Part shown: positions 1 through 64,000 of the stretch, one piece after another
Numbering within the stretch: the stretch's first letter is position 1
How the letters are laid out: each line of letters begins with the position of its first letter
From: Oscillatoria sp. SIO1A7
GTDB taxonomy: Bacteria > Cyanobacteriota > Cyanobacteriia > Cyanobacteriales > Laspinemataceae
Assembly: GCA_010672965.1 (NCBI GenBank)
Contig: JAAHFN010000007.1
Span: 1 to 64,000 of the forward strand
Reading direction: 5' to 3'
DNA: 64,000 bases
Position numbers and translations under genes: made by a program
The notes under the pieces: generated by a model
Seen by the model: the letters and a program-made list of their open reading frames with translations, nothing else
Told to the model about the DNA's origin: nothing
Databases searched by the model: none

Positions 1-649
1 TTCGAGCCTATTTAAAACCAGTGGTAAAAACCTGGGCAATTTCTCCCCAAGGGAGACCCACCCGCTGCCGCGATCCTCGGAATCGTCAGCGGGACTTTAG
101 GGTGGGCTATCTTCCCACCCGGGCTAGTTATCGGGGTAGTGCCTTGGATTTGTTGCCCTAAATCCAAAGCACTACCCCGTTGCAGCCGGGGCTTTTTGAG
201 GGAGAAAGTTTTTTGAGTGCAAACACCTCCTTGCTAAGGTTTGCTTTGCTTGTCCGTGTCGGGTCCCGGTTGCAGCCGGGGTCCTTTTTTTTGCCTCCTC
301 TAGGGAGGTTAAAAACTATACTAGCATCATTTGGCTCGAAAAACAATCTTTTTTGCAGAAAATTTTTGCACTTTCTGCGCGTTCTGCACTTGCCGCCTGT
401 CGTATAGCCTAATTGAAATACTGCTATTATATATTGACATATTGACGACTCTCGTTCTGCAACTGGTGCTAATCCCTCTAGTTCTACAGGGCCAACCGAG
501 ACCTGTTATGGAAGGTCCATTATAAGAGAGCCTACCATAACTTTCCTTGGAAGAAACAGGCAAGGAAGGTGCTAGCTCGGAGTCTCTGTGGGACGAACCT
601 CCAGCATCATCTGAAGAACTAAGATACGCCATTAAAGAATTTAAGAGTA

Positions 650-735
650 ATATGAAATCCGGTTAATCTCTCATAAAGAAATCCCGTAGGGGCACCGCCC
701 CTACAAACTGTGACTGTTTAGCCGGATTTGATATA
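650..735. repeat. ATATCAAATCCGG-shell palindromic repeat, copy 1
   Basis: Terminal inverted motif ATGAAATCCGGTTAA on the left and GCCGGATTTGATATA on the right enclose a core GTAGGGGCACCGCCCCTAC. Close copies lie at 28956-29265, 45198-45344 and 53205-53285. No coding capacity, so it is probably a non-autonomous MITE-like element. Confidence 0.75.
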
Positions 736-784
736 AGTATAACAGGAACGACTCATGGGATGGAGATTTTGTAATTTAAATCAT

Positions 785-822
785 AGAAGCCCGGTTTCTT
801 GGATTGGAGAAACCGGGCTTCT
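785..822. repeat. AGAAGCCCGGTTTCT hairpin repeat
   Basis: AGAAGCCCGGTTTCT and its complement flank a short loop. Related short hairpins occur at 5473-5505, 28134-28166 and 39067-39099, all intergenic, so this is a dispersed hairpin family. A transcription-terminating role is possible but unproven. Confidence 0.65.
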
Positions 823-956
823 GGCTTAGGGACTTGCGCAGAAATAGAGTACCAGTCCACCGTTCGGGCGATCGTCACCGTTCGGGCGCTCGCTTGTCGA
901 AGCCCTCCCTAACGGCAGCAATCGTGCAGATCTGCGCATAAGCTGACTGCTTACCG

Positions 957-1256
957 CTATTCCCTGCAAGTCTCCTTGGCCGCTCGCTCCAAAGCATTGT
1001 CAGCACGGACGGCCAACCCCAAAGCGGCAGTTATCGGAATCATCCCAGAGGCCGTACTTGCGGTGCCCTCGGAAACTCGACCCGCTAGCAAGAGGCCGAG
1101 GCCAAAAGCGCTAGTAGCAATATTGAAACTCATGGCCACGACGGCAAGATTAAAAGCTATTTTTGCCTGCCGCATCTGCTCCTCGCATACAAGCCTTGGA
1201 AAGTCTTCTTTCTGATTCTCGGGTTCGGGTTTCGGCTGAAAACTATTTGCAGTCAT
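957..1256 (-). CDS. cyanobacterial TRADD-N-associated two-TM domain protein
   Basis: A 99-residue protein. A charged N-terminus (about residues 1-35, including EEQMRQAKIAFNLA) is followed by two hydrophobic segments, roughly 36-58 (ATSAFGLGLLLAGRVSEGT lies at its end) and 64-82, and a short charged C-terminal helix with DNALERAAKETCRE. This matches my memory of the CyanoTRADD-associated two-transmembrane domain family, normally found with death-domain-like or STAND conflict proteins in cyanobacteria. Here it stands alone. Its nearest neighbours are the mosaic protease/kinase ORF downstream in the window and several STAND genes further on. Its function is unknown; membrane anchoring or pore-like signalling is inference from the family context. 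Confidence 0.7.
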   Translation of the reverse strand: MTANSFQPKPEPENQKEDFPRLVCEEQMRQAKIAFNLAVVAMSFNIATSAFGLGLLLAGRVSEGTASTASGMIPITAALGLAVRADNALERAAKETCRE

Positions 1257-1510
1257 AAGGGAAATTCAACGACAACAGTGCTAGTTTGCCAACTAACTTA
1301 GTTGCCATTGTAAATATGACTGTCCGGTCACTGGAGCCCACATCCAGCTCAATTTGAGCCGTCTCGCTTGACCGGCTAATTTTGGGTCAGTAAGGATCTA
1401 TTGCCGTCTAGGGATTTTGGTACAATTGACCTGTATTGAACCGATGGATTTATCTAGAGGGCATTGGGCATCAGAAGAGGCAGGGGGGAGCAGGGAACCT
1501 TTCAAGGGAA

Positions 1511-1683
1511 GGGTATGTTTTTTAGATTTGATATTTTCTAGGCGAGTCGACGGCGTAGGGGCGACAGCATTCCAGAGATAACTTGTTGTTATAAGAGAAA
1601 ACTTTTGTAATGGAATGCTTCGCCCCAGAAAGCTATGAAACCCACCGACAACATCAAAAAAGAGGATTATAAAAAACATACCC
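1511..1683. repeat. GGGTATGTTTTTTAG-shell repeat, copy 1
   Basis: Begins GGGTATGTTTTTTAGATTTG and ends AAAAAACATACCC. Its interior holds the GTAGGGGCGACAGCATTCC and GGAATGCTTCGCCCC core also seen in the TAGCGTTTCTC MITEs. Copies are at 1745-1908 (inverted, partial) and 9350-9535. Confidence 0.7.
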
Positions 1684-1744
1684 TTGAAAGAGCATGTGTC
1701 CCCCCTTTTCTGGGCTGTCGGCTGTGGGCTGTCGGCTGTCGGAT

Positions 1745-1908
1745 TTAGGGTATCGGTGGGCTGCATAGGTTTCTGGGCGAAGCATTCCAATACAATAATT
1801 TTTCTTTAATAGCACAAGCTGTCTGGGGAATGCTGTCGCCCCTACGCCCGGGGTCGCCCTCAATCGATATTCGATACCTCTGCTGAATGCCAAATCTAAA
1901 AAACGTAC
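1745..1908. repeat. GGGTATGTTTTTTAG-shell repeat, inverted partial copy
   Basis: It carries the GCGAAGCATTCCAAT and GGAATGCTGTCGCCCC core and ends CAAATCTAAAAAACGTACC, the complement of the left end of the 1511-1683 copy. The other end is degenerate (AGGGTATCG). Confidence 0.55.
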
Positions 1909-2273
1909 CGCAGAGCAAGCAGAATACGAACGGTTGGCGGCATTGCACGCTCCCAAGAGTCTGGCAAATGCAGGGGCAAACGCATGAGCAAAATTTGTTT
2001 GTATTTGGATCGATAGGCAAGATTTGTAGAACAAAGGAAGAGGAAAGGGGGTCTTTAGCAAGCCAGTCTTTTCAGGGCACAACATTCAGACACAAGATTA
2101 GTTGGCAGCTAGACTAGGTACTGGAGTCGCCGAATTCTGAAATAACGTGACAGCGCAGACCCCCGAAAAATCAAATTTTTTATTTAGTCCGTGACTAGAA
2201 AATGTTGCGATCGCAGCCCGCCAACGACCAGAAGCCGATGCCGGTTACAAGAAGCGCACTCGGAATTTAGACG

Positions 2274-2705
2274 TCGCAAATAGGAGGCGATCGCGAGGCG
2301 GCGCTTCAATAGGAATAGTTTATGGATTGCTTACTTGCCTTCGTCGCATCACAAATAGGAGGCGATCGCGAGGCGGCGCTTCACCATCAATATTTGATAG
2401 ATTTGCCTTGGTCGCATGGCAAATAGGAGGCGATCGCGAGGCGGCGCTTCACCATCAATATTTGATAGATTTGCCTTTGTTGCATGGCAAATGGAAGGCG
2501 ATCGCGAGGCGGCACTGCACCAGGAAAAGATCGCTTATTTGCCTAAGTTAGTCGCATGGCAAATAGGAGGCGATCGCAAGGCGGCACGTCACCATCAATA
2601 GTTTATAGATTGCTTATTTGCCTAAGTTAGTCGCATGGCAAATAGGAGGCGATCGCGAGGCGGCGCTTCACCATCAATATTTGATAGATTTGCCTTCGTT
2701 GCATG
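2274..2705. repeat. 68-79-bp HIP1-bearing tandem repeat array (about six copies)
   Basis: Units start CAAATAGGAGGCGATCGCGA at about 2276, 2351, 2419, 2487 (variant CAAATGGAAGG), 2559 and 2638. Each has one HIP1 site, GGCGGCGCTTCACCATCAAT and, in most, an AATATTTGATAGATTTGCC tail. Two units differ at only a few positions, implying recent amplification. There are no unique spacers, so it is not a CRISPR. The last unit runs into the 3' end of the ORF at 2627-4741 and supplies its final codons. Confidence 0.85.
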
Positions 2706-4741
2706 GCAAATATAAGGCGAGGAGCTGCTGGAATTGCTGCTGGAGCTGCCGGAATTGTTGCCGGAGTTGCTGCCGGAGTTGTAGGGACCAAAGAAGCCTT
2801 TGCCCGGGGCACTATAGTGGGCAGCTCGTGGGAGTCAAATTCTAGAGAGTTCAGAGCTATCAGAGCTTCCTTGGCACTCTGGTAGCGATCGCGCCAGTCT
2901 TGACGGTTGAGAAACTCCTTAAGTCCCGGGCTCGCTCCCCGAGCTAAATGCTGCCAGTTAATTTCGTCGCTGTCGGCGTCCCTGTGGTCTGTTTCTAGTT
3001 GCAGAGCATTGATTCTCGTCAGGGCTTCGACGGCTATCATTCCCAAAGCATAAAGGTCGCTGTCAAATCTCGGCCGACCGGCAGCCTGTTCCATTGCCCT
3101 GTATCCCTTGGTGCCGATGATGACTGTAAGGCTAACCTCTCCCGAGTGGCTGACCATTTGCCCGCACACTTGTTTTACGGCACCAAAATCTACTAGCACC
3201 AAGGCATTATCTTGCTGGCGGCGAATGATGTTGTCGGGTTGGTCTTCTTCAAAATACGCTAAAAGTTGGGGAATGCGATCGTGCTTCTTGCCCAGGGGTT
3301 CCAAGACCTCTGCTTCTCTGAGGAAAAAGCCCTGCGCTATTTCCCAGCGTTCTTGTCGGGAGGCTTCGGACAATGTGGGGTCTTCTATGCCTAATGGTTT
3401 GGTATTAAACTCCTCGCTGAAATCGGAGTTGAAATCTACCATATCCGGATGTTCCGACTGTACGCCATCATCCACAACAGCGATGGTTACTCCGCTTCCG
3501 GTTACCAACTCCCAAATGCTGCTGACATTGGCACCCACTTCGTTAGACTCGGCGTCGCTATCCTCCAGGTGCCAAAGTTCTATATGTACAGTACGGACAA
3601 TCGCTGCCTGCACCCGAAAAATCAAATCATTATAATCCCGGTCTCCAGCCCCCCGGAAATCTTCCATAACGAAAGTATGCCCATCCCCAGTCATGTCAGC
3701 TATTTGGCCGACATGTAAAGCTTCATTGGGATTGGCAGAAGTCATGGAATAGAGCGGTTGCTTGTTCGTGCCCCATACATTTTCTAGATTGTCAAACACC
3801 TCCTGCACCGTGCCATTGGGGACGAGCATGATTAAATACTCGCCCCCCGGCTCCAGTTGAAATTCTTTAACCCCCTGATATTCCCCCCTATTCGGTTCTT
3901 CTAGCTGTCCCATATTGCGGGAGGACTCAGTACCGCCAATAATGTTGACAGCATGATGAATTTGTATCCCGTCTATGCTATTGCCCAAATTCTGGGTGTC
4001 AGTAACATCAGTGCCGATGTAATTACCTATGATTTTACTACCCATAGTGTTACTGCCTTTAATATAAATACCGTGGTAGTTTCCGGAAATTAGGTTGCCC
4101 GCTTCTGGGGTCGTGCCGCCAATAATATGGTCATCGCTATTGTCAATTTGCAGATTATCGATATCATTTTCCATAACTTGAGTGCCGGTAACCATACCGT
4201 TGGAGTCGTTGGGCAAGGTCTTGAGCAAGATGGACTCGGTGACTTCTAGAAAGATAGGTTTGACAGTTGAGTCATCTGCGTCGAAGACAACCTCCACTCG
4301 CTCAATAGTAATGTTGTCATATACAGAACTTACACAAATTGTCGGATCGAACTCTGTATGCACGGACACCCAATTTGCGGCCGCTTCTACCGCTGCTACC
4401 GGATCTATTGCTCCAAACCCATATTGGTGATTAACGCCATACCTCTCTTCATTGGCTACCCAGTCGCTATGGCTCGTATCAATTGGCTGAGCCGTCTTGA
4501 CGAAAATATGCTGAATGTCGCGAGCCGTCAGATTGGGATTGGCCTCTAGCATTAGCGCAGTAATCCCAGAAACAAAGGGAGCCGCTGCAGAGGTGCCGCC
4601 AAAACCAACTATGTCCTCAGAACAGATGAGTTGAAAAACATCTCCTGGATAAGCCTTAATTTTCATTGAAAAATTAACATAAATATTGGTGGTAACCCCT
4701 TTATTGTAGTTAGACCAGACCCCAGTGGCAAGGGCAGCCAA
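2627..4741 (-). pseudogene. mosaic ORF: subtilase, beta-helix, DUF4114 and kinase fragments
   Basis: One uninterrupted 704-codon frame (TTG start, with an in-frame TGA just upstream) made of partial domains in an unusual order. Residues about 45-70 carry the subtilase serine box GGTSAAAPFVSGITALMLEA. A fragment like a proprotein-convertase P domain follows, then a right-handed beta-helix-like stretch (GNLISGNYHGIYIKGSNT) at about 215-275, then a DUF4114 domain ending EDFRGAGDRDYNDLIFRV. After these come the N-terminal aspartate box of a second subtilase (GVTIAVVDDGVQSEHPDM), and a Ser/Thr kinase piece that jumps from LLAYFEEDQ straight to PDNIIRRQ, so the hinge and HRD loop are missing while VDFGAVKQ remains. 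The tail is Ala/Pro-rich and then repeat-encoded. The catalytic triad and kinase core are both incomplete, so I infer a decayed chimera. A misassembly collapsing paralogous genes is the main alternative. Confidence 0.7.
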
Positions 4742-4910
4742 TGGTCAATTCCGTCCAGATTCCAGTCACAAAAGTCCAATACTGCGCTGCTAAGACCCGA
4801 TCCCTGGCCTTACTCCACCAAAAGCCATAGGTAATATGGAAGTTATTGGGTCGCCGACAATCAACTAGCGACACCATATTGGCAGCACAATTGACTAGGA
4901 CAAAACAAAG

Positions 4911-5357
4911 ATGACCTCCTACAGATTGTCTAACGAGGGAAAAGTGGAAATAAAACAGGCCCAAGCTAAAAGTCGCTGGACCAGAGAATTTTGGTCGAGC
5001 AAGGCTTATGTCTCCGTATCCACTCTGAGGCGCTTCCTTTCAGGTAATCCAGTTTCCAGCGAAAACTTTATTGCTTTGTGCGAAGCGATTGGAATAGAGG
5101 ATTGGCAGTCGCTTGTGGACTGGGAAAGCAGCGGCATCGAGGCTCCCTCTACGTCCCAAGCTCGCAGGTCCTCATTTATAGTTTCGGGGACTTTTGACGA
5201 CGACAAGAGGATGGAGATTGAAGCATTGTTAAAGCACCTGAAGACCTTGCTCGGGAGCTGCAACATCACAGTGCATAGCGAAGATAATGCTTTTGCTCCT
5301 GCGCCAGAACCGGAAACAGAAGAACAGGAAAGCCTGCCACCATCGGATGCAGCCTGA
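4911..5357 (+). CDS. small HTH-like protein resembling STAND N-terminal domains
   Basis: A 148-residue protein starting at ATG 4911, divergent from the mosaic ORF. The first 70 residues (LSNEGKVEIKQAQ, then VSVSTLRRFLSG and FIALCEAIGIEDWQ) look like the helix-turn-helix-like module found at the N-terminus of many cyanobacterial NB-ARC, WD40 and other effector proteins. A second part (FIVSGTFDDDKRMEIEALLKHLK) resembles a short alpha/beta effector-linked segment, and the tail is acidic (PEPETEEQESLPPSD). I do not recognise a catalytic site. An adaptor or DNA-binding regulator of a conflict system is inference. It lies beside the broken protease/kinase ORF, where it could be a surviving partner. 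Confidence 0.55.
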   Translation: MTSYRLSNEGKVEIKQAQAKSRWTREFWSSKAYVSVSTLRRFLSGNPVSSENFIALCEAIGIEDWQSLVDWESSGIEAPSTSQARRSSFIVSGTFDDDKRMEIEALLKHLKTLLGSCNITVHSEDNAFAPAPEPETEEQESLPPSDAA

Positions 5358-5472
5358 TGGGAATGGCAGGCTTTTTTGTAATTAAAAGTCCAATATCCTG
5401 CCACTGGCAGACAGCGGTCTCATGCTGCTTTTCCCCGAGAGGAGCAGCGGATTTATCCTGCGCAGATAAGCC

Positions 5473-5505
5473 AGAAGCCCGGTTTTTTAGAAAAACCGGG
5501 CTTCT
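5473..5505. repeat. AGAAGCCCGG hairpin repeat
   Basis: AGAAGCCCGGTTTTT with its complement across a few bases. Same family as 785-822. Confidence 0.6.
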
Positions 5506-5628
5506 CAGCGCGAATGATTTAGGATTGTTATCTGCACAAGTCCTTCGACAGGCTCAGGACGAGCGGGGGGCACATTTTAAAACGCCTGCCGGGAAAGCCT
5601 TCCAGAATTTAGATGCGTTTTCCCTGCC

Positions 5629-5772
5629 GCAGAACTAGGGAGCGATCGCCCATTTTTCTTGTCCGCAGAACTAGGGAGCGATCGCCAATTTGTCTTGCTT
5701 GCAAAACTAGGGAGCGATCGCCCATTTTTCTTGTCCGCAGAACTAGGGAGCGATCGCGGATTTATCTTGCTT
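5629..5772. repeat. 36-bp HIP1 tandem repeat, four copies
   Basis: Four 36-bp units of the form CGCAGAACTAGGGAGCGATC followed by GCCCATTTTTCTTGTC. Alternate units (1 and 3, 2 and 4) share their variable ends, suggesting duplication of a two-unit block. Immediately downstream of the 3' end of hicA on the opposite strand. Confidence 0.8.
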
Positions 5773-5814
5773 ACAGATGCTCCCGCGCGAACTCCCTCGT
5801 CGTTTTTATAATTG

Positions 5815-6039
5815 TTATAGCTGTTCTTGAAACTGCTCTGGCGTCAGCTCGATTTCGCGGATAATTTCTCTAGTCAAGGGGCGGGCTAGGTCTCGGCCTG
5901 GATGGTTGGGCACAGTAGTCGTTCTACCATCCGCATGTCGGTAAAAAACATGGCTTCCATTTTGACGTACTGCCTCAAACCCAAGACGCAGCAGCACCTT
6001 CTCCATTGTTTTGAAATTAACAATCGGAAGACGATTCAT
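5815..6039 (-). CDS. hicA: HicA-family mRNA interferase toxin
   Basis: A 74-residue protein with the HicA double-stranded-RNA-binding-like fold: LLRLGFEAVRQNGSHVFYRH contains the conserved Gly-Ser-His with the catalytic histidine, followed by TTVPNHPGRDLARPLTREII and a C-terminal helix ELTPEQF. HicA toxins cleave mRNA and are neutralised by HicB. The gene follows hicB with a 4-base overlap, so the two are translated as a coupled pair. The length is normal for the family and all key residues are present, so the toxin is probably functional. Confidence 0.9.
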   Translation of the reverse strand: MNRLPIVNFKTMEKVLLRLGFEAVRQNGSHVFYRHADGRTTTVPNHPGRDLARPLTREIIREIELTPEQFQEQL

Positions 6040-6254
6040 ACGGCCACCTCGATTTGCTGGACTCCCACAAATGTGGGAGAGTTGTCTGGGGAGCCCTTAT
6101 CTTCTTCCAGACATAGCTCCAAGACTTCTTTTAGATTTGTCTGGAGTTCGTCTAAGGTAGCGCCCTGGGTATGAGCGCCCGGAATACCAGGAACAATACC
6201 CACATACAGGCGGGTTTCGGGATCCCACTGGATATAGGCGGTAAAGGTTTTCAT
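6036..6254 (-). CDS. hicB: HicB-family antitoxin
   Basis: A 72-residue protein from ATG 6254; a longer frame exists upstream but its extra 14 residues do not fit the family. MKTFTAYIQWDPETRLYVGI and VPGIPGAHTQGATLDELQTN are the partial RNase H-like HicB fold. VLELCLEEDK follows and the C-terminus is VGVQQIEVAV. No separate DNA-binding domain is present. HicB binds and inhibits HicA and commonly represses the operon. The antitoxin-first order with overlapping stop/start is seen here, as is a second HicBA pair at 35237-35674. Confidence 0.9.
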   Translation of the reverse strand: MKTFTAYIQWDPETRLYVGIVPGIPGAHTQGATLDELQTNLKEVLELCLEEDKGSPDNSPTFVGVQQIEVAV

Positions 6255-6313
6255 TATGTTTAAGCGATCGCTCCGATTAAGACAGGACTTACGCACAGAC
6301 TCTATCTATAAGG

Positions 6314-6484
6314 ATAGCACTGCGCAACCTAAGCGCCGCTTCCCTGGCGATCGCATCTAACGAATTCCGGGCAGCACGGGATTTAATTGCCACGGCTTTA
6401 GCAGGAAATACCCCCCCAGAAATTGCCCGAGAACTACAGGAATTATTGGAGCAAGTCTATCTTAATCGCGAAAAAGCCGTCTAA
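6314..6484 (+). pseudogene. 3' remnant of an unidentified gene
   Basis: An in-frame stretch without a start ends NTPPEIARELQELLEQ and VYLNREKAV before TAA at 6482-6484, with a helical region (NEFRAARDLIATALAG) upstream. It reads like the C-terminus of a real protein, but its 5' part is missing. The single AGGACTTACGC repeat end at 6285-6295 lies just upstream, so a repeat insertion or deletion probably removed the 5' part. It ends 29 bases before the DUF433 gene and may have been co-transcribed with it. Family unknown. Confidence 0.4.
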
Positions 6485-6513
6485 TAGAATCATAGATCGA
6501 CGAGACTAGACCG

Positions 6514-6968
6514 ATGACAATTACAGCAACAGGTTATCAACATATAGAACTGGATGCCAAAGGCGTACCTATTATTGCCGTAACCACAATGAAGGTCGTA
6601 GAGTTAATCATGGCCAAGCATGCTTACGGTTGGAGCCCAGAAGAAATCCAGTTTCAACATCCTAATCTTACCATGAGCCAAATTTACTCCGCTTTAGGAT
6701 ATTACTGGGATTATAAAGAAGAATTGGATGCAGATATAGCGTTTCTCAAATTGATGTAAGGTATCTGGGGCGAAGCATCCAGTACGGAAATTACCGTTAT
6801 ACAGCCGAGATGGTTCCGGGGATGCTGTCGCCCCTACGTTTTCGTTCATTACACTAATTTGAGAAACGCTATATGGAACGGCGAGAGGAGTATGTAAAAC
6901 AGGCAGAAAGAGAGGCCGTCCCATCGGCGATCGCTGCCAAACTGCGGGCAAAGGGGTTATTGAAATGA
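6514..6968 (+). pseudogene. DUF433 antitoxin-like gene split by a MITE
   Basis: The first 74 codons (GVPIIAVTTMKVVELIMAKH, YGWSPEEIQFQHPNLTMSQI, YSALGYYWDYKEELDADI) are a DUF433 domain, a winged-helix-like family often paired with DUF5615 PIN-like toxins. The frame then runs into the element at 6737-6871 and stops. Removing the element and one TA (joining 6736 to 6874) restores a continuous 105-residue ORF with the tail MERREEYVKQAEREA and AAKLRAKGLLK, the normal end of this family. The uncut frame ends early (81 residues) with repeat-encoded codons. The restored stop overlaps an ATGA; the frame starting there (MTIETQKSP) soon enters a CCACACC repeat, so a downstream toxin partner may have been lost. 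Confidence 0.8.
6737..6871. mobile_element. TAGCGTTTCTC MITE, copy 1, inserted in DUF433 gene
   Basis: A 135-bp element with ends TAGCGTTTCTCAAAT and TTTGAGAAACGCTA, flanked by TA duplications at 6735-6736 and 6872-6873. The interior has the CTGGGGCGAAGCATCC and GGATGCTGTCGCCCCTACG core. It encodes nothing. A TA target and short inverted ends are typical of elements moved by IS630/Tc1-type transposases; that transposase class is inference. Confidence 0.85.
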
Positions 6969-7038
6969 CAATCGAAACGCAGAAATCGCCCCCACACCCC
7001 ACACCACACCCCACACCCCACCCCCCACACCCTATATC

Positions 7039-9222
7039 TCAAAACTCCTGGCTTTCCCGACGCCACAATCCCCGCACCAATTTGATTTCATCGAAGCTAT
7101 AAGCCTCCCCGAGATGGTCGCGAATGGGAGTCAGCGCCGCATCGCCAACCACTTGTAAAGCCTTCCAAATGTTCGCTTGACGCTCTGGCGGCACCAATTG
7201 GTTTAGATCCACCGGTTGATTTTTCTCGATTAACTCGCAAAGGTGACGAACCACAGTATTCGGGCGCAGATCCCTTTCTCTAGCAATATCTGCTACGCTC
7301 AGACCTTGCTTATGTAACTGGAGAGTCAACATTTGGGTATCTGAGGGAAGGGATTCGCTGGCAGATTTTGTAGGAGCAGCCTCCTCTGTAAACAGACCTT
7401 GTTCTTGACAATAGGTTTTAATTTCAGTAATCAAGCGGTTGCCGTACTGAGCCAGCTTGTACTCGCCAACCCCAGGAATTTGGCTCAACTCTCTGAGATT
7501 TTGCGGTCGTCGGTGTGCTAATTGTCGCAGAGTAGAATCGGCAAACACCATATAAGGAGCGACTCCTCTATCGTCAGCAATTTGCTTGCGGATGACCCGC
7601 AACTGCTCGAAGAGCATTTCCGTTTCTGCCCTGCGCTGGGAATATTCCGGCATGACATCTATGGTTGGTTTGGGAACGGCAACCTGGACTTGCCGCTGCT
7701 GGCGCAAAATTTCCCAACTGGCAGCATTGAGCTTCAGTACCGAGAAGCCATCGTTGGTCTCATCTACCAGACCTTGGTTTTTGAGCGATCGCGACAGCAG
7801 CTTCCACTCATCTGCGGTTTTATCCTTGCCAATCCCATAAGTCGATAGCTTATCGTGGCCATACTGCATCACCTTTTTATTCTTAGAACCGCGCAGCACC
7901 TCGATAATGTGATTCGTGCCAAACCGTTGCTTGCACCGGGCTACGCAGGAGAGAAACTTTTGCGCTTCTATTGTCCAGTCTTCCAGGGGTTTTGGGTAGC
8001 GACAATTATCGCAGCCGTTGCCGCAATCTCCAGAATGCTCTTCGCCAAAATAGCCAAGAAGAATACTACGACGACATTCGTGTCCCTCTGCATAGTTCAG
8101 GGTTTGGCGCAATTGTTGATAAGCAATCCTCTGCTCTTGGCGGCTTGTTTTTTGGTCGATAAGATACTCAATCGTCTTCATATCGCCGTAGCTAAAAAAA
8201 AGAATGCAATTAGCTGGCTCTCCGTCTCGTCCCGCTCGTCCCGACTCCTGGTAATAGCGTTCTATATTTTGGGGTAAATCGTAATGAATTACATAGCGGA
8301 CATCTGGTTTATTGATGCCCATGCCAAAAGCAATTGTCGCTACTATGACCTGCACGTCATCGCGAATGAAGCGCCTTTGATTCGTGCTGCGTTGTTCGTC
8401 ACTCATCCCGGCATGGTAGGCAATTGCTGTAATACCATCTCCCTGGAGTTTAGCGGCGAGTTCCTCTACTTTGCGGCGACTGAGGCAGTAGATAATGCAG
8501 GAACCGCGACTTTTCCTCGCAATCTCCAGGAGTTCCCGATAAGATTGACTGCTCTTGGGGCGAACTTCATAGTAAAGGTTAGGGCGATTGAAGCTGGCGA
8601 CATGAACTATGGGTTGCCGCAAAGCTAGCTGTTGGATAATATCCTTGCGGACGCGATTGGTAGCAGTGGCAGTAAGTCCCATCATCGGGACATTGGGATA
8701 GCGCTGCCGCAGCAATTGCAACTGTCGGTACTCCGGCCGGAAATCGTGGCCCCAATCAGATACGCAGTGGGCTTCATCGATAGCAAAACCGCTGATTCCG
8801 ATTTGGTAGTGCAGCAAATCCAAAAAAGGTAGAAATTTGTCACCTATCAGACGTTCTGGAGCTACATAGAGTAGCTTAACCTCCCCTTTGGCGATCGCAA
8901 TTTCCCGGTTTCTTATTTCCTGCCTACTTAGGGTGCTATTGAGAAACGTGGCACCAATCCCGTTATTGCAGAGCGCTTCTACTTGGTCTTGCATCAGGGC
9001 AATTAGCGGCGACACCACCACCATTAGGCCCTTTTTTAGTAGCGCTGGCAGTTGGAAACATAGAGACTTGCCGCCCCCAGTAGGCATGACAATCAACAAG
9101 TCCCTATTTTGGAGGGCAGCTTCTATCATCTCTCGCTGTCCGGGGCGGAAGCTGTCATAGCCAAAATAATGTTTGAGTGCTTTCTCTAGCCTCTTGGGCT
9201 GGGTCGCCTGTACGGAACTCAT
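7039..9222 (-). CDS. recQ: ATP-dependent DNA helicase RecQ
   Basis: A 727-residue protein. The superfamily-2 helicase core carries Walker A MPTGGGKS at residues 46-53, DEAHCVSDWGHDFRPEY at 149-165 and the later motifs IAFGMGINKPDVR and YYQESGRAGRDG. A RecQ zinc site follows (CRRSILLGYF, then CGNGCDNC) with a winged helix. An HRDC domain lies at about 545-625 (RQLAHRRPQNLRELSQIPGV), and the C-terminus has a helix-turn-helix-like region (LSVADIARERDLRPNTVVRH). RecQ unwinds DNA 3' to 5' in recombination and fork repair. Length and domain order are normal for bacterial RecQ with the extra C-terminal module. It is a single-gene unit bounded by repeats. Confidence 0.95.
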   Translation of the reverse strand: MSSVQATQPKRLEKALKHYFGYDSFRPGQREMIEAALQNRDLLIVMPTGGGKSLCFQLPALLKKGLMVVVSPLIALMQDQVEALCNNGIGATFLNSTLSRQEIRNREIAIAKGEVKLLYVAPERLIGDKFLPFLDLLHYQIGISGFAIDEAHCVSDWGHDFRPEYRQLQLLRQRYPNVPMMGLTATATNRVRKDIIQQLALRQPIVHVASFNRPNLYYEVRPKSSQSYRELLEIARKSRGSCIIYCLSRRKVEELAAKLQGDGITAIAYHAGMSDEQRSTNQRRFIRDDVQVIVATIAFGMGINKPDVRYVIHYDLPQNIERYYQESGRAGRDGEPANCILFFSYGDMKTIEYLIDQKTSRQEQRIAYQQLRQTLNYAEGHECRRSILLGYFGEEHSGDCGNGCDNCRYPKPLEDWTIEAQKFLSCVARCKQRFGTNHIIEVLRGSKNKKVMQYGHDKLSTYGIGKDKTADEWKLLSRSLKNQGLVDETNDGFSVLKLNAASWEILRQQRQVQVAVPKPTIDVMPEYSQRRAETEMLFEQLRVIRKQIADDRGVAPYMVFADSTLRQLAHRRPQNLRELSQIPGVGEYKLAQYGNRLITEIKTYCQEQGLFTEEAAPTKSASESLPSDTQMLTLQLHKQGLSVADIARERDLRPNTVVRHLCELIEKNQPVDLNQLVPPERQANIWKALQVVGDAALTPIRDHLGEAYSFDEIKLVRGLWRRESQEF

Positions 9223-9349
9223 CCCTGAGATTGACCTCGGTTCATTTTTATAGTTCTCTACTATTCTAAGAGATAACTGAGGCTAAGGAGACTTCTGGTA
9301 ATAAAAGTACCAGAGGATAGGAGCGACCCACCCCGTAAGTCCTTTCCTC

Positions 9350-9535
9350 GGGGTATGTTTTTTAGATTTGGCATTTTTGAGGGGTATCCTTGAGGGCGTA
9401 GGGGCGATAGCATTCCCCAGACAGACTTTGTTTTTAAAGAAAATTATTCTATTGGAATGCTTCGCCCCAGACATTTATTCCCCTCGTCGGCAACTCCAAA
9501 AAGGGGAATTATAAAAAAGATACCCGCAGATTGCC
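9350..9535. repeat. GGGTATGTTTTTTAG-shell repeat, copy 3
   Basis: Starts GGGGTATGTTTTTTAGATTT, ends TTATAAAAAAGATACCC, and has the same GTAGGGGCGATAGCATTCCC and GGAATGCTTCGCCCC core as 1511-1683. Confidence 0.7.
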
Positions 9536-9760
9536 CCGTAAGTTTCCTCCTCGGAGAGGATTCTTATCTCCAAGAACCAGTCTCTAGCACCAACCAGCTT
9601 TAATTACTAATTGCAAACAAGCTATTTAATAGAAAACAACTATAGCACTACAGACCAAGGTTAGGACAGTTAGAAAGCGCCAATAGCCTAAGCTGGCAAG
9701 ACTTTGACGCTCAAGCTGACCGCTCTCTTGCTGACTGCTTACTGCTATATCATCTAAAAC

Positions 9761-9904
9761 AGGACTTACGCTTGCCTGTCTATATCTAGTATTTGTAGGG
9801 GCAATCCCAAGAGCGTTCGCTCTTGTGCGGAGCCTGCGCGACAGCGCATAGCGTCTCCCAATGCGAGAATCGCCCCGATCGCTCTTTGTCGTTGCGTAAG
9901 TCCT
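9761..9904. repeat. AGGACTTACGC-shell repeat, copy A
   Basis: AGGACTTACGCTTGCCTGTC at the left and GTTGCGTAAGTCCT at the right, with a GTAGGGGCAAT core and an added segment AGCGTTCGCTCTTGTGCGGA. Relatives at 23321-23409, 26249-26336, 30443-30552 and 40776-40867. Confidence 0.75.
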
Positions 9905-10076
9905 ATAAAATAAAAAAAGGCCGTATATTATAGTTTGAATAGCGTCTGTGTAGGAGAATCTCTTGCCAGAAAAACAGATGTTTTTCTGCTATGCCTAATG
10001 CGATCGCCATAAGCTTTGCTCGGGGTTTTAAATTATCCGCTTGCTAAGGCGGTCATCTGGGCTACTTGCATTGCTA

Positions 10077-10196
10077 TTACCGCAATCGACCCATCAACCT
10101 TGCTGTTAAGTCCAGATAATCTTCTTTTAATGTCTCAATCTTATCGCGATCGATAATTTTCAAAGATTGAATCACTTTTTCTCCTTCATAGTCCAT
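10077..10196 (-). CDS. possible 39-residue ORF or gene remnant
   Basis: ATG at 10194-10196 opens 39 codons: MDYEGEKVIQSLKIIDRD, then a helical KIETLKEDYLDLTARLMG and a basic end. The composition is protein-like (amphipathic helix), unlike the surrounding repeats, but there is no clear ribosome site. It could be a small antitoxin-like protein or the C-terminal scrap of a larger gene. I do not recognise the family. Confidence 0.3.
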   Translation of the reverse strand: MDYEGEKVIQSLKIIDRDKIETLKEDYLDLTARLMGRLR

Positions 10197-10461
10197 AGTC
10201 TATGAAGGAGAAATTTAGGGGCTTTCTGGCATTCGCTCTCGGTTCAGTAAAATTGACAGCAAAAATGGGACGCTGTTGCCAGAAAGTCCAAATTGCACTC
10301 CCGAGCGCGATCGCCGTCTTCTGGCCGAATGCCTTCTGACCGAATGCCAGAAAGCCCCCTACTCTATATCTAGAGTTAAGTACATGGACAAAATTATTTA
10401 CACTCGCTTGCTTGCTGACACTGGGTCTCAGCTCCAATTCCGTGTAATTAATTTTGCTTAC

Positions 10462-10614
10462 CTACTTATCGGCGATCGCTTTTAGGATAACTGTCGCTTC
10501 TGGAAAAATCAGTTGAATTTCATCTAGTAAAAGCTCGCTGCCACCGGAGCCCCGATACTCGACTGTTGATACTCCCATCAGCCGGGAGCCAATTGGCAAA
10601 TTATTTTCCACCAT
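10462..10614 (-). CDS. short hypothetical protein or gene fragment
   Basis: From ATG 10614 there are 50 codons: MVENNLPIGSRLMGVSTVEY, RGSGGSELLLDEIQLIFPEA and TVILKAIADK. The composition is protein-like. The frame is open further upstream, but that part crosses a repeated segment (TTAGTTTGTTAGTCTTA) that also occurs at 12625-12642 ahead of the antitoxin gene, so it was probably acquired by rearrangement. Not recognised. Confidence 0.4.
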   Translation of the reverse strand: MVENNLPIGSRLMGVSTVEYRGSGGSELLLDEIQLIFPEATVILKAIADK

Positions 10615-10686
10615 ATTTTTCTCGCCCGATCGCTCATCCGTTAGTTTGTTAGTCTTATACCATTTCTGTATGATACAAAAAATATG

Positions 10687-10755
10687 CCGTTCGGGCTGAG
10701 CTTGTCGAAGCCCAGAGACTAAGGGACTGGGCTTCGACAAGCTCAGCCCGAACGG
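10687..10755. repeat. perfect 29-bp inverted repeat
   Basis: CCGTTCGGGCTGAGCTTGTC plus GAAGCCCAG and its exact complement, separated by 11 bases. The GCTTGTCGAAGCCC motif also occurs at 894-905 and in part near 5543. A stable cruciform or hairpin, probably a dispersed repeat. Confidence 0.8.
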
Positions 10756-10894
10756 CGGATAAAAGTCATTATTGCGTGCAGCTTCGTAAAGAATTAATCT
10801 TAGGTGCTATAGAATTATATATATACCTACAATACCTTCCTCGGAGGGTTTAGGGACCCCACATCCTATTCTTAATTACCTGGAGACTTTCAAA

Positions 10895-11677
10895 ATGCCT
10901 TCTCCATTCCCGGGGATGGATCCTTATTTAGAGAATCCCGAATTGTGGCCAGAATTCTCCCATCGCCTTATGAACGGAATCGCCGATGAAATAGGTCCAT
11001 CTCTCCGTCCTAAATACCGAGTGGCTATTGAAAAGCGAACCTATCTCAGCGATGGGGACGAGTCGCTCGAAGTGGTCATTCCCGACGTATCGGTAATTTC
11101 GCCAAGCTCGACTTCCCAGGGAACTCCATCAACTTTAACTTTAGCCGCTCAATCGGAATCGGTAACGGTGACCTTACCAAGGTTAGAAGAGATTAGGGAA
11201 AGTTATTTAGAAATTAGAGAACTGTCAACAGGCCATGTGGTAACTGCGATCGAACTGCTGTCCCCAACTAACAAGCGCGGGGGAGAAGGGCGAAAGGCAT
11301 ATGAGAAAAAACGAAGAGCGGTGCTAAGCCGTCTGACTCATTTGGTAGAAATTGATTTGCTGCGATCGGGAAAACCGATGCCAATTTTAGGAAGTATTCC
11401 GACTAGCGATTATCGCATTCTGGTATCTCGGAGCGAACGGCGTCCCAAGGCGGAGTTATATCCTTTTAGCGTCCGCCAAGAGATTCCCAAATTTGCAATA
11501 CCTTTAGAGTCGGCGGATGCGGAACCATTGCTGGACTTGCAGAGTTTGTTAGCTCGCGCCTACTATCGGGCAAGCTTTGACATGGCCATTGACTATACAA
11601 AAGACCCCGTACCGCTGCTGAAAGCAAAGGATAGAGAATGGGCGGATACTTTGCTGCGAGAATCAGGGCTGAGGTAG
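10895..11677 (+). CDS. DUF4058 family protein
   Basis: A 260-residue protein starting at ATG 10895 after AATTACCTGGAGACTTTCAAA (GGAG about 9 bases upstream). The opening PSPFPGMDPYLENPELWPEF, the middle TAIELLSPTNKRGGEGRKAY and RLTHLVEIDLLRSGKPMPIL, and the C-terminal YRASFDMAIDYTKDPVPLL are the hallmark blocks of DUF4058, a common cyanobacterial family often in several paralogues. The family has no firmly established biochemical role that I know of; the conserved acidic and basic residues suggest a nuclease-like fold, but that is speculation. Full length. It converges with the toxin gene on the opposite strand. Confidence 0.85.
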   Translation: MPSPFPGMDPYLENPELWPEFSHRLMNGIADEIGPSLRPKYRVAIEKRTYLSDGDESLEVVIPDVSVISPSSTSQGTPSTLTLAAQSESVTVTLPRLEEIRESYLEIRELSTGHVVTAIELLSPTNKRGGEGRKAYEKKRRAVLSRLTHLVEIDLLRSGKPMPILGSIPTSDYRILVSRSERRPKAELYPFSVRQEIPKFAIPLESADAEPLLDLQSLLARAYYRASFDMAIDYTKDPVPLLKAKDREWADTLLRESGLR

Positions 11678-11718
11678 GGTGTGGAATGTGGGGAAATTTA
11701 CTGCTATTTTTCCGGCCA

Positions 11719-12060
11719 TCACTCATCTAGGAGATCGCACAGCTTTTCAGCTATTTGCTTTTGCGTCTCTGACGATAATTCGCCTAGCTCGCGCCGAATC
11801 AATGATTTGCGAACGGTCAACAGGCGAGCTAGTCTGAGAGTCGATGGTTTGTGCAACCCACTAGCCGCAAAGTCTGGATGACTGGTATCTAAAACGATAT
11901 CTGTCTTTAGCTTTTTCGCGAGAACACGACTGGTGATGAAAGCGAGAATAACATGGTTATAAATTCCTACAGGATTGGTGAGGCAGACCGCCGGACGCAC
12001 CTTGGCGGAAGACAAATCGTCAAACGGGAAAGGCACCAAAACAACTTTCCCCTTAGTCAT
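11719..12060 (-). CDS. PemK/MazF-family endoribonuclease toxin
   Basis: A 113-residue protein from ATG 12060, whose start overlaps the upstream antitoxin stop in ATGACTAA. GKVVLVPFPFDDLSSAKVRP followed by AVCLTN is the classic PemK/MazF N-terminal block, then VILAFITSRV and the FAASGLHKPSTLRLARLLTV core. MazF-like toxins cut single-stranded mRNA. Translational coupling to the upstream ORF at 12053-12520 supports an antitoxin-toxin operon. All expected blocks are present; specificity cannot be read from the sequence. Confidence 0.85.
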   Translation of the reverse strand: MTKGKVVLVPFPFDDLSSAKVRPAVCLTNPVGIYNHVILAFITSRVLAKKLKTDIVLDTSHPDFAASGLHKPSTLRLARLLTVRKSLIRRELGELSSETQKQIAEKLCDLLDE

Positions 12061-12520
12061 TGAAAGGCTGGCCATCGGCTAAAGTGTAAATATCTTCTTC
12101 AGGGTCTTTCAGAAAATCAAAAACTGGGTTGCTGGCTGCCGCACGCAGCCATTCTTTCTCGTCGATTTCGTCGTCAATTATCTCGATATCCTCCCAGTCC
12201 GCCTCCGGTTTGCTCGATACCCGGCGCTGCAACTCGCTCTTATAAAGAACTTCGTATTTGTCCCCCAATTCTTTTTGGAGTTGCTGGCAGAGACTAATGC
12301 CTTCTCGCTCGAAAGCCACGCGCTCCTCTTCGCTGACAAAGCCTGCCGACGCAGGGTCGTCCCAGTCAATAATGCCATCGTAAATTTTTTGCCATTCTAG
12401 CAGCCGTGCGATCGTCTTTTCGCTCAAGGGCAACTCGGCTGGATTGATATCGCCAACATCATCCATATCCCAGAGCGGATAATAATTATAATCGGCCATA
12501 AGCTTGATTCTTTTATACAT
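12053..12520 (-). CDS. chimeric antitoxin: unknown N-terminal domain plus MazE-like tail
   Basis: From ATG 12520 (AGGA 7 bases upstream) 155 residues. The first about 98 (ADYNYYPLWDMDDVGDINPA, LLEWQKIYDGIIDWDDPASA, FEREGISLCQQLQKELGDKY) look like a separate small cyanobacterial protein family. The last about 55 (EKEWLRAAASNPVFDFLKDP, EEDIYTLADGQPFND) are the toxin-binding tail of MazF-partner antitoxins. The usual N-terminal DNA-binding part of the antitoxin is absent, replaced by the other protein. This suggests a gene fusion or deletion between two neighbouring genes. The same frame is open upstream to 12703 through repeat-like sequence. It probably still neutralises the coupled toxin, but autoregulation may be altered. 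Confidence 0.6.
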   Translation of the reverse strand: MYKRIKLMADYNYYPLWDMDDVGDINPAELPLSEKTIARLLEWQKIYDGIIDWDDPASAGFVSEEERVAFEREGISLCQQLQKELGDKYEVLYKSELQRRVSSKPEADWEDIEIIDDEIDEKEWLRAAASNPVFDFLKDPEEDIYTLADGQPFND

Positions 12521-12741
12521 TAGTTTTTTCCTAAAAAAATCGTCTTTTTCGATACTCGCTCTAAATTGCGATCGCTCCCTCCCGACTTCTTGCAACTCGG
12601 CAATTAAAGCGGCTCGCTCATCCGTTAGTTTGTTAGTCTTAGGTGCTATAGGATTATAACCTTTGACAGAAGCGATCGCTACAATACACTCCCCACACCC
12701 CAAACCCTACACCCCACACCCCACACCCTACACCCCATACC

Positions 12742-15700
12742 CTAATTATTCTCCCACAATGCCTGAAACCGCGCCTCTTCCCGAATGCCATCAAACTCGG
12801 TATCTTTCGCTGCCCGCTTGCGGTATTCTTCGGGATTGAGCCGAATCGCCTGCTGCAAAAAATTAACCGCCTCTTCAACCTTACCTTGCAGGGCATAACA
12901 GCATGCCTTGCCATAAAAGAGAATACCGTCATGCTTCGGTTGAAAGCTAAGAGCTTTATCGCAGTTTTCTATCGCCTCGTCGTAACGCCCGAGCCAAGCA
13001 AGGACAACACCACGGTTCATCCAAACTTGGAGATATTTCGGCTCCAGTTTCAAAACCAGATCGTAGCTGTCTAACGCTTTTTCATAGCGCCCTAACTTAT
13101 TCAGTGCCCAACCTCGATTGCTCCAGGGTTGGTATAAGTCTTCTCTAATTTGCAGGGCGCGATCGCAGTTTTCCACTGCTTCTTCATAGCGCCCTAAGCT
13201 GTTGAGAGCTGCGCTTCGGTTAGTCCAAGCTTGGTAGGAATCAGGCTTAATTTGCAGAGCGCGATCGCAGCTTTCCACTGCTTCTTCATAGCGCCCTAAG
13301 CTGTTGAGCGCTGCGCTTCGGTTAGTCCAAGCTTGGTAGGAATCAGAGTCAATTTGCAGCGCGCGATCTGAGTTTTCCAACGCTTCTTTATAGCGCCCTA
13401 AGCTTTTGAGCGCTGCGCTTCGGCCAGTCCAAACTTGGCAGTAATTAGATTTAATTCCCAGAGCGCGATCGCAACTTTCCACTGCCTCTTCATAGCGCCC
13501 TAAGCTGTTGAGCGCATTGCCTCGGTTATTCCAGGCGTAGTAGTCATCTGGTTTAATTGCTAGAGCGCGATCGCAACTTTCCACTGCCTCTTCATAGCGC
13601 CCTAAGCTGTTGAGCGCATTGCCTCGGTTATTCCAGGCGTAGTAGTCATCTGGTTTAATTGCTAGAGCGCGATCGTAGCTATCTAATGCCTCTTCATAGC
13701 GCCCTAATTCATACAGCACCACGCCTCGGTCGCTCCAGGCTTGGTAGTAGTCTGGTTTAATTGCCAAAGCCCTATTGTAGCTCTCCAATGCTTCTTGATA
13801 CTGCCCTAATTTCACAAGCGCCGCGCCTCGGTGGTTCCAGACTTGGTAGTAGTCCGGTTTAATTGCCAAGGCGCGATCGCGGCTATCCACTGCTTCTTCA
13901 TAGCGTTCTAAGCCAAACAATACATTACCTCGGTTGTTCCAGACTTGGTAGTAGTCTGGTTTAATTGCTAAAGCGCGATCGTAGCTGTCCACTGCCTCTT
14001 CAAGGCGCCCTAACTGACGCAGTGTTACGCCTCGGTTATTCCAGGCATCGTGAGAGTCAGGATCTAATTCTAAAGCTCTGTCACAGGCGGCCAAGCCTTC
14101 CTCGTTGCGACCTAATTCAGTCAAAGAACCGCCCACTAACCAAAACAGGCGGCTGCTAAATTCCGGGTGGGTCGGCGTCGCAATCTGTTCTGCTTGCTCT
14201 TGGGCTTGGAGCAGCAAATCGACTTGCTGGCTGGGGCGGGAGCGTATATGTTTGAACGTTAGCCCTGCGTATTTGGCTAGCCCATCTAAGGAATCAACTT
14301 TGCTCAGACAATTTTTTACTGCGGCCTCTGTTTGCGACTTAAGGGAGTTTCCCTGCTCGTCTTTAACTTCATAGCTATCTGGACTGTAACCTAGCGCAAA
14401 CGATCGCTCTATAGCTGCCCTAATACTTTTGAGAAATTTCCGCGTATCCCCCGGTAAGAGGCGGTAATCTTCCACCTCGGCTTCGGCGGCCACTGCAGCA
14501 AAGGGAACTGTAGCTACTCCAACTTGGTTGAGATAAGCGCCTGCAAAAAAATGAGTTAGCAACTCGCGCTGACCCTCGTCTCGATTGGCAAAGAGAGCGT
14601 GATAGATCGATTCGGCAGTGAATTCGCGCCATTCAGGACTCTCGTATTTGTCTGGGGCGGGAGCTTCCGGGTGGACTGCTTCGTTGGCTAGGCGCTGGAA
14701 ATATTGGGCGAGCTTGGCATGGGTTTGGTGAAACTTGCTCTGGTTATTCTTGCATTGGAAGCGCCGCAACACATCTCGCGCCACATCGTTGAGACGATAG
14801 TGTTCTTCTTCTATGACAAACTCTCGCTCCAGCAACCATTGAAAGCAGTTTTGACTGGCAGAGGCTGCGGTCTCAAAATCCAAGTCATTCTCTGCCATCA
14901 AATATTGAATCGCTGCCTCGTCAAACCAGCGAAGGTAAGCCGCTAGCTGCACCACTTGCTTTTGCGATTGGTCTAGCCCTTCCATCAGGCGATCTGCCAG
15001 TTCCTTGTTATCCCGGGAGAGCTTAATCGGTCGGCCTTCTTCCTTCTGCTGCCGAATCAAGTCCAGGTGAAAGGGAAAGCCATCGGTAGCTCCATAGATT
15101 TGGCGCACCTGGTTGCGGTCTTCGATACCAATATCCTTGAGATATTCCTTCGTTTCCTTCTTATCGAACTCCTCCAGTTCTCGCGAGAAGATTAAACCCG
15201 AACTCTTGCTCAATTTCTTGCGCAAGGAATATCGTCCCGCCGCCAAAATTCTAATTGGCTGGGATTGCAAGTCCCTCTCTTCGAGCAGGAGTTCCAGCCA
15301 AAACTGAAGGTCTGGGCTAGATTTTTCTAAATGATCCAGTAGCAGCAGCATTGGCGTCGGCTTCTGGAACCTGGTTGGGGGTTTCTGAATCCAGACCAAA
15401 CCGGCCACAAAAGCCTTGGTCAGTTGGGGAATCGGTTCCAGCATCAGCTCTTGGAGCTGCGAGTCCGTTTTGGTGGCCGGATGCCTTTGCAGCAGCCGCT
15501 CTTTGATAGCTTTCATCCCCGTTACCGTCCCCCTTAAGGTTTGGACGATCGCGCTCGTACCCAGACTCATAGCAGGAGACACGGGTTCGCTCAGAGCCAG
15601 CAGGGACGCGCTAGCAAAAACTGCAGCAGAGCCCAGCTCTTTCACCAGGTTGCGTTGGTCTTCGTCAACGGATTTTCGGCCTTCAATCGGTTCGCTTTCC

Positions 15701-16050
15701 AGTCGCCGCAAGGTCTGGCAATATTGCTCGTAGCGGGGAGCGAAAGGGGAGCGATCGAATACCTCTCGGTTCAAGATATTCGGCTTGGGCAGTTGCTCGT
15801 AGAGCTTGGCCATAACCTTGAGAGGCGTTTCCTCGGCCCTCCCCTTGAAATCAAACTTGGCCAGACCAGCCTTAGACTCCCGGTACTTGTCTGCCAATTT
15901 CCCCAGCAGAGTGCTTTTGCCAATTCCGCCAATGCCCCAAACATGAAATAAAATCGAGCTAGACTCTCCCGGCGCGGCCAAGGCATCGGCCAGGGCCTTC
16001 TCTAATTCTTCTGCCGGTTTGCGGCGGATATAAGGATTTTGTTTGCTCAT
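12742..16050 (-). CDS. STAND ATPase with C-terminal TPR array
   Basis: A 1102-residue protein. Walker A GIGGIGKST is at residues 39-47 and Walker B LLLLDHLEK at about 235-243. A sensor-like arginine follows in ILAAGRYSLRKK, then a winged-helix-like and helical region. From about residue 640 to the end run roughly 13 tetratricopeptide repeats of 34 residues (AWNNRGNALNSLGRYEEAVE, SCDRALAIKPD). STAND proteins oligomerise on binding a trigger through their repeats; in bacteria they serve in signalling, defence or programmed death. No N-terminal effector is fused, so a partner effector would be needed if it acts in defence (inference). Two adjacent TPR units are identical in DNA (13463-13666). 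Confidence 0.85.
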   Translation of the reverse strand: MSKQNPYIRRKPAEELEKALADALAAPGESSSILFHVWGIGGIGKSTLLGKLADKYRESKAGLAKFDFKGRAEETPLKVMAKLYEQLPKPNILNREVFDRSPFAPRYEQYCQTLRRLESEPIEGRKSVDEDQRNLVKELGSAAVFASASLLALSEPVSPAMSLGTSAIVQTLRGTVTGMKAIKERLLQRHPATKTDSQLQELMLEPIPQLTKAFVAGLVWIQKPPTRFQKPTPMLLLLDHLEKSSPDLQFWLELLLEERDLQSQPIRILAAGRYSLRKKLSKSSGLIFSRELEEFDKKETKEYLKDIGIEDRNQVRQIYGATDGFPFHLDLIRQQKEEGRPIKLSRDNKELADRLMEGLDQSQKQVVQLAAYLRWFDEAAIQYLMAENDLDFETAASASQNCFQWLLEREFVIEEEHYRLNDVARDVLRRFQCKNNQSKFHQTHAKLAQYFQRLANEAVHPEAPAPDKYESPEWREFTAESIYHALFANRDEGQRELLTHFFAGAYLNQVGVATVPFAAVAAEAEVEDYRLLPGDTRKFLKSIRAAIERSFALGYSPDSYEVKDEQGNSLKSQTEAAVKNCLSKVDSLDGLAKYAGLTFKHIRSRPSQQVDLLLQAQEQAEQIATPTHPEFSSRLFWLVGGSLTELGRNEEGLAACDRALELDPDSHDAWNNRGVTLRQLGRLEEAVDSYDRALAIKPDYYQVWNNRGNVLFGLERYEEAVDSRDRALAIKPDYYQVWNHRGAALVKLGQYQEALESYNRALAIKPDYYQAWSDRGVVLYELGRYEEALDSYDRALAIKPDDYYAWNNRGNALNSLGRYEEAVESCDRALAIKPDDYYAWNNRGNALNSLGRYEEAVESCDRALGIKSNYCQVWTGRSAALKSLGRYKEALENSDRALQIDSDSYQAWTNRSAALNSLGRYEEAVESCDRALQIKPDSYQAWTNRSAALNSLGRYEEAVENCDRALQIREDLYQPWSNRGWALNKLGRYEKALDSYDLVLKLEPKYLQVWMNRGVVLAWLGRYDEAIENCDKALSFQPKHDGILFYGKACCYALQGKVEEAVNFLQQAIRLNPEEYRKRAAKDTEFDGIREEARFQALWENN
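13463..13666 (-). repeat. two identical 102-bp TPR-coding units
   Basis: 13463-13564 and 13565-13666 read identically at every base, each beginning GCGCGATCGCAACTTTCCAC. This is one 34-residue TPR duplicated exactly, so duplication or conversion is very recent. Units near 13149-13360 are almost as close. Confidence 0.85.
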
Positions 16051-16503
16051 CTCAGGATAGAGCTGTAATTTCTGTTGATTGTAACATTATTTTGGTATGG
16101 GGAATGGGGAATGGGGAATTGGGAAGAGCGGAAGAGCGGAATTGGGCATGGGGAAAAAATTGCTTAATTTTCAAATAAATCGGCGAGCCTAACTCAGAAA
16201 CCCGGTTTTTCCAACAATACCTTCGCCATTTTCCCTCTCCGGGAACGATCCCCCCAACCCCCCTTTTTAAGCTTTTTAAGGGGGGCTATTGAGCTTAGCC
16301 CGCTTAGCCCCCCTTTTTAAGGGGGGTTGGGGGGATCCTGCGTTGAGAAACGATCGGGTATTTGTTGGGTTTGGTTCCCGGATTTAAACTAAAAATGGCG
16401 GGTTTTTGCGTTTTCGCGAAGGTATTGTCCAAAAAACCGGGTTTCTGCCCCAAAGGCCGAGACAAAAGTGAAATGCACTCACCCAAACTCTAGAGTTAGG
16501 GCA
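16051..16503. other. intergenic, large palindrome and short repeats
   Basis: Includes GGGGAATGGGGAATTGGG-type short repeats near 16100-16160 and the palindrome 16247-16336. The small frame at 16304-16486 is repeat sequence. Confidence 0.6.
16247..16336. repeat. GATCCCCCCAACCCCCC inverted repeat
   Basis: Left arm GATCCCCCCAACCCCCCTTT and right arm AAAGGGGGGTTGGGGGGATC enclose a CTTTTTAAGGGGGGCTATTG palindrome. A half copy (CCCCCAACCCCCCTTGAAAA) occurs at 17383-17402. Dispersed palindromic repeat without coding potential. Confidence 0.7.
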
Positions 16504-17187
16504 TTAGAACTTTAAAACTATCGGTAGCGTCGGTCGGGCATCCAGGGTCTGTCCCCGGCTGCCGCCATCGAAGGTTAACTCTAATAGGGAATCTGTACCC
16601 GCTTCAAAGGCGACTGGAGTATGGCGCGAGAGTTCCGAAGCCACCGGGCTTAGCTGCTCTCTCTGTGGCAGGGTCACCCTAGCAGAAGTCACGTTTTTAA
16701 TCCCCAAAGGATGAGGAACGATAGGCTCAGCTATTATTCTTTGCGGGACGGACATGTATTCGGGAATTATAAAATAGAGCGGCTCTGTTGTTTGGTTAAA
16801 ATTGTCGCTTAACTCAAGATAGGTTTCTGGCTCCATCCATTCAGCAGAGTATTTGACGGGAAATAGAGGTAGTTCTTCTAGGCTTGGCGATCGCCGACGC
16901 CAGCCCACTCCAAAAGCAGACGCTCCAGTTTCTCGCCAGCTAGCGCGCGATCGCAAATCGATACCCGTTCTCGCAGCATTGTCTAGAGCCGCCTGCTCGT
17001 CGTCAATCCAAATCAGTTCTAGGTAAGCATTCTCAAAGAAAAAGAAGTAAGAGGCCGTACCTTGTCCTATATGTTCTTTGTAGTCCTTGCGCTGCAGACC
17101 AAATTCTGCAAGTATTTGAGCCTCCGGTGCCTTTGGACTCACCCAGACCAGAATGTGGTCTAGTTCTAAAGGAAAATTGGCGTCCAT
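16504..17187 (-). CDS. glyoxalase-like (VOC superfamily) protein
   Basis: From ATG 17187, 227 residues (a start at 17217 would add ten). The opening LELDHILVWVSPKAPEAQIL, the aromatic run TASYFFFFENAYLELIWIDD and the later HPLGIKNVTSARVTLP are typical of the glyoxalase-like VOC group, with a metal-type His in LDHILV and a Glu in YLELIWI. Such proteins bind a divalent metal and act as lyases, dioxygenases or resistance proteins; the substrate is unknown. Stand-alone gene between repeat-rich spacers. Confidence 0.75.
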   Translation of the reverse strand: MDANFPLELDHILVWVSPKAPEAQILAEFGLQRKDYKEHIGQGTASYFFFFENAYLELIWIDDEQAALDNAARTGIDLRSRASWRETGASAFGVGWRRRSPSLEELPLFPVKYSAEWMEPETYLELSDNFNQTTEPLYFIIPEYMSVPQRIIAEPIVPHPLGIKNVTSARVTLPQREQLSPVASELSRHTPVAFEAGTDSLLELTFDGGSRGQTLDARPTLPIVLKF

Positions 17188-17546
17188 ATTGTTGTTTTCT
17201 GTTTTTTTTCTAGGCAACTAGGAATAACTAGCAAAGGGCAACCCTGCTACAACTCTGAGATTGAGCTATTGCGCCGCCATTTTTTGGCCTCATCTTGTTC
17301 TATTTTATAATCTGGCTCCTCTAAATTACCACTTATCTTAATTTTTATTTAATGTACCTTTTGCATAACTAAGGTAAGATTCCCCCAACCCCCCTTGAAA
17401 AGGGGGGCTTTTTGGATTTATGCAAGAAGTCTAATGTAGCGGCACAAAATAAATATGGCGACGACCGATAAAATAGTGGCGCGGCTAGGGCGGAAATTTC
17501 CCCATTAACCTTTTATTGCACTACGCAAATAAGCGCTTGACATTTA

Positions 17547-17683
17547 TAGCATTTCTCAAATTGATGTAATATGAGGTCTGGGGCGAAGCATCCCATTACG
17601 GAGGTTACCGTTTAAGGCCGAGATTGTCAAGGGGCATGCTGTCGCCCCTACACTTCTAATTTACACTTATTTGAGAAACGCTA
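17547..17683. mobile_element. TAGCGTTTCTC MITE, copy 2
   Basis: 137 bp with ends TAGCATTTCTCAAAT and TTTGAGAAACGCTA, flanked by TA at 17545-17546 and 17684-17685, and with the GGGGCGAAGCATCCC and GGCATGCTGTCGCCCCTAC core. Confidence 0.8.
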
Positions 17684-17757
17684 TATAAATGCTCGTTCCT
17701 TCGTCAGTTCCTACTTTTGACTTTTTACTTTTTACTTTTGACTTGCGCGTAGCGCTA

Positions 17758-17891
17758 TACCGTTTCTCGCGCTTGATGTGAGGTTTCTGGGGCGAAGCAT
17801 TCCAGTACGGAAATTCCCGTTTGAACCGCCGAGATAGTTGCGGGAATGCTGTCGCCCCTACGTTGTCGTTAATTACATTTGAGAAACGCTA
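17758..17891. mobile_element. TAGCGTTTCTC MITE, copy 3
   Basis: 134 bp; ends TACCGTTTCTCGCGCTTG and TTTGAGAAACGCTA, flanking TA at 17756-17757 and 17892-17893, standard core. Confidence 0.8.
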
Positions 17892-17892
17892 T

Positions 17893-17990
17893 AGTGCGAC
17901 CCTGGGCGTAGGGGCGACAGCATTCCCGAGACAGATTCTGCTGTATAGCAAAAACTATTGTATTGGAATGCTTCGCCCCACAAACCCATG
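17893..17990. repeat. GTAGGGGCGACAGCATTCC core without a shell
   Basis: GCGTAGGGGCGACAGCATTC and TTGGAATGCTTCGCCCCA form the core palindrome shared with other families, directly abutting MITE copy 3 and lacking its own recognised terminal repeats. Confidence 0.55.
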
Positions 17991-17997
17991 CCGCAAC

Positions 17998-20900
17998 TCA
18001 AAACTCAAAACTTTCACATAAAGACCGATCGCTTATTTTGACTTGAGGATTGGTTTGCAAATAATCTACCACCCAAGCACAACCGTGCCCGAGCAAATCC
18101 TGCAAATCTAAATTCCACAAAATAGCCGTTTTATCGCCGCTGGCAGAAACCAGGGTTTTGCCATCGGGGGAAAAGCTGAGGCCAAACACTTTATCCTTAT
18201 GTCCCTCGAAGGTAGTCAGCAGCTTACCATCCCGAGTCCAGAGTTTCACTGTCTTATCGTCGCTGGCGGTAGCAATAGTTTCGCCGTCGGGGCTAAAAGC
18301 AACCCAATTAACCGGCCCGATATGACCTTCTAAAGTAGAGAGTAAATTACCATTGCGGAGCCAGAGATTTACAGTATTATCGGCGCTCGCAGTAGCAATA
18401 AGCTTATTATCGGGACTAAAGCTAGCGTACCAAATCTTCTTTTTATGTTGGTTTAAAACTTTCAAAGGCTCGGGATTGCTTTTAGAGAAGCTGTCGCTCG
18501 TCCAGAGTCTGGCAGTATTATCGGCACTGGTAGTAACTATCAGCTTGCCATTAGCAGAAAAACTTATGCTAGTTACTGCGTCGCCATGTCCGGCAAGAGT
18601 CGCCACCCAGCTCCCATCCAAGCGCCAGATTTTAGCAGTTTTGTCGCTGCTCGCCGTAGCAAGAAACTGGCCGTCGGGAGAAAAGCTGACGCCATTGACC
18701 GGCTTCGTATGGGCGGCGATCGCGCGGATTAAATTACCATCTAAATCCCAGATTTTGACGCCGTTATCCTCGCCGGCAGAAGCAACGAGCTGGCCATCGG
18801 GAGAAAAACTAACGCCGTTTACAGCGTCGTCGTGACTCTTTATTATCTGGAGCGGCTTGCGGTCGGCAGCGGCAAACAAGCCGACAGTGCCATCCTTGCT
18901 GGCCGTAGCAATAGTCCGACCGTCGGGAGAAAAGCTGACATCGAGCAAGCCATCGGTCTGCCCTTCGAGCATGGGAAAATGGCGATCGTAGCTTTCCCAG
19001 ATTTTAACAGTATTGTCTTTGCTCCCGGAAGCCAGAGTTTTGCCATCGGGAGAGAAACTGACGCTAAAAACTTGCCCTTGGTGGCCTTGGAGCCTGGCAA
19101 TTTCACTGCCGTCTAGTTTCCAGAGCAATACCGTATTGTCTTTACTCGCCGAGGCAATAGTTTGACCGTCGGGGCTAAAGGTCACATCTCGCACCCAGTC
19201 CTCATGTCCGCTGAAGGTTCCCAATAAAGTGCCGTCGCTCTGCCAGACTTTCACATTGTTATCGTTACCGGCAGTAGCGATTAGCTTGCCATCGGGACTA
19301 AAGCTAACCGCTACTATAGAATTGTATGGATCTTTAATTTTTTTGATTAAAGTGCCGTCGCGCTTCCAGAGTTTTAGGGTTTCGTCCCGACTGACGGTCG
19401 CGAAGGTTTGTCCGTCCGGGCTGAAGCTGACATCCATTACCCAATGGTCGTGAGCTTTGATGGTTTTGAGCAAAGTGCCGTCTAGCCGCCAAAGTTTCAC
19501 TGTCATATCCGCACTCGCCGTAGCAATAAGCTCGCCATCGGGGGAGAAACTAATAGCGCTGACTAATTCTTTGTGGCCGCCGAGAGTAGCGATCGCAGTT
19601 CCATCGCGACTCCAGAGTTTAGCCGTCTTATCCGTACTGGCAGTGGCAATTAGCTTCCCGTCCGGGGAAAAACTAATCGCAGTCAAGCTATCGTCGTGAG
19701 CTTTAATCTGGGCGCGATTATCGGCAGAGGCGTTGCCTTTCGTATCCCCCCTGGCAACGCTCCCATCGCGATTCCAGAGAATAAAAGTATTGTCAGCACT
19801 AGCACTGGCAATTAGCTGACCGTCGGGACTAAAGGCAACATCTAGGACGCTATTGCTATGGGCTTCCAAACGGTTGCGCTCGGTTACTGCATAGATAGCT
19901 CCGTACAATCGCTTTAAAGTTTCGCTCTTTAATGGGCGGGATACTGGATTGTCGGGAACTTTGCTCGCCGCTTGGACGCTAGCCACCAAAGCCTCTAGCT
20001 CGTTTTCAGATAGCAGCAAAGCTTTCGAGGCGGAGTTGCGAGCTTCTATTTCTGCGATCGCCGCCCTCTGTCTCGCTCGTTCTGCTTGTTCGGCGGCAAA
20101 TTCTTCCTTCTGCCACAAAAATCCTACCCCAAATAGCAACCCTACGACCGTTATAAACCCGATAAAGCTAGCACTCAGAAACGCTTTCAGTATTTTATTG
20201 CGGCTATCTTGAATTTTCTTTTTTGTCTCTATAGACTCTGCCAGTTTTGCCTGCCACTTCGCTTCCTTCTGGAGCTGCCGGTTTTCTTCCCGCAGAGCCT
20301 TCAGCTCCGCCTCATTTTTGACTGCCTCTTGGCCTCGGATAAATTCTACTAAATAATCGTGAACCAGTTGATAGCGGTTTTCGGGAACCTCCGGCAGCAT
20401 GGACACTAAACCAGAATGGACTAAAATTGTTAAAAGTAAGTCCATTTTTTCGTTTTGGCCGTGTTTTGCGCCCAAATCCTCTACCAACTCATCCCGAGTT
20501 CTCCGCCTGCGGATGCCATGTTCGTCGGTGAGAAAGTACAAAAGCAGTCTCGCTGCCTCTTCGTTTTCCGAGCCGCAGTCTTTGACCACTTCTTCTAAAA
20601 AGTTTTCGATCAGTTTTTCTTTACTGCCGAATTGCTGATATTTTTCTTGAGTAGCTATTTTTTGGGATTGGAGCTGAGCGCCGACCAGTTGCAGCTCAAT
20701 AGGTCGCACTTCTCCCAGCTCGCTGGCTAAATCGCTAACGACGGTATCGATTAATAGATCCTCCAAGTGGAACTGCGATCGCTCTGACAAGCTTTTAATT
20801 ACAGAGCAAGCGTCTTCTGGAGAAAAGTTACCAACATAATAGCGAATTTCTTTTTTGAGAAGATCCTGGGTAAAATCCGCCAAAATTTCCAAGCGCTCCC

Positions 20901-23292
20901 ATTCCAGTAAGTAATGCAGATAATCCTCTCTCAAAGAGACGATAATTTTGACAAAAGGCAGATTCATGCAATCGCGCAGAAACTGATAAAACTGTTTCTT
21001 GGCAACGGTTGAATAGTTGGAAAGGAAAAATTCTTCAAACTGGTCGAAAATTAATACCGTCAGTAGATTGCGATCGCCATTCTCGCGCAATTGCTTGAGA
21101 ATCTTCTCAATTATCGCCTGGTTTCGGCTCAACTCTAGAGGAGGGGCAGAGTGCCTTTCCTCTTTCATATCCCGGAATATATTCTGCTTCGCCGGTTTAT
21201 GAGTTGCCATTCCCGAGCGCCAGTCCTTACCCCTGCGATCGTTGCCACGCCAAGCTACTCTTGTTTTTTGGCGACGGGACGAGAGCGCCACCCTATCTTG
21301 CATCCTTTCGGAGCGATGCAGATTTTTCTCTCCAGTAGAGACAACTGCAAGAGTTGCCATTAACGCTTCGTTCAATAGTTTTTCTAAAGTGCCAGCCCAG
21401 TCAAAATAGACCTGCATGGGCACCGGCAGGCAAACCCGAGCGGCGATTGCTTTCTGTTTGAGAGCGGGAATTAAACCTGCATATAATAGAGAACTTTTCC
21501 CTACGCCAGACTGCCCGTGAATTACCGTCAATTTATAGTCATTGCGACTCAAGCGCCGGATTATATTTTCTAAATCGCGCTTGCGCCCGGAAGTCTCAAT
21601 TTCCAGAGCCACGGTCTCTTGTTGCGCTCCCCGTCCCGTTGTCAAGTTAACGGAATTGCGCTGGGACTGGAGTCGTCCGGCACCGATAAATGCTCGCAAG
21701 CCGAACATCGCTTCTATCGCCCGCCGCTCTTGCTTGATTGTAAAAGCTTCCCGATAATGCCCTTGTTGAAAATGGAATTCGCGCAGGGTATTGAGAATGC
21801 GAATATCTAGCTGGGGGTCGTACTCGGGATTGCTTTGGTCGCGAGCTTTTTCCAGATTGGCGATCGCCCATTTCCCCTGACCCAAACCCGCTTGGGCTCT
21901 CGCCAACAGCAACAGATAATGGGCTCGATACTGAAGCCAAGGCTCCTCTGCTTTAGCCTCGGCGGCCAGAGCTTTATTGGCAAATTCCAGCGCTTTTTTC
22001 CATTGAGAATGTTGTAGCGCTACCTCAGCCAAAAAGCCATAATCCTGAGCTAGATGGTGCTGGCTGCCATGATCTTTATCCAGTTTTAAAGACTTAGTGG
22101 CTAAATCCGCAAGAGCTTCCCACTCTTCCAATCGCTCTAAAATTTCTCCCAATTGTCCCAAAAACTTAGCCACTAAATCTGGGCGTCGGGATTTCTCCAA
22201 AGCATCCACGCATTGTTCCAGATAATACTTGGCTTGCTTTAAATGCTGCTCCCGCTCTGCTTGGTATATCTCCGCCTTGCGGCAATAACATAAGCCGATA
22301 TGAAATAGCAATACTCCCTGGCGGACTAGCCTTTGGTTTTTATAGACTTTTGGCTCCGGTGTTTTTGCGAAAGGCGACCCTGGATAAGGATACCATTCCC
22401 CCTCGCTCCCTGGCTCGGACATTTCCCAAAATAAGGCTTCCGCTCCAGCGGCGATCGCCAAAGCATCCTTTTCTCCATTACCTGGCTCGGAGATAGAGTT
22501 TATTTCTTTTTTATTGTTTTCTCGATCGCGGTCTTGTTTATTATCTCGATTGTCTTCTTGCTGCCAATATGCCAAACTTTGCCGATACTTGGCGAGGGCT
22601 TCGTCAATTTTATCTTCTATATATAAGTCGCGACCGACTGCGAATTCGACTCTGGCTTGCAGCGCTCTATCCAACTCGACGCCCCGCCGTTGCAAGTCTC
22701 GGAGCGCCGCATCGAATTCTAAGCGATAGCGATCGCCCAAGATAGCGGTATTGGCTGCGAACCAACCGGAGCCCGCTTCCAATACTGCTTCAAAGACCCT
22801 ATCGGTACTCTCTTCTAATAGGGTCATTAATTCATCGTTACTCAGAACAAATTCCGAGCCTGTCGCCCAACTCTCGAAATCTGGTGCCAGTCGAATTAAG
22901 GTTTTTAGGATGTCGTCTCCAATCCACAATAGCAGGGGAAAGGGAAAACTTTGGCGATAGTTTTCCCTTTCCCCGTTGGTAGAGGCTAGCAGCTCTTCGA
23001 GGTTGCCGACCGATTCCAGGCCAAATACCATCAGGACATTTGGCGGGTCTTGTTCTGCTTTTGCCCGAATAGTTCTGTAGAGGCTTTGCAGGGTTTCCGG
23101 CAGGACAAATTCTTTGATTTCTACCTGGCTTTTTTGCCGCAACTTTTCCGCCATGCGATCGCGCACCGAGGCGTAGTTGCAGCGCAGTAAAATTAGAGAA
23201 AATTGCCCCTGAGAAAATCTTATCGCTCTGGAAATTGCCAAGAGCGATCGCTCGTTTTTTGCCCGAGCATCTTCGTTCTCGTAATTATTCAT
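17998..23292 (-). CDS. giant STAND ATPase with 14 WD40 repeats and a TM segment
   Basis: From ATG 23292 (AGAAGG just upstream) 1764 residues; the frame is open 25 codons further but lacks a ribosome site. Residues about 1-330 form an N-terminal domain (ISRAIRFSQGQFSLILLRCN) and TPR-like helices. An nSTAND1-like ATPase follows, with Walker A GQSGVGKSS near 592 and Walker B VLIFDQFEEF near 742; an Arg/Lys-rich insert (MQDRVALSSRRQKTRVAWRG) lies between them. A coiled coil and one TM helix (FIGFITVVGLLFGVGFLW) are near 1036-1056. From about 1140 there are 14 WD40 repeats (SFSPDGKLIATASTDKTAKL), enough for two seven-bladed propellers. The propellers probably sense and the ATPase oligomerises. It lies downstream of the ATPase at 23514-24935, same strand, likely one unit. 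Confidence 0.85.
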   Translation of the reverse strand: MNNYENEDARAKNERSLLAISRAIRFSQGQFSLILLRCNYASVRDRMAEKLRQKSQVEIKEFVLPETLQSLYRTIRAKAEQDPPNVLMVFGLESVGNLEELLASTNGERENYRQSFPFPLLLWIGDDILKTLIRLAPDFESWATGSEFVLSNDELMTLLEESTDRVFEAVLEAGSGWFAANTAILGDRYRLEFDAALRDLQRRGVELDRALQARVEFAVGRDLYIEDKIDEALAKYRQSLAYWQQEDNRDNKQDRDRENNKKEINSISEPGNGEKDALAIAAGAEALFWEMSEPGSEGEWYPYPGSPFAKTPEPKVYKNQRLVRQGVLLFHIGLCYCRKAEIYQAEREQHLKQAKYYLEQCVDALEKSRRPDLVAKFLGQLGEILERLEEWEALADLATKSLKLDKDHGSQHHLAQDYGFLAEVALQHSQWKKALEFANKALAAEAKAEEPWLQYRAHYLLLLARAQAGLGQGKWAIANLEKARDQSNPEYDPQLDIRILNTLREFHFQQGHYREAFTIKQERRAIEAMFGLRAFIGAGRLQSQRNSVNLTTGRGAQQETVALEIETSGRKRDLENIIRRLSRNDYKLTVIHGQSGVGKSSLLYAGLIPALKQKAIAARVCLPVPMQVYFDWAGTLEKLLNEALMATLAVVSTGEKNLHRSERMQDRVALSSRRQKTRVAWRGNDRRGKDWRSGMATHKPAKQNIFRDMKEERHSAPPLELSRNQAIIEKILKQLRENGDRNLLTVLIFDQFEEFFLSNYSTVAKKQFYQFLRDCMNLPFVKIIVSLREDYLHYLLEWERLEILADFTQDLLKKEIRYYVGNFSPEDACSVIKSLSERSQFHLEDLLIDTVVSDLASELGEVRPIELQLVGAQLQSQKIATQEKYQQFGSKEKLIENFLEEVVKDCGSENEEAARLLLYFLTDEHGIRRRRTRDELVEDLGAKHGQNEKMDLLLTILVHSGLVSMLPEVPENRYQLVHDYLVEFIRGQEAVKNEAELKALREENRQLQKEAKWQAKLAESIETKKKIQDSRNKILKAFLSASFIGFITVVGLLFGVGFLWQKEEFAAEQAERARQRAAIAEIEARNSASKALLLSENELEALVASVQAASKVPDNPVSRPLKSETLKRLYGAIYAVTERNRLEAHSNSVLDVAFSPDGQLIASASADNTFILWNRDGSVARGDTKGNASADNRAQIKAHDDSLTAISFSPDGKLIATASTDKTAKLWSRDGTAIATLGGHKELVSAISFSPDGELIATASADMTVKLWRLDGTLLKTIKAHDHWVMDVSFSPDGQTFATVSRDETLKLWKRDGTLIKKIKDPYNSIVAVSFSPDGKLIATAGNDNNVKVWQSDGTLLGTFSGHEDWVRDVTFSPDGQTIASASKDNTVLLWKLDGSEIARLQGHQGQVFSVSFSPDGKTLASGSKDNTVKIWESYDRHFPMLEGQTDGLLDVSFSPDGRTIATASKDGTVGLFAAADRKPLQIIKSHDDAVNGVSFSPDGQLVASAGEDNGVKIWDLDGNLIRAIAAHTKPVNGVSFSPDGQFLATASSDKTAKIWRLDGSWVATLAGHGDAVTSISFSANGKLIVTTSADNTARLWTSDSFSKSNPEPLKVLNQHKKKIWYASFSPDNKLIATASADNTVNLWLRNGNLLSTLEGHIGPVNWVAFSPDGETIATASDDKTVKLWTRDGKLLTTFEGHKDKVFGLSFSPDGKTLVSASGDKTAILWNLDLQDLLGHGCAWVVDYLQTNPQVKISDRSLCESFEF

Positions 23293-23320
23293 TATCCTTC
23301 TCGGCTTTTGTCTCGATCGG

Positions 23321-23409
23321 GGCTTACGCATTACCCCTATATCTGGTAGGAGTGATTCGCGAATCACTCCTACATTTAGGTCTGCATCTCTACAACTTGC
23401 GTAAGTCCT
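23321..23409. repeat. AGGACTTACGC-shell repeat with a GATTCGCGAATC core
   Basis: Ends GGGGCTTACGCATTACC and CTTGCGTAAGTCCT; the core is the palindrome GTAGGAGTGATTCGCGAATC plus ACTCCTAC. Lies between the ATPase and WD40 genes. Confidence 0.7.
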
Positions 23410-23422
23410 ATTGATGCCTCTT

Positions 23423-23515
23423 AGGGAATTCCAAGAAATAAATTACCCAATTCGTAGGACGGGCGTCCCGCCTGTCCGGTGCCGAGAGGGAAAAATATTT
23501 ATTTGGAAATCCCTT
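23423..23515. repeat. GGATTCCAAGAAATAAATTACC-shell repeat, copy 1
   Basis: Left end AGGGAATTCCAAGAAATAAA, right end ATTTATTTGGAAATCCCTTA, core GTAGGACGGGCGTCCCGCCT. It overlaps the stop codon of the ATPase gene by two bases. A second copy is at 48406-48548. Confidence 0.75.
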
Positions 23516-24935
23516 ATTTTTGAATGCTCGATTGCCAACTTTTAATAAAAGAGCCATTCTCTTGGGCAGACGCTAGATGCCCTTCGGCTCCCAGGCTTTG
23601 GCCTTCGCAATCGACAATCGATCCAGCCACAAATTCCTTCGTTTCCGCCAAAAGCGGATTAATATCAAACCACCGCATAGCCCCGCCACCCCGATATTCA
23701 AATATAAACATGTTTCGCAACAAGTTTTGGTGACGGGCATCTCCTTGGATGTTTTTTGTCCGATTGACTTGGCGCAGCAGTTGCCAATTTTCCTGGGTAA
23801 TTGCTAAAACTAGCTCCTGGGCGCGTTCTTGAATTACCGCTTCTATGGATTGGCGGGATAATGGCGGATCTTCTTTTTGCAGGCAGCGATAGATTAGTCC
23901 TAGCAAATTGCGGACGTGACCGCCACTGGCGCGGCAGAGCCGGTCTAGGGTGTCGCTGCTATCAAAAACTTTGGTGGTTAAACCAAGGCGACCCTCTGGC
24001 TCTTCTTCTGGAAAGGCTCTAGCTAGGACTAGATTTCTCAGCAGATTCATCCCCTGCTCGAAATCGCCTCCATCTCTATTCTGGACCGGCACCATTGGCA
24101 AGACCTTCGGCCCTAACCCACCCCCCAAACGACTTTTGAGCCCTTCTAATTCATGAGAAAAAATCAACGATAGGGGAATGGTATAGACTAGATGGCATTT
24201 TAGTTTTCTGAGCTGTTCGCCGCGATCGACAAATAAATATTCCGGCTGCGATCGCCCGGAAGCCAAGATGCGATTATCTACCCGATCCAGATTATCGACA
24301 ATCGTCACCAGTCCTCTCTTACCTCGCTGCTTTAGTTCTTCTGTGGCCGGCAACAGCACTTCGGAATTGATAGCTGCCAAAATTCCGCTGGTGCGCGGTT
24401 CTAAATATTGCCTTAGCCGCGATCGCAGTTTGGGACTTTCTTTCGTTTGCACCGTAATCTTAGCAATACTCGAAGACAGCAACTCTTCCGCTGAAAAATT
24501 CAACGGCGCTTGCAGAAGCTCGGCTAATTCTTGCAAAAGCGTCTCGAAATAGGGGGAGCGAAGTTTAATTTCTGTTTCTTCTAAGTTTTTACTAACTTGG
24601 CGGGCGATCGCTAGCAAAACATCGGTCACATCGACATCGGCCATTTCCAAATCTTGACTCGACTCGAAGTAAACCACATGAAATCCCTCTTTCTCCAATT
24701 GCATTTTTAGCCGCAGCAGCTCCGTCGATTTGCCGCAGCCAATATGTCCGGTAAATAGCTGACAGGTAGGATCGTCAGGAGACAGCCGAGCTATAGTCCG
24801 CGCCAGCTCCTGGATAATTTTCCCCCCCTGTACTGAGGCCAGGTCGATATAGTATTGCCGCTCTTCCCGATTTTCTAAAGCCAGGGTTCGGCTCGGGTTG
24901 CAGGCTTGATAAAATTTCTGCAAGTTTAGCTTCAT
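23514..24935 (-). CDS. AAA/STAND-type ATPase, partner of the WD40 protein
   Basis: A 473-residue protein. Walker A GHIGCGKST is at residues 63-71, with YFESSQDLEMADVDVTDVLL after it, a Walker B-like GLVTIVDNLDRVDN, an arginine-rich sensor area and a helical C-terminus (ASGGHVRNLLGLIYRCLQKE). It begins KLNLQKFYQACNPSRTLALE. I recall this compact P-loop ATPase as common beside large WD40 STAND genes in filamentous cyanobacteria. Here it sits 221 bases upstream of one on the same strand with only repeats between, so co-transcription is likely. The role is probably nucleotide-driven switching within a signalling or conflict complex (inference). No repeat or effector domain is fused. Confidence 0.8.
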   Translation of the reverse strand: MKLNLQKFYQACNPSRTLALENREERQYYIDLASVQGGKIIQELARTIARLSPDDPTCQLFTGHIGCGKSTELLRLKMQLEKEGFHVVYFESSQDLEMADVDVTDVLLAIARQVSKNLEETEIKLRSPYFETLLQELAELLQAPLNFSAEELLSSSIAKITVQTKESPKLRSRLRQYLEPRTSGILAAINSEVLLPATEELKQRGKRGLVTIVDNLDRVDNRILASGRSQPEYLFVDRGEQLRKLKCHLVYTIPLSLIFSHELEGLKSRLGGGLGPKVLPMVPVQNRDGGDFEQGMNLLRNLVLARAFPEEEPEGRLGLTTKVFDSSDTLDRLCRASGGHVRNLLGLIYRCLQKEDPPLSRQSIEAVIQERAQELVLAITQENWQLLRQVNRTKNIQGDARHQNLLRNMFIFEYRGGGAMRWFDINPLLAETKEFVAGSIVDCEGQSLGAEGHLASAQENGSFIKSWQSSIQK

Positions 24936-25300
24936 TTTGATAAAAAAAATGACAATTAATATCCAATCTGTTTTAATAAAGTTTTTATAATAAGATGCTT
25001 GCCTATCTAGCCCTGACCTGATGTTCTATCGCGCCCAATAATAGCGCCCAATAATAGCGCCCAATAATAGTAAACGATTTACATAAAAATTGCCACTAAC
25101 ATTAAAATTATTAACACCGCACCCAATATTGCCAATGAAAAATACAAAATAGAAATATAGCAGCATTTTTGATTGGGGCAATCTTATTGTTTGCCAAAGC
25201 TATATGCCCGCAATGCTTACGCTAAAAGGCTCTCCTGAGCTTGGTCGTTCGGCTGACTGCTGACTGCTGACTGCTGACTGCTATAAAAACCCCTTTACTG
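24936..25300. other. intergenic, AT-rich with a 13-bp tandem repeat
   Basis: Three tandem copies of GCGCCCAATAATA at 25031-25070, then AT-rich sequence and repeated CTGACTGCTGACTG at about 25250-25280. No gene seen. Confidence 0.6.
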
Positions 25301-25753
25301 CTAGTCGCAGTCTCCTACCCAAATGCAGTTTTCTGTATCTTCTCCTTTACTCGATAGTTCTGGCAGAAACACCGGCGACAAAGCTGCGGTAAGGTTTGCC
25401 GGATTTGATATTGCTCCTAAGCTGCTAGCACCCAGTCGGTTTTCTCCCATACCTGCTGCCAAAGTTTCCGTTGCATGACTTCCGAGTAATGGCAAGAACA
25501 TCGTCGCTATTAATATTTTTGCTAGGGTGCTGTTTTGAATGCTCGCTATTCCCACCCTCAAAAATGGGGTTTGGTACTGCGATCGCCCCTCGCCGCCAAA
25601 GGCCAAACAGCCCAAACAGCCCGAATATAAAGGACGCGACATCTGTCCAACTGTCTGCCCAGCCATCTGCCCAGCTAAATCCGGCCAAACTTTGCTCCGA
25701 TCTAGGGTACTGGCAACAGGCTTTCCATTAAAATTTTCAGTTTTGTTTTGCAT
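25301..25753 (-). CDS. small hypothetical protein, hydrophobic segment and C-terminal Cys pair
   Basis: From ATG 25753, 150 residues, with a good ribosome site (AAAGGAGAAGGTGGCC) directly upstream; this decides the start over the ATG at 25804. A polar N-terminal half (DLAGQMAGQTVGQMSRP) is followed by a hydrophobic stretch at about 91-105 (ILIATMFLPLLGSHA) ending in an Ala-rich, possible cleavage area TETLAAG. A 45-residue tail ends GEDTENCIWVGDCD with two cysteines. It may be exported or membrane-anchored with a disulfide-bonded C-terminus. I recognise no family. No modifying enzyme is adjacent, so a peptide-precursor role would be speculation. Confidence 0.5.
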   Translation of the reverse strand: MQNKTENFNGKPVASTLDRSKVWPDLAGQMAGQTVGQMSRPLYSGCLGCLAFGGEGRSQYQTPFLRVGIASIQNSTLAKILIATMFLPLLGSHATETLAAGMGENRLGASSLGAISNPANLTAALSPVFLPELSSKGEDTENCIWVGDCD

Positions 25754-26000
25754 GGCCACCTTCTCCTTTGCTATTTGGACTCTTGGCTCCCAAAGCGATC
25801 GCACCGATACGCATTTGATTTGCCATTAACATTTAACAGAGAAACTCTCTATTCATCAGGACGCAAGGGTTGTCAGCATGGTTTCGGTTTCTACTTCTGA
25901 GTCAATTTTATCCGGTTTTCCCTACAAACTCGCCCGTAGCTGTGGCACTTTTTTGAATGGCACTTTAAAGGGAATTGGGCATTGGGCATTGGGCATTGGA

Positions 26001-26080
26001 CAAGGGGACAAGGGGACAAGGGGACAAGGGGACAAGGGGACAAGGGGACAAGGGGACAAGGGGACAAGGGGACAAGGGGA
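26001..26080. repeat. ten tandem copies of CAAGGGGA
   Basis: Perfect 8-bp periodicity over 80 bases, preceded by ATTGGGC heptamers (about 25975-25998). A candidate fast-evolving length polymorphism. Confidence 0.9.
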
Positions 26081-26248
26081 CCGGGAGACTGGGGGACTTG
26101 ACAACGTGCTACTTAATCCAGTAAAACATAGTCATAACGACTTTGATTTATTTGTAAAATATGTGGCTCAGTCCTTGGCAGAATGCTCGCTACTAGCGAT
26201 CGCTACATCCAGCTTCCGGTGGGCGATCGCACAAGATTTAACACTACT

Positions 26249-26336
26249 AGGACTTACGGAAAATATCCAGGTGTGGTGTTTTGTAGGGGCAATCCCCCCG
26301 CGATCGCACCGTCAATAGCGTTAATGCGTAAGTCCT
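26249..26336. repeat. AGGACTTACGC-shell repeat, copy B
   Basis: AGGACTTACGGAAAATATCC to TTAATGCGTAAGTCCT. Copy C at 30443-30552 is the same sequence in the other orientation with about 22 extra bases. Confidence 0.75.
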
Positions 26337-26439
26337 GACTACATTTTTCAATTTGCGTCAGTCCCAAACTTAAAACTTCAAACCCAAAACTCAAAACTTA
26401 AAACTCAAAACTCAAAACTAAAATAGAGGAGGACCAGAT

Positions 26440-26976
26440 ATGGTTAAGATTGTTGGCATCGGCGGTAGTTTGAGATCCAATTCCTACAGCCAGCAGGCGC
26501 TAAAGTTGGCGGCGCAGCGAGTTGAAGCTATAGGAGCTGAGGTCGAAATATTGGACTTGCGATCGCTAAAGTTGCCTTTTTGCGATGGAGAGAGCGACTA
26601 TAGCGAATATCCCGACGTGGAGCGATTGCGCGCTACTGTCGAAAATGCCGATGGCTTAATATTGGCAACTCCCGAGTACCACGGCAGTCTGAGCGGAGTT
26701 CTCAAAAATGCTCTAGACTTAATGAGTTTCGAGCATCTCGATGGCAAAGTTGCCGGACTAATCAGCGTTCTGGGCGGTCAGGCCAATAGCAATGCCCTCA
26801 ACGATTTGCGCGTTATCTTGCGCTGGGTTCATGCTTGGGTAATTCCAGAACAAGTGGCAATTCCCCAAGCCTGGAAAGCGTTCGATCCCGAGGGCAAGCT
26901 CTTGGACGCAAAAATTCAAGAGCGCCTCGATCGCCTAGCCGAAAGTTTGGTGCAAAATAGCGAAAAGCTGCGCTAA
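26440..26976 (+). CDS. NAD(P)H-dependent FMN reductase
   Basis: A 178-residue flavodoxin-like flavin reductase. The N-terminal phosphate-binding loop GIGGSLRSNSYSQQAL, TPEYHGSLSGVLKNALDLMS and the GLISVLGGQANSN segment are characteristic of the NADPH-dependent FMN reductase family (ArsH, chromate and azo-reductase relatives). It would transfer electrons from NAD(P)H to FMN or quinone-type acceptors in the cytoplasm. Strong Shine-Dalgarno AGAGGAGGA 6 bases before the ATG. The next gene, a glutathionyl-hydroquinone reductase homologue on the same strand 149 bases on, suggests a shared role in quinone or redox stress handling (inference). Confidence 0.9.
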   Translation: MVKIVGIGGSLRSNSYSQQALKLAAQRVEAIGAEVEILDLRSLKLPFCDGESDYSEYPDVERLRATVENADGLILATPEYHGSLSGVLKNALDLMSFEHLDGKVAGLISVLGGQANSNALNDLRVILRWVHAWVIPEQVAIPQAWKAFDPEGKLLDAKIQERLDRLAESLVQNSEKLR

Positions 26977-27125
26977 TAGCTTGTAGGGGTGTTCGACTCC
27001 GTTCGCCCTGAGCGGAGTCGAAGGGCATACGGCCGCGCGGGCGATATGAAACGCCCCTAAACTCAAAACTCCGGTTAGCTCGAACTTTCCCAAGCAAGCA
27101 AATTCCTAATTCAAGCAAGAGATAA

Positions 27126-28097
27126 ATGGGACTATTAATTGAAGGTGTTTGGCACGATCGCTGGTACGATACCGAAAAAACTGGGGGACGTTTTGTCAGG
27201 CAGGATTCCCAGTTTCGCAATTGGGTGACTGCAGATGGAAGTGCCGGACCGACTGGAAAAGCGGGCTTCAAGGCGGAAAGCGATCGCTACCATCTCTATG
27301 TTTCTTATGCCTGTCCTTGGGCGCACCGCACTCTTATCTTTCGAGCCCTAAAAGGTTTGGAAGAAATGATTCCCGTATCGGTAGTTCATTGGCTAATGGC
27401 AGAAAAAGGCTGGACGTTCGAGCCCGGGGAAGGGGTTATTCCCGATCGCATTAATAACGCTAGCTTTTTGCACGAAGTTTACACCAAGGCCAACCCAACT
27501 TACACGGGTCGGGTGACGGTGCCGGTGCTGTGGGACAAGCAAACTAATACCATTGTTAGCAACGAGTCATCGGAAATTATCCGAATGCTTAACAGTGCTT
27601 TCGACGGGGTGGGAGCAATACCTGGAGACTACTATCCCCCAGATTTGCGCGAGGAAATAGATGCTCTGAACGCTCGGATTTATCCTAATGTTAATAATGG
27701 CGTCTATAAAGCGGGGTTTGCTACGACTCAGGAAGCTTATGAAGAAGCGATCGCTCCCTTATTCGAGACTTTAGAATGGCTCGAAGAGCGACTATCACAG
27801 GGGCGCTACCTCACTGGCGATCGTCTTACTGAAGCAGATTGGCGCTTGTTCACGACAATGGTGCGCTTTGACCCAGTTTATGTGGGACATTTTAAATGCA
27901 ATTTGAAGCGAGTAGTAGATTACCCGAACCTCTGGGGCTATATCCGCGATCTCTATCAAGTGCCCAAGGTCGCCGAAACCGTTAATTTCCAGCATATCAA
28001 GGGTCACTATTACGAAAGTCACAAAACTATTAATCCAACCGGGGTTGTGCCGCTTGGCCCCGAGATTGATTTTACCGCACCCCATAACCGCGCATAA
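27126..28097 (+). CDS. glutathionyl-hydroquinone reductase (Xi-class GST)
   Basis: A 323-residue protein with the Xi-class glutathione transferase plan. Thioredoxin-like N-domain with catalytic Cys63 in YACPWAHRTLI, the family-typical FVRQDSQFRNWVTADGS before it, SNESSEIIRMLNSAF for glutathione binding, and an all-helical C-domain with the GRYLTGDRLTEADWRLFTTM block. These enzymes reduce glutathionyl-hydroquinones to hydroquinones using a second glutathione. All signature residues are visible and the length is normal. It follows the FMN reductase on the same strand. Confidence 0.9.
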   Translation: MGLLIEGVWHDRWYDTEKTGGRFVRQDSQFRNWVTADGSAGPTGKAGFKAESDRYHLYVSYACPWAHRTLIFRALKGLEEMIPVSVVHWLMAEKGWTFEPGEGVIPDRINNASFLHEVYTKANPTYTGRVTVPVLWDKQTNTIVSNESSEIIRMLNSAFDGVGAIPGDYYPPDLREEIDALNARIYPNVNNGVYKAGFATTQEAYEEAIAPLFETLEWLEERLSQGRYLTGDRLTEADWRLFTTMVRFDPVYVGHFKCNLKRVVDYPNLWGYIRDLYQVPKVAETVNFQHIKGHYYESHKTINPTGVVPLGPEIDFTAPHNRA

Positions 28098-28133
28098 CCG
28101 CTTAGGAAAAGAGATAAGCTGCTGCTGAGGGCC

Positions 28134-28166
28134 AGAAACCCGGTTTTTTCAAAAAACCGGGTTTCT
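28134..28166. repeat. AGAAACCCGG hairpin repeat
   Basis: AGAAACCCGGTTTTTT with its complement; 36 bases after the GST stop, so it may end that transcript. Same family as 785-822. Confidence 0.6.
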
Positions 28167-28216
28167 CACGCAAACTGGAATAGCATATTTATCTTGGTCT
28201 TACCTATTGAAAATCT

Positions 28217-28909
28217 ATGTCTATCGAAACATATCGTCAAGCCATAGAAGAACGGGGTTTTTATCAAACTGAGGCAGTTCTGGATAGAGATCGGGTTGCC
28301 GCACTTAGAGAAGCCGCGCGATCGGCGCTATCTTGCGGCCAAGGCAAAACCTATGGAATGCGCCGCTTTTTGGAAATAGTTCCCGCCGCTCGCGAGCTTT
28401 GCTTTTTGCCCAGCATCCGCGCCCTTGTGGAACCGATTATCGGTGCCGATTACCGACCAGTGCTAAGTCTGTTTTTTGACAAAAATAAACAAGCAAACTG
28501 GAAAGTATCTTGGCACCAAGACTTAACGATTGCGGTTCGCGAGCGAATCGATACTCCGGGTTTTAGCTCTTGGTCGCTCAAAGACAAGGTTACCCACGTC
28601 CAACCGCCGACGAAAGTTATAGAAAATATGCTAACTTTGCGCATTCATCTAGACGATACCGACGCGGATAACGGCGCGCTCCGCGTCATTCCCGGAACTC
28701 ACAGCCGGGGTCGCTTGTCTGTAGAAAAAATTCGCGTTCTCAAAGAACAGCCAGTTACCTGTTGCGTTCCTTCTGGAGGAATATTGGCGATGAGACCTTT
28801 GCTAGTCCATTCTTCGCAAAAATCTCGAAACCCCCTGCATAGACGCATTATTCAGATCGAGTTTGCTGCCGAACCGCTAAGCAACGGTCTAGAATGGTAT
28901 GGAGCCTAA
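28217..28909 (+). CDS. phytanoyl-CoA dioxygenase (PhyH) family protein
   Basis: A 230-residue Fe(II)/2-oxoglutarate oxygenase. The iron triad is readable: His100 and Asp102 in SWHQDLTI, distal His198 in LLVHSSQKS, with Arg209/Arg210 after it to bind 2-oxoglutarate. IHLDDTDADNGALRVIPGTH is the conserved double-stranded beta-helix strand. The substrate is not evident; related cyanobacterial enzymes are diverse hydroxylases. Starts at ATG 28217, after the hairpin repeat, as a single-gene unit. Confidence 0.85.
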   Translation: MSIETYRQAIEERGFYQTEAVLDRDRVAALREAARSALSCGQGKTYGMRRFLEIVPAARELCFLPSIRALVEPIIGADYRPVLSLFFDKNKQANWKVSWHQDLTIAVRERIDTPGFSSWSLKDKVTHVQPPTKVIENMLTLRIHLDDTDADNGALRVIPGTHSRGRLSVEKIRVLKEQPVTCCVPSGGILAMRPLLVHSSQKSRNPLHRRIIQIEFAAEPLSNGLEWYGA

Positions 28910-28955
28910 TTTATATCAAATCTGGACTCTCAAGCTCAGAACTCTCAAGCTCATA

Positions 28956-29265
28956 ATATCAAATCCGGTTAATTACCCATGAATCCCGTAGGGGCAATCC
29001 CCCCGCGATCGCCCCAGTTCCCCTCCTGCGGGCGGTGTGGGTGGGTTGGGCGGCCGGGGCGGAAGGGCACCGCCCCTACAGGTACTGTGACTGTTTATAG
29101 CGGTTCTCGCTCTTGATGTGAATAATCTGGGGCGAAGCATCCCCAATATGAGAGTTGCCGTTAGGGCGCCTGCGATCGGTCGAAGGGATGCTGTCGCCCC
29201 TACGTTTCTAGGGTCCGATCCTTTATTACACTTATTTGAGAAACGCTATAACCGGATTTGATATA
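28956..29265. repeat. ATATCAAATCCGG-shell repeat, copy 2, interrupted
   Basis: Left part ATATCAAATCCGGTTAATTA and core GTAGGGGCAATCCCCCCGCG, then CTGTGACTGTTTA, then the MITE, then ACCGGATTTGATATA. Removing the MITE and one TA gives GACTGTTTAACCGG, exactly as in copy 4 (53205-53285). Confidence 0.85.
29098..29248. mobile_element. TAGCGTTTCTC MITE, copy 4, nested in another repeat
   Basis: 151 bp, ends TAGCGGTTCTCGCTCTTG and TTTGAGAAACGCTA, TA duplications at 29096-29097 and 29249-29250, standard core. Inserted in the ATATCAAATCCGG repeat. Confidence 0.85.
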
Positions 29266-29353
29266 ACTCTCAAGTTCAAACCTCTCAAGCTCAGAACTCT
29301 CAAGCTCAGAACTTAAAACTCAAACCTCTCAAGCTCAGAACTATTCAAGTGCA

Positions 29354-30418
29354 ATGACTTCGCAAAAATATAAATATCTGGCCGCTTTTTTAATAGCTTT
29401 ATGCTTGGCTGTTGTCCCCAGTTGGATTGCTTGGGGAGGATGGCTGCCTCAAAACCGGACTGCGGACAATACGGCAATCTTAGCCCAGACAGCAGCCAAT
29501 TCTCCGCGCTTTGGCCTACCGATTGACTGTAGCCTTGGCGAAGAATGTTTTGTTATGCTCTATCCCGACCGAGACCCCGGCCCGGAAGCAGTTGATTTTG
29601 GCTGCGGTCGCCAAACCTACGACACCCACAAAGGAACTGATTTTGCTATTAGGAGCGATCGCCACATGGCTACAGGGGTTAAAGTCCAAGCCTCGGCCTC
29701 CGGTAGAGTTTTGCGGATACGAGACGGAGTTGCCGATCGCCGCGTTCGGGACGAAGCCGATATAAAAGCCGTCAATGGAATTGAATGTGGCAATGCTGTA
29801 GTTATCGACCACGGCGATGGCTGGGAAAGCCAATACTGCCACCTACGCAATGGCAGCGTTACCGTGAAACCGGGAGATGAAGTGCAAAAGGGTACGGTGC
29901 TGGGTATGGTCGGTGCTTCTGGTCTGGCATCTTTCCCTCACGTTCATCTAAGCATCCGCTACCAAGGCGAAGTAGTCGATCCGTTTGTCGGGCCAAATGC
30001 CGGTCCGGGCTGCAACGTTCCGCGCAATTCTATCTGGGAAAAGCCTCTCGATTATCTGCCGACGGGTCTTATCCGTGCTGGCTTTGCTCCAGAACTACCA
30101 AATATGGAGAGACTCTGGCAAGGGAGTTTTTCGGAAAAGACCCTATCTAAAGATGTACCCTTGACGATCTTCTGGGTTCAAGCTTATGGCACCCTTCAGG
30201 GAGACAAAGTGCATTTTAAGCTGACAGCGCCCAACGGGGAAGTCATGGCCGAAAACGAACAAATTCTCGAAAAGCCGAATCGTACTTGGATGGGTTATGT
30301 GGGCAAGCGCAATACTCAAGAGCGCCCGATTATTCCGGGGAAATGGCAGGGAGAGTATCAATTAATGCGCGGCGATCGCGTTCTTATAGAAGTCGATCGC
30401 TCTGTTGAAGTGCGCTAA
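29354..30418 (+). CDS. exported M23-family metallopeptidase domain protein
   Basis: A 354-residue protein with an N-terminal hydrophobic segment (LAAFLIALCLAVVPSWIAWG, residues 9-28) that looks like a signal peptide or anchor. The LytM/M23 metal site is intact: His92 and Asp96 in DTHKGTDFAI, and His196 and His198 in SFPHVHLSI, with YCHL between. M23 enzymes cut peptidoglycan cross-links. The C-terminal about 110 residues (SEKTLSKDVPLTIFWVQAYG) form an extra beta-rich domain of unknown role. It acts in the periplasm or cell wall. The start at 29354 follows CAAGCTCAGAAC short repeats with no strong ribosome site. Confidence 0.85.
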   Translation: MTSQKYKYLAAFLIALCLAVVPSWIAWGGWLPQNRTADNTAILAQTAANSPRFGLPIDCSLGEECFVMLYPDRDPGPEAVDFGCGRQTYDTHKGTDFAIRSDRHMATGVKVQASASGRVLRIRDGVADRRVRDEADIKAVNGIECGNAVVIDHGDGWESQYCHLRNGSVTVKPGDEVQKGTVLGMVGASGLASFPHVHLSIRYQGEVVDPFVGPNAGPGCNVPRNSIWEKPLDYLPTGLIRAGFAPELPNMERLWQGSFSEKTLSKDVPLTIFWVQAYGTLQGDKVHFKLTAPNGEVMAENEQILEKPNRTWMGYVGKRNTQERPIIPGKWQGEYQLMRGDRVLIEVDRSVEVR

Positions 30419-30442
30419 GCTTACGATCTAATTGAAAAATAC

Positions 30443-30552
30443 AGGACTTACGCATTAACGCTATTGACGGGGCGATAGCAACGCTCTCCCTGGCGGTGCG
30501 CGGGGGGATTGCCCCTACAAAACACCACACCTGGATATTTTCCGTAAGTCCT
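30443..30552. repeat. AGGACTTACGC-shell repeat, copy C
   Basis: Reverse orientation of copy B (26249-26336), with an extra internal segment near AGCAACGCTCTCCCTGGCGG. Confidence 0.75.
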
Positions 30553-30678
30553 AAAATATTTTCCGTAGGACGGGCGTCCCGCCTGTCCGTTCTAACGGTT
30601 CTGACGCAAGGGGACTTTTCAGAAGCCCGTCCTACAGGAGGATTGGTTTGTTTAGGGTAATTAAGCGTATTTCATATA

Positions 30679-30795
30679 TAGTGGTTCTCAATTGATGTGA
30701 GGTTCTCTGGGGCGAAGCAACGAGAGTACGGAGGTTTGCCGTTTTACAGCCGAGATGGTCTCAGGGATGCTGTCGCCCCTACGTTTCGTTCGTTA
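30679..30795. mobile_element. TAGCGTTTCTC MITE, copy 5, right end missing
   Basis: Starts TAGTGGTTCTCAATTGATG; the right end is replaced by copy 6. The interior is nearly identical to copy 6, including the unusual GCGAAGCAACGAGAGTA. Confidence 0.7.
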
Positions 30796-30797
30796 TA

Positions 30798-30940
30798 TAG
30801 CGTTTCTCGCTCTTGATGTAAGGTGTCTGGGGCGAAGCAACGAGAGTAAGGAGGGTTGCCCTTTTGCAGCCGAGATGGTCTCAGGGATGCTGTCGCCCCT
30901 ACGTTTCGTTCCTTATGTTACACTGATTTGAGAAACGCTA
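30798..30940. mobile_element. TAGCGTTTCTC MITE, copy 6
   Basis: 143 bp from TAGCGTTTCTCGCTCTTG to TTTGAGAAACGCTA. A TA lies at 30796-30797 on the left but GAATTATA follows on the right, so there is no clean duplication, consistent with recombination between tandem copies. Confidence 0.75.
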
Positions 30941-30943
30941 GAA

Positions 30944-32314
30944 TTATACTGTCGCCATCTGACTGGGCGCTGTTTTTTGTCGCCGACTTTTCAGCACCAT
31001 TGGCACGCCACCAGAGGGAGCTGAGACTAGACCCCGACGTTTTGGCTTAATGGGTTTGCTATCTGCTAGAGCCAACTCAGTACGAGACAGAATAGTCGCC
31101 AATACCAGTTTCATCTCAAACTGAGCTAAGGCTATGCCAATGCAGCGACGAGCGCCACCGCCAAAAGGCATAAATTCATAAGCTCCGTATTGCCGTTCCA
31201 AAAACCGCTCGGGTTTAAACTGCTTGGGCTCGGGGTATAAATCCTCGCGCTGATGGGTCAGATAAATCGAGCCCAAAAACTCCACTCCCGGCTCCAAATG
31301 GCAGCCCATCAATTCTACAGGCGATCGCGTCACCCGAGTAAAAGTTAGCATTCCCACCGGATAAATGCGCAGAGTTTCTTGGCAGACAGCAGTTAAATAG
31401 GGCAGACGAAAAATAGTCATCGGGTCTGGATTATCCCCCAGGCTGTCTAGCTCTGCAAGCAACTTTTCTCGGACTTGGGGCAGCTTGTGAATCCAGTACA
31501 AAGCCCAGGCCAAAGCAGTAGCGGTAGTTTCGTGACCGGCTACCAATAAAGTTATCAACTCATCCCGCAATTCTACATCGCTCAGACCTCGACCCGCCTC
31601 ATCCCGAGTTAATAGCAGCAAGCTAAGAATATCGGTACTATTCGGATCTGGATTAGCGCGACGTTCTGCGATTTGAGCGTAGATAAGTTCGTCAACTTGC
31701 GCCTGCTTTTGCATGACTGGTTTCCAAAAATTGATTGGTCCAAAATCCCGGCGCAGGAAAGGGAAAAAGATTAGGCTAACTCTCGGGAGAGAAGCAGTCA
31801 TTCCCAATCGCTCGCCGATAAGTTGCTCTAGCTGTCGAAAGCGCAGTCCTTCATCCAGACCAAATACTACTCGCAATATGATTCGCATGGTAATCTCTTT
31901 CATTGCATCGCGAGCGATAAAGCGCGAGCCCGGAGCCAACTGACTGGCTGTTTGCCAAGCGATGTCGCGAATTATCTCCCCATAGCTGCGCATCCGTTCC
32001 CCATGAAAAGGAGGCATCAAGAGCTTGCGCCGCTTTTTATGGCGATCGCCATCGAGCAAAATTAGGGAATTATCTCCCAGCAGAGGTCTCAGGATATCAT
32101 TGGCATCCCCAGGGGCTTCAAAAGCATCCCCAAGTAGCATTTGCTGCATCGCTTCGGGATGAGAAACCATCACCACCGTCTTTTTACTGCCCAATCTGGC
32201 GGTAAATAGATCGCCATATTTGCGGGCATTGGTTTCCATGTAGCCAAAGGGGTCGGCAATCCATTGGATTAGCTGCAAGGCAGGAGGAGTTGTGGGACCG
32301 TCAGGTAATGTCAT
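30944..32314 (-). CDS. cytochrome P450, CYP110-like
   Basis: From ATG 32314, 456 residues (the longer frame adds 31 residues with repeat-like sequence). MTLPDGPTTPPALQLIQW is the typical cyanobacterial CYP110 opening. Later come the I-helix LLVAGHETTATALAWALYW, the K-helix ETLRIYP and the heme loop FMPFGGGARRCIGIALAQFE with the cysteine ligand. There is no membrane anchor, so it is soluble and depends on separate ferredoxin partners. CYP110 members oxidise fatty acids, alkanes and terpenes; the substrate here is unknown. No terpene cyclase or redox partner is adjacent. All catalytic motifs are intact. Confidence 0.92.
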   Translation of the reverse strand: MTLPDGPTTPPALQLIQWIADPFGYMETNARKYGDLFTARLGSKKTVVMVSHPEAMQQMLLGDAFEAPGDANDILRPLLGDNSLILLDGDRHKKRRKLLMPPFHGERMRSYGEIIRDIAWQTASQLAPGSRFIARDAMKEITMRIILRVVFGLDEGLRFRQLEQLIGERLGMTASLPRVSLIFFPFLRRDFGPINFWKPVMQKQAQVDELIYAQIAERRANPDPNSTDILSLLLLTRDEAGRGLSDVELRDELITLLVAGHETTATALAWALYWIHKLPQVREKLLAELDSLGDNPDPMTIFRLPYLTAVCQETLRIYPVGMLTFTRVTRSPVELMGCHLEPGVEFLGSIYLTHQREDLYPEPKQFKPERFLERQYGAYEFMPFGGGARRCIGIALAQFEMKLVLATILSRTELALADSKPIKPKRRGLVSAPSGGVPMVLKSRRQKTAPSQMATV

Positions 32315-32870
32315 TGCTATCAAATCAAATCTTGTTTTTATTATGCCGCAAGAGTGGCTTGTAAAGAATTGGGCATGTTCGCATTGGGCATTGGACATTG
32401 GACGCATTGGACAGACAAGTATATATCGGCGATTAAGTGGCTTGGGAAATCTTTAAATTTTCAAAACTACCTTGAAAGACTACTGTTAAGGAGACTTTTG
32501 GTAATAAAAATACCTTATGGATCAAAGCGCGAAGCCCCCTCTCGGGAGGGGGTTGGGGGTGGGTACTGCGACCCGGTAAAAACCCACCCCAAAGTCCCCT
32601 CCTGCGGGCGGTGTGGCTGGAGGGGAAGCGGTACTTTCTTTCCCAGAAGTCTCCTAAGGTAGTGGATTGCCACGCTTTCCCACTTAATACCCGATGCTTA
32701 TCGGCCCAATACCCGATGCCCAATGCCCAATGCCCAATTCTTGAAAGTTATAAGCGTTTCTCTGTATCTACCCAAAGCAAAAGTGATGGACTTTAACAAC
32801 GTAAGGGTTGCAAAAATTATAAAAAAATGGTTAAAGTGACGGAATAATCGTTCGAGGGATAAGCACGGGC
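32315..32870. other. intergenic with GGAGACTT-shell repeat
   Basis: Contains the repeat 32489-32655 and CCCAATGCC-type short repeats (32705-32740). No gene recognised. The phosphoketolase start follows at 32871 after CGAGGGATAAGCACGGGC. Confidence 0.6.
32489..32655. repeat. AGGAGACTTTTGGTA-shell repeat
   Basis: Left end AGGAGACTTTTGGTAATAAA, right end TTCCCAGAAGTCTCCT, interior CCCCTCTCGGGAGGGGGTTG and CCCCTCCTGCGGGCGGTGTG. One end of the same shell is at 9287-9310. The CCTGCGGGCGGTGTGG piece also occurs at 29026-29041. Confidence 0.65.
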
Positions 32871-35102
32871 ATGACCGCAAATATGACGGAAAAAATAGAA
32901 ACGCCAAGCAAGAGGCCAGCATTTTGCGAGGGAATACAGTTTTTTGGCTCGGCTCCGAGCGGTTTCGAGACTTATGGTGGGGAAGCAGCGATCGCTCCTG
33001 GAAAAAGCGCGATCGCATCCCCCACAGACCCCGCCGCCGCCTACCAAACCCTTCTGGCAGCAGATGCCCTGCGCTATTTAGTCCTGCAAATCACTGCCAG
33101 CAAAGCTTCGGGACACCCGGGCGGATTTGCTAGCATTGCCGAAGGAATCGCGGCCTTGGTCATGCTGGGCTACAAAAATATCATCACCGAAGTCGGCCAC
33201 CATGCCCCGGGGTTTTATAGCAACGTCTTTCTAGATCGCTCCCTAGAAGACATGGGTATATATAACGTGCAGCAGATGCGCGATCGCTACCGCGAGCTGC
33301 ACGGACTTCTCGGCCACCTCTCCGGTCAAATCCCCGGCCTGCTCAACCCCGCTGGCCCCCTCGGACAAGGGCAGCATTTCGCAATGGCAGGGGCAAAACT
33401 GCACCCCGGCGTTCTCTTTCCGGTTACTATTGGCGATGGCGGTCTGGGGGAACCATATATCACCAGCAGCATCGCTCACTTCAATACCGCTTATCCCCAA
33501 GTCACCAATTTTCTACCGATTCTGGTTTGGAACGGCTACAGCCAGGAACATCACAGCATGGTCTCGACCAAGAGCAACGAAGAAATGATTGCTTATTGGC
33601 AGGGCAATGGTTTCGCTGAAGTGGTGCTGATAAATGCCAAAGACTATGACGACAGAAACCAACCCGGGGATTTTGTCGATAGCACGGAATTTTCTCTAGA
33701 AAAACGTCTCGAATTTGCTAAAGCCGTTTTGGAGGGATTCGATAAAGCAGCAAAATCGGCTCTTTCCGGCCGGCTAACGGTGGCGATCGTCAAACAGCTC
33801 AAAGGAGCCGGGGTTCACAAGCGCGGAGCCCAATCCCACAATCTCTATCCGGGAGATACTGTCGAGAAACCCTATATTCTCAATGCCCTCAAAGCCCGCG
33901 CCCTTTCCCCAGAAGCCTGGGAGTTGGTGCGAACTAATTACGAACGGGCTGGTGGCGGGCCTGCATCAAAAACCGTCGTTACGGAATTCGAGCTAGCCCT
34001 GCCGGAGTTGGGAGAATTGCCCCTAGAAGAATATGCCGTGGGTGGCGAGAAGAAAGTGGCTACTACTGCAATGGGAGCTGCGATCGCCTATGTCGGACAA
34101 AAAGACCCCAATTTTATTCTCTCCAATGCCGACGGTAACGCCGCTTCCGGTATTAATAATGTCAATATCGCCCTCAAAATTGTCCACCCCACCACCGACG
34201 ACACCTACTACCAAGCTCCGACAGGTCAAGTTTACGAACCCTTAAGCGAAGACGCCTGTGCTGGATTAGCCGCAGGTTTGGCATTATTCGGCGCTCGCAC
34301 GGTTTGGTGTTCCTACGAATCTTTTGCCATCAACGGCCTGCCAATCTGGCAAACCGTCACCCAAGCAATGGCAGAATTGCGCCGTCCCACTCCCTCTACT
34401 ATTACCCTATTTACTGCCGGAGCATTGGAGCAAGGGCGCAACGGTTGGACTCACCAGCGTCCGGAAATAGAAAATTACTTTGCTGCCCTGATGCGCAATG
34501 GCAATATTTTTCCTCTGTTCCCCCCCGATGCCAACAGCATCCAAGTCTGCTACGATTGGGCGCTGAAAACTAAGAATAAAGGAATTCCGATTACTGCCAG
34601 CAAGTCGCCCCTGCCCATTCGCACCACTTTCGAGCAAACGCGCCAAGCTTTACAAGATGGTGCGGTGCTGCTGCAAGAAATTAAGAGCGATAAGAGCGAT
34701 AAAACTATTGTGCTTGCGGTTATTGGGGATATGACTCTGATTCCCGCATTTGAAGCAGCGGAACTGTTGCAAGAACGAGGGATTGGCTCGAAAATTGTTT
34801 CTATTGTTAGCCCCCGTCGCTTGTATCGTCCTAGCGATGTTGCCTGGGATACTGTAGCTCAGGCCGATGGCGGTTTCTTAGACGATGCTGGGTTTGAAAC
34901 ACTATTTGCCGGCGATGCTTTGATTGGTATTACTGGCGGAGCTTCCGGTATGCTGGAACCGATTATGCTGCGCAGTACCATTAAGCGAGATGTTTTTGCC
35001 TGGAAGCGGGGCGAAACTGCTTCGAGTGCGGCTCAAGTTATGGAGATTAATGGCTTGACTGCTTCGGCATTAGTAAAGCGAGCTACTGACTTGCTTGGCT
35101 AA
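32871..35102 (+). CDS. phosphoketolase/transketolase-like TPP enzyme
   Basis: A 743-residue thiamine-diphosphate enzyme. VLQITASKASGHPGGFASIA and EVGHHAPGFYSN give the N-terminal TPP region, TIGDGGLGEPYITSS the diphosphate/Mg loop, GYSQEHHSMVSTKSNEE the substrate region, and FILSNADGNAASGINNVNIA with the DACAGLAAGLALFGARTVW stretch the second half. The family splits xylulose-5-P or fructose-6-P into acetyl-P and a sugar phosphate. This form is shorter and more divergent than the about 800-residue bacterial enzyme and resembles the second phosphoketolase-like gene of model cyanobacteria (sll0529 in Synechocystis, from memory); activity is less certain. A strong hairpin (35123-35161) follows the stop. 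Confidence 0.75.
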   Translation: MTANMTEKIETPSKRPAFCEGIQFFGSAPSGFETYGGEAAIAPGKSAIASPTDPAAAYQTLLAADALRYLVLQITASKASGHPGGFASIAEGIAALVMLGYKNIITEVGHHAPGFYSNVFLDRSLEDMGIYNVQQMRDRYRELHGLLGHLSGQIPGLLNPAGPLGQGQHFAMAGAKLHPGVLFPVTIGDGGLGEPYITSSIAHFNTAYPQVTNFLPILVWNGYSQEHHSMVSTKSNEEMIAYWQGNGFAEVVLINAKDYDDRNQPGDFVDSTEFSLEKRLEFAKAVLEGFDKAAKSALSGRLTVAIVKQLKGAGVHKRGAQSHNLYPGDTVEKPYILNALKARALSPEAWELVRTNYERAGGGPASKTVVTEFELALPELGELPLEEYAVGGEKKVATTAMGAAIAYVGQKDPNFILSNADGNAASGINNVNIALKIVHPTTDDTYYQAPTGQVYEPLSEDACAGLAAGLALFGARTVWCSYESFAINGLPIWQTVTQAMAELRRPTPSTITLFTAGALEQGRNGWTHQRPEIENYFAALMRNGNIFPLFPPDANSIQVCYDWALKTKNKGIPITASKSPLPIRTTFEQTRQALQDGAVLLQEIKSDKSDKTIVLAVIGDMTLIPAFEAAELLQERGIGSKIVSIVSPRRLYRPSDVAWDTVAQADGGFLDDAGFETLFAGDALIGITGGASGMLEPIMLRSTIKRDVFAWKRGETASSAAQVMEINGLTASALVKRATDLLG

Positions 35103-35122
35103 GCTGGACTTTGGCACGATAT

Positions 35123-35161
35123 AATACCCCTACCCGGGGCTTGCGCTTGGGTAGGGGTATT
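35123..35161 (+). terminator. hairpin after the phosphoketolase-like gene
   Basis: AATACCCCTACCC and its perfect complement GGGTAGGGGTATT enclose 13 bases, starting 21 bases after the stop codon. There is no T-tract, so termination strength is uncertain. Confidence 0.6.
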
Positions 35162-35236
35162 GCCAGATTAAGTTATAAACAAGTATAATAGAGTTGGCGA
35201 GCAGAAAATAAAGGCGATCGCAGGGAAATTAGCAAT

Positions 35237-35455
35237 ATGAAATTTCAAGTTATTTTCACATTCGATCCGGAATATCAAGGGTACGTCGCTGAAGTTCCCG
35301 AACTTCCCGGCTGTGTCAGCCAAGGAAAAACAATAGATCTAGCGATTGAAAATATCAAGGACGCCATTGAAGGCTATCTTTATGTCCAAGAAAAGCATGG
35401 TAAGCCTTATGTTGCCAAAGAATATCAATCATTTGTCGGGGAAGTAGTGGTATAA
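35237..35455 (+). CDS. hicB: HicB-like antitoxin
   Basis: A 72-residue HicB-fold protein (FQVIFTFDPEYQGYVAEVPE, LPGCVSQGKTIDLAIENIKD, AIEGYLYVQEKHGKP). It inhibits HicA. Order antitoxin then toxin, with TAA immediately followed by the toxin ATG. This second HicBA pair is only distantly like that at 5815-6254, so it is not a local duplicate. Confidence 0.88.
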   Translation: MKFQVIFTFDPEYQGYVAEVPELPGCVSQGKTIDLAIENIKDAIEGYLYVQEKHGKPYVAKEYQSFVGEVVV

Positions 35456-35674
35456 ATGGGACGTTTAGCAAATATTTCCGGTAGCGAAGCGGTCAAAATT
35501 TTTTTAAAATTTGGCTATTTAGAAGCTCGCCAAACCGGCAGCCATATAATTCTATCGCACGAATCAAAATCAATCTTATCGGTTCCCAATCATCAGGAAT
35601 TAGCCCCAGGCTTACTTAGAAGCTTGATTCGACAAGCAGAAATTACAGTGGATGAGTTCCTTGAGAGTCGATAA
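35456..35674 (+). CDS. hicA: HicA-family mRNA interferase toxin
   Basis: A 72-residue protein with KIFLKFGYLEARQTGSHIIL containing the catalytic His in Gly-Ser-His, then ILSVPNHQELAPGLLRSLIR and EITVDEFLE. The family cleaves mRNA. Start codon directly abuts the antitoxin stop, so expression is coupled. Normal length, motifs intact. Confidence 0.88.
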   Translation: MGRLANISGSEAVKIFLKFGYLEARQTGSHIILSHESKSILSVPNHQELAPGLLRSLIRQAEITVDEFLESR

Positions 35675-35818
35675 TAATAAAACAATTAATTTTTTTGGGC
35701 AATGTCTAAATTAGATTACTTGTTTTAAGTGCAGCGGTGCTACGACGCATTACTGGCAGCACTTGCGAATCGCTAAAATGTACCCGACTATAAGGACTAA
35801 AATAGGAGAGCTAAACCA

Positions 35819-36415
35819 ATGACAGCGGAATTGCTAGAAAAAGTCACTTCAACGCCAGAAGAACAGCGGTTTGTTTTACCGGTATTGCATAGCTGGCAGC
35901 AATTCGAGGCTATAGAAGCCGCGATCGCCGAACTGCCTGGAGTGAGAATTACTTATTTTGACGGATGGGTGGAACTTATGACCATTGGCGAAAACCATGA
36001 AATGATTAAAAGCCTAATTGCTCTCTTGCTGGGACTGTATTTTTTGGAAAAGCAGATTGAGTTTATTCCGGTAGGCAGCGCCACTCGGCGAGAGGAAGCT
36101 AAGGAGGTTTCATTCGAGCCGGACGAGTCCTATTATATAGGCAACAAAAAAGAACATCCCGATTTAGCTGTCGAAGTCGTTATTACCAGCGGCGGCAAAG
36201 GCAAGCTAGAAAAATACAAGCGCTTTAGCATCGCGGAGGTGTGGTTTTGGGAAGAGAATCGGATTTTTGTTTACCGTTTGCGAGGAGGAGAATACGAACT
36301 AAGCGATCGCAGCGAACTTCTGCCAGATTTAGATTTAGCATTGCTAACTCGCTGCGTGCTAATGCCTTCCAAGCTAGAAGCAATGACCGAGTTTCTCCGG
36401 GAGCTTCGGCAGTAA
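35819..36415 (+). CDS. Uma2 family (DUF820) endonuclease-like protein
   Basis: A 198-residue protein of the Uma2/DUF820 family, a PD-(D/E)XK-like fold greatly expanded in cyanobacteria. ITYFDGWVELMTIGENHEMI, PDESYYIGNKKEHPDLAVEV and VITSGGKGKLEKYKRFSIAEVW in two parts hold the predicted Glu, Asp-Leu-Ala-Val-Glu-Val and Lys active-site positions. A putative nuclease whose biological role is not established; many copies per genome argue for selfish or defence-related functions. An AGGAGAG Shine-Dalgarno precedes the ATG. Confidence 0.85.
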   Translation: MTAELLEKVTSTPEEQRFVLPVLHSWQQFEAIEAAIAELPGVRITYFDGWVELMTIGENHEMIKSLIALLLGLYFLEKQIEFIPVGSATRREEAKEVSFEPDESYYIGNKKEHPDLAVEVVITSGGKGKLEKYKRFSIAEVWFWEENRIFVYRLRGGEYELSDRSELLPDLDLALLTRCVLMPSKLEAMTEFLRELRQ

Positions 36416-36531
36416 TATACCTTATTAACCCTTATTCGTAACGGCGACTGGCGGCGACGGGCGGCTCATATAATATAAGAGCCATCTCCTCTGAAGTCGG
36501 TATCCGTTTTGCTGGTATTGCTCCTTTGTTG

Positions 36532-37257
36532 TCATACATTTCCTGTTAAATATTTTACGATTGTACAAAGACTAATATACCAATAATCTTCAGGCTCTGT
36601 ATCCAAAGAAGGGGGATATTTTGCGGATATCCATAAATATTGCGGCGAAATTCTGCAATCCAGTTCCAAGCTGCCTAAGACTCGCTCTATTTTTCGCGCC
36701 GACCAACCCGTTATTCTTAATTCCTCTCGCAACCTCTCCCGGCCGTATTGCTCGAACCATTGCTCTATTTGGCTGCCATTTAAAACTTGCAGTTGTTCTC
36801 TGAGATAAGCAACCATTTCCTCTTTTAACAGCGACCCTCCTAGCTCCAAAAGGGGTTTATACCATTGACCGGGGGGCGCTGACAGCCGAAAATCCCGCAC
36901 GTCCATATATAGAACTCGGTTTTGGATTCCGGCGGATAATTCTAAGTCAAAGTCAGCATCCAGGGATATCCAGGGGGTAAAATGCTCGCGATCGCCAATT
37001 TGAATCGCAGTTCTTAGCTGACTCGTTACGTTGCTGCGAACTGCCATCCCTCCTTCTATAAAACTCAAGACTATCTGCTTGACTTCCAGCCTTTGTAAAT
37101 CAGTTTCTTGGACGATGCCTCGGTATATTTCCAAATCTCTATTCAGTTGCGGCACTATTTCGCTAGCTGGTATGCCTATTTCAAAACAGCCTTTTTCTCG
37201 CTCGAAAAAAATCGGCATATCAACGCCATCTAGGGAGCGATCGCTTGGATTGTTCAT
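36532..37257 (-). CDS. hypothetical protein, unrecognised
   Basis: A 241-residue protein with no domain I can name. Visible features: an N-terminal segment rich in Ile/Val (FEIGIPASEIVPQLNRDLEI), a beta-rich middle (FDLELSAGIQNRVLYMDVRD) and a helical C-terminal part (REQLQVLNGSQIEQWFEQYG, REELRITGWSARKIERVLGS). No signal peptide or transmembrane helix. Codon use and composition are like neighbours, so it is probably a real gene. It begins at ATG 37257, preceded by TAGGATAAGAAA as a possible ribosome site, and lies alone between Uma2 and the hybrid histidine kinase. Confidence 0.6.
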   Translation of the reverse strand: MNNPSDRSLDGVDMPIFFEREKGCFEIGIPASEIVPQLNRDLEIYRGIVQETDLQRLEVKQIVLSFIEGGMAVRSNVTSQLRTAIQIGDREHFTPWISLDADFDLELSAGIQNRVLYMDVRDFRLSAPPGQWYKPLLELGGSLLKEEMVAYLREQLQVLNGSQIEQWFEQYGRERLREELRITGWSARKIERVLGSLELDCRISPQYLWISAKYPPSLDTEPEDYWYISLCTIVKYLTGNV

Positions 37258-37526
37258 TTTCTTATCCTATATTTTTTTAGCGGTCAGCGGTCAGCTCTCA
37301 GCAGTCAGCTCCAAGCAGTCAGCAGTCATGCTAAAAGCATAAGAGCTACGCCTGCGCGGAGCTTCTGAGCCTTTTTTGCCCAATGCCCAATGGGCACGCC
37401 CAATGGGCAGGTGTGGCGCCCAATTCCCAATTCCCAATGCCCAATGCCCAATGCCCAATTCCCAATGCCCCATGCCCCATGCCCCATGCCCAATGCCCCA
37501 ATTCCCAATTCCCTATTCCCAATTCT

Positions 37527-38693
37527 CTATTCCTTATTTTCTGACAAAGTAAAGTAAAAAGTAGTACCTATACCAAATTGAGATTCTACCCATATCCTTC
37601 CCCCGTGGCGTTCGACAATTTTTTTGCAGATTGCCATGCCAATCCCACTACCGGGATACTCATCGGATTGATGTAGGCGTTGAAAAACCTCAAAGATGCG
37701 ATCGCGGTTTTGCGGTTTTATGCCAATGCCATTGTCGCGGACGCCGATGAGCCATTCCTCCGTTTCTGTTAAGGCTTCGGCAGTTATCTGTATTTTAGGG
37801 CAAACTTCCTTGCGGCGAAATTTGATAGCATTGCTAATCAGGTTTTGAAATACTTGGATAAGTTGTGTTTTATTCCCCATAACCGTAGGCAGGCGATCGT
37901 GGCTAATATCGGCACCGCTAGAGCAGATTCTCTCTCGCAAATTAGCCATAGCTTCTTTTAAGACAATTTGGCAATCAATAGGTTGCAGTTCTAGGTTGCC
38001 GGTTCCCACCCTAGAATAAGCGAGCAAATCCTGAATAAGTTGTTTCATCCTCATGCTCGCACCCACTATTTCGTCAATATAGTGAATTGCATCTGCCTCA
38101 AGACTGCTTTCATATTTCCAGCTTAGCAAATCGGCATTGCCAATGATAGCTTGTAGCGGCGACTGCAAGTCATGGGAGGCGGTGTAAGCAAATTGTTCTA
38201 AATCAACATTAGATCTTCTTAGTTCTTCATTCAAATTTTGAAGTTGTCTATTTTGTTCTTGTAGCTTCTCGTTTTGATTCGTTATTTTTTTCTGCTGGCA
38301 AACTATGGTAATTTGATGATCTATTCTAGCTAAAACTTCTTCTACTTGAAATGGCTTAGTAATATAGTCTGCTGCTCCGACCTGAAAGGCTCTGACTTTA
38401 TCCATTACCGCGTCTAGCGCGCTTAAAAAAATAACGGGTATTTCGCGAGTTGTCTCGCTATCTTTTAATTTTTCACAGACTTCATATCCAGAAATGTCTG
38501 GCATCATAATATCTAGCAATATGAGCTGTGGAGGATGAGATAAGGCCACTTTTAAGGCCATTTTACCGTTAATTGCCAGACGAACCTCGTATCCTACATT
38601 GGCGAGCATCAAGGATAAAAGCCTCAGGTTTTCAGGCGTATCGTCAACTACTAATATTTCCGATCTTTTTTTATCGTTTTGATAGCCATTCAT
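37527..38693 (-). CDS. hybrid response regulator/histidine kinase
   Basis: From ATG 38693, 388 residues. An N-terminal receiver domain ([20 protein letters not shown], phospho-acceptor Asp in [11 protein letters not shown], Lys in [11 protein letters not shown]) is joined by a coiled coil ([20 protein letters not shown]) to a HisKA dimerisation helix with the phosphohistidine in [12 protein letters not shown] HATPase domain follows with N box [14 protein letters not shown]1 GVRDNGIGI and a G2-like [12 protein letters not shown]. No sensor or membrane domain, so it is cytoplasmic and probably receives signal by phosphorylation of the receiver. No cognate regulator adjacent. Confidence 0.9.
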
Positions 38694-39169
38694 GGTTTTA
38701 TATAGTAAGTTAATGCAACGATAGCGCTCGTTAGCAAATTGTCCTTTCATAGTAAAACATCTTACCATAATGCCCAGGAAGCAATAGAGTGAGTTTATAA
38801 AACCTTAAGACTGCTATACCTCTTTTCTAGTCTTGCAGCCCGTGTCTGTATGGCATCTCAAACTCATCCCCGAACTAAAACGATAGCAACTCTAAAGACT
38901 GAAATATTTAAGATTTGCTTTATAGATCGGCTCTTAAAAGTTCCTTAGCCTTCTTAGTTTCATTGCAATACTTCCCTTGGCAGCCAAAAGGCGGCCCAGC
39001 AAAAGGAGCCTCATTCCTCGTCTTACTATATCGCCAAGTGGACCAGGATAGCCTTTATATAATATGAGAACCCCGGTTTTTTAAAAAAACCGGGGTTCTG
39101 GCTCGTTTCTGGCTCGTTTCTGGCTCGTATCCTATTCTCGTACCAGGCATTTGCCTCGTGCCAAAGACT
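38694..39169. other. intergenic, no gene seen
   Basis: AT-rich, with one ACCCCGG hairpin repeat at 39067-39099 followed by three copies of CTGGCTCGTTT in 39099-39126. Nothing else. Confidence 0.6.
39067..39099. repeat. AGAACCCCGG hairpin repeat
   Basis: AGAACCCCGGTTTTTT and complement, same short hairpin family as 785-822; just past the thioredoxin 3' end. Confidence 0.6.
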
Positions 39170-39493
39170 CTACAACAATCGTTCTACTGCACTACTGAAT
39201 TCTTCGTAGGACTTTTTCCCTACAACTGTCTCCATCAATTCACCTCCTTTAAAGAACATGACAGAGGGAATCTTTTTAATCCCAAAGCGGCTGGCAACTG
39301 CACCATTATCATCTAAGTCTAGCTTAAAAACTTTGGCGCGATTTTCATACTCATCGGCCAATTTATCTATTAAAGGTGCTACTAGCTTACAAGGACCGCA
39401 CCATTTTGCCGTGCAGTCCACAACCAACAAGGGCTCACTAGCCAAAAGCGAATCAAACTCTGCTTCATCTTTAATAAAGGTAGCTGCACCCAT
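39170..39493 (-). CDS. thioredoxin
   Basis: A 107-residue thioredoxin. Active-site WCGPCK at residues 31-36, cis-Pro loop KKIPSVMFFKGGE, and the FKLDLDDNGAVASRFGI strand are all present. It reduces protein disulfides and is recharged by thioredoxin reductase. The length is standard. It reads alone; a possible ribosome site GGAGATAG lies about 8 bases before the ATG. Confidence 0.95.
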   Translation of the reverse strand: MGAATFIKDEAEFDSLLASEPLLVVDCTAKWCGPCKLVAPLIDKLADEYENRAKVFKLDLDDNGAVASRFGIKKIPSVMFFKGGELMETVVGKKSYEEFSSAVERLL

Positions 39494-39544
39494 TTTTCTA
39501 TCTCCAAATACGATTATGTTTGACTAATGCCCAATGCCCAAGAA

Positions 39545-39676
39545 GGGTGTAGGGTGTAGGGTGTAGGGAATTAATAATTTCTCCCGTCGTCTTTCCTTCT
39601 CTCAAGTTTTTCCCTTGTCCCAAGTCTTCCCCTTCTTCCCTACACCCTACACCCTACACCCTACACCCTACACCCT
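39545..39676. repeat. inverted arrays of the CCCTACA heptamer
   Basis: GGGTGTAGGGTGTAGGG-type array at 39545-39568 and the complementary CCCTACACCCTACACCC array at 39638-39676, about 70 bases apart. Heptamer tracts of related CCCACAC/CCCTACA sequence recur at 6990-7030, 12688-12745, 48580-48625 and 54824-54858. Confidence 0.75.
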
Positions 39677-39715
39677 AATTTGTAGCCCAATTCCCAATTC
39701 TGTCAAGACAGAATA

Positions 39716-40681
39716 CTAGCTCATTTCCAGCATACGCTGAATAGGTCGCAAGGCCGCTGCCCTTACCTCTTCTGGAAGAACGATTTCTGGGGCTCTGTTT
39801 CTCATGGAGAGATAGAGTTTCTCTAGAGTATTCAGTCTCATATAGGGACATTCATTGCAGGCGCAATTAGTAGTTGGCGGAGCGGGGATGAAGCGTTTGC
39901 CCGCTGCCTCTTTTTCCATTTGGTGCAGAATTCCCGGCTCGGTCGCCACGATAAAAGCGCTACTGAGACTTTCCCTAGCGTATTTCAGAAGTGCGGTGGT
40001 CGAGCCGACATAGCTGGCGTGGCGCAGTACCGGGGGTTCGCATTCGGGATGGGCGATGATTTCCGCTTCTGGGTGCTGGACTTTTAGCTGGACTATCTTT
40101 TTCTCGGAAAAGTTTTCATGGACGATGCAGCTTCCATCCCAAAGCACCATCTCCCGCCCGGTTTGTTCCATAACATAGCGGCCGAGATTGCGATCGGGGG
40201 CAAAAATAATTGGCCGATCGCGCGGAATTTGGCTGACAATTTTAACTGCATTAGAGCTGGTGCAAATAATATCGCTCATAGCCTTGATGGCTGCAGAACA
40301 GTTAATATAGGAAATAACCAGATGGTCCGGCCGAGCCGCTTTAAATTTAGCAAAAGCATCCGGGGGACAAGTGTCTGCCAAGGAGCAACCTGCATCAAGG
40401 TCCGGGAGCAAAACCAGTTTGTTAGGGTTGAGGATTTTAGCCGTTTCTGCCATAAAGTGAACTCCCGCAAAGACGATAGTATCGGCGTCAGTATTGGCGG
40501 CTTGGCGGGAGAGCCCCAGGGAATCGCCGATGTAGTCGGCAATATCTTGGATCTCCGGTTCTTGGTAATAGTGGGCCAGGATAATAGCATTTAGTTCTTG
40601 TTTCAGGGCGACGATCGCCGCCAATAGGTCGTCCGGCAAGGAATTGGTCTTGGTAAAGTCTCTGGTTGCAGTAGTAAACAT
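39716..40681 (-). CDS. nadA: quinolinate synthase NadA
   Basis: A 321-residue protein catalysing condensation of iminoaspartate with dihydroxyacetone phosphate to quinolinate in NAD synthesis. [46 protein letters not shown]-like [34 protein letters not shown] and [11 protein letters not shown] carry the conserved substrate and iron-sulfur residues, including the three cysteine ligands of a [4Fe-4S] cluster. Full length. Single gene with the MITE-like repeat at 40776-40867 upstream. Confidence 0.95.
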
Positions 40682-40775
40682 CGCTAGTAATTAGATAGAC
40701 TAGAAAGATTATCAAGCTGTAAAAACCAATTATAGTAGATTTTACCAAAAATAGCGGCGCTGCCCCTCCTTCTTC

Positions 40776-40867
40776 AGGACTTACGCTTGCCTGTCCATAT
40801 CTAAATATTTGTAGGGGCAATTCCTTTGAGCGATCGCCCCTACCCGTAGAGTAGGTGCGTAAGTCCT
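40776..40867. repeat. AGGACTTACGC-shell repeat, copy D
   Basis: AGGACTTACGCTTGCCTGTC to GTGCGTAAGTCCT with a GTAGGGGCAATTCC core, sharing its left 25 bases with copy A. Confidence 0.75.
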
Positions 40868-40893
40868 CCGTCTTTTGTCATATCCTGGATAAA

Positions 40894-41874
40894 ATGCAGC
40901 AAGAGTTAAAAGCAAACGATCGGAATAACTCGCAGAAATCTATTTTGGTTGCGGTTATTGGCGACGTTCACGAACAATGGGAAGAAGCCGACGGCGCGGC
41001 AATAAAGGCCCTTGGCGTAGATTTAGCGCTATTTGTCGGGGATTTTGGCAATGAGTCGGTAGCGGTTACCCGAGCGATCGCCGCCTTAGATATCCCCAAA
41101 GCCGTTATCTTGGGCAACCACGATGCCTGGTGGACCGCGACGCCCTGGGGCAAAAAGAAGCGTCCCCCCGAATTGCGCGACGAAGATAGAGTTCGGCAAC
41201 AGTTGGATTTATTAGGAGAAACCCACGTCGGCTATGGCAAACTGGACTTTCCCGATCTCGGCTTAACGGTAGTGGGAGGCCGGCCCTTTAGCTGGGGCGG
41301 GTCTAAGTGGCAATGTGCGGTATTTTATCGAGAGCGTTTTGGCGTCAATGGTTTTGTCGAATCCAGAGAGCGAATTCTGGATTCGGTGAAAAATGCCGCT
41401 TGCGAGACAATCGTTTTTATCGGCCATAACGGGCCCAGGGGCTTGGGAGATAGTCCCGAAGACCCCTGCGGCAAAGACTGGAAGCCGATTGGCGGCGACT
41501 TTGGCGATCCGGATTTGCAAGGGGCGATCGCCGACAGCCGCGAACTGGGCAAAAACATTCCCCTAGTTGCCTTTGGCCACATGCACCATCGCCTGCGCCA
41601 TACTAAGGAGCGCTTGCGCAAGTTCATCGACTGCAGCCCGGAAGGTACGGTCTATCTGAATGCAGCTAGGGTCCCTCGGATATTGGAGAAAGAGAAGGAT
41701 TTTCGGGCGGCAGGTGTTAGTTTTGCTTCTAAAGCGCGCAATTTTTCCTTGGTTTCCTTAGTTTCCGGCGTCGTCTCCCAAGCTTCCCTGGTTTGGCTGG
41801 ACCAAAATTTACAAACGGTCTCAGAAGAAATTCTTTATTGTCGTCCGGCTCCAGCAAAAGCACAATCCGCTTAG
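40894..41874 (+). CDS. TIGR04168-type metallophosphoesterase
   Basis: From ATG 40894, 326 residues; the longer frame starts in repeat sequence. Calcineurin-like metal-binding blocks are clear: VIGDVHEQW, FVGDFGNE, LGNHDAWW, FIGHNGPRG and FGHMHHRLRH, giving the usual two-metal site. The insertions (VGGRPFSWGGSKW) fit the cyanobacteria/plastid TIGR04168 group, whose physiological substrate I do not know. Cytoplasmic, no signal peptide. The tRNA gene follows on the same strand. Confidence 0.85.
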   Translation: MQQELKANDRNNSQKSILVAVIGDVHEQWEEADGAAIKALGVDLALFVGDFGNESVAVTRAIAALDIPKAVILGNHDAWWTATPWGKKKRPPELRDEDRVRQQLDLLGETHVGYGKLDFPDLGLTVVGGRPFSWGGSKWQCAVFYRERFGVNGFVESRERILDSVKNAACETIVFIGHNGPRGLGDSPEDPCGKDWKPIGGDFGDPDLQGAIADSRELGKNIPLVAFGHMHHRLRHTKERLRKFIDCSPEGTVYLNAARVPRILEKEKDFRAAGVSFASKARNFSLVSLVSGVVSQASLVWLDQNLQTVSEEILYCRPAPAKAQSA

Positions 41875-41941
41875 TCGGTGATATAATAGAGTAGTCTGCT
41901 AATTGGACAGATTAAAATTAGGCTTCAAACGGGCCTGTTTT

Positions 41942-42026
41942 GGAGAGGTGGCAGAGTGGTCGATTGCGCTCGACTTGAAATCGAGTGAACCGAAAGGTTC
42001 CGTGGGTTCAAATCCCACCCTCTCCG
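41942..42026 (+). tRNA. tRNA-Ser(UGA)
   Basis: An 85-nt class II tRNA. Acceptor stem GGAGAGG (41942-41948) pairs with CCTCTCC (42019-42025), discriminator G. Anticodon stem CTCGA/TCGAG encloses CTTGAAA with anticodon TGA. A long variable arm (GAACCGAAAGGTTC) and the T arm GGGTTCAAATCCC are present. CCA is not encoded. The RiPP-like locus lies immediately downstream. Confidence 0.95.
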
Positions 42027-42152
42027 TTGTTAAGCTAAGGGTCTAGGTTGTAGAGTGTCTTTCTCTGCACCCTGTATATTTGGTCGAGGTATCGCTACCA
42101 AATGCGATCGCAACGAAGCGATCGCGGACAGGCAGGATGCCCGTCCTACAGG

Positions 42153-42189
42153 GTATTCCACTACTAAAACGTCTTAAGTTGTGGAATAC
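42153..42189. repeat. GTATTCCAC hairpin upstream of the peptide units
   Basis: GTATTCCAC and its exact complement GTGGAATAC separated by 19 bases; follows a GTAGGACGGGC-type core fragment (42127-42150). Confidence 0.5.
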
Positions 42190-42269
42190 TATCCCAAAAC
42201 GCTTAATAATTCTTAACTAAAAAGCTTTCTATCGCAATGGCCGCGCCTGCTAAGATCTCGGTTGTAGAT

Positions 42270-42279
42270 CGCAATTGCG
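42270..42279. promoter_or_regulatory. palindrome CGCAATTGCG before peptide 1
   Basis: A perfect 10-bp palindrome inside the 20-mer TGTAGATCGCAATTGCGCGA (42263-42282), repeated identically at 43039-43058 before peptide 3 and degenerate (GTCGCGATTTTGCGAG) before peptide 2. It sits just upstream of the ribosome site and could be an operator or an RNA element; inference from conservation. Confidence 0.45.
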
Positions 42280-42294
42280 CGAGAAGAACATCAC

Positions 42295-42396
42295 ATGAAA
42301 AAAAATCCAATTAATTTTGAGGAATTGACCGCACGCATTGGCGCTCCAACAGATCGGAAGAATCATAAAGACAATACAAAGAAGCGCGGTAATTAG
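42295..42396 (+). CDS. candidate RiPP precursor peptide 1
   Basis: A 33-residue peptide. Ribosome site GAGAAG at 42281-42286. Leader-like MKKNPINFEELTARIGAP is nearly the same as in peptides 2 and 3, and the polar C-terminus RKNHKDNTKKRGN ends in Asn. A conserved leader, a variable C-terminus and an RRE-E1 enzyme gene downstream argue for a ribosomally made, modified peptide. The whole unit (upstream palindrome, peptide, AGCTAG hairpin) is repeated three times before the enzyme. No family match recalled. The terminal Asn recalls microcin C precursors, but this peptide is much longer than MccA. Confidence 0.7.
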   Translation: MKKNPINFEELTARIGAPTDRKNHKDNTKKRGN

Positions 42397-42410
42397 AAAA
42401 GAACAGAGCT

Positions 42411-42447
42411 AGCTAGTTTCTTTTTATGGGGCTAAACCTAGCTTTTT
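42411..42447 (+). terminator. AGCTAG hairpin with T-tract after peptide 1
   Basis: AGCTAGTTT pairs with AAACCTAGCT (one bulged base) and is followed by TTTTT. The same sequence, with left arm split by a MITE, follows peptide 2. Confidence 0.5.
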
Positions 42448-42640
42448 ACCTTGCCCATAACTTAGCTCCTGCATTTTTGCCATGCAGTGGCTGAGTTAGA
42501 GGGGTCATTTCATTTTTGCGAGATTTTGGTCTTTGTTTGTGTAGCCGCGCCGGTCGGATGTCAGGCGTATGCGTGCGAAATTGAAATGCTCCCTGAGTTA
42601 GAGTTAGATCTTATAAGTCGCGATTTTGCGAGAGGAAAAA

Positions 42641-42745
42641 ATGAAAAAAAATCCAATTAATTTTGAGGAATTGACGACACGCATTGGCGCGCCAGACGAT
42701 GACGCCAAGAATCATGAAGACGATACCAAGAAGCGCGGTAAGTAG
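42641..42745 (+). CDS. candidate RiPP precursor peptide 2
   Basis: A 34-residue peptide with ribosome site AGAGGA (42631-42636). The leader MKKNPINFEELTTRIGAP differs from peptide 1 at one residue. The C-terminal part is more acidic in its centre (DDDAKNHEDDTKKRGK) yet keeps the KNHxDxTKKRG pattern, and ends in Lys instead of Asn. Selection on the pattern is suggested because the DNA has diverged more than the protein in this part. Stand-alone small unit, strand-matched to the enzyme. Confidence 0.68.
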   Translation: MKKNPINFEELTTRIGAPDDDAKNHEDDTKKRGK

Positions 42746-42764
42746 AAAGCAATAGGGCTAGCTA

Positions 42765-42911
42765 TAGCGTTTCTCAAATAAGTGTAATAAAGAATTGGAC
42801 CCTAGAAACGTAGGGGCGACAGCATCCCTTCGACAATCTCGGGGCTCCTAACGGCAACTCTCATATTGGGATGCTTCGCCGGTGACACCTCACATCAATT
42901 TGAGAACTGCT
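42765..42911. mobile_element. TAGCGTTTCTC MITE, copy 7, in the peptide 2 terminator
   Basis: 147 bp, reverse orientation, ends TAGCGTTTCTCAAATAAG and TTTGAGAACTGCTA, TA duplications at 42763-42764 and 42912-42913. Removing it gives GGGCTAGCTAGTTGCTTGTT, matching the unit 1 sequence AGAGCTAGCTAGTTTCTTTT. Confidence 0.85.
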
Positions 42912-43003
42912 ATAGTTGCTTGTTATGGGGGCTAAACCTAGCTTTTAAATAGAGAAATGGCTCCCGTCCCTAAAGAAATTAATAATTTGTAACCAAAAAG
43001 CTC

Positions 43004-43032
43004 TTGACGGCAATTGCCTTGCTTGCTAAAGT
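43004..43032 (+). promoter_or_regulatory. sigma70-type promoter of peptide 3
   Basis: TTGACG at 43004-43009, 17-base spacer, TAAAGT at 43027-43032; start of transcription expected near 43040. The aligned unit 1 region has a poorer -35 (TCTATC) and TAAGAT, so peptide 3 may be the strongest expressed. Confidence 0.55.
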
Positions 43033-43045
43033 AGAGCTTGTAGAT

Positions 43046-43055
43046 CGCAATTGCG
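43046..43055. promoter_or_regulatory. palindrome CGCAATTGCG before peptide 3
   Basis: Second identical copy of the palindrome at 42270-42279, located downstream of the predicted -10, in the leader RNA. Confidence 0.45.
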
Positions 43056-43070
43056 CGAGAGGAACATCAA

Positions 43071-43148
43071 ATGAAAAAAGATCAAATTGATTTTGAGGAA
43101 TTGACTGCACGCATTGGCGCGCCATCGGACGAAAAAAAAATTTTTTAG
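43071..43148 (+). CDS. candidate RiPP precursor peptide 3 (short)
   Basis: A 25-residue peptide, ribosome site GAGAGGAA (43057-43064). The leader MKKDQIDFEELTARIGAP is conserved, but the C-terminal part is only SDEKKIF, ending in a run of A then T bases. The KKRG core pattern of peptides 1 and 2 is missing. Either a minimal core, or a frameshifted or truncated unit; the poly-A tract makes slippage or decay plausible. A second partial leader sequence follows at 43152-43187. Confidence 0.55.
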   Translation: MKKDQIDFEELTARIGAPSDEKKIF

Positions 43149-43151
43149 TAA

Positions 43152-43187
43152 TTGACCGGACGCATTGGCGCTCTAACGGACGGCTAG
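43152..43187 (+). pseudogene. degenerate fourth leader segment
   Basis: Twelve codons without a start read LTGRIGALTDG then TAG, matching the ELTARIGAPTD stretch of peptide 1 at both DNA and protein level. This looks like the remnant of a fourth peptide unit joined to unit 3 by deletion. Confidence 0.55.
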
Positions 43188-43238
43188 ACATAAGACAACA
43201 GCGCACTGTATAAATAAAACAGCAAATAAAATTGTTCG

Positions 43239-43321
43239 AGCTAGCTCGTTGTTTTTTCTAAGGAAGGCGATCGCGCGGGCAGTCAACCGGCGATCGCTCA
43301 ACTAAGAGCAACGAGCTAGCT
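43239..43321. repeat. 13-bp inverted repeat between peptide 3 and the enzyme
   Basis: AGCTAGCTCGTTG (43239-43251) and CAACGAGCTAGCT (43309-43321) are exact complements with a HIP1-rich loop. It corresponds to the AGCTAG hairpins of units 1 and 2 and could limit read-through into the enzyme gene. Confidence 0.6.
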
Positions 43322-43354
43322 GTTTGTTATAGGGCTTTCTGGGCTATCCAAAAA

Positions 43355-44482
43355 ATGGAGAAAAGGGAGATGGAATGGGTTAAGCCCCGCATCAAATTGT
43401 CCCATCATGTCATAGCCAATCCCCAAGGGGACATTTGTATTGGGGAAATTCCCGGGTTTAGTAAGGTAGTTAGAAACGCACCGGAGTGGTTTGTTTCTCT
43501 ATTGGAGCGCCTAGACGGTAGCCAGACCCTTGCCGATCTGGTCAAGGAAATCGAAGGGCTAGGCCATGAAGTAACTGCGGATGAAATTGTCGATACAATT
43601 CAAAGCCTAGGCCAATTCAATCTTTTGGAAGATGCCGCCGCAAAATCGACGCTCCTGTCGGCGGAAGAACTGGAGCGATACGATCGCCAAATTCTCCAAT
43701 TCTCTTTATTCGATAAAAAGGGCTGGCCTGGTTTTGCCTATCAAGAGCTACTCAAGAAAAGTAAAGTCCTGGTGCTAGGGGTTGGCGGCTGGGGAACTTG
43801 GGTCGCATTGCAACTAGCCTTGTTAGGGGTGGGAACCATAAGGCTCGTTGACGGAGACGAGGTAGAGCTATCCAATTTAAACCGGCAAGTCCTATATACC
43901 CGAGATTCAATTGGTAAAAGCAAAGTTCTGGCAGCCCGAGAAAAAATCGCAGAGCTAAATCCCCATGTCAATTGCGAGATATATAACGAATATGTCGGCT
44001 CGGAGCCCGAGCAAATGGAAAAGCTCTTAGATGGCGCGAGTCTGGCTATCTTGGCCTGGACGAATTTGGGCGCTTATCGGCGAGAGCCAGTTACGGAAAC
44101 TTTTCATCGAGTAGCTTTAAACAAAAAAATTGCGGTAATTGAGTTTGCGGCAGATCCGCTAGAGGTTATAGTCGGGCCAATTTACTTGAATAATGACTCT
44201 CATCCATCCTATTTCCAGTGCCAGCCAAAACTGAGAAGCTTATTCTATAGCGCCGACGAGCAAACCAAAAGTTTTCAAGAGGCAGAGATTGGCAGCGACT
44301 ATAGAGATGGAAATAGAATTATTGAGAGATGGCACAGTAGTCCTCCCTTGTCCATTGCCTCGGGAATGGTAGCAGACCAAGTAACCAAGGTTCTGACGGG
44401 TTATGACGACCCAGCTTTGGTAGGCAAAAGGTTTAGACTTTCGTTGCGAGATTTCCAAAGCAGAATCGAAAATTTGTATTAG
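43355..44482 (+). CDS. RRE-ThiF fusion (E1-like) peptide-modifying enzyme
   Basis: 375 residues. Residues about 1-95 resemble a PqqD-like RiPP recognition element: beta strands (IKLSHHVIANPQGDICIGE) and helices ending DEIVDTIQSLGQFNLLED. From 108 a ThiF/MoeB/E1 fold begins (ERYDRQILQFSLF); nucleotide loop GVGGWG at 142-147, DGDEVELSNLNRQ at 166-178 and Lys188/Lys190. E1-like enzymes adenylate carboxylates; with a peptide recognition domain they modify precursors, as in MccB (microcin C) and PaaA (pantocin A). Only three cysteines (27, 207, 289), so the zinc CxxC pairs of MoeB/ThiF are absent, and the usual acidic metal ligand segment reads LAWTN. The start could be 43355 or 43370 (GGGAG adjacent). 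The three peptides upstream are its likely substrates. Confidence 0.8.
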   Translation: MEKREMEWVKPRIKLSHHVIANPQGDICIGEIPGFSKVVRNAPEWFVSLLERLDGSQTLADLVKEIEGLGHEVTADEIVDTIQSLGQFNLLEDAAAKSTLLSAEELERYDRQILQFSLFDKKGWPGFAYQELLKKSKVLVLGVGGWGTWVALQLALLGVGTIRLVDGDEVELSNLNRQVLYTRDSIGKSKVLAAREKIAELNPHVNCEIYNEYVGSEPEQMEKLLDGASLAILAWTNLGAYRREPVTETFHRVALNKKIAVIEFAADPLEVIVGPIYLNNDSHPSYFQCQPKLRSLFYSADEQTKSFQEAEIGSDYRDGNRIIERWHSSPPLSIASGMVADQVTKVLTGYDDPALVGKRFRLSLRDFQSRIENLY

Positions 44483-44493
44483 GCTTGGGGATA

Positions 44494-44631
44494 TAGCGTT
44501 TCTCAAATAAGTGTAATAAACGATCGGGTAGGGGCGACAGCATCCCCCTTGACTGTCTGGGCTGTAGAACGAGAGTTCTCGTATTGGGATGCAACGCCTG
44601 TGGCATCTCACATCAAGAGCGAGAAACGCTA
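44494..44631. mobile_element. TAGCGTTTCTC MITE, copy 8
   Basis: 138 bp, ends TAGCGTTTCTCAAATAAG and GAGCGAGAAACGCTA, TA duplications at 44492-44493 and 44632-44633. Lies directly after the RRE-ThiF stop and before the convergent DUF2808 gene. Confidence 0.8.
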
Positions 44632-44662
44632 TAGCGCCGCGATGGGTCAAACAGAATTATTA

Positions 44663-45496
44663 CTACCAAATCCGATCGCCGTAACCATAGAAATGGAAGC
44701 GGCCAAAACCGAGGAATTGGCCGTGAGACTTTTCTCCCGGGGGAAAAGCGGTAACGCCGAATTGGTAAATGCCGCCGGATTTGGGATTGCGTCTGGGGTA
44801 CAGGGCAATAGTGACGGTTTTGCCCGGGGGAACTGGGGGAGAAAAGGCGATCGCAACGCTACGGTTTTGGCGATCGCTCTTAACTTCTGCTAAATTGAAC
44901 TCCGCCCCTTTTTCCCCATAAGTTCCTTCAAAAGCTTCGGTATCTTCAAGCTTCAAGCGGACGTATTCTATACCGTCATGCTGATTTATCGTTATTCGTT
45001 GCAGGGGTTCCCCGGCATTCTCCGGCAATCTGACCGTAAAATAATAAGTCGCTCCCCAGACATAAGCAGTATTTTGCGTCGTCACTGCTTCCAGCAAGCG
45101 AGGGGGTTGCTCGAAATAAACCGTGCCATCCCGGAGCTGAATAGCTACAGCATTACGCATTAAGGTAGTAGGGGCGATTCGCGAATCGCCCCTACTAATA
45201 TCAAATCCGGTAAAATACCCACAAAAAAATTTGTAGTCTCCCGTAGGACGGGCGTCCCGCCTGTCCGAAGCGCCTGGTATGGACAGGCGGGACGCCCGTC
45301 CTACGGAAAGGCTTTTTTTAGGGCGATTAACCGGATTTGATATAACCCCTTGTCCTAAGCCGTCTTTGTAGTGCAACACAGCCGACTGAGATGAAACCGA
45401 CTGACAGACAACTGACTGACAGAAAATCGATGCTGCCAGACTCGCGGCCAAATATTTCCAGGATTTCCAGATAAAAAGACTATTCACGACTTTCAT
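44663..45496 (-). CDS. exported DUF2808 protein with in-frame repeat insertion
   Basis: A 277-residue protein. N-terminal hydrophobic segment (YLAASLAASIFCQSVVCQSV) is a likely signal peptide. The DUF2808 domain occupies the C-terminal about 165 residues: AIQLRDGTVYFEQPPRLLEA, YVWGATYYFTVRLPENAGEP, PVPPGKTVTIALYPRRNP and FGVTAFPPGEKSHGQFLGFG. Between the two, about 59 codons (45168-45344) are repeat sequence kept in frame: a GATTCGCGAATC palindrome and an ATATCAAATCCGG element. DUF2808 proteins are cyanobacterial, periplasmic and of unknown role. The start overlaps the upstream serine hydrolase stop by 17 bases, so translation is coupled. Confidence 0.8.
   Translation of the reverse strand: MKVVNSLFIWKSWKYLAASLAASIFCQSVVCQSVSSQSAVLHYKDGLGQGVISNPVNRPKKSLSVGRASRLSIPGASDRRDARPTGDYKFFCGYFTGFDISRGDSRIAPTTLMRNAVAIQLRDGTVYFEQPPRLLEAVTTQNTAYVWGATYYFTVRLPENAGEPLQRITINQHDGIEYVRLKLEDTEAFEGTYGEKGAEFNLAEVKSDRQNRSVAIAFSPPVPPGKTVTIALYPRRNPKSGGIYQFGVTAFPPGEKSHGQFLGFGRFHFYGYGDRIW
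45198..45344. repeat. ATATCAAATCCGG-shell repeat, copy 3, inside DUF2808 gene
   Basis: ATATCAAATCCGGTAAAATA to TAACCGGATTTGATAT with a core of GTAGGACGGGCGTCCCGCCT and its complement, 147 bp, exactly 49 codons. Joined on its left to a separate palindrome GTAGGGGCGATTCGCGAATC (45168-45195). Confidence 0.8.
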
Positions 45497-46964
45497 TCAA
45501 AAACTGGTAAGCGGTGCGAGAAACCTCGCGAATCAATTCCTCGGCATAGGGGTCGTTGTGGGGACGCTTGACGATCGCCGCTATAAGATAGCGCTTGCCG
45601 TTGGGCATATCCACAATTCCCGCATCGGCAATAGCAGTGCCGATATCGCCAGTTTTATGAGCAATAGTAGCACCGGCTTCCAAACCTTGGGGCAGCAAAC
45701 TATTATTCTTTATTGATTGCATAATATCCAAAGCGCGATCGCGACTTCTAAGAGACAGCAAATCCCCCTGATTCAGCATTGCCATCAAGTGAACTAAATC
45801 CCTAGGACTGGTGGTATTTGTCCCTTCCAAATCCGGCAAAAGGTTGCTAATTTGCGTCACCGTCAAGCCCCAAGACTTAAAGCGATGATTCAACTCAGCC
45901 TTACCGCCCAAGCGTTCTATCAGCATATTCGTCGCCGTATTGTCGCTGATAGCAATCATCTTAGTTGCCACCTCTAGCGCCGCATACTCAGTACCTGCCG
46001 ATTCGTACTGCATATTGCCAGAGCCCCCAGCAATATGCTTGCTCTCCATCGTCAGCGTTTCATCGAGGCGAATTTTGCCAGCATCAACATCTTGGAAAAA
46101 GGCAATGAGAATAGGTAGCTTAATCGTGCTAGCAGCGGAAAAAGCAAGAGTGCCATTCCAGTCAACGTAGCTACCGTTATCCAGATCGACCAAAAAAACC
46201 CCCGGACCCAGATATGAATTGTTAGAAGTTAAACCTTGAAATTTGGCTTTTAGCTCGGTTATTTCTTGACCTAGCTGCAAAACAGTAGGTACTCCCAGTC
46301 GGAAAGGCTGTTTTCCAGAACTCTCCTGTTGCTCCTCTATTTGGCTGCTTGATTTTTCCATCAAGCTAACGCCAGATTGGCTAGCCGGATTCCAAACCGA
46401 TAAAAACGTTCCTGTCAAGGCGCTCAGGCCAACCCCAAAAATCAGCATCCGGGCAGCATAGAGCAGGGGCGATATAGAACGAAGGCGTTTTGTCCCACGT
46501 CTATTTTTTCTTGGGTTTCTCGAACGGGATGGAGTGGAAGCTGAGTTTTTGGGGCGAGAAGCATTAGGAGGCGTGGCAAGCATATTATTTCCCGATTTAG
46601 TTCGGCCATTCTCTCGACTAAAGGAGCGGTTGCGAGAGTTCCGTCCGGGCATGCTAGCGATTTGCTCTAGCCTCCCGGGGGAGCGATCGCCTTGGTCGCC
46701 GTCAACCGAGCCCCTCTGATTCGCGGACCCATTCAAGCTATCCGATATCCTTCTCCTACCGGGCTGTCGCGGAAATTGCTCTTCGGCGGGGCTCCCTTGG
46801 CCGCTCTGTCTTTTGGTAAACTGCTGAGGCGATCGCGCCCTAGTTCCCGAACGGCGATCGCTCGCAGCTCCATTTTTAGGAAAACGCAAACGCTTTGATC
46901 GATCCGGGTTTTGCCCGGAAGGCACTATCGACAAAAATGAACGAATGGGAGTCCGCTGAGCCAC
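45480..46964 (-). CDS. membrane-anchored class A beta-lactamase-fold serine hydrolase
   Basis: 494 residues. The first about 165 are highly basic and Ser/Pro/Gly-rich (SRNPRKNRRGTKRLRSISPL), followed by one transmembrane helix (MLIFGVGLSALTGTFLSV). The outer domain has the penicillin-recognising motifs SxxK (ASTIKLPILI, near residue 278), SDN (ISDNTATNMLIERLGG, near 336) and KTG (AHKTGDIGTAIADAG, near 436). Such cyanobacterial enzymes are PBP/beta-lactamase relatives acting on cell-wall peptides or beta-lactams. The glutamate of the omega loop is not obvious. The long basic cytoplasmic tail is unusual. It overlaps the DUF2808 start by 17 bases and is likely co-transcribed with it. Confidence 0.82.
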   Translation of the reverse strand: MAQRTPIRSFLSIVPSGQNPDRSKRLRFPKNGAASDRRSGTRARSPQQFTKRQSGQGSPAEEQFPRQPGRRRISDSLNGSANQRGSVDGDQGDRSPGRLEQIASMPGRNSRNRSFSRENGRTKSGNNMLATPPNASRPKNSASTPSRSRNPRKNRRGTKRLRSISPLLYAARMLIFGVGLSALTGTFLSVWNPASQSGVSLMEKSSSQIEEQQESSGKQPFRLGVPTVLQLGQEITELKAKFQGLTSNNSYLGPGVFLVDLDNGSYVDWNGTLAFSAASTIKLPILIAFFQDVDAGKIRLDETLTMESKHIAGGSGNMQYESAGTEYAALEVATKMIAISDNTATNMLIERLGGKAELNHRFKSWGLTVTQISNLLPDLEGTNTTSPRDLVHLMAMLNQGDLLSLRSRDRALDIMQSIKNNSLLPQGLEAGATIAHKTGDIGTAIADAGIVDMPNGKRYLIAAIVKRPHNDPYAEELIREVSRTAYQFLNESRE

Positions 46965-47531
46965 ACCTCACTCCTGGTAATTTTAAATTTTGAGTTTTAA
47001 GTTTTGAGTTTTGAGTTCTTACTTTGAGATTTTTAGCTTTATAGCACTACGGATTAAGATTAGAACAGTTAAAGAACGCTCTTTTCCTTAGACTGGCAAG
47101 ACTTTGACGCGCCAGGGTGACTGCCGTCTGCGGCTGCCGCAGGAGAATCGCCTGACTGCTTACTGCTATATATATATAGTTTTGTCCTCGTCTCAAAAGT
47201 CCCATTTCAAACTTAAAACTCAAAACTCTTTTCGACCCACGCATACCCTAGTGCAGCGCGGCAGAAATAATCAACAGCGCGATCCTTGTGGGTCAAAGCC
47301 AGGGTCCAAAGGCATTTTCAATTTTGAATGAGAGAATTTTGAATGAGAGCTAGAAGGCACTAGGTTTAATTTTTCAGATTTAAGTTTTTCCAATTAGCTT
47401 TATGGTTTTAAGTTTTAACTTTTAAGTTTTAACTTTCTATTCCTCCCTTGTCACAAAAGTGCCATTTATAATTTAAACCTCAAAATAATTCACAAATGAC
47501 AACTTCCAACTTAAAACTTAAAACTCAAAAC
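46965..47531. other. intergenic, AT-rich short repeats
   Basis: Rich in TTTTGAGTTTTAAG-type repeats (46985-47025, 47380-47440, 47505-47545) and a CAAGACTTTGACGC fragment shared with 9698-9713. No gene seen. Confidence 0.65.
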
Positions 47532-48308
47532 TTAAAACTCAAAACTCTCTGGCTCCAGAGTATCCCTAGCGGACACAGCCCATTCTACCTGGGATAAAAT
47601 CCCGCGCAGCATGGCCACTTCATCTGCTGATAGTCCAGAGCGGTTAAACAGTCGCCGGAATTTTTCCATCCTACTTTTTGCTGTATGGGGATAAAGATAG
47701 CCAATTTTCAGCAGCACTGCCTCCAATTGCCGGTAATATCCCTCGATTAGCTCTAACGGGGCAGATGGTCCTAAACTTACAGGGGGGGAAATTAGTCGCT
47801 CCGAGAGGTCGCGGGGCTCATTTAAACTGCTCTGAAACAATTCGTAACAGCAAATCGCCACTGCCTGAGCCAGATTTAGGGAGGGATAGGCATCGCTAGA
47901 AGGAATGCGGACGAATCGTCGAGCATAGTTTAGTTCCTCATTGCTCAAGCCACGGTCTTCTGGACCAAAAATCAAAGCCGCTGGTGCTTCCAAAAGCCAG
48001 GGTAAAGCTTCGGAGGGATGCTCCAGAGCAGTTGGCAGGGAGCGGGAGCGAGCAGTAGTGGCGATCGCCCGTTCGCAAGGAGCTATAGCCTCGGCGAGCG
48101 TTTCCACAATAACTGCCTCTTCCAATATATCTCGGGCATGAACCGCCATCTTCCGGGCATCTTCTTCAAGAGGATCGCAATATGGATTCACCAGCACCAG
48201 TTTTCTGAGTCCCATATTTTTCATGGCTCGGGCTATAGAGCCTACATTGAGAGCCCCTGCTGGCTCTACCAAGACTATCCTCACTCTCGCTAATGCTATC
48301 TCATCCAT
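47532..48308 (-). CDS. trmJ: TrmJ-like tRNA 2'-O-methyltransferase (SPOUT)
   Basis: A 258-residue SPOUT methyltransferase. The knotted SAM site is defined by VEPAGALNVGSIARAMKNMG, LIFGPEDRGLSNEELNYARR and RIPSSDAYPSLNLAQAVAIC. A C-terminal helical extension (LRGILSQVEWAVSARDT) fits the TrmJ/LasT group that methylates the ribose of tRNA position 32. Key residues (Asn and Arg of motif 1, Gly-Pro-Glu of motif 2, Ser and Asn of motif 3) are present. Subgroup assignment is moderately certain. Confidence 0.85.
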   Translation of the reverse strand: MDEIALARVRIVLVEPAGALNVGSIARAMKNMGLRKLVLVNPYCDPLEEDARKMAVHARDILEEAVIVETLAEAIAPCERAIATTARSRSLPTALEHPSEALPWLLEAPAALIFGPEDRGLSNEELNYARRFVRIPSSDAYPSLNLAQAVAICCYELFQSSLNEPRDLSERLISPPVSLGPSAPLELIEGYYRQLEAVLLKIGYLYPHTAKSRMEKFRRLFNRSGLSADEVAMLRGILSQVEWAVSARDTLEPESFEF

Positions 48309-48660
48309 TTTTAGGTTTAGGGTTTAGGGTAGGGTGTTGACTCTGTAAGTAAATCGTTTTTGTGACCGACGGGGGGATCGAGCGCGGGAAAACCCAAAAC
48401 CTCTTGGGGATTCCAAGAAATAAATTACCCGCATTTCGTAGGACGGGCGGAGCGCCTGTCCTGGAGCTGGGACAGCCCAACGACCGGCTCAGGAGGACGC
48501 CCGTCCTACAGGAAGACGAGTGAGAAGTGTTTTATTTGAAAATCCCTTAACCGTAGGGCTTTCCGGGTCCCTAAAGTTCCCTACACCCACACCCCACACT
48601 CCACACCCGTTGGTTTGGGGTGTAGGGTGAAAGGTGCGTCGGAAACAAACAAGGAAAAAA
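48309..48660. other. intergenic with one palindromic repeat
   Basis: Holds the repeat at 48406-48548 and CCACACCC-type short repeats at 48580-48625. No gene. Confidence 0.6.
48406..48548. repeat. GGATTCCAAGAAATAAATTACC-shell repeat, copy 2
   Basis: GGGGATTCCAAGAAATAAAT to TTTTATTTGAAAATCCCTTA with a GTAGGACGGGCGGAGCGCCT core; longer than copy 1 by an extra GGACGCCCGTCCTAC arm. Confidence 0.7.
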
Positions 48661-49593
48661 ATGGAATCACAGGTGCAACCAAAATTAATCATTCACGGCG
48701 GGTCCGGTAGTTCCATCGAAAGTAAGGGCGGCCTTATAGCAGTGCGCCAATCGTTGCATAAGATAGTAGAAGAAGTTTACGAGATGCTCCTCCGAGGAGC
48801 GATCGCCTCGGAAGCCGTCGTCCGTGGCTGCACTCTGCTCGAAGACAATCCTCTTTTTAATGCTGGCACTGGTTCGGTACTGCAATCAGACGGCCAGATT
48901 CGCATGAGTGCCTCGTTGATGGATGGCGCAACCAATCGATTTAGCGGCGTTATCAATGCCTCGCGATTGAAAAACCCCATTGAGCTGGCAAAATTTTTAC
49001 AAAACTCTCCCGACCGGGTACTCTCGGATTATGGAGCGGCGGAACTTTTGCGAGAACTGAACGTACCTCCTTATAATCCCCTCACCGACAAGCGGTTGGA
49101 GGAATGGATAGAGGAACGCAAAGAGAATTTTACCAAAAAAATGGCTAATACCGTAGCAGAACCGGCCGGTTCTGGGACTATCGGGGTAGTAGCTTTAGAC
49201 AATCGAGGTGGCCTTGCTGTAGGCACTTCCACAGGAGGCAAGGGGTTTGAGCGCATCGGTCGCACCAGCGACTCGGCCATGCCCGCCGGAAATTATACCA
49301 ACGGGCTAGCGGCAGTAAGCTGCACCGGAATTGGAGAAGATATTATTGACGAGTGTCTGGCCGCACGAATAGTGGTACGAGTCAGCGATGGTTTTGACTT
49401 AAAGGGGGCCTTTGAGAAATCCTTTGCAGAGGCTGACGATCGCCAGCGGGATTTTGCGGCGATCGGCATTGATGCTACCGGCGCAATTGCCTGGGGAAAA
49501 ACCTGCGATTTGATTGTGGCAGCATTTCACGACGGTCAGCGCATAGGCGATAGTCTCGAAATCGGCCAAGGCACAAAGGTTTTTCTGGCCTAA
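48661..49593 (+). CDS. isoaspartyl peptidase / type 2 L-asparaginase
   Basis: From ATG 48661 (AAGGAAAAA upstream) 310 residues. Ntn-hydrolase that self-cleaves before a threonine: GSGTIGVVALDNRGG contains the nucleophilic Thr, with GGKGFERIGRTSDSAMPAGN and TNGLAAVSCTGIGEDIIDEC for substrate binding, and the N-terminal IIHGGSGSSIESKGG typical of the alpha subunit. It hydrolyses beta-aspartyl dipeptides and asparagine. Cytoplasmic; all key residues visible. Adjacent to, but probably unrelated to, the NACHT gene 163 bases on. Confidence 0.92.
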   Translation: MESQVQPKLIIHGGSGSSIESKGGLIAVRQSLHKIVEEVYEMLLRGAIASEAVVRGCTLLEDNPLFNAGTGSVLQSDGQIRMSASLMDGATNRFSGVINASRLKNPIELAKFLQNSPDRVLSDYGAAELLRELNVPPYNPLTDKRLEEWIEERKENFTKKMANTVAEPAGSGTIGVVALDNRGGLAVGTSTGGKGFERIGRTSDSAMPAGNYTNGLAAVSCTGIGEDIIDECLAARIVVRVSDGFDLKGAFEKSFAEADDRQRDFAAIGIDATGAIAWGKTCDLIVAAFHDGQRIGDSLEIGQGTKVFLA

Positions 49594-49756
49594 AGGGGAC
49601 CTTCGGGGCAGGGGAGACAGGGAGACCGGTCTCCCTGTCCCCCGGTCTCCCCTGCCTCTCCCCCCTCTCTCCCAAGGTCCCTTACCCTATCCTGCCGGAT
49701 CGATGTATTCATCGTTACTATTAAAAACATAAGTTCTGTCTGGTGGATGGATTGGC

Positions 49757-52700
49757 GTGGCTAAGGAGCGCAATATCAACTTTCAGCCTTATTTGCAATC
49801 CCTGCTTGCTTACGACATACAGGGGGATGGCCGGGTTTTTGATGTACCAACGGGGTTGGCTGGCCCGCAAGAACCTGGGTTGCATTTGGAACCGATCGCG
49901 ACAAAAGTCCCAAAAGATCGCAGTATTGAGGTCACATATGGGAAAAACGAGTTGATTCCGGTTTTGAAAGGATTGCGCAAATATGCCGCGAGTCACGTCC
50001 TCCTGGTAGGACTTCCCGGTTCCGGCAAATCTACCGTCCTCAAGCAACTGCTCTGGGAGAAGGCTCGCGAGGTAAAGGACCAAGACAAACAGGAAATTCC
50101 CGTGCTGGTGGAACTCCGCCAATATAAAACCTCGATTCTTGACTCGATAAGGGATTCTTTACAAAGGCATGGATTGTCTTTAGAAGCAAAAGAAATAGAG
50201 AAACTGCTGTTTCAGGGGCGCTTGCTAATCCTCTTCGATGCTTTGAATGAAGCGCCAACAGTAGCATATCAGGATCTAGAAGACTTTCAGCGAAAATATC
50301 GCTCCACGACACCAATGATATTTACCGGGCGGGATGCGGGGTGGAGCCCGGGGGACATTGAGAACGAGCTGGAAATGTTGCCCCCAAGCGAATCCCAGAT
50401 ACAACAGTTTGTTCGCGCCTATTTACCGGAAGTTGCTGCAGAGAAAATGCTCTTGCTGTTGGCAGAGCAAAGCCGTTCCCTTGCGGAAACGCCCTTGCTG
50501 CTGCGATCGCTCTGTTCTGTCTTTCTCGCAGAAGAAATAATTCCTCCTACTCAAGGTTTATTATGGCGAGAGTTTGCTCGGAGTTGGAGCCGAACCGCGC
50601 TAGCCCAGAAAAAAGGCGAAAGCGAAGGTAAGACAGAGCAAAAACAATGGCAAGAAAAATCGCAGAAAAAATTGCAGGAAAGTCTGGTCTGGGAAGAAAG
50701 CCTGCTCCGGCATTTGGCCTTTGTCATGCTGCGCGGCGATCGGAAAACGGAATTTTGCCTGACGATTGCCAAAGAAGAGCTAGGGGAAATTCTCAAAAAA
50801 TTTATCCTAGCTAAGGTGGAAAACTTAGAAGAAAATCCAGAAGAAACTGTAGCTGGCTGCTTGAGGCATTGGCTTGAATCAGGCTTAATGGAAGCGTCTC
50901 GGGATTGCGGGCTCCAGTTTTCGCATCCAGCTCTTCAGGAATATTATGCGGCAGAATATCTAGGGCAACAGCTTGCTAGCCAGAGCGATCGCACCCTACA
51001 ATGCGAGTATCTGAATTACTGTAAATGGACCCAAACCCTAGCTCTACTGCTAGGAATGGTGGAGCAAGAGGAGGGGGCTATCCGGCTCGTCAAATTAGCC
51101 TTAGAAGTAGATTTGGGCTTGGGTGCAAAGTTAGCAGGAGCAGTCCAGCCAAAATTCCAGCAGCAAGCGTTAAATTTAATTCTCCAATTAAAAACGCCGC
51201 AACCTATAATCGTACTCCTTTTAGAAATAACTAAATCTCCCAAGGCGATTCAACCTCTATGTCAAGCTTTAACCGATGAAGACTGGGAAATTCGCAGCTT
51301 GGCTGTAGAAGCTTTAGGGAAAATTAGCTCGGACGCCGCCGTATCTCCTTTAGCTACAGCCCTTGACTACGAAGCTGCTTACGTTCGCCGTTCTGCAGCG
51401 GATGCTTTAGGGAAAATTGGCTCCCCAAAAGCCGCATCGGTTCTAGTTGCAGCTCTAGAACATGAAGACCCTTACGTTAGGCGTTCCGCTGCCGATGCTT
51501 TAGGAGAAATGGCATACCCAAAAGCAGTAGAGCCCCTAGCTGCAGTCCTAGAGCATGAAGATTATTACGTTCGCCGTTCTGCGGCCGATGCTTTAGGGAA
51601 AATTGGCTCCCCAAAAGCTATTTCGGCTCTGGGGACAGCCCTTAACCATGCAGCCTCTTACGTTCGCCGTTCCGCAGCCGATGCTTTAAAAGAAGTTAGC
51701 TCCCAAGAAGTCCTATCGCCCCTGCTAGCAGCGGTGAAAAATGAAGATGCTTATGTGCGCAGGAAAGCAGTTGATGCTTTGGGAGAGCTTATGACCGAGG
51801 CGGCTGTATTGCCCCTAGCAGCAGCACTTAATTATGAAGATGCTTATATCCGCAGGAGTGCGACTAATGCTTTAGGTAAAATTGGTTCGGAAACAGCGGT
51901 TTCGGCCTTAGTAGCAGGTCTCGAACATGAGGATCTCTACGTTCGCAGCTCTGCGGCTAATGCTCTAGGACAAATAGGCGACGAGGCGGCTATATTGCCC
52001 TTAATGGCAGCTCTAAAAGATGATAATTCTGACGTTCGCTCTCGGGCGGCCAATGCTTTGGGAAAAATTGGCGATCGCTCGGCAGTAGATCCTTTGATAG
52101 CAGTTCTGAGCGATCGCAACGCTGACGTTCGTTGGATTGCAGCCAATGCTTTAGGAGAAATTGGCGGTAATGTAGCGGTAATAGCCTTAATAAAATCTCT
52201 GGAAGATAAGGATCCTTACGTTCGCTCTCGGGCAGCAAATGGCTTGGGAAAAATTGGCGACAATGCTGCTGTAAAACCCCTAGTAACTGCTCTCCGAGAC
52301 GAAGTTTCCAATGTCCGTTGGAGTGCTGCCAATGCTTTAGGGAAAATTGGTTCCGATGCGGCGGGAAAGGCTCTGGTAGAAACGCTCCAAGACGACGATG
52401 CTGACGTTCGCTCTCGGGCAGCTCATGCCTTGGGAAAAATTGGTACGGATGAAGAGATATCCTTTTTGGTAGCAGCACTTAAAGATGAAGTGCCCTACGT
52501 TAGAAAAAGTGCAGCGGATGCCTTGGGGGAAATTGGTTCCGATGCTGCAGTAAGGGCTCTGATTGCTGCCCTCGATCGCGAAGATTCGCTATTGCGCAAA
52601 AGTGCGATAGACGCTTTGGGCAACATTGGTACGGAAGCTGCAATCCCCCCTTTGGTCGCAGCTCTCCAAGATGAAGACCCCGAGGTGCGTTCTTGTGCTG

Positions 52701-52966
52701 CAGATATATTAGGAAAAATTAGCAATTCTTCATCTTTAAGCCCTGCTGTAGTTACTGCTTTGGCTGCAACCCTACAACAAGATAAAGACCCCGAGGTTCG
52801 CTCTTATGCTGCCAGTGCTTTGGGTCTCATTGGTACTCTCGAATCTCTGCCTTATCTTGTGGAATACCTCACGCATTCCGGCAGAATCGATTTATTTCCA
52901 GCCATTGTCAGAATTCAACAGCGCTGCGGCTATTACAATTGTGCGATCGCCAGAGAGTCTTGTTAG
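49757..52966 (+). CDS. NACHT ATPase with 17 HEAT repeats
   Basis: 1069 residues from a GTG start at 49757, with a weak ribosome site. After a short N-terminal segment ([20 protein letters not shown]), the NACHT domain has Walker [10 protein letters not shown] (85-93), Walker [13 protein letters not shown] (156-167), sensor [10 protein letters not shown] and a winged-helix/helical region ending [15 protein letters not shown]. From about residue 500 come about 17 HEAT (PBS-lyase type) repeats of 31 residues with [18 protein letters not shown] as the motif. In bacteria this fold is used in immune and regulatory STAND proteins, the repeats detecting ligand. No fused effector is seen, so it may signal through an unlinked effector or directly. 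The last segment [13 protein letters not shown] is a common cyanobacterial tail. Confidence 0.88.
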
Positions 52967-52990
52967 TTTTGAGTTTTGAGTTTTGAGTTT

Positions 52991-53096
52991 TATAGTCATT
53001 TCAATTAAGGATGAGATAGTTACGATAGCCCTTATTGTAGAGGCGATTCGCGAATCGCCCCTACATCTTGTCTCGTGTTTATTTGAAATGACTATA
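52991..53096. repeat. TATAGTCATTTCAA-shell repeat
   Basis: TATAGTCATTTCAATTAAGG to TATTTGAAATGACTATA, core GTAGAGGCGATTCGCGAATC plus GCCCCTAC. The shell is unique in the window, but the GATTCGCGAATC core also occurs at 23321-23409 and 45168-45195. Confidence 0.8.
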
Positions 53097-53204
53097 ACTT
53101 TTCAAGTTTAAGAACAGAGACGCCATAGGCTATATATTTGGATGCTGTCGTCCGCTACAAAATGACCCTGTCTTAACTCAAGCGAAGAACTCTAATTTAT
53201 TCTA

Positions 53205-53285
53205 ATATAAAATCCGGTTAATTACGCATAAATTCCGTAGGGGCACCGCCCCTACAAACTGTGACTGTTTAACCGGATTTTATAT
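53205..53285. repeat. ATATCAAATCCGG-shell repeat, copy 4
   Basis: ATATAAAATCCGGTTAATTA to TTTAACCGGATTTTATATA, core GTAGGGGCACCGCCCCTAC, 81 bp, uninterrupted. It provides the empty-site sequence GACTGTTTAACCGG for the nested MITE at 29098. Confidence 0.8.
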
Positions 53286-53341
53286 AACTCAAAACTCTCA
53301 AGCTAAGAACTCAAAACTCTCAAACTCAAAACTCAAAGCTC

Positions 53342-54694
53342 TTATTCCTTCTTAAGCTGCCAACCGGGTTTGACTACTTGACGAGAGCGGGCAATAACTA
53401 GAGAGTCGTCGGGAACATCTTCAGTTATGGTAGAGCCGGCGGCAACAGTAACGTTTTCGCCGAGGTTGACTGGAGCAACTAGGACGCTGTTGGAACCAGT
53501 TTTAGTGCCATTGCCAATTTGGGTGGGATGTTTTTTTACGCCGTCGTAGTTGGCAGTAATAGTGCCAGCGCCGATATTAACCCCATCGCCTAGAGTGGCA
53601 TCTCCCAAATAAGAAAGATGAGCCATATTAGTGCGATCGCCCACCGTTGTATTTTTTAGCTCGACAAAATTGCCAACGCGGCACTTAGAACCGACTTGGG
53701 CGCGACCGCGCAGGTGGCTGTATGGGCCTATTTGGCTGTCATCGGCTACGGTGCTATCGGAGATAACGGAATATAATACCCTGACATTATTGCCAATCTC
53801 GCTGTTTTCAATGGAGCTACCCGGACCTATCCGACTGCCCTTGCCGATTTTAGTTTTGCCCCGCAGATGAGTCTGTGGTTCTATAATTGTGTCCGGTGCA
53901 AGCTCTACAGTATCGTCAATGGTGATGCTGTCTGGGTCAATCAGGGTCACTCCAGCCTTCATCGAGCGATCCTTAATCCGAGTTTGTAAAATCTGATAAG
54001 CTGCGGCCAGTTGTTTGCGATCGTTAATCCCCAAAATTTCCTGGTAATCTTCCAGATCCACCGCCATGACTGGTTCCAGAATTTTAATCGCATCGGTCAG
54101 GTAATATTCCTGCTGGTCGTTATTTGTCTTGAGGTTTGGCAATATCTCGGCCAACTTCGGCCAATTGAAGCAATAAACCCCGGCATTAATGCGACGATTT
54201 TGCTTTTGCGCGTCGGTACAGTCTCGGTCTTCCACAATTTGGCTAACCAGACTTTCGTTGTTGCAAAATACCCGCCCGTATCCTTTTGGATCTGGCATAT
54301 GAGCGGTGAGAATTGTAGCTGCGTTACGATATTGGTTGTGAGTATCGAGTAGGAGCTTAATGGTTTCGGATCGCAACAGGGGCACGTCACCGTTTAACGC
54401 CAGCAAGTTGCCCTCGAACCCTTCTAAGTGGGGGAGTAATTGTTGAATGGCATGGCCAGTGCCTAATTGCTCCGTCTGTTCTACGAACTCCAGCTCGGAC
54501 AATGGCTCTAAGGCGGCTGAAACAAGATCGCCTCTGTAGCCAACAATGACAAATTTCCGGGTAGGCTGAATTTCACAAAGACTACCAAGCACTCGTTCTA
54601 CGAGCGATCGCCCCCCCAAGTTATGCAATACCTTGGGCAGGTCAGACTTCATGCGGGTGCCCCGTCCAGCCGCTAAAATCGCTACTGCTACCAT
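53342..54694 (-). CDS. glmU: bifunctional GlmU (GlcNAc-1-P uridyltransferase / acetyltransferase)
   Basis: A 450-residue enzyme making UDP-N-acetylglucosamine for peptidoglycan and lipopolysaccharide. The N-terminal pyrophosphorylase has [34 protein letters not shown] and LNGDVPLLR. The C-terminal left-handed beta-helix shows hexapeptide repeats ([40 protein letters not shown]) and [18 protein letters not shown] with the acetyltransferase site. Length and motifs are normal. Single gene. Confidence 0.95.
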
Positions 54695-55048
54695 TTTCTC
54701 TTGAGCTGGTTTACTTGACCCGATTGTATCGCGCTTCCAGCCATACTCTGCTCCTAGGGCATTGAAATCGGCAAAATCTGCAAGCTCGTCTCTGGAGCAA
54801 GAAAAAAGAGCTAGATGTTTCCCTAGACTCTACACCCCACACCCTACACCCCCTACACCTGGTGCTGGTATCAAATATGGCCCTACACAAAACTACCATA
54901 TTTGACACCAGCACCCAGTGCCCTTGGCTAATTGCCCTATACCACTCTATTGCAGGAAATTTTAGAAAATTTTAGAAAATTGCAAAAGGAAAATTTTAGG
55001 AAATTTATAGTTGCGAGAGCGAAATCTGGCAAGGGAAAGAGCGAGGGT
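54695..55048. other. intergenic
   Basis: Contains CTACACCCC-type heptamer repeats (54824-54858) and an inverted pair GGTGCTGGTATCAAATATGG / CATATTTGACACCAGCACC around 54860-54914. No gene. Confidence 0.55.
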
Positions 55049-56128
55049 CTAACTTGTAAAGCCAAGCCGCGCTACCTCTGGCAATAGGTTCGGTACCGCA
55101 ATGCCACTCCTCCTCGGCCAGCTTTTTGCCCCCTGTCCGATGCTGATATTGTTTTCGCCAGAATGCATCCGGCGAATAAAACTGCTAAAATGCTCCACCA
55201 GTTTGGGATTGCGCCAACCTCGTTCGGTTTCTTCGGCAAGAATTTCTAGGGCTTTTTCTGGGGAGAAAGCCGCTTTATAGGGACGCTCGCTTGTTAGGGC
55301 ATCGTAGATATCAATAACTTGAAATACCTGGGCTATAAACGGAATATCTGGACCGGCCAGACCGTCGGGATAGCCAGAGCCGTCCCAGCGTTCGTGGTGA
55401 TGGCGGATAATCGGCAAAACCCCTCGCATTGTCCGTAGGGGTTTGCAGATTTGCTCGCCAATCACGACGTGCTGTTTCATTATTTCCCACTCGGAACTAT
55501 TGAGCCGACCTTTTTTGAGCAGGACGTTATCGGGAATGCCAACTTTGCCAATATCATGGAGATAGCCGCCCCACATTAAGTCTCTAATGTCGGGACGGGA
55601 CAGATTGAGATATTCCCCAAATACTTGGCTTAAATCTACGAGGCGATCGCAGTGGTTTCCTGTATTGGGATCGCGGCTTTCTATAGTACGCGCAATGGAA
55701 AAAAGGACTTTTTCCGCATGATCTAAATCCTCGTTAAGACGCTTTTGACGCACTAGGGATTTGACGCGAGCTGAAAGTTCTAAATGGTCGAAAGGTTTGG
55801 TGAGAAAGTCATCGCCTCCGCATTCAATCCCTCTAATCCGCGATCGCCTGTCATTAAGAGCAGTAATGAAAATAATCGGTATTAGGCGCGTCTGTTCTTC
55901 TTGTTTTAAACGGTGACATACCTCAAACCCATCCATCCCAGGCATCATCACGTCCAGTAAAATTAAGTCTGGATTTGCCTGTTTCACGCAATCTAGAGCT
56001 GCTGGTCCGCTATGTGCTTCTACAATATCGTAGCCTTCCACAGACAGAAGAGCTACAGCCGTCATCCGGCTAGCTGGATGGTCGTCCACTACGAGGATTT
56101 TAGAACGTTCTGAATCAATAAAGTTCAC
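55049..56128 (-). CDS. HD-GYP response regulator (c-di-GMP phosphodiesterase)
   Basis: 359 residues. Receiver domain (ILVVDDHPASRMTAVALLSV, acceptor Asp in LILLDVMMPGMDG, Lys in FLTKPFDHLEL) joined to an HD-GYP domain with HCDRLVDLSQVFG, GGYLHDIGKVGIPDNVLLKK, HHERWDGSGYPDGLAG and FQVIDIYDALTSERPYKAAF. The full HD and GYP metal and substrate motifs are present, so c-di-GMP hydrolysis is probable, controlled by phosphorylation. The partner kinase is unknown. Confidence 0.92.
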   Translation of the reverse strand: MNFIDSERSKILVVDDHPASRMTAVALLSVEGYDIVEAHSGPAALDCVKQANPDLILLDVMMPGMDGFEVCHRLKQEEQTRLIPIIFITALNDRRSRIRGIECGGDDFLTKPFDHLELSARVKSLVRQKRLNEDLDHAEKVLFSIARTIESRDPNTGNHCDRLVDLSQVFGEYLNLSRPDIRDLMWGGYLHDIGKVGIPDNVLLKKGRLNSSEWEIMKQHVVIGEQICKPLRTMRGVLPIIRHHHERWDGSGYPDGLAGPDIPFIAQVFQVIDIYDALTSERPYKAAFSPEKALEILAEETERGWRNPKLVEHFSSFIRRMHSGENNISIGQGAKSWPRRSGIAVPNLLPEVARLGFTS

Positions 56129-56165
56129 GATCGACTTCCTTTTATTTTCGACTATACAAGCTTTA

Positions 56166-57101
56166 TTATTCTGCTTTGACTTTGGTTATTTGGTTATTTT
56201 TGTTAGCAATGGAGCGATCGGCTGCCGATCGCTTTTTCCACTGGGAGGTGGGCTCCAAGGAAGACTGCTGCTGCTCTATATTGCGCCGTTGTCGAATAAC
56301 ATCAGCGCCATCGCAGAGATTGGGATCGCGATAGGGAATAGCAGCTCTTGTTTGCAAATGCTCCAGTTCTTGCTCGGAGAGTCTGAGTTCCGATCGCTTG
56401 CCCACAATGCTTTCATTTTCCCTAGCGGGCCACCAAGCTAGAGTACCGGGCGATCGCCTGCCTACAGGAGCCGTAGAACCAATCTCTAACCCTGCCGCCA
56501 TTAAAGCCGTTCTCACTGCTGCCGAACAGGAGTAAGTTGCTAAGAAACCCTTGTTTTTCAGGCAGCGAGCGACTAATGCCAAAAATTCTATCGTCCACAG
56601 TTGCGGGCAACTCGGAGGAGAAAAAGGGTCGAGAAAAATTGCATCTGCCTCAAAGCCAGCGGTAACTAAGACCTGAATGGTTTTGCGCGCATCGCCCAGG
56701 AGTAGCTCGGCGTTAATGGTTGGTATTTTTACCTGTCCGCTATTAGCTAGCTCTGCCAAAATATCCGGTACCGGTTTTGGCCAGTCCAGGTGCAGATTAT
56801 GGGCGATCGCCGAGGAAGGCACTCTTTTATCCAATTCCAATCCTACCCATTCCACCCTACAGCTCGGATTTACCGCCCATAGGGCAGCTAGAGCTGCTCC
56901 TGTATTATAGCCCAAGCCATAACAAATATCCAAGAGCCGGACTGCGGGTTGTTCCGCTTTTCCTACTAATTGCGTCGGTTCTACGAATTTCTTTTCTGCT
57001 TCCTGTCTCGCTCCATAGCGGCTGTGAAATGCTTCCCCAAATTCCGGCGAAAAGAATGTAAAAGAACCATCTGCCGTTTTTTCTAATTGAAAGTTATTCA
57101 T
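56166..57101 (-). CDS. MnmC-like SAM-dependent methyltransferase
   Basis: A 311-residue protein of the MnmC methyltransferase (DUF752) family, which finishes the mnm5 modification at tRNA U34. ADGSFTFFSPEFGEAFHSRY, YGARQEAEKKFVEPTQL, LLDICYGLGYNTGAALAALW (SAM loop) and DAIFLDPFSPPSCPQLWTIE are the conserved blocks. The C-terminal FAD oxidase domain found in enterobacterial MnmC is absent, as in other cyanobacteria; the C-terminus is a charged tail. The gene ends 37 bases upstream of the HD-GYP start on the same strand, suggesting an operon. Confidence 0.88.
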   Translation of the reverse strand: MNNFQLEKTADGSFTFFSPEFGEAFHSRYGARQEAEKKFVEPTQLVGKAEQPAVRLLDICYGLGYNTGAALAALWAVNPSCRVEWVGLELDKRVPSSAIAHNLHLDWPKPVPDILAELANSGQVKIPTINAELLLGDARKTIQVLVTAGFEADAIFLDPFSPPSCPQLWTIEFLALVARCLKNKGFLATYSCSAAVRTALMAAGLEIGSTAPVGRRSPGTLAWWPARENESIVGKRSELRLSEQELEHLQTRAAIPYRDPNLCDGADVIRQRRNIEQQQSSLEPTSQWKKRSAADRSIANKNNQITKVKAE

Positions 57102-57669
57102 TTGTCAGCGATATACCTTCCATCGGTCAGCACTCAGCAATAAGCGTTATGCGATTTTTTAGTTAGTAGGGAGCTAAAAGCTGCATCTTGCAAGCCTTAC
57201 GCTACATATAGGGTCGCTCATAGCTTCTAGCTTAGGGACATCTCAACAAAGCGATTCTCCTACAGAGACCCTCAAAGATACCGAGCGATCGCTCTCGCTG
57301 TTCTTTACGCCGCTTTGGCCGTAAGAGAGACTAGGTAATTATACAAACTTCAAATGCTTCCGATTGCTCTATCGCTTCAGAATAGCCAAGCATTATTGCT
57401 CTTATCCGATCTATCCCCAATATTTTTCCCTAATCGCCCCTAGATTCAGAACCTCTCAAATTTTCACTCTCAAATTTTAAGCATTAAATTTTAAGCATTA
57501 AATTTTAAACCTTAAATTTTAAACTTCAAAACTTAAGCCTTATCCGATCCTGCAAATAATCATCGAGCTGCTCGATCGCGGCTATAGTGGTAAATTAAAG
57601 CAGCTATCTCTTCGACTTACCCTTTGTCTGACCCTGTAAATCTTCATCGAGCTACTGGCGGCGATCGAC
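57102..57669. other. intergenic, no gene recognised
   Basis: Heptamer-like AAATTTTAAGCATTA repeats at 57470-57530. A fragment (CCTGCAAATAATCATCGAGC) repeats at 57550-57569 and again at 57690-57709 inside the Nudix 3' end, so the Nudix 3' terminus has been duplicated into this spacer. Confidence 0.55.
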
Positions 57670-58122
57670 TTAAGCCAGAGTTATCTGACCCTGCAAATAA
57701 TCATCGAGCTGCTCGCGGTGATCGTGGGAAAGTAAAGCAGGTATTTCTTCGACTTTAAATGCGCGCACCTCTGTAATTTCCAAAGTATCTATAATTTGCA
57801 TTTTTCCTTCCACTTTGGCTTCAACGACGACGCAAATCGAATGTAATCTAGGGTCGCGATCGGGTGAGGAATATACTCCAACTAAGCGACCTATTTCCAG
57901 CAAATCCAGTCCTGTTTCTTCTAGCAATTCCCGCCGCACGGAGGTGGAAATATCCTCGCCCCAATCCACCATGCCCCCCGGCAGGGCCCATTCATTGTTG
58001 TCCCGGCGTCGAACCAGAACAATGGTGCCATCGGGCAAAATTGGGATGATACTGGTGCCGGTGACAGGATGGCGCAACAGCATCCCAAGCACCGTTTTGC
58101 CAACGTGCCATAACTGACGCAT
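57670..58122 (-). CDS. Nudix hydrolase
   Basis: From ATG 58122, 150 residues (the longer frame to 58251 has repeat-like codons). The Nudix box GGMVDWGEDISTSVRRELLE and EETGLDL follows the G-x5-E-x7-REUxEExGU pattern. IIPILPDGTIVLVRRRDNNE precedes it. It hydrolyses a nucleoside diphosphate linked to another group; the substrate is not predictable. The C-terminal end (DDYLQGQITLA) is partly repeated just downstream (57550-57660), suggesting local duplication. Confidence 0.85.
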   Translation of the reverse strand: MRQLWHVGKTVLGMLLRHPVTGTSIIPILPDGTIVLVRRRDNNEWALPGGMVDWGEDISTSVRRELLEETGLDLLEIGRLVGVYSSPDRDPRLHSICVVVEAKVEGKMQIIDTLEITEVRAFKVEEIPALLSHDHREQLDDYLQGQITLA

Positions 58123-58958
58123 AAATGAAAAAAACGAAAAAAATTTTAGCAAAGCCTTGGATTTTAGGGAGGGTTTTTGATGGCGGGTCAATTTCAGAGC
58201 AAGCGATCTCGTCCAAAGTCCGCTTGCCCAGCTTGTCTCCAATACCAGCAAAACTCCCGTGCAGCTTTGGGCTACAGGAGATAAGCCGTTATTTTAGATA
58301 CATTTTTCCCAATCGTACCATGAATGTCAATTGCAGATTATGGGCGATCTGGCTTATCTGCTCTTCGGCGCGCCCTGCCACCTACCTCCTCTACTTCTTC
58401 CCCCTTCAGGACTTACGAAAATAGTAGGATCGATAACTACATCTAGGGTCTGGTGCCCAGTCTGCACCGCAGTGCGCACCCTACAAATAGACTCCTCTCC
58501 GGCGCGCCCCGCCACCTTGTCCCCCTTGTCCCCCTTGTCCCCCTTGTCCCCTTGTCCCCCGCTCTCCCGGTCCCCATATACCCCCGATCTCCCCTCGCCC
58601 AATGCCCATAGTTAGGGTTTGGGTGTGGGAAGAAAGCAGAAAACGGTTATCCTGAAAATAATTCCTTGTTGCCAAGGCTCCTAAGAAAGCGGTCAGCTCT
58701 CAGCTCTGAGCAGTCAGCTCAAGGCTAAAGGCTGAAAGCTTATGCGCAGCCTGCGTTCGCCCATAAGCTTATTGCCGATCGCTTTTTTGCCCCTCTATAG
58801 GGCTAGTTGGTGAGGCAGCATGACAATTGCACGAACCATTAGACAAACCTACTGAAAGGCGAACTCCTTGCTTTAGCAGAAGCCGAATATCTTAGCAGTA
58901 GATATACGGGCAAACATTCGCCATTTCTGAGGTGGGTATTTATAGAGATAAAACAGAG
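58123..58958. other. intergenic, short tandem repeats
   Basis: Contains a single AGGACTTACG end (58408), a CCCCTTGTCCCCCTTGTCC tandem tract (58518-58557) and further repeats to 58760. No convincing gene; the frames at 58125-58615 cross the repeats. Confidence 0.6.
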
Positions 58959-61442
58959 ATGAAGCAGCAGTCAGACAAACTCAGCCATAAGGCTCCTAAT
59001 AATTATCTGCCCTACAGCAACGCGATCGAGTTTATCGATCGCCAGGAGGAGCTGCGGGAACTGGAGCGGCGGTTCGAGCGAGTAGGGGACGGCGCTCTTG
59101 TAGCGATAACCGGCCAGAGGGGCATCGGCAAAACAGAACTAGCGCTCCAATACGCCCTACAACATCAAGAAGAAAATAGCCCTGGGAGCTGCATCTGGTT
59201 AGATGCCAAAACAGATGTCGGCATACAGATTATCGCTCAGTTTCTCAAAATTTACCAAGAAGCGGAAGTAACCCGAGCCCTAGGCAATAAAGCCCTAAAC
59301 CTAGAACAACAGGTAGCCTATTGCTGGCAAAATTGGCCGGAAGGTAACGTGCTAGCGGTATGGGACGATGTTGCAGATTATCAAAAAATTAAGCCCTATC
59401 TGCCCCCCAAAAATGGCCGGTTTCAGGGATTGATAACTGCAACCAAGCGGCTGGAAAACTCTAAATCTATAGAGCATTTGCCTTTGGACGTACTGGATGA
59501 GGCCGGAGCTTTAGCATTGTTGGAGGCGGTAGCGGGAGGCGATCGCATCCAAGGGGAAATAGCCCAGGCCAAAGAACTCTGCGCTACATTGGGATTTTTG
59601 CCCTTGGGATTGGACTTAGTAGGGCATTATTTAGCAACTCAACCAGAAATATCTCTGGCGGAAATGCTCTCGAAGTTGGCGAGCCAGAGCCTATCCGAGG
59701 AGTCTGAGCCCAAGCCACGGGGAAATATGACAGCACAACAAGCCGCGAAAGTTGCTTTTGAGCTGAGCTGGCAGACTTTAAATGACGATGCTAAGCAGTT
59801 AGGTTGCGTGCTGAGTTTGTTTGCGCCAGCTCCGATTCCTTGGTCTTTCGTAGAAAAAGCTACTCTAGTTCGGCGTCGAGAGCAAATCGTCCCTGCAAGA
59901 GATAATCTGCTGCTCAAGAAACACTTGCTGCAACCAATCGATGAGGATATCTATCGTCTCCATCCGCTCCTGCGGGAATTTTGGCAAGAGAAAATGGAAA
60001 CCTCAGATCTCGTCGAAGCCCAAAAGCAGGTTTTTTGCGAGAATCTGATAGCAGTAGCTGAAAAAATTCCCCATAGCCCCAACCTCCAGTTGATTTGCGA
60101 TATGGCGATCGCTATTCCTCACATAGCTGCGATCGCCACAGAGCTAGCGGAATTTATCAGCCACGAAGATTTAATGACCCCGTTCGCTCGTCTCGCCCGC
60201 TACTACGAAAGTCAAGGATTCTACCCCCAAGCAGAATCCTGGCGCAAGCTGGGCATTCAAGTAAATCAAGATCGCTTTGGTTCCGAGCATCCTTATGTAT
60301 CGACTCTAGCGGACAATTTAGCGGTACTCTATTTATCTCAGTACCGCTACCAGGAAGCAGAACAGCTTTTAGTGCAGGCGCTGCAAATCAACCAAAAAAT
60401 ACTGGGTAACGACCATCTGCTCGTCGCCCAGAATGCTAATAATCTGGCCACGGTCTATCAACATCAAGAACGCTACCAAGACGCAGAAGCTTTGTACCTG
60501 AAAGCTTTGGACGTTAGGAGGCGAATGCTAGAACCAAGGCATATCGAAATCGCCGTTAGCCTCAATAACCTGGGCACTCTTTACCGGACTGTAGGTCGAT
60601 ACGAGCAAGCAGAACCGCTATTCCTAGAAGCCCTGGCGATTAGAGAACGCTGGTTTGGCAAAGACAATATAGAAGTAGTAGTTGCGATCGCTGCTTTGGC
60701 CAACCTCTATCGAGAGTGGCACCGCTACGACAAGGCAGAACCTCTATATAAGCAAGCCTTGCATTTGAGAAGAAATCTCCTCTCGGAATTGCATCCCGAT
60801 GTAGCAGCTAGCTTTAATTCTCTGGGTCGTCTCTACCAATCTCAGGGACGCTATAAGGAAGCAGAACCGCTGTTCGTCAAAGCCCTAGAAATTTGGCACG
60901 GCTTGGGGGTCCAAGAGAATCCCGATGTCGCCACCTGCACGAACAACTTAGCCGAGATTTACCGAGTTCTCGGGCAATACCGCGAAGCAGAAGTTCTGAA
61001 CAAACAAGCCCTGGCCATCAGGAAACGGTTTTGGGGAGAGTTTCATCCCGATATCTGTCAGAGCCTTAATAATCTGGCGGGCCTTTATCAAGTTTCCGGT
61101 CGCTATGAAGAAGCGGAATCTCTATTTCTACAAGCCCTAGAACTGAACGAGCGCTACCTAGGGTCAGAGCATCCCGATACCGCTTATACGATGAATAATA
61201 TAGGCTGCCTGTATTACTATCAAAAACGCTATCGAGAAGCAGAAAAGCTGCTCGTGCGTTCTTTGGATATTCGCGAGCGTCGTTTAGGACATTCTCATTC
61301 GGAAACGGTTCAAGCTCGACATAATCTCAACTATCTTTGGGGGGAGATGAAAAAGGAGAATATCCCCACTCGGGCTGTTACGGGCAAAAAAGGTAAGCGT
61401 AAAAAAGCAAAACCTAAAGGATTGGCTAAGGGTTTTGGCTAA
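58959..61442 (+). CDS. NB-ARC STAND ATPase with kinesin-light-chain-type TPRs
   Basis: From ATG 58959, 827 residues (a GTG at 58932 would add nine). NB-ARC core: FIDRQEELRELERRF, P-loop GQRGIGKTE (52-60), Walker B VLAVWDDVADYQ, and LGFLPLGLDLVGHYL of the GxP motif. Then a winged helix (YRLHPLLREFWQEKM) and about eight to nine 42-residue TPRs with the pattern NNLATVYQHQERYQDAEALY. The end is a basic tail (KGKRKKAKPKGLAKGFG). Such proteins act as ligand-gated switches; many guide immune or apoptosis-like responses in bacteria. No N-terminal effector is visible, and no adjacent gene obviously supplies it. Intact. Confidence 0.88.
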   Translation: MKQQSDKLSHKAPNNYLPYSNAIEFIDRQEELRELERRFERVGDGALVAITGQRGIGKTELALQYALQHQEENSPGSCIWLDAKTDVGIQIIAQFLKIYQEAEVTRALGNKALNLEQQVAYCWQNWPEGNVLAVWDDVADYQKIKPYLPPKNGRFQGLITATKRLENSKSIEHLPLDVLDEAGALALLEAVAGGDRIQGEIAQAKELCATLGFLPLGLDLVGHYLATQPEISLAEMLSKLASQSLSEESEPKPRGNMTAQQAAKVAFELSWQTLNDDAKQLGCVLSLFAPAPIPWSFVEKATLVRRREQIVPARDNLLLKKHLLQPIDEDIYRLHPLLREFWQEKMETSDLVEAQKQVFCENLIAVAEKIPHSPNLQLICDMAIAIPHIAAIATELAEFISHEDLMTPFARLARYYESQGFYPQAESWRKLGIQVNQDRFGSEHPYVSTLADNLAVLYLSQYRYQEAEQLLVQALQINQKILGNDHLLVAQNANNLATVYQHQERYQDAEALYLKALDVRRRMLEPRHIEIAVSLNNLGTLYRTVGRYEQAEPLFLEALAIRERWFGKDNIEVVVAIAALANLYREWHRYDKAEPLYKQALHLRRNLLSELHPDVAASFNSLGRLYQSQGRYKEAEPLFVKALEIWHGLGVQENPDVATCTNNLAEIYRVLGQYREAEVLNKQALAIRKRFWGEFHPDICQSLNNLAGLYQVSGRYEEAESLFLQALELNERYLGSEHPDTAYTMNNIGCLYYYQKRYREAEKLLVRSLDIRERRLGHSHSETVQARHNLNYLWGEMKKENIPTRAVTGKKGKRKKAKPKGLAKGFG

Positions 61443-61720
61443 TTTAGCTAATCGATCGCGCTTATTATTGATGCCACGCAGCTCTTAATTTTTTGGCACC
61501 TGCGGAGTATTTGTCCGGCGATGGATAAAACCCTCGCCGGTCTGTACTAACCGAACTTTAATGTCCCTCGAAATGGTATATATAGCAGTAAGCAGTCAGC
61601 TATCAGCAGTCAGCTAGAGCGTCAAAGTCTTGCCATCTAAGCAATAGAGAAATTTGTAACCTTTCTAACCAAGGGTGTGTAGTGGTATAAATTAAAATAT
61701 TGAAATTAAAAACTCAAAAC
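61443..61720. other. short intergenic, no gene
   Basis: Contains AGCAGTCAGC short repeats (61585-61615) and a CTCAAAACTCAAAACTC tract just before the downstream stop codon. Nothing else. Confidence 0.6.
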
Positions 61721-63301
61721 TCAAAACTCCCCATCCATGCTCTTCAATCGGCCAATTGGGAAATTAACCTCAGGCAGGGGCTCTATTTTTAAAGATGGTT
61801 TTTTTTCAATATCTAATAATAAGTCTGGCGAAGGAGCGAATAAAAATATGTCGCTAAATCCAGAGGCAATTTCCGGGAGCTGGGGGCGATCGACTAACTG
61901 CAAGCGCACCTTGTCCTCAAGCAGATAGCTTATAGAAATCAAGTTACCGAAATTGACATCCCAGTTATCGCTAATAACCAGCGGGCGAGGAGTTTGGTTA
62001 ATAATCCGCGCCGCTTGGGGATTTCGATAGCGTGCTACCTTATGCCACCAAGTATCGGCCTGAGAACTTATTCCACAGGATAGGACTCCCGCTGAAATCA
62101 GTACGCCTAAGACAGCAGGAGCCCAGGTATTTCGCCTATTTCCCAGAGAAAATCTAGAAATCGAAATTCTATCAGCTAGCAGATAGGCTACAGCCAGTTG
62201 TATGCCCAAGTAACAGGGGAAAAAATAGCGAGCTACAGTCGAGCGCCGTCCGCCCAAAATTAAGTCGGGCAAAATCAGGGCTAGGGCTGGTATGGCAATT
62301 AAAGCTATGACAAACCATGCCGCCCGTTTTGACTCCTTACGCCAGAGATAGTAAATAGTATAGCTGATGCCTATTAATAAACCAACTATAATTCGAGGAA
62401 CTAATATAATATTGATACTGGCATCAAAATCGATAAAAATATAACTGATATTTAGCTCCCAAGATCCGATTAAGTACCAGAGCGATCGCGGAACCGTAAT
62501 CCAGTTAGTTTGAACCAGCATTCTGGACAAATTACCGAAGATAACCAAAACCCAGGGAACGAATGCTAGGACTGCCAGGAGGGATGCTATAGCAAATGTC
62601 GTTACCCGTCTCGTCCAGCGAAAGCCTTCGCTCGCTAAGACCCAAACGCTATATGCAGTCGCTACTAAGGTCGAAAATAGAGAAGTATAAAGGCTGACAA
62701 CTAATGTCAGGAAATAGAGAAACCAAGCCCGCTTGCTATCCAGCCGCATTGCTCGTAGCAAAGCAGCGCCCGATAGCAAAATTGTCAGCAACCAGAGGCT
62801 ATATTCTCGCGCTTCCTGGGCGTAGAGAACGTATAAGGGACAAATAGCAATGAGGGCGATCGCTATCCATCCCACTAGAGGCTCTGCAAATAATTCCCAA
62901 CATAGCCAATAGACGCTGGGAAATACCAGCAAGCTAATCCAGGCTGACAAGCTTCGGATCCCTGCCACCGAGCTGCCACCAAATTGCCCCCAAAATTGAC
63001 TCCAAAATCGCGCTATTATATAATAGAGCGGCGGATGCTCCGGGTGTTTTTTCAAAGCATCCATTGCATCTGCTAAATTTTTTTCTGGACTGATACGCTG
63101 GTATTTTAATAAGTCTTGCGGCCTAATGACCCGACCGTCAAAGACTTGCTCTACGACGTTTTCTCCTTTATAGCCAGAAATCCGCAACGAGGTATAGACT
63201 TCATCGTGCCAATAGACTTTGCGGTCTATATTGACAAAGCGAAAGCAGATGCCCAGGACTAAGGCAACTGCGACCAAACCTCGAAACCAAGCTTGATTCA
63301 T
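61721..63301 (-). CDS. GT39-like integral membrane glycosyltransferase
   Basis: A 526-residue membrane protein with about ten hydrophobic helices, the first at residues 8-22 (GLVAVALVLGICFRF). The acidic extracytoplasmic loop motif YWHDEVYTSLR after helix 1 and KHPEHPPLYYIIARFW before helix 2 are the hallmarks of the dolichyl/undecaprenyl-phosphate-sugar transferase (PMT_2/ArnT-like) superfamily. It would transfer a lipid-linked sugar to an extracellular acceptor. The acceptor is unknown. The upstream truncated gene at the window edge may be unrelated. Confidence 0.85.
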   Translation of the reverse strand: MNQAWFRGLVAVALVLGICFRFVNIDRKVYWHDEVYTSLRISGYKGENVVEQVFDGRVIRPQDLLKYQRISPEKNLADAMDALKKHPEHPPLYYIIARFWSQFWGQFGGSSVAGIRSLSAWISLLVFPSVYWLCWELFAEPLVGWIAIALIAICPLYVLYAQEAREYSLWLLTILLSGAALLRAMRLDSKRAWFLYFLTLVVSLYTSLFSTLVATAYSVWVLASEGFRWTRRVTTFAIASLLAVLAFVPWVLVIFGNLSRMLVQTNWITVPRSLWYLIGSWELNISYIFIDFDASINIILVPRIIVGLLIGISYTIYYLWRKESKRAAWFVIALIAIPALALILPDLILGGRRSTVARYFFPCYLGIQLAVAYLLADRISISRFSLGNRRNTWAPAVLGVLISAGVLSCGISSQADTWWHKVARYRNPQAARIINQTPRPLVISDNWDVNFGNLISISYLLEDKVRLQLVDRPQLPEIASGFSDIFLFAPSPDLLLDIEKKPSLKIEPLPEVNFPIGRLKSMDGEF

Positions 63302-63462
63302 GGGATGCTTCCATATTCTCGATGGCTACTATAGTGTAAGTTTATCGTAATTCAGCGGTAGCCACGGGGCAGCCACGGGGGGACTGCCCCTACAGAATAT
63401 CTGTTCCCCAATGCCCAATTCCGCTCTTCCCAATTCCGCTCTTCCCAATTCCCCATGCTCAG

Positions 63463-64000
63463 TTATTGTTCTGTAGAACCAAAGCTGGGGAGTTCTACTG
63501 CAGCAAGCGATCGCCGTTTTTTGGCAGAAGCTTGAGGATAAACTAGGGGTGCAGGCGGCTTTACTGCTTGGGCACTATCGCTGTTATTTTTATCGACATG
63601 AGTTTCCTTTTCTGGCGCGTCCTCCCAGGCAGGATTGCTGGCTAAATTTTCCGAAGGCGATCGCTCTTGGCTGCTAGTAACTATCTGACTAGGTGTATTG
63701 TCTCTTATCTCTTCTTTTGGTAGATAGCTTAAAGAATATTCTGACTCGCCAGTTGCTACATTTTGGCTTAGATCTTGCATTTCTCCGTTGGCCGGTTTTT
63801 TGTCTATAATATCTTTGACTGTATCTTTAGTTGGATCTAATAATCGGTTATAATTATCCTGAGCTAAGTCGATTTCCCTAATTGTTTCTTGATTTAAGTT
63901 TTCGGTTGTCGCTGCTAACTTTTCTATATCTGGATCTGTCTTTGTTGACCAAGGTTGAATGGGCTGAGCTTTGCTAAATATTAGAACTCCGTGGTCTGTG
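63463..64000 (-). CDS. C-terminal part of a gene running off the right edge
   Basis: The frame is open without a start to the last base of the window: about 178 residues ending SFGSTEQ. The visible part is low-complexity, rich in Glu/Ser/Pro/Lys (SSQERSPSENLASNPAWEDA, AVKPPAPLVYPQASAKKRRS), with helical LNQETIREIDLAQDNYNRLL. It looks like a disordered or linker C-terminus, perhaps of a membrane or polysaccharide-export protein, but no domain is seen here. An internal ATG at 63780 is not needed as a start. Incomplete at its 5' end. Confidence 0.6.
   Translation of the reverse strand, partial: TDHGVLIFSKAQPIQPWSTKTDPDIEKLAATTENLNQETIREIDLAQDNYNRLLDPTKDTVKDIIDKKPANGEMQDLSQNVATGESEYSLSYLPKEEIRDNTPSQIVTSSQERSPSENLASNPAWEDAPEKETHVDKNNSDSAQAVKPPAPLVYPQASAKKRRSLAAVELPSFGSTEQ

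Follow-up and report, generated by a model that had tools for sequence, protein, structure and literature searches.

Two MITE families with TA and TNA target duplications are nested in both orders in the genome of Oscillatoria sp. SIO1A7

Small repeats that are inserted in one another have been described in Streptococcus pneumoniae, where RUP, BOX and SPRITE elements are reported in this arrangement by PMC3049150. With regard to cyanobacteria, Nezha is a MITE for which movement by ISNpu3-like elements has been proposed, as cited in PMC3049150 and PMC3733652, and Anabaena sp. 90 is given in PMC3542288 as the host of 147 short inverted-repeat MITEs, 132 of which are intergenic. On the side of the transposases, PMC8533490 states that the entire IS630-Tc1-mariner group recognises and duplicates TA, yet gives TATA for Sailor, and PMC7325037 presents TA as a shared feature of the IS630/Tc1/mariner group. 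The former source also counts Zator and TP36/ISAzo13-like elements within the wider IS630-Tc1-mariner group.

The locus described here lies in a 64,000-nucleotide stretch that was analysed as a whole and is called the window below; it corresponds to positions 1-64000 of contig C150 of a 9.08-Mb draft genome. An outer MITE with TATCAAATCCGGTTAA-type ends occupies positions 28957-29263, as delimited by arm pairing, by alignment of the joined host and by its flanks, and measures 307 bp with its insert and the duplicated TA, or 154 bp without them. When the sequence is read directly, GACTGTTTA at 29089-29097 is followed by the inner MITE at 29098-29248 (151 bp, with ends TAGCGGTTCTC and GAGAAACGCTA of IS630 type) and then by TAACCGGATTTGATA. 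The two copies of the TA target duplication are at 29096-29097 and 29249-29250, and the remainder of the outer MITE, which is its right terminal repeat as judged from arm pairing and sequence, is at 29251-29263. The outer element exhibits a 3-bp target duplication of its own, TAA, read from the sequence at 28954-28956 on the left and at 29264-29266 on the right, in keeping with the flank rule of its family. The ORF list contains no frame of >=60 aa within 29098-29248, a search of 28000-30500 against Rfam gave nothing up to E 1, and the inner copy, taken as RNA, is predicted to fold to -55.1 kcal/mol (z -2.8). The first-pass annotation had described this stretch as a 151-bp MITE inserted into a palindromic repeat with duplication of TA, and the insertion is borne out, as TA stands on either side of the insert and the joined flanks give a normal outer element. 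Its label for the outer sequence named a real repeat and was incomplete, the repeat being a MITE with a 3-bp duplication.

Two features were noted beside the outer copies. A solitary outer-type end, TATCAAATCTGG, preceded by TTA, is present at 28914-28925 and is perhaps the remnant of another outer copy; the focal outer element lies 43 bp downstream of it. Short CTCAAGCTCAGAACT-like direct repeats occur at 28925-28953, at 29267-29345 and also near 53290, beside both the focal outer copy and the unbroken copy described next.

At 53206-53284, the window contains an unbroken outer copy of 79 bp, with TAA at 53203-53205 and 53285-53287, in which GACTGTTTAACCGG is continuous; further outer copies, each flanked by TAA on the left and on the right, are found at 45199-45342 and 651-733. 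The 79-bp copy had been proposed as an empty site preserved elsewhere. The same sequence is indeed unbroken there, but in a paralogous copy of the repeat and not at an orthologous site; judging by alignment, the focal outer element has a better full-length paralogue at C13:240207. A search of 59 genomes (58 others) with the 1.1-kb locus, in which at most 7 candidates were scored per genome, gave no orthologous empty site; in the 58 others, matches were confined to neighbouring genes or short repeat pieces, with none over the intergenic stretch.

Both families were surveyed in a sample of 2.38 Mb, made up of the larger contigs and representing 26% of the genome. For the outer family, 69 rows minus C150:28914 left 68 end pairs, some of which share an end, and 53 of them exhibit identical 3-nt flanks (28 TAA, 22 TTA and 3 TGA), with an identity of 2 nt in 3 pairs and of 4 nt in 1. 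Shuffling the flanks gave a mean of 26.9 and a maximum of 41 identical pairs, and none of the 20000 shuffles reached 53. The inner family is represented by 100 end pairs spaced 100-260 bp, some again sharing an end, of which 91 are 135-154 bp long and 96 are flanked by TA on the left and on the right, in agreement with the TA duplication claimed for the insert; identity of the flanks is of 2 nt in 97 pairs, of 3 nt in 0 and of 4 nt in 1. An inner copy at 30798-30940, with TA on the left and GA on the right, was the sole exception among 47 in a first sample. Exact TATAGCGTTTCTCAAAT occurs 374 times and exact TWATATCAAATCCGGTTAA 244 times in the genome, and the reversed-sequence controls give 0 for both, so the nest is not a product of chance; in 98 other genomes, they occur 0 to 8 and 0 to 10 times each, respectively. 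The focal inner copy gave 44 matches (with 40 of 848 candidates scored), two other copies being 95% identical to it and most 82-89%, and no plasmid matches to it were found. The inner family thus exhibits the features of a MITE, namely short, non-coding elements with terminal inverted repeats, many copies and a target duplication, and the hosts of those nests that were joined are restored. The outer family is a MITE family too, with short elements, inverted repeats, many copies and a 3-bp duplication.

Ten matches to the DDE_3 profile were obtained in this genome, of which two belong to the same element and four contain internal stops; none of the ten is open over the whole profile, and no complete helper was found among them. 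Facing inner ends 0.7-1.6 kb apart in the sample enclose host genes or no long frame, with no transposase recognised by eye. The first-pass annotation had suggested a search for an IS with TAGCGTTTCTC-type ends, and such elements do exist in other genomes. Among the IS630 loci L164-L200, 12 of 37 carry a 1.01-1.23 kb element that is flanked by TA on either side and has inner-like ends under a relaxed pattern; Laspinema olomoucense and a Gloeocapsa MAG are among the sources. L166 and L194, which belong to the 12, agree in their ends and length and may represent a single element. The best case is L196, from a Pleurocapsa MAG, with a 20-nt end TAGCGTTTCTCAAATAAGTG that is common to many inner copies, and a further IS630-type element, L307, has exact TAGCGTTTCTCAAAT at one end. 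At L129 (1399-2365, G000:C138), an IS630 transposase is encoded in two overlapping frames, for which either a break or programmed frameshifting may be responsible; only one side of the element has an inner-like end, CAGCGGTTCTCAAATGA, beside TA. All seven named transposase relatives are cyanobacterial. The inner ends are thus shared with IS630 elements, and the inner family is probably IS630-derived.

With regard to the outer family, a 1143-bp element with TATCAAATCCGG ends and TAA on both sides was found in a relative's genome (L264), where the pieces of an apparently broken transposase hit the IS630 model. A protein search of plasmid sequences turned up 24 records. Five outer-type IS copies of 1148 bp are present on a plasmid of Stanieria sp. 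NIES-3757 (AP017376.1, L325-L327) and two elements of 1159 bp in the first 50 kb of a plasmid of Cyanobacterium aponinum PCC 10605, with ends identical to that of the focal outer element at 21-23 of 28 positions. The flanks of Stanieria copies 1-5 are TTA/TTA, TTA/TAA, TAA/TTA, TAA/TAA and TTA/TTA, the last copy spanning the record origin, and those of C. aponinum are TGA/TGA and TTA/TAA, which gives equal TNA flanks in 3/5, 1/2 and, for L264, 1/1. As Stanieria copies 2 and 4 have a right flank that is identical over 100 bp, their sequences suggest recombination between the IS copies. IS630-annotated relatives on Thermus plasmids (L323, L329 and L331-L334; 7 of 19 records fetched) have equal TNA flanks in five of the six with both ends found, namely TCA/TCA in three and TGA/TGA in two, with TTA/TGA in one; no right end was found in a seventh. 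Repeats of three bases, TNA, consequently flank 5/8 of the cyanobacterial and 5/6 of the Thermus elements, in place of the 2-bp TA expected for IS630. With the IS630 model NF033545 (cut-off 100), the two ORFs of the Stanieria transposase give scores of 93.9 and 100 bits; DDE_3 scores 63.5 bits (cut-off 28.6), and HTH_33 is also present. The number of residues between the last two catalytic positions, assigned by motif and not by structure, is 31 in Stanieria and Thermus and 34 in L129, L307, L166 and L194. No relatives of the outer helper were found in this genome at E 1e-15, and facing outer ends 0.6-2.6 kb apart in the sample enclose host genes or no long frame, again with no transposase by eye.

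A transposase of the IS5/IS1031 type, which would make the outer repeat Tourist-like, is another candidate for its movement, as such transposases are the usual source of TNA duplications, IS1031 elements duplicate TNA, and the outer family has a 3-bp TNA duplication. However, PF13359 and PF13340 give 0 matches in this genome, and the transposases that were found with outer ends give hits to the IS630 model and DDE_3, which leaves this origin improbable.

The nesting scan of the sample gave 14 rows, of which six were kept, two represented a second outer left end in a nest already listed and six were rejected. The rejected rows (three at C98:97999 and one each at C128:31652, C13:362417 and C95:9721) have poor ends, and their flanks show neither TA nor equal TNA. 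The six distinct nests comprise three inner-in-outer nests (the focal one at C150:29098, C150:295217 and C172:117313), two inner-in-inner nests (C95:9652 and C95:145054) and one outer-in-inner nest, with no outer-in-outer nest. Joining was done for all of them except C95:145054, and the five hosts align across the join to other copies, the joined host of C95:9652 being 97.8% identical to C150:235857. The outer flanks of the C172:117313 nest are unequal, TAA vs ACT. In the outer-in-inner nest, the inner MITE at C150:162666-162952 is interrupted at 162789-162935 by an outer element that has TTA on its left and right. When this outer element is taken out together with one TTA, an inner MITE remains that matches other copies from end to end (86%, E 8e-39). 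By reading, a duplication of 2 bp would leave surplus bases at this nest, whereas one of 3 bp restores the inner MITE.

This reversed order implies that each family continued to insert once the other was present. The focal insertion is younger than its own outer copy, as had been proposed and as the structure of the nest indicates. The further claim, that the nest dates the whole TAGCGTTTCTC family as younger, is not shown by it, because the nest at C150:162666-162952 exhibits the opposite order; a single nest dates one insertion and not the ages of families. A genome-wide catalogue with nesting order had been suggested as a check, and the 26% of the genome that was scanned did provide nests, but with both orders among them. 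Nevertheless, the inner family may tend to be younger on average, as inner-in-outer nests are commoner (three to one) and the sequences of inner copies are more alike, the focal inner copy having relatives at 95% and the best full-length outer match being at 79%. Random insertion into non-coding TA would give, per 100 inserts, a rough expectation of 1.2 inner-in-outer and 2.1 inner-in-inner nests (57 outer copies counted), as compared with the three and two observed, so no excess of nests is claimed.

An extra scan considered inner copies at most 30 nt from an outer end and is biased, since it covers the inner-in-outer direction only. At C96:32669, it gave an inner-in-outer nest with a joined host equal to other copies at 100% over 53 nt, and at C18:8838 one with a single visible outer end. 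Two more inner-in-outer cases lie at the edges of outer copies: at C98:295794, the inner copy occupies the terminal TA of an outer copy that is degenerate, and at C128:139376 it occupies a TAA adjoining an outer copy. C13:333660 and C150:200977, with one outer end each, are doubtful cases. The same TA, about 13 bp from the outer end, was hit by four inner insertions (29098, L011 1501, L034 1501 and C172:117313), which is partly an effect of the end-focused scan.

If the inner and outer elements had moved as a single composite unit, the order of insertion could not be read from the nest. Chimaeric MITEs can arise and then amplify, and the inner copy at C18:8838, which is 95% identical to the focal one, also adjoins an outer end at the equivalent TA. 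At C18, however, the outer end adjoins the opposite end of the inner element, so that the orientation is reversed and the composite would be a different one. The second 95% inner copy, on C159, is without adjoining outer sequence, the junctions differ in the other nests, and no second copy with the same junction and orientation was found, all of which makes a composite very improbable. That the two halves of the outer element are unrelated, the nest being a chance alignment of repeats, is hardly credible: the right part is only 13 bp long, but the arms at 28956-28971 and 29249-29264 are complementary at 16/16 positions, TAA is present at both ends, and the joined 154-bp element (insert and one TA removed) aligns from end to end, through the join, to C13:240207-240355 (79%, E 2e-28). 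The joined element also matches seven more loci at full length across the join, among the matches listed. Unrelated halves were the counter-case named by the first-pass annotation, and the full-length alignment contradicts it.

The reading that we favour, with a probability of about 0.88, is that of two high-copy non-autonomous families, nested both ways and moved by IS630-type DD34E (TA) and IS630-like DD31E (TNA) transposases. For the inner family, the mobilising enzyme would be a DD34E transposase of IS630 type, with insertion at TA and duplication of TA, and for the outer family it would be a second IS630-like transposase (DD31E, HTH_33), with three bases, TNA, being duplicated. At the focal locus, an outer element would first have landed on a TAA between two genes, and an inner element would later have landed on a TA 13 bp from the right end of the outer element. 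We infer that such transposases moved both MITE families in trans. Several results count against this reading. The searches gave neither a complete helper nor a relative of the outer helper at E 1e-15 in this genome, and no orthologous empty site. The stretches over which the ends of MITE and IS agree are short, at best 20 nt for the inner family and 21-23 of 28 positions for the outer. Unequal flanks are present in two of the five elements of Stanieria, in one of the two of C. aponinum and in one of the six of Thermus.

With regard to its wider meaning, we lean slightly towards the existence of an IS630-like clade (HTH_33 and DDE_3, DD31E; in cyanobacteria and Thermus) that duplicates TNA and has seeded a MITE family nested both ways with TA-type IS630 MITEs. 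In plants, Stowaway MITEs duplicate TA and Tourist MITEs TWA; if the clade is real, the two families would be a bacterial counterpart of this pair, with both halves from IS630-like enzymes. The shorter DDE spacing of the clade would allow the relation of active-site spacing to duplication length to be tested inside a single family. The nests serve as internal empty sites, by which the duplication length of both families is fixed without a second genome. As both MITE families are present with hundreds of ends and the searches gave no complete helper, this genome is a candidate for the study of MITE persistence after helper loss.

In comparison with RUP, BOX and SPRITE, the sequences and the host differ, and here the duplications are resolved for both families and the proposed helpers are of two types. 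Nezha is likened to these elements by description alone, and either family could be Nezha. The MITEs of Anabaena sp. 90 have no linked IS in that genome, whereas the ends described here match IS of other genomes. The Thermus element ISTth6 (IS630) is listed with 2-bp repeats in PMC6352166 and may or may not be the Thermus element of the present comparison; at the title and abstract level of a literature search, with ISfinder outside its scope, no IS630 with a 3-bp duplication was reported. The inner family resembles the IS630/Tc1/mariner group in its TA duplication and its DD34E relatives. In contrast, the outer-type elements have a transposase with hits to the IS630 model but exhibit a 3-bp TNA duplication, DD31E and HTH_33. 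Zator and ISAzo13-like elements have 3-bp duplications, which counts against the novelty of the TNA clade; the outer-type transposases, with hits to the IS630 model and DDE_3, are set beside them by description only. The TNA clade may still be a variant so far undescribed. As the nesting of small repeats is already known in pneumococcus from the account in PMC3049150, the nest itself is ordinary transposon biology, and it is the TNA clade that is worth following.
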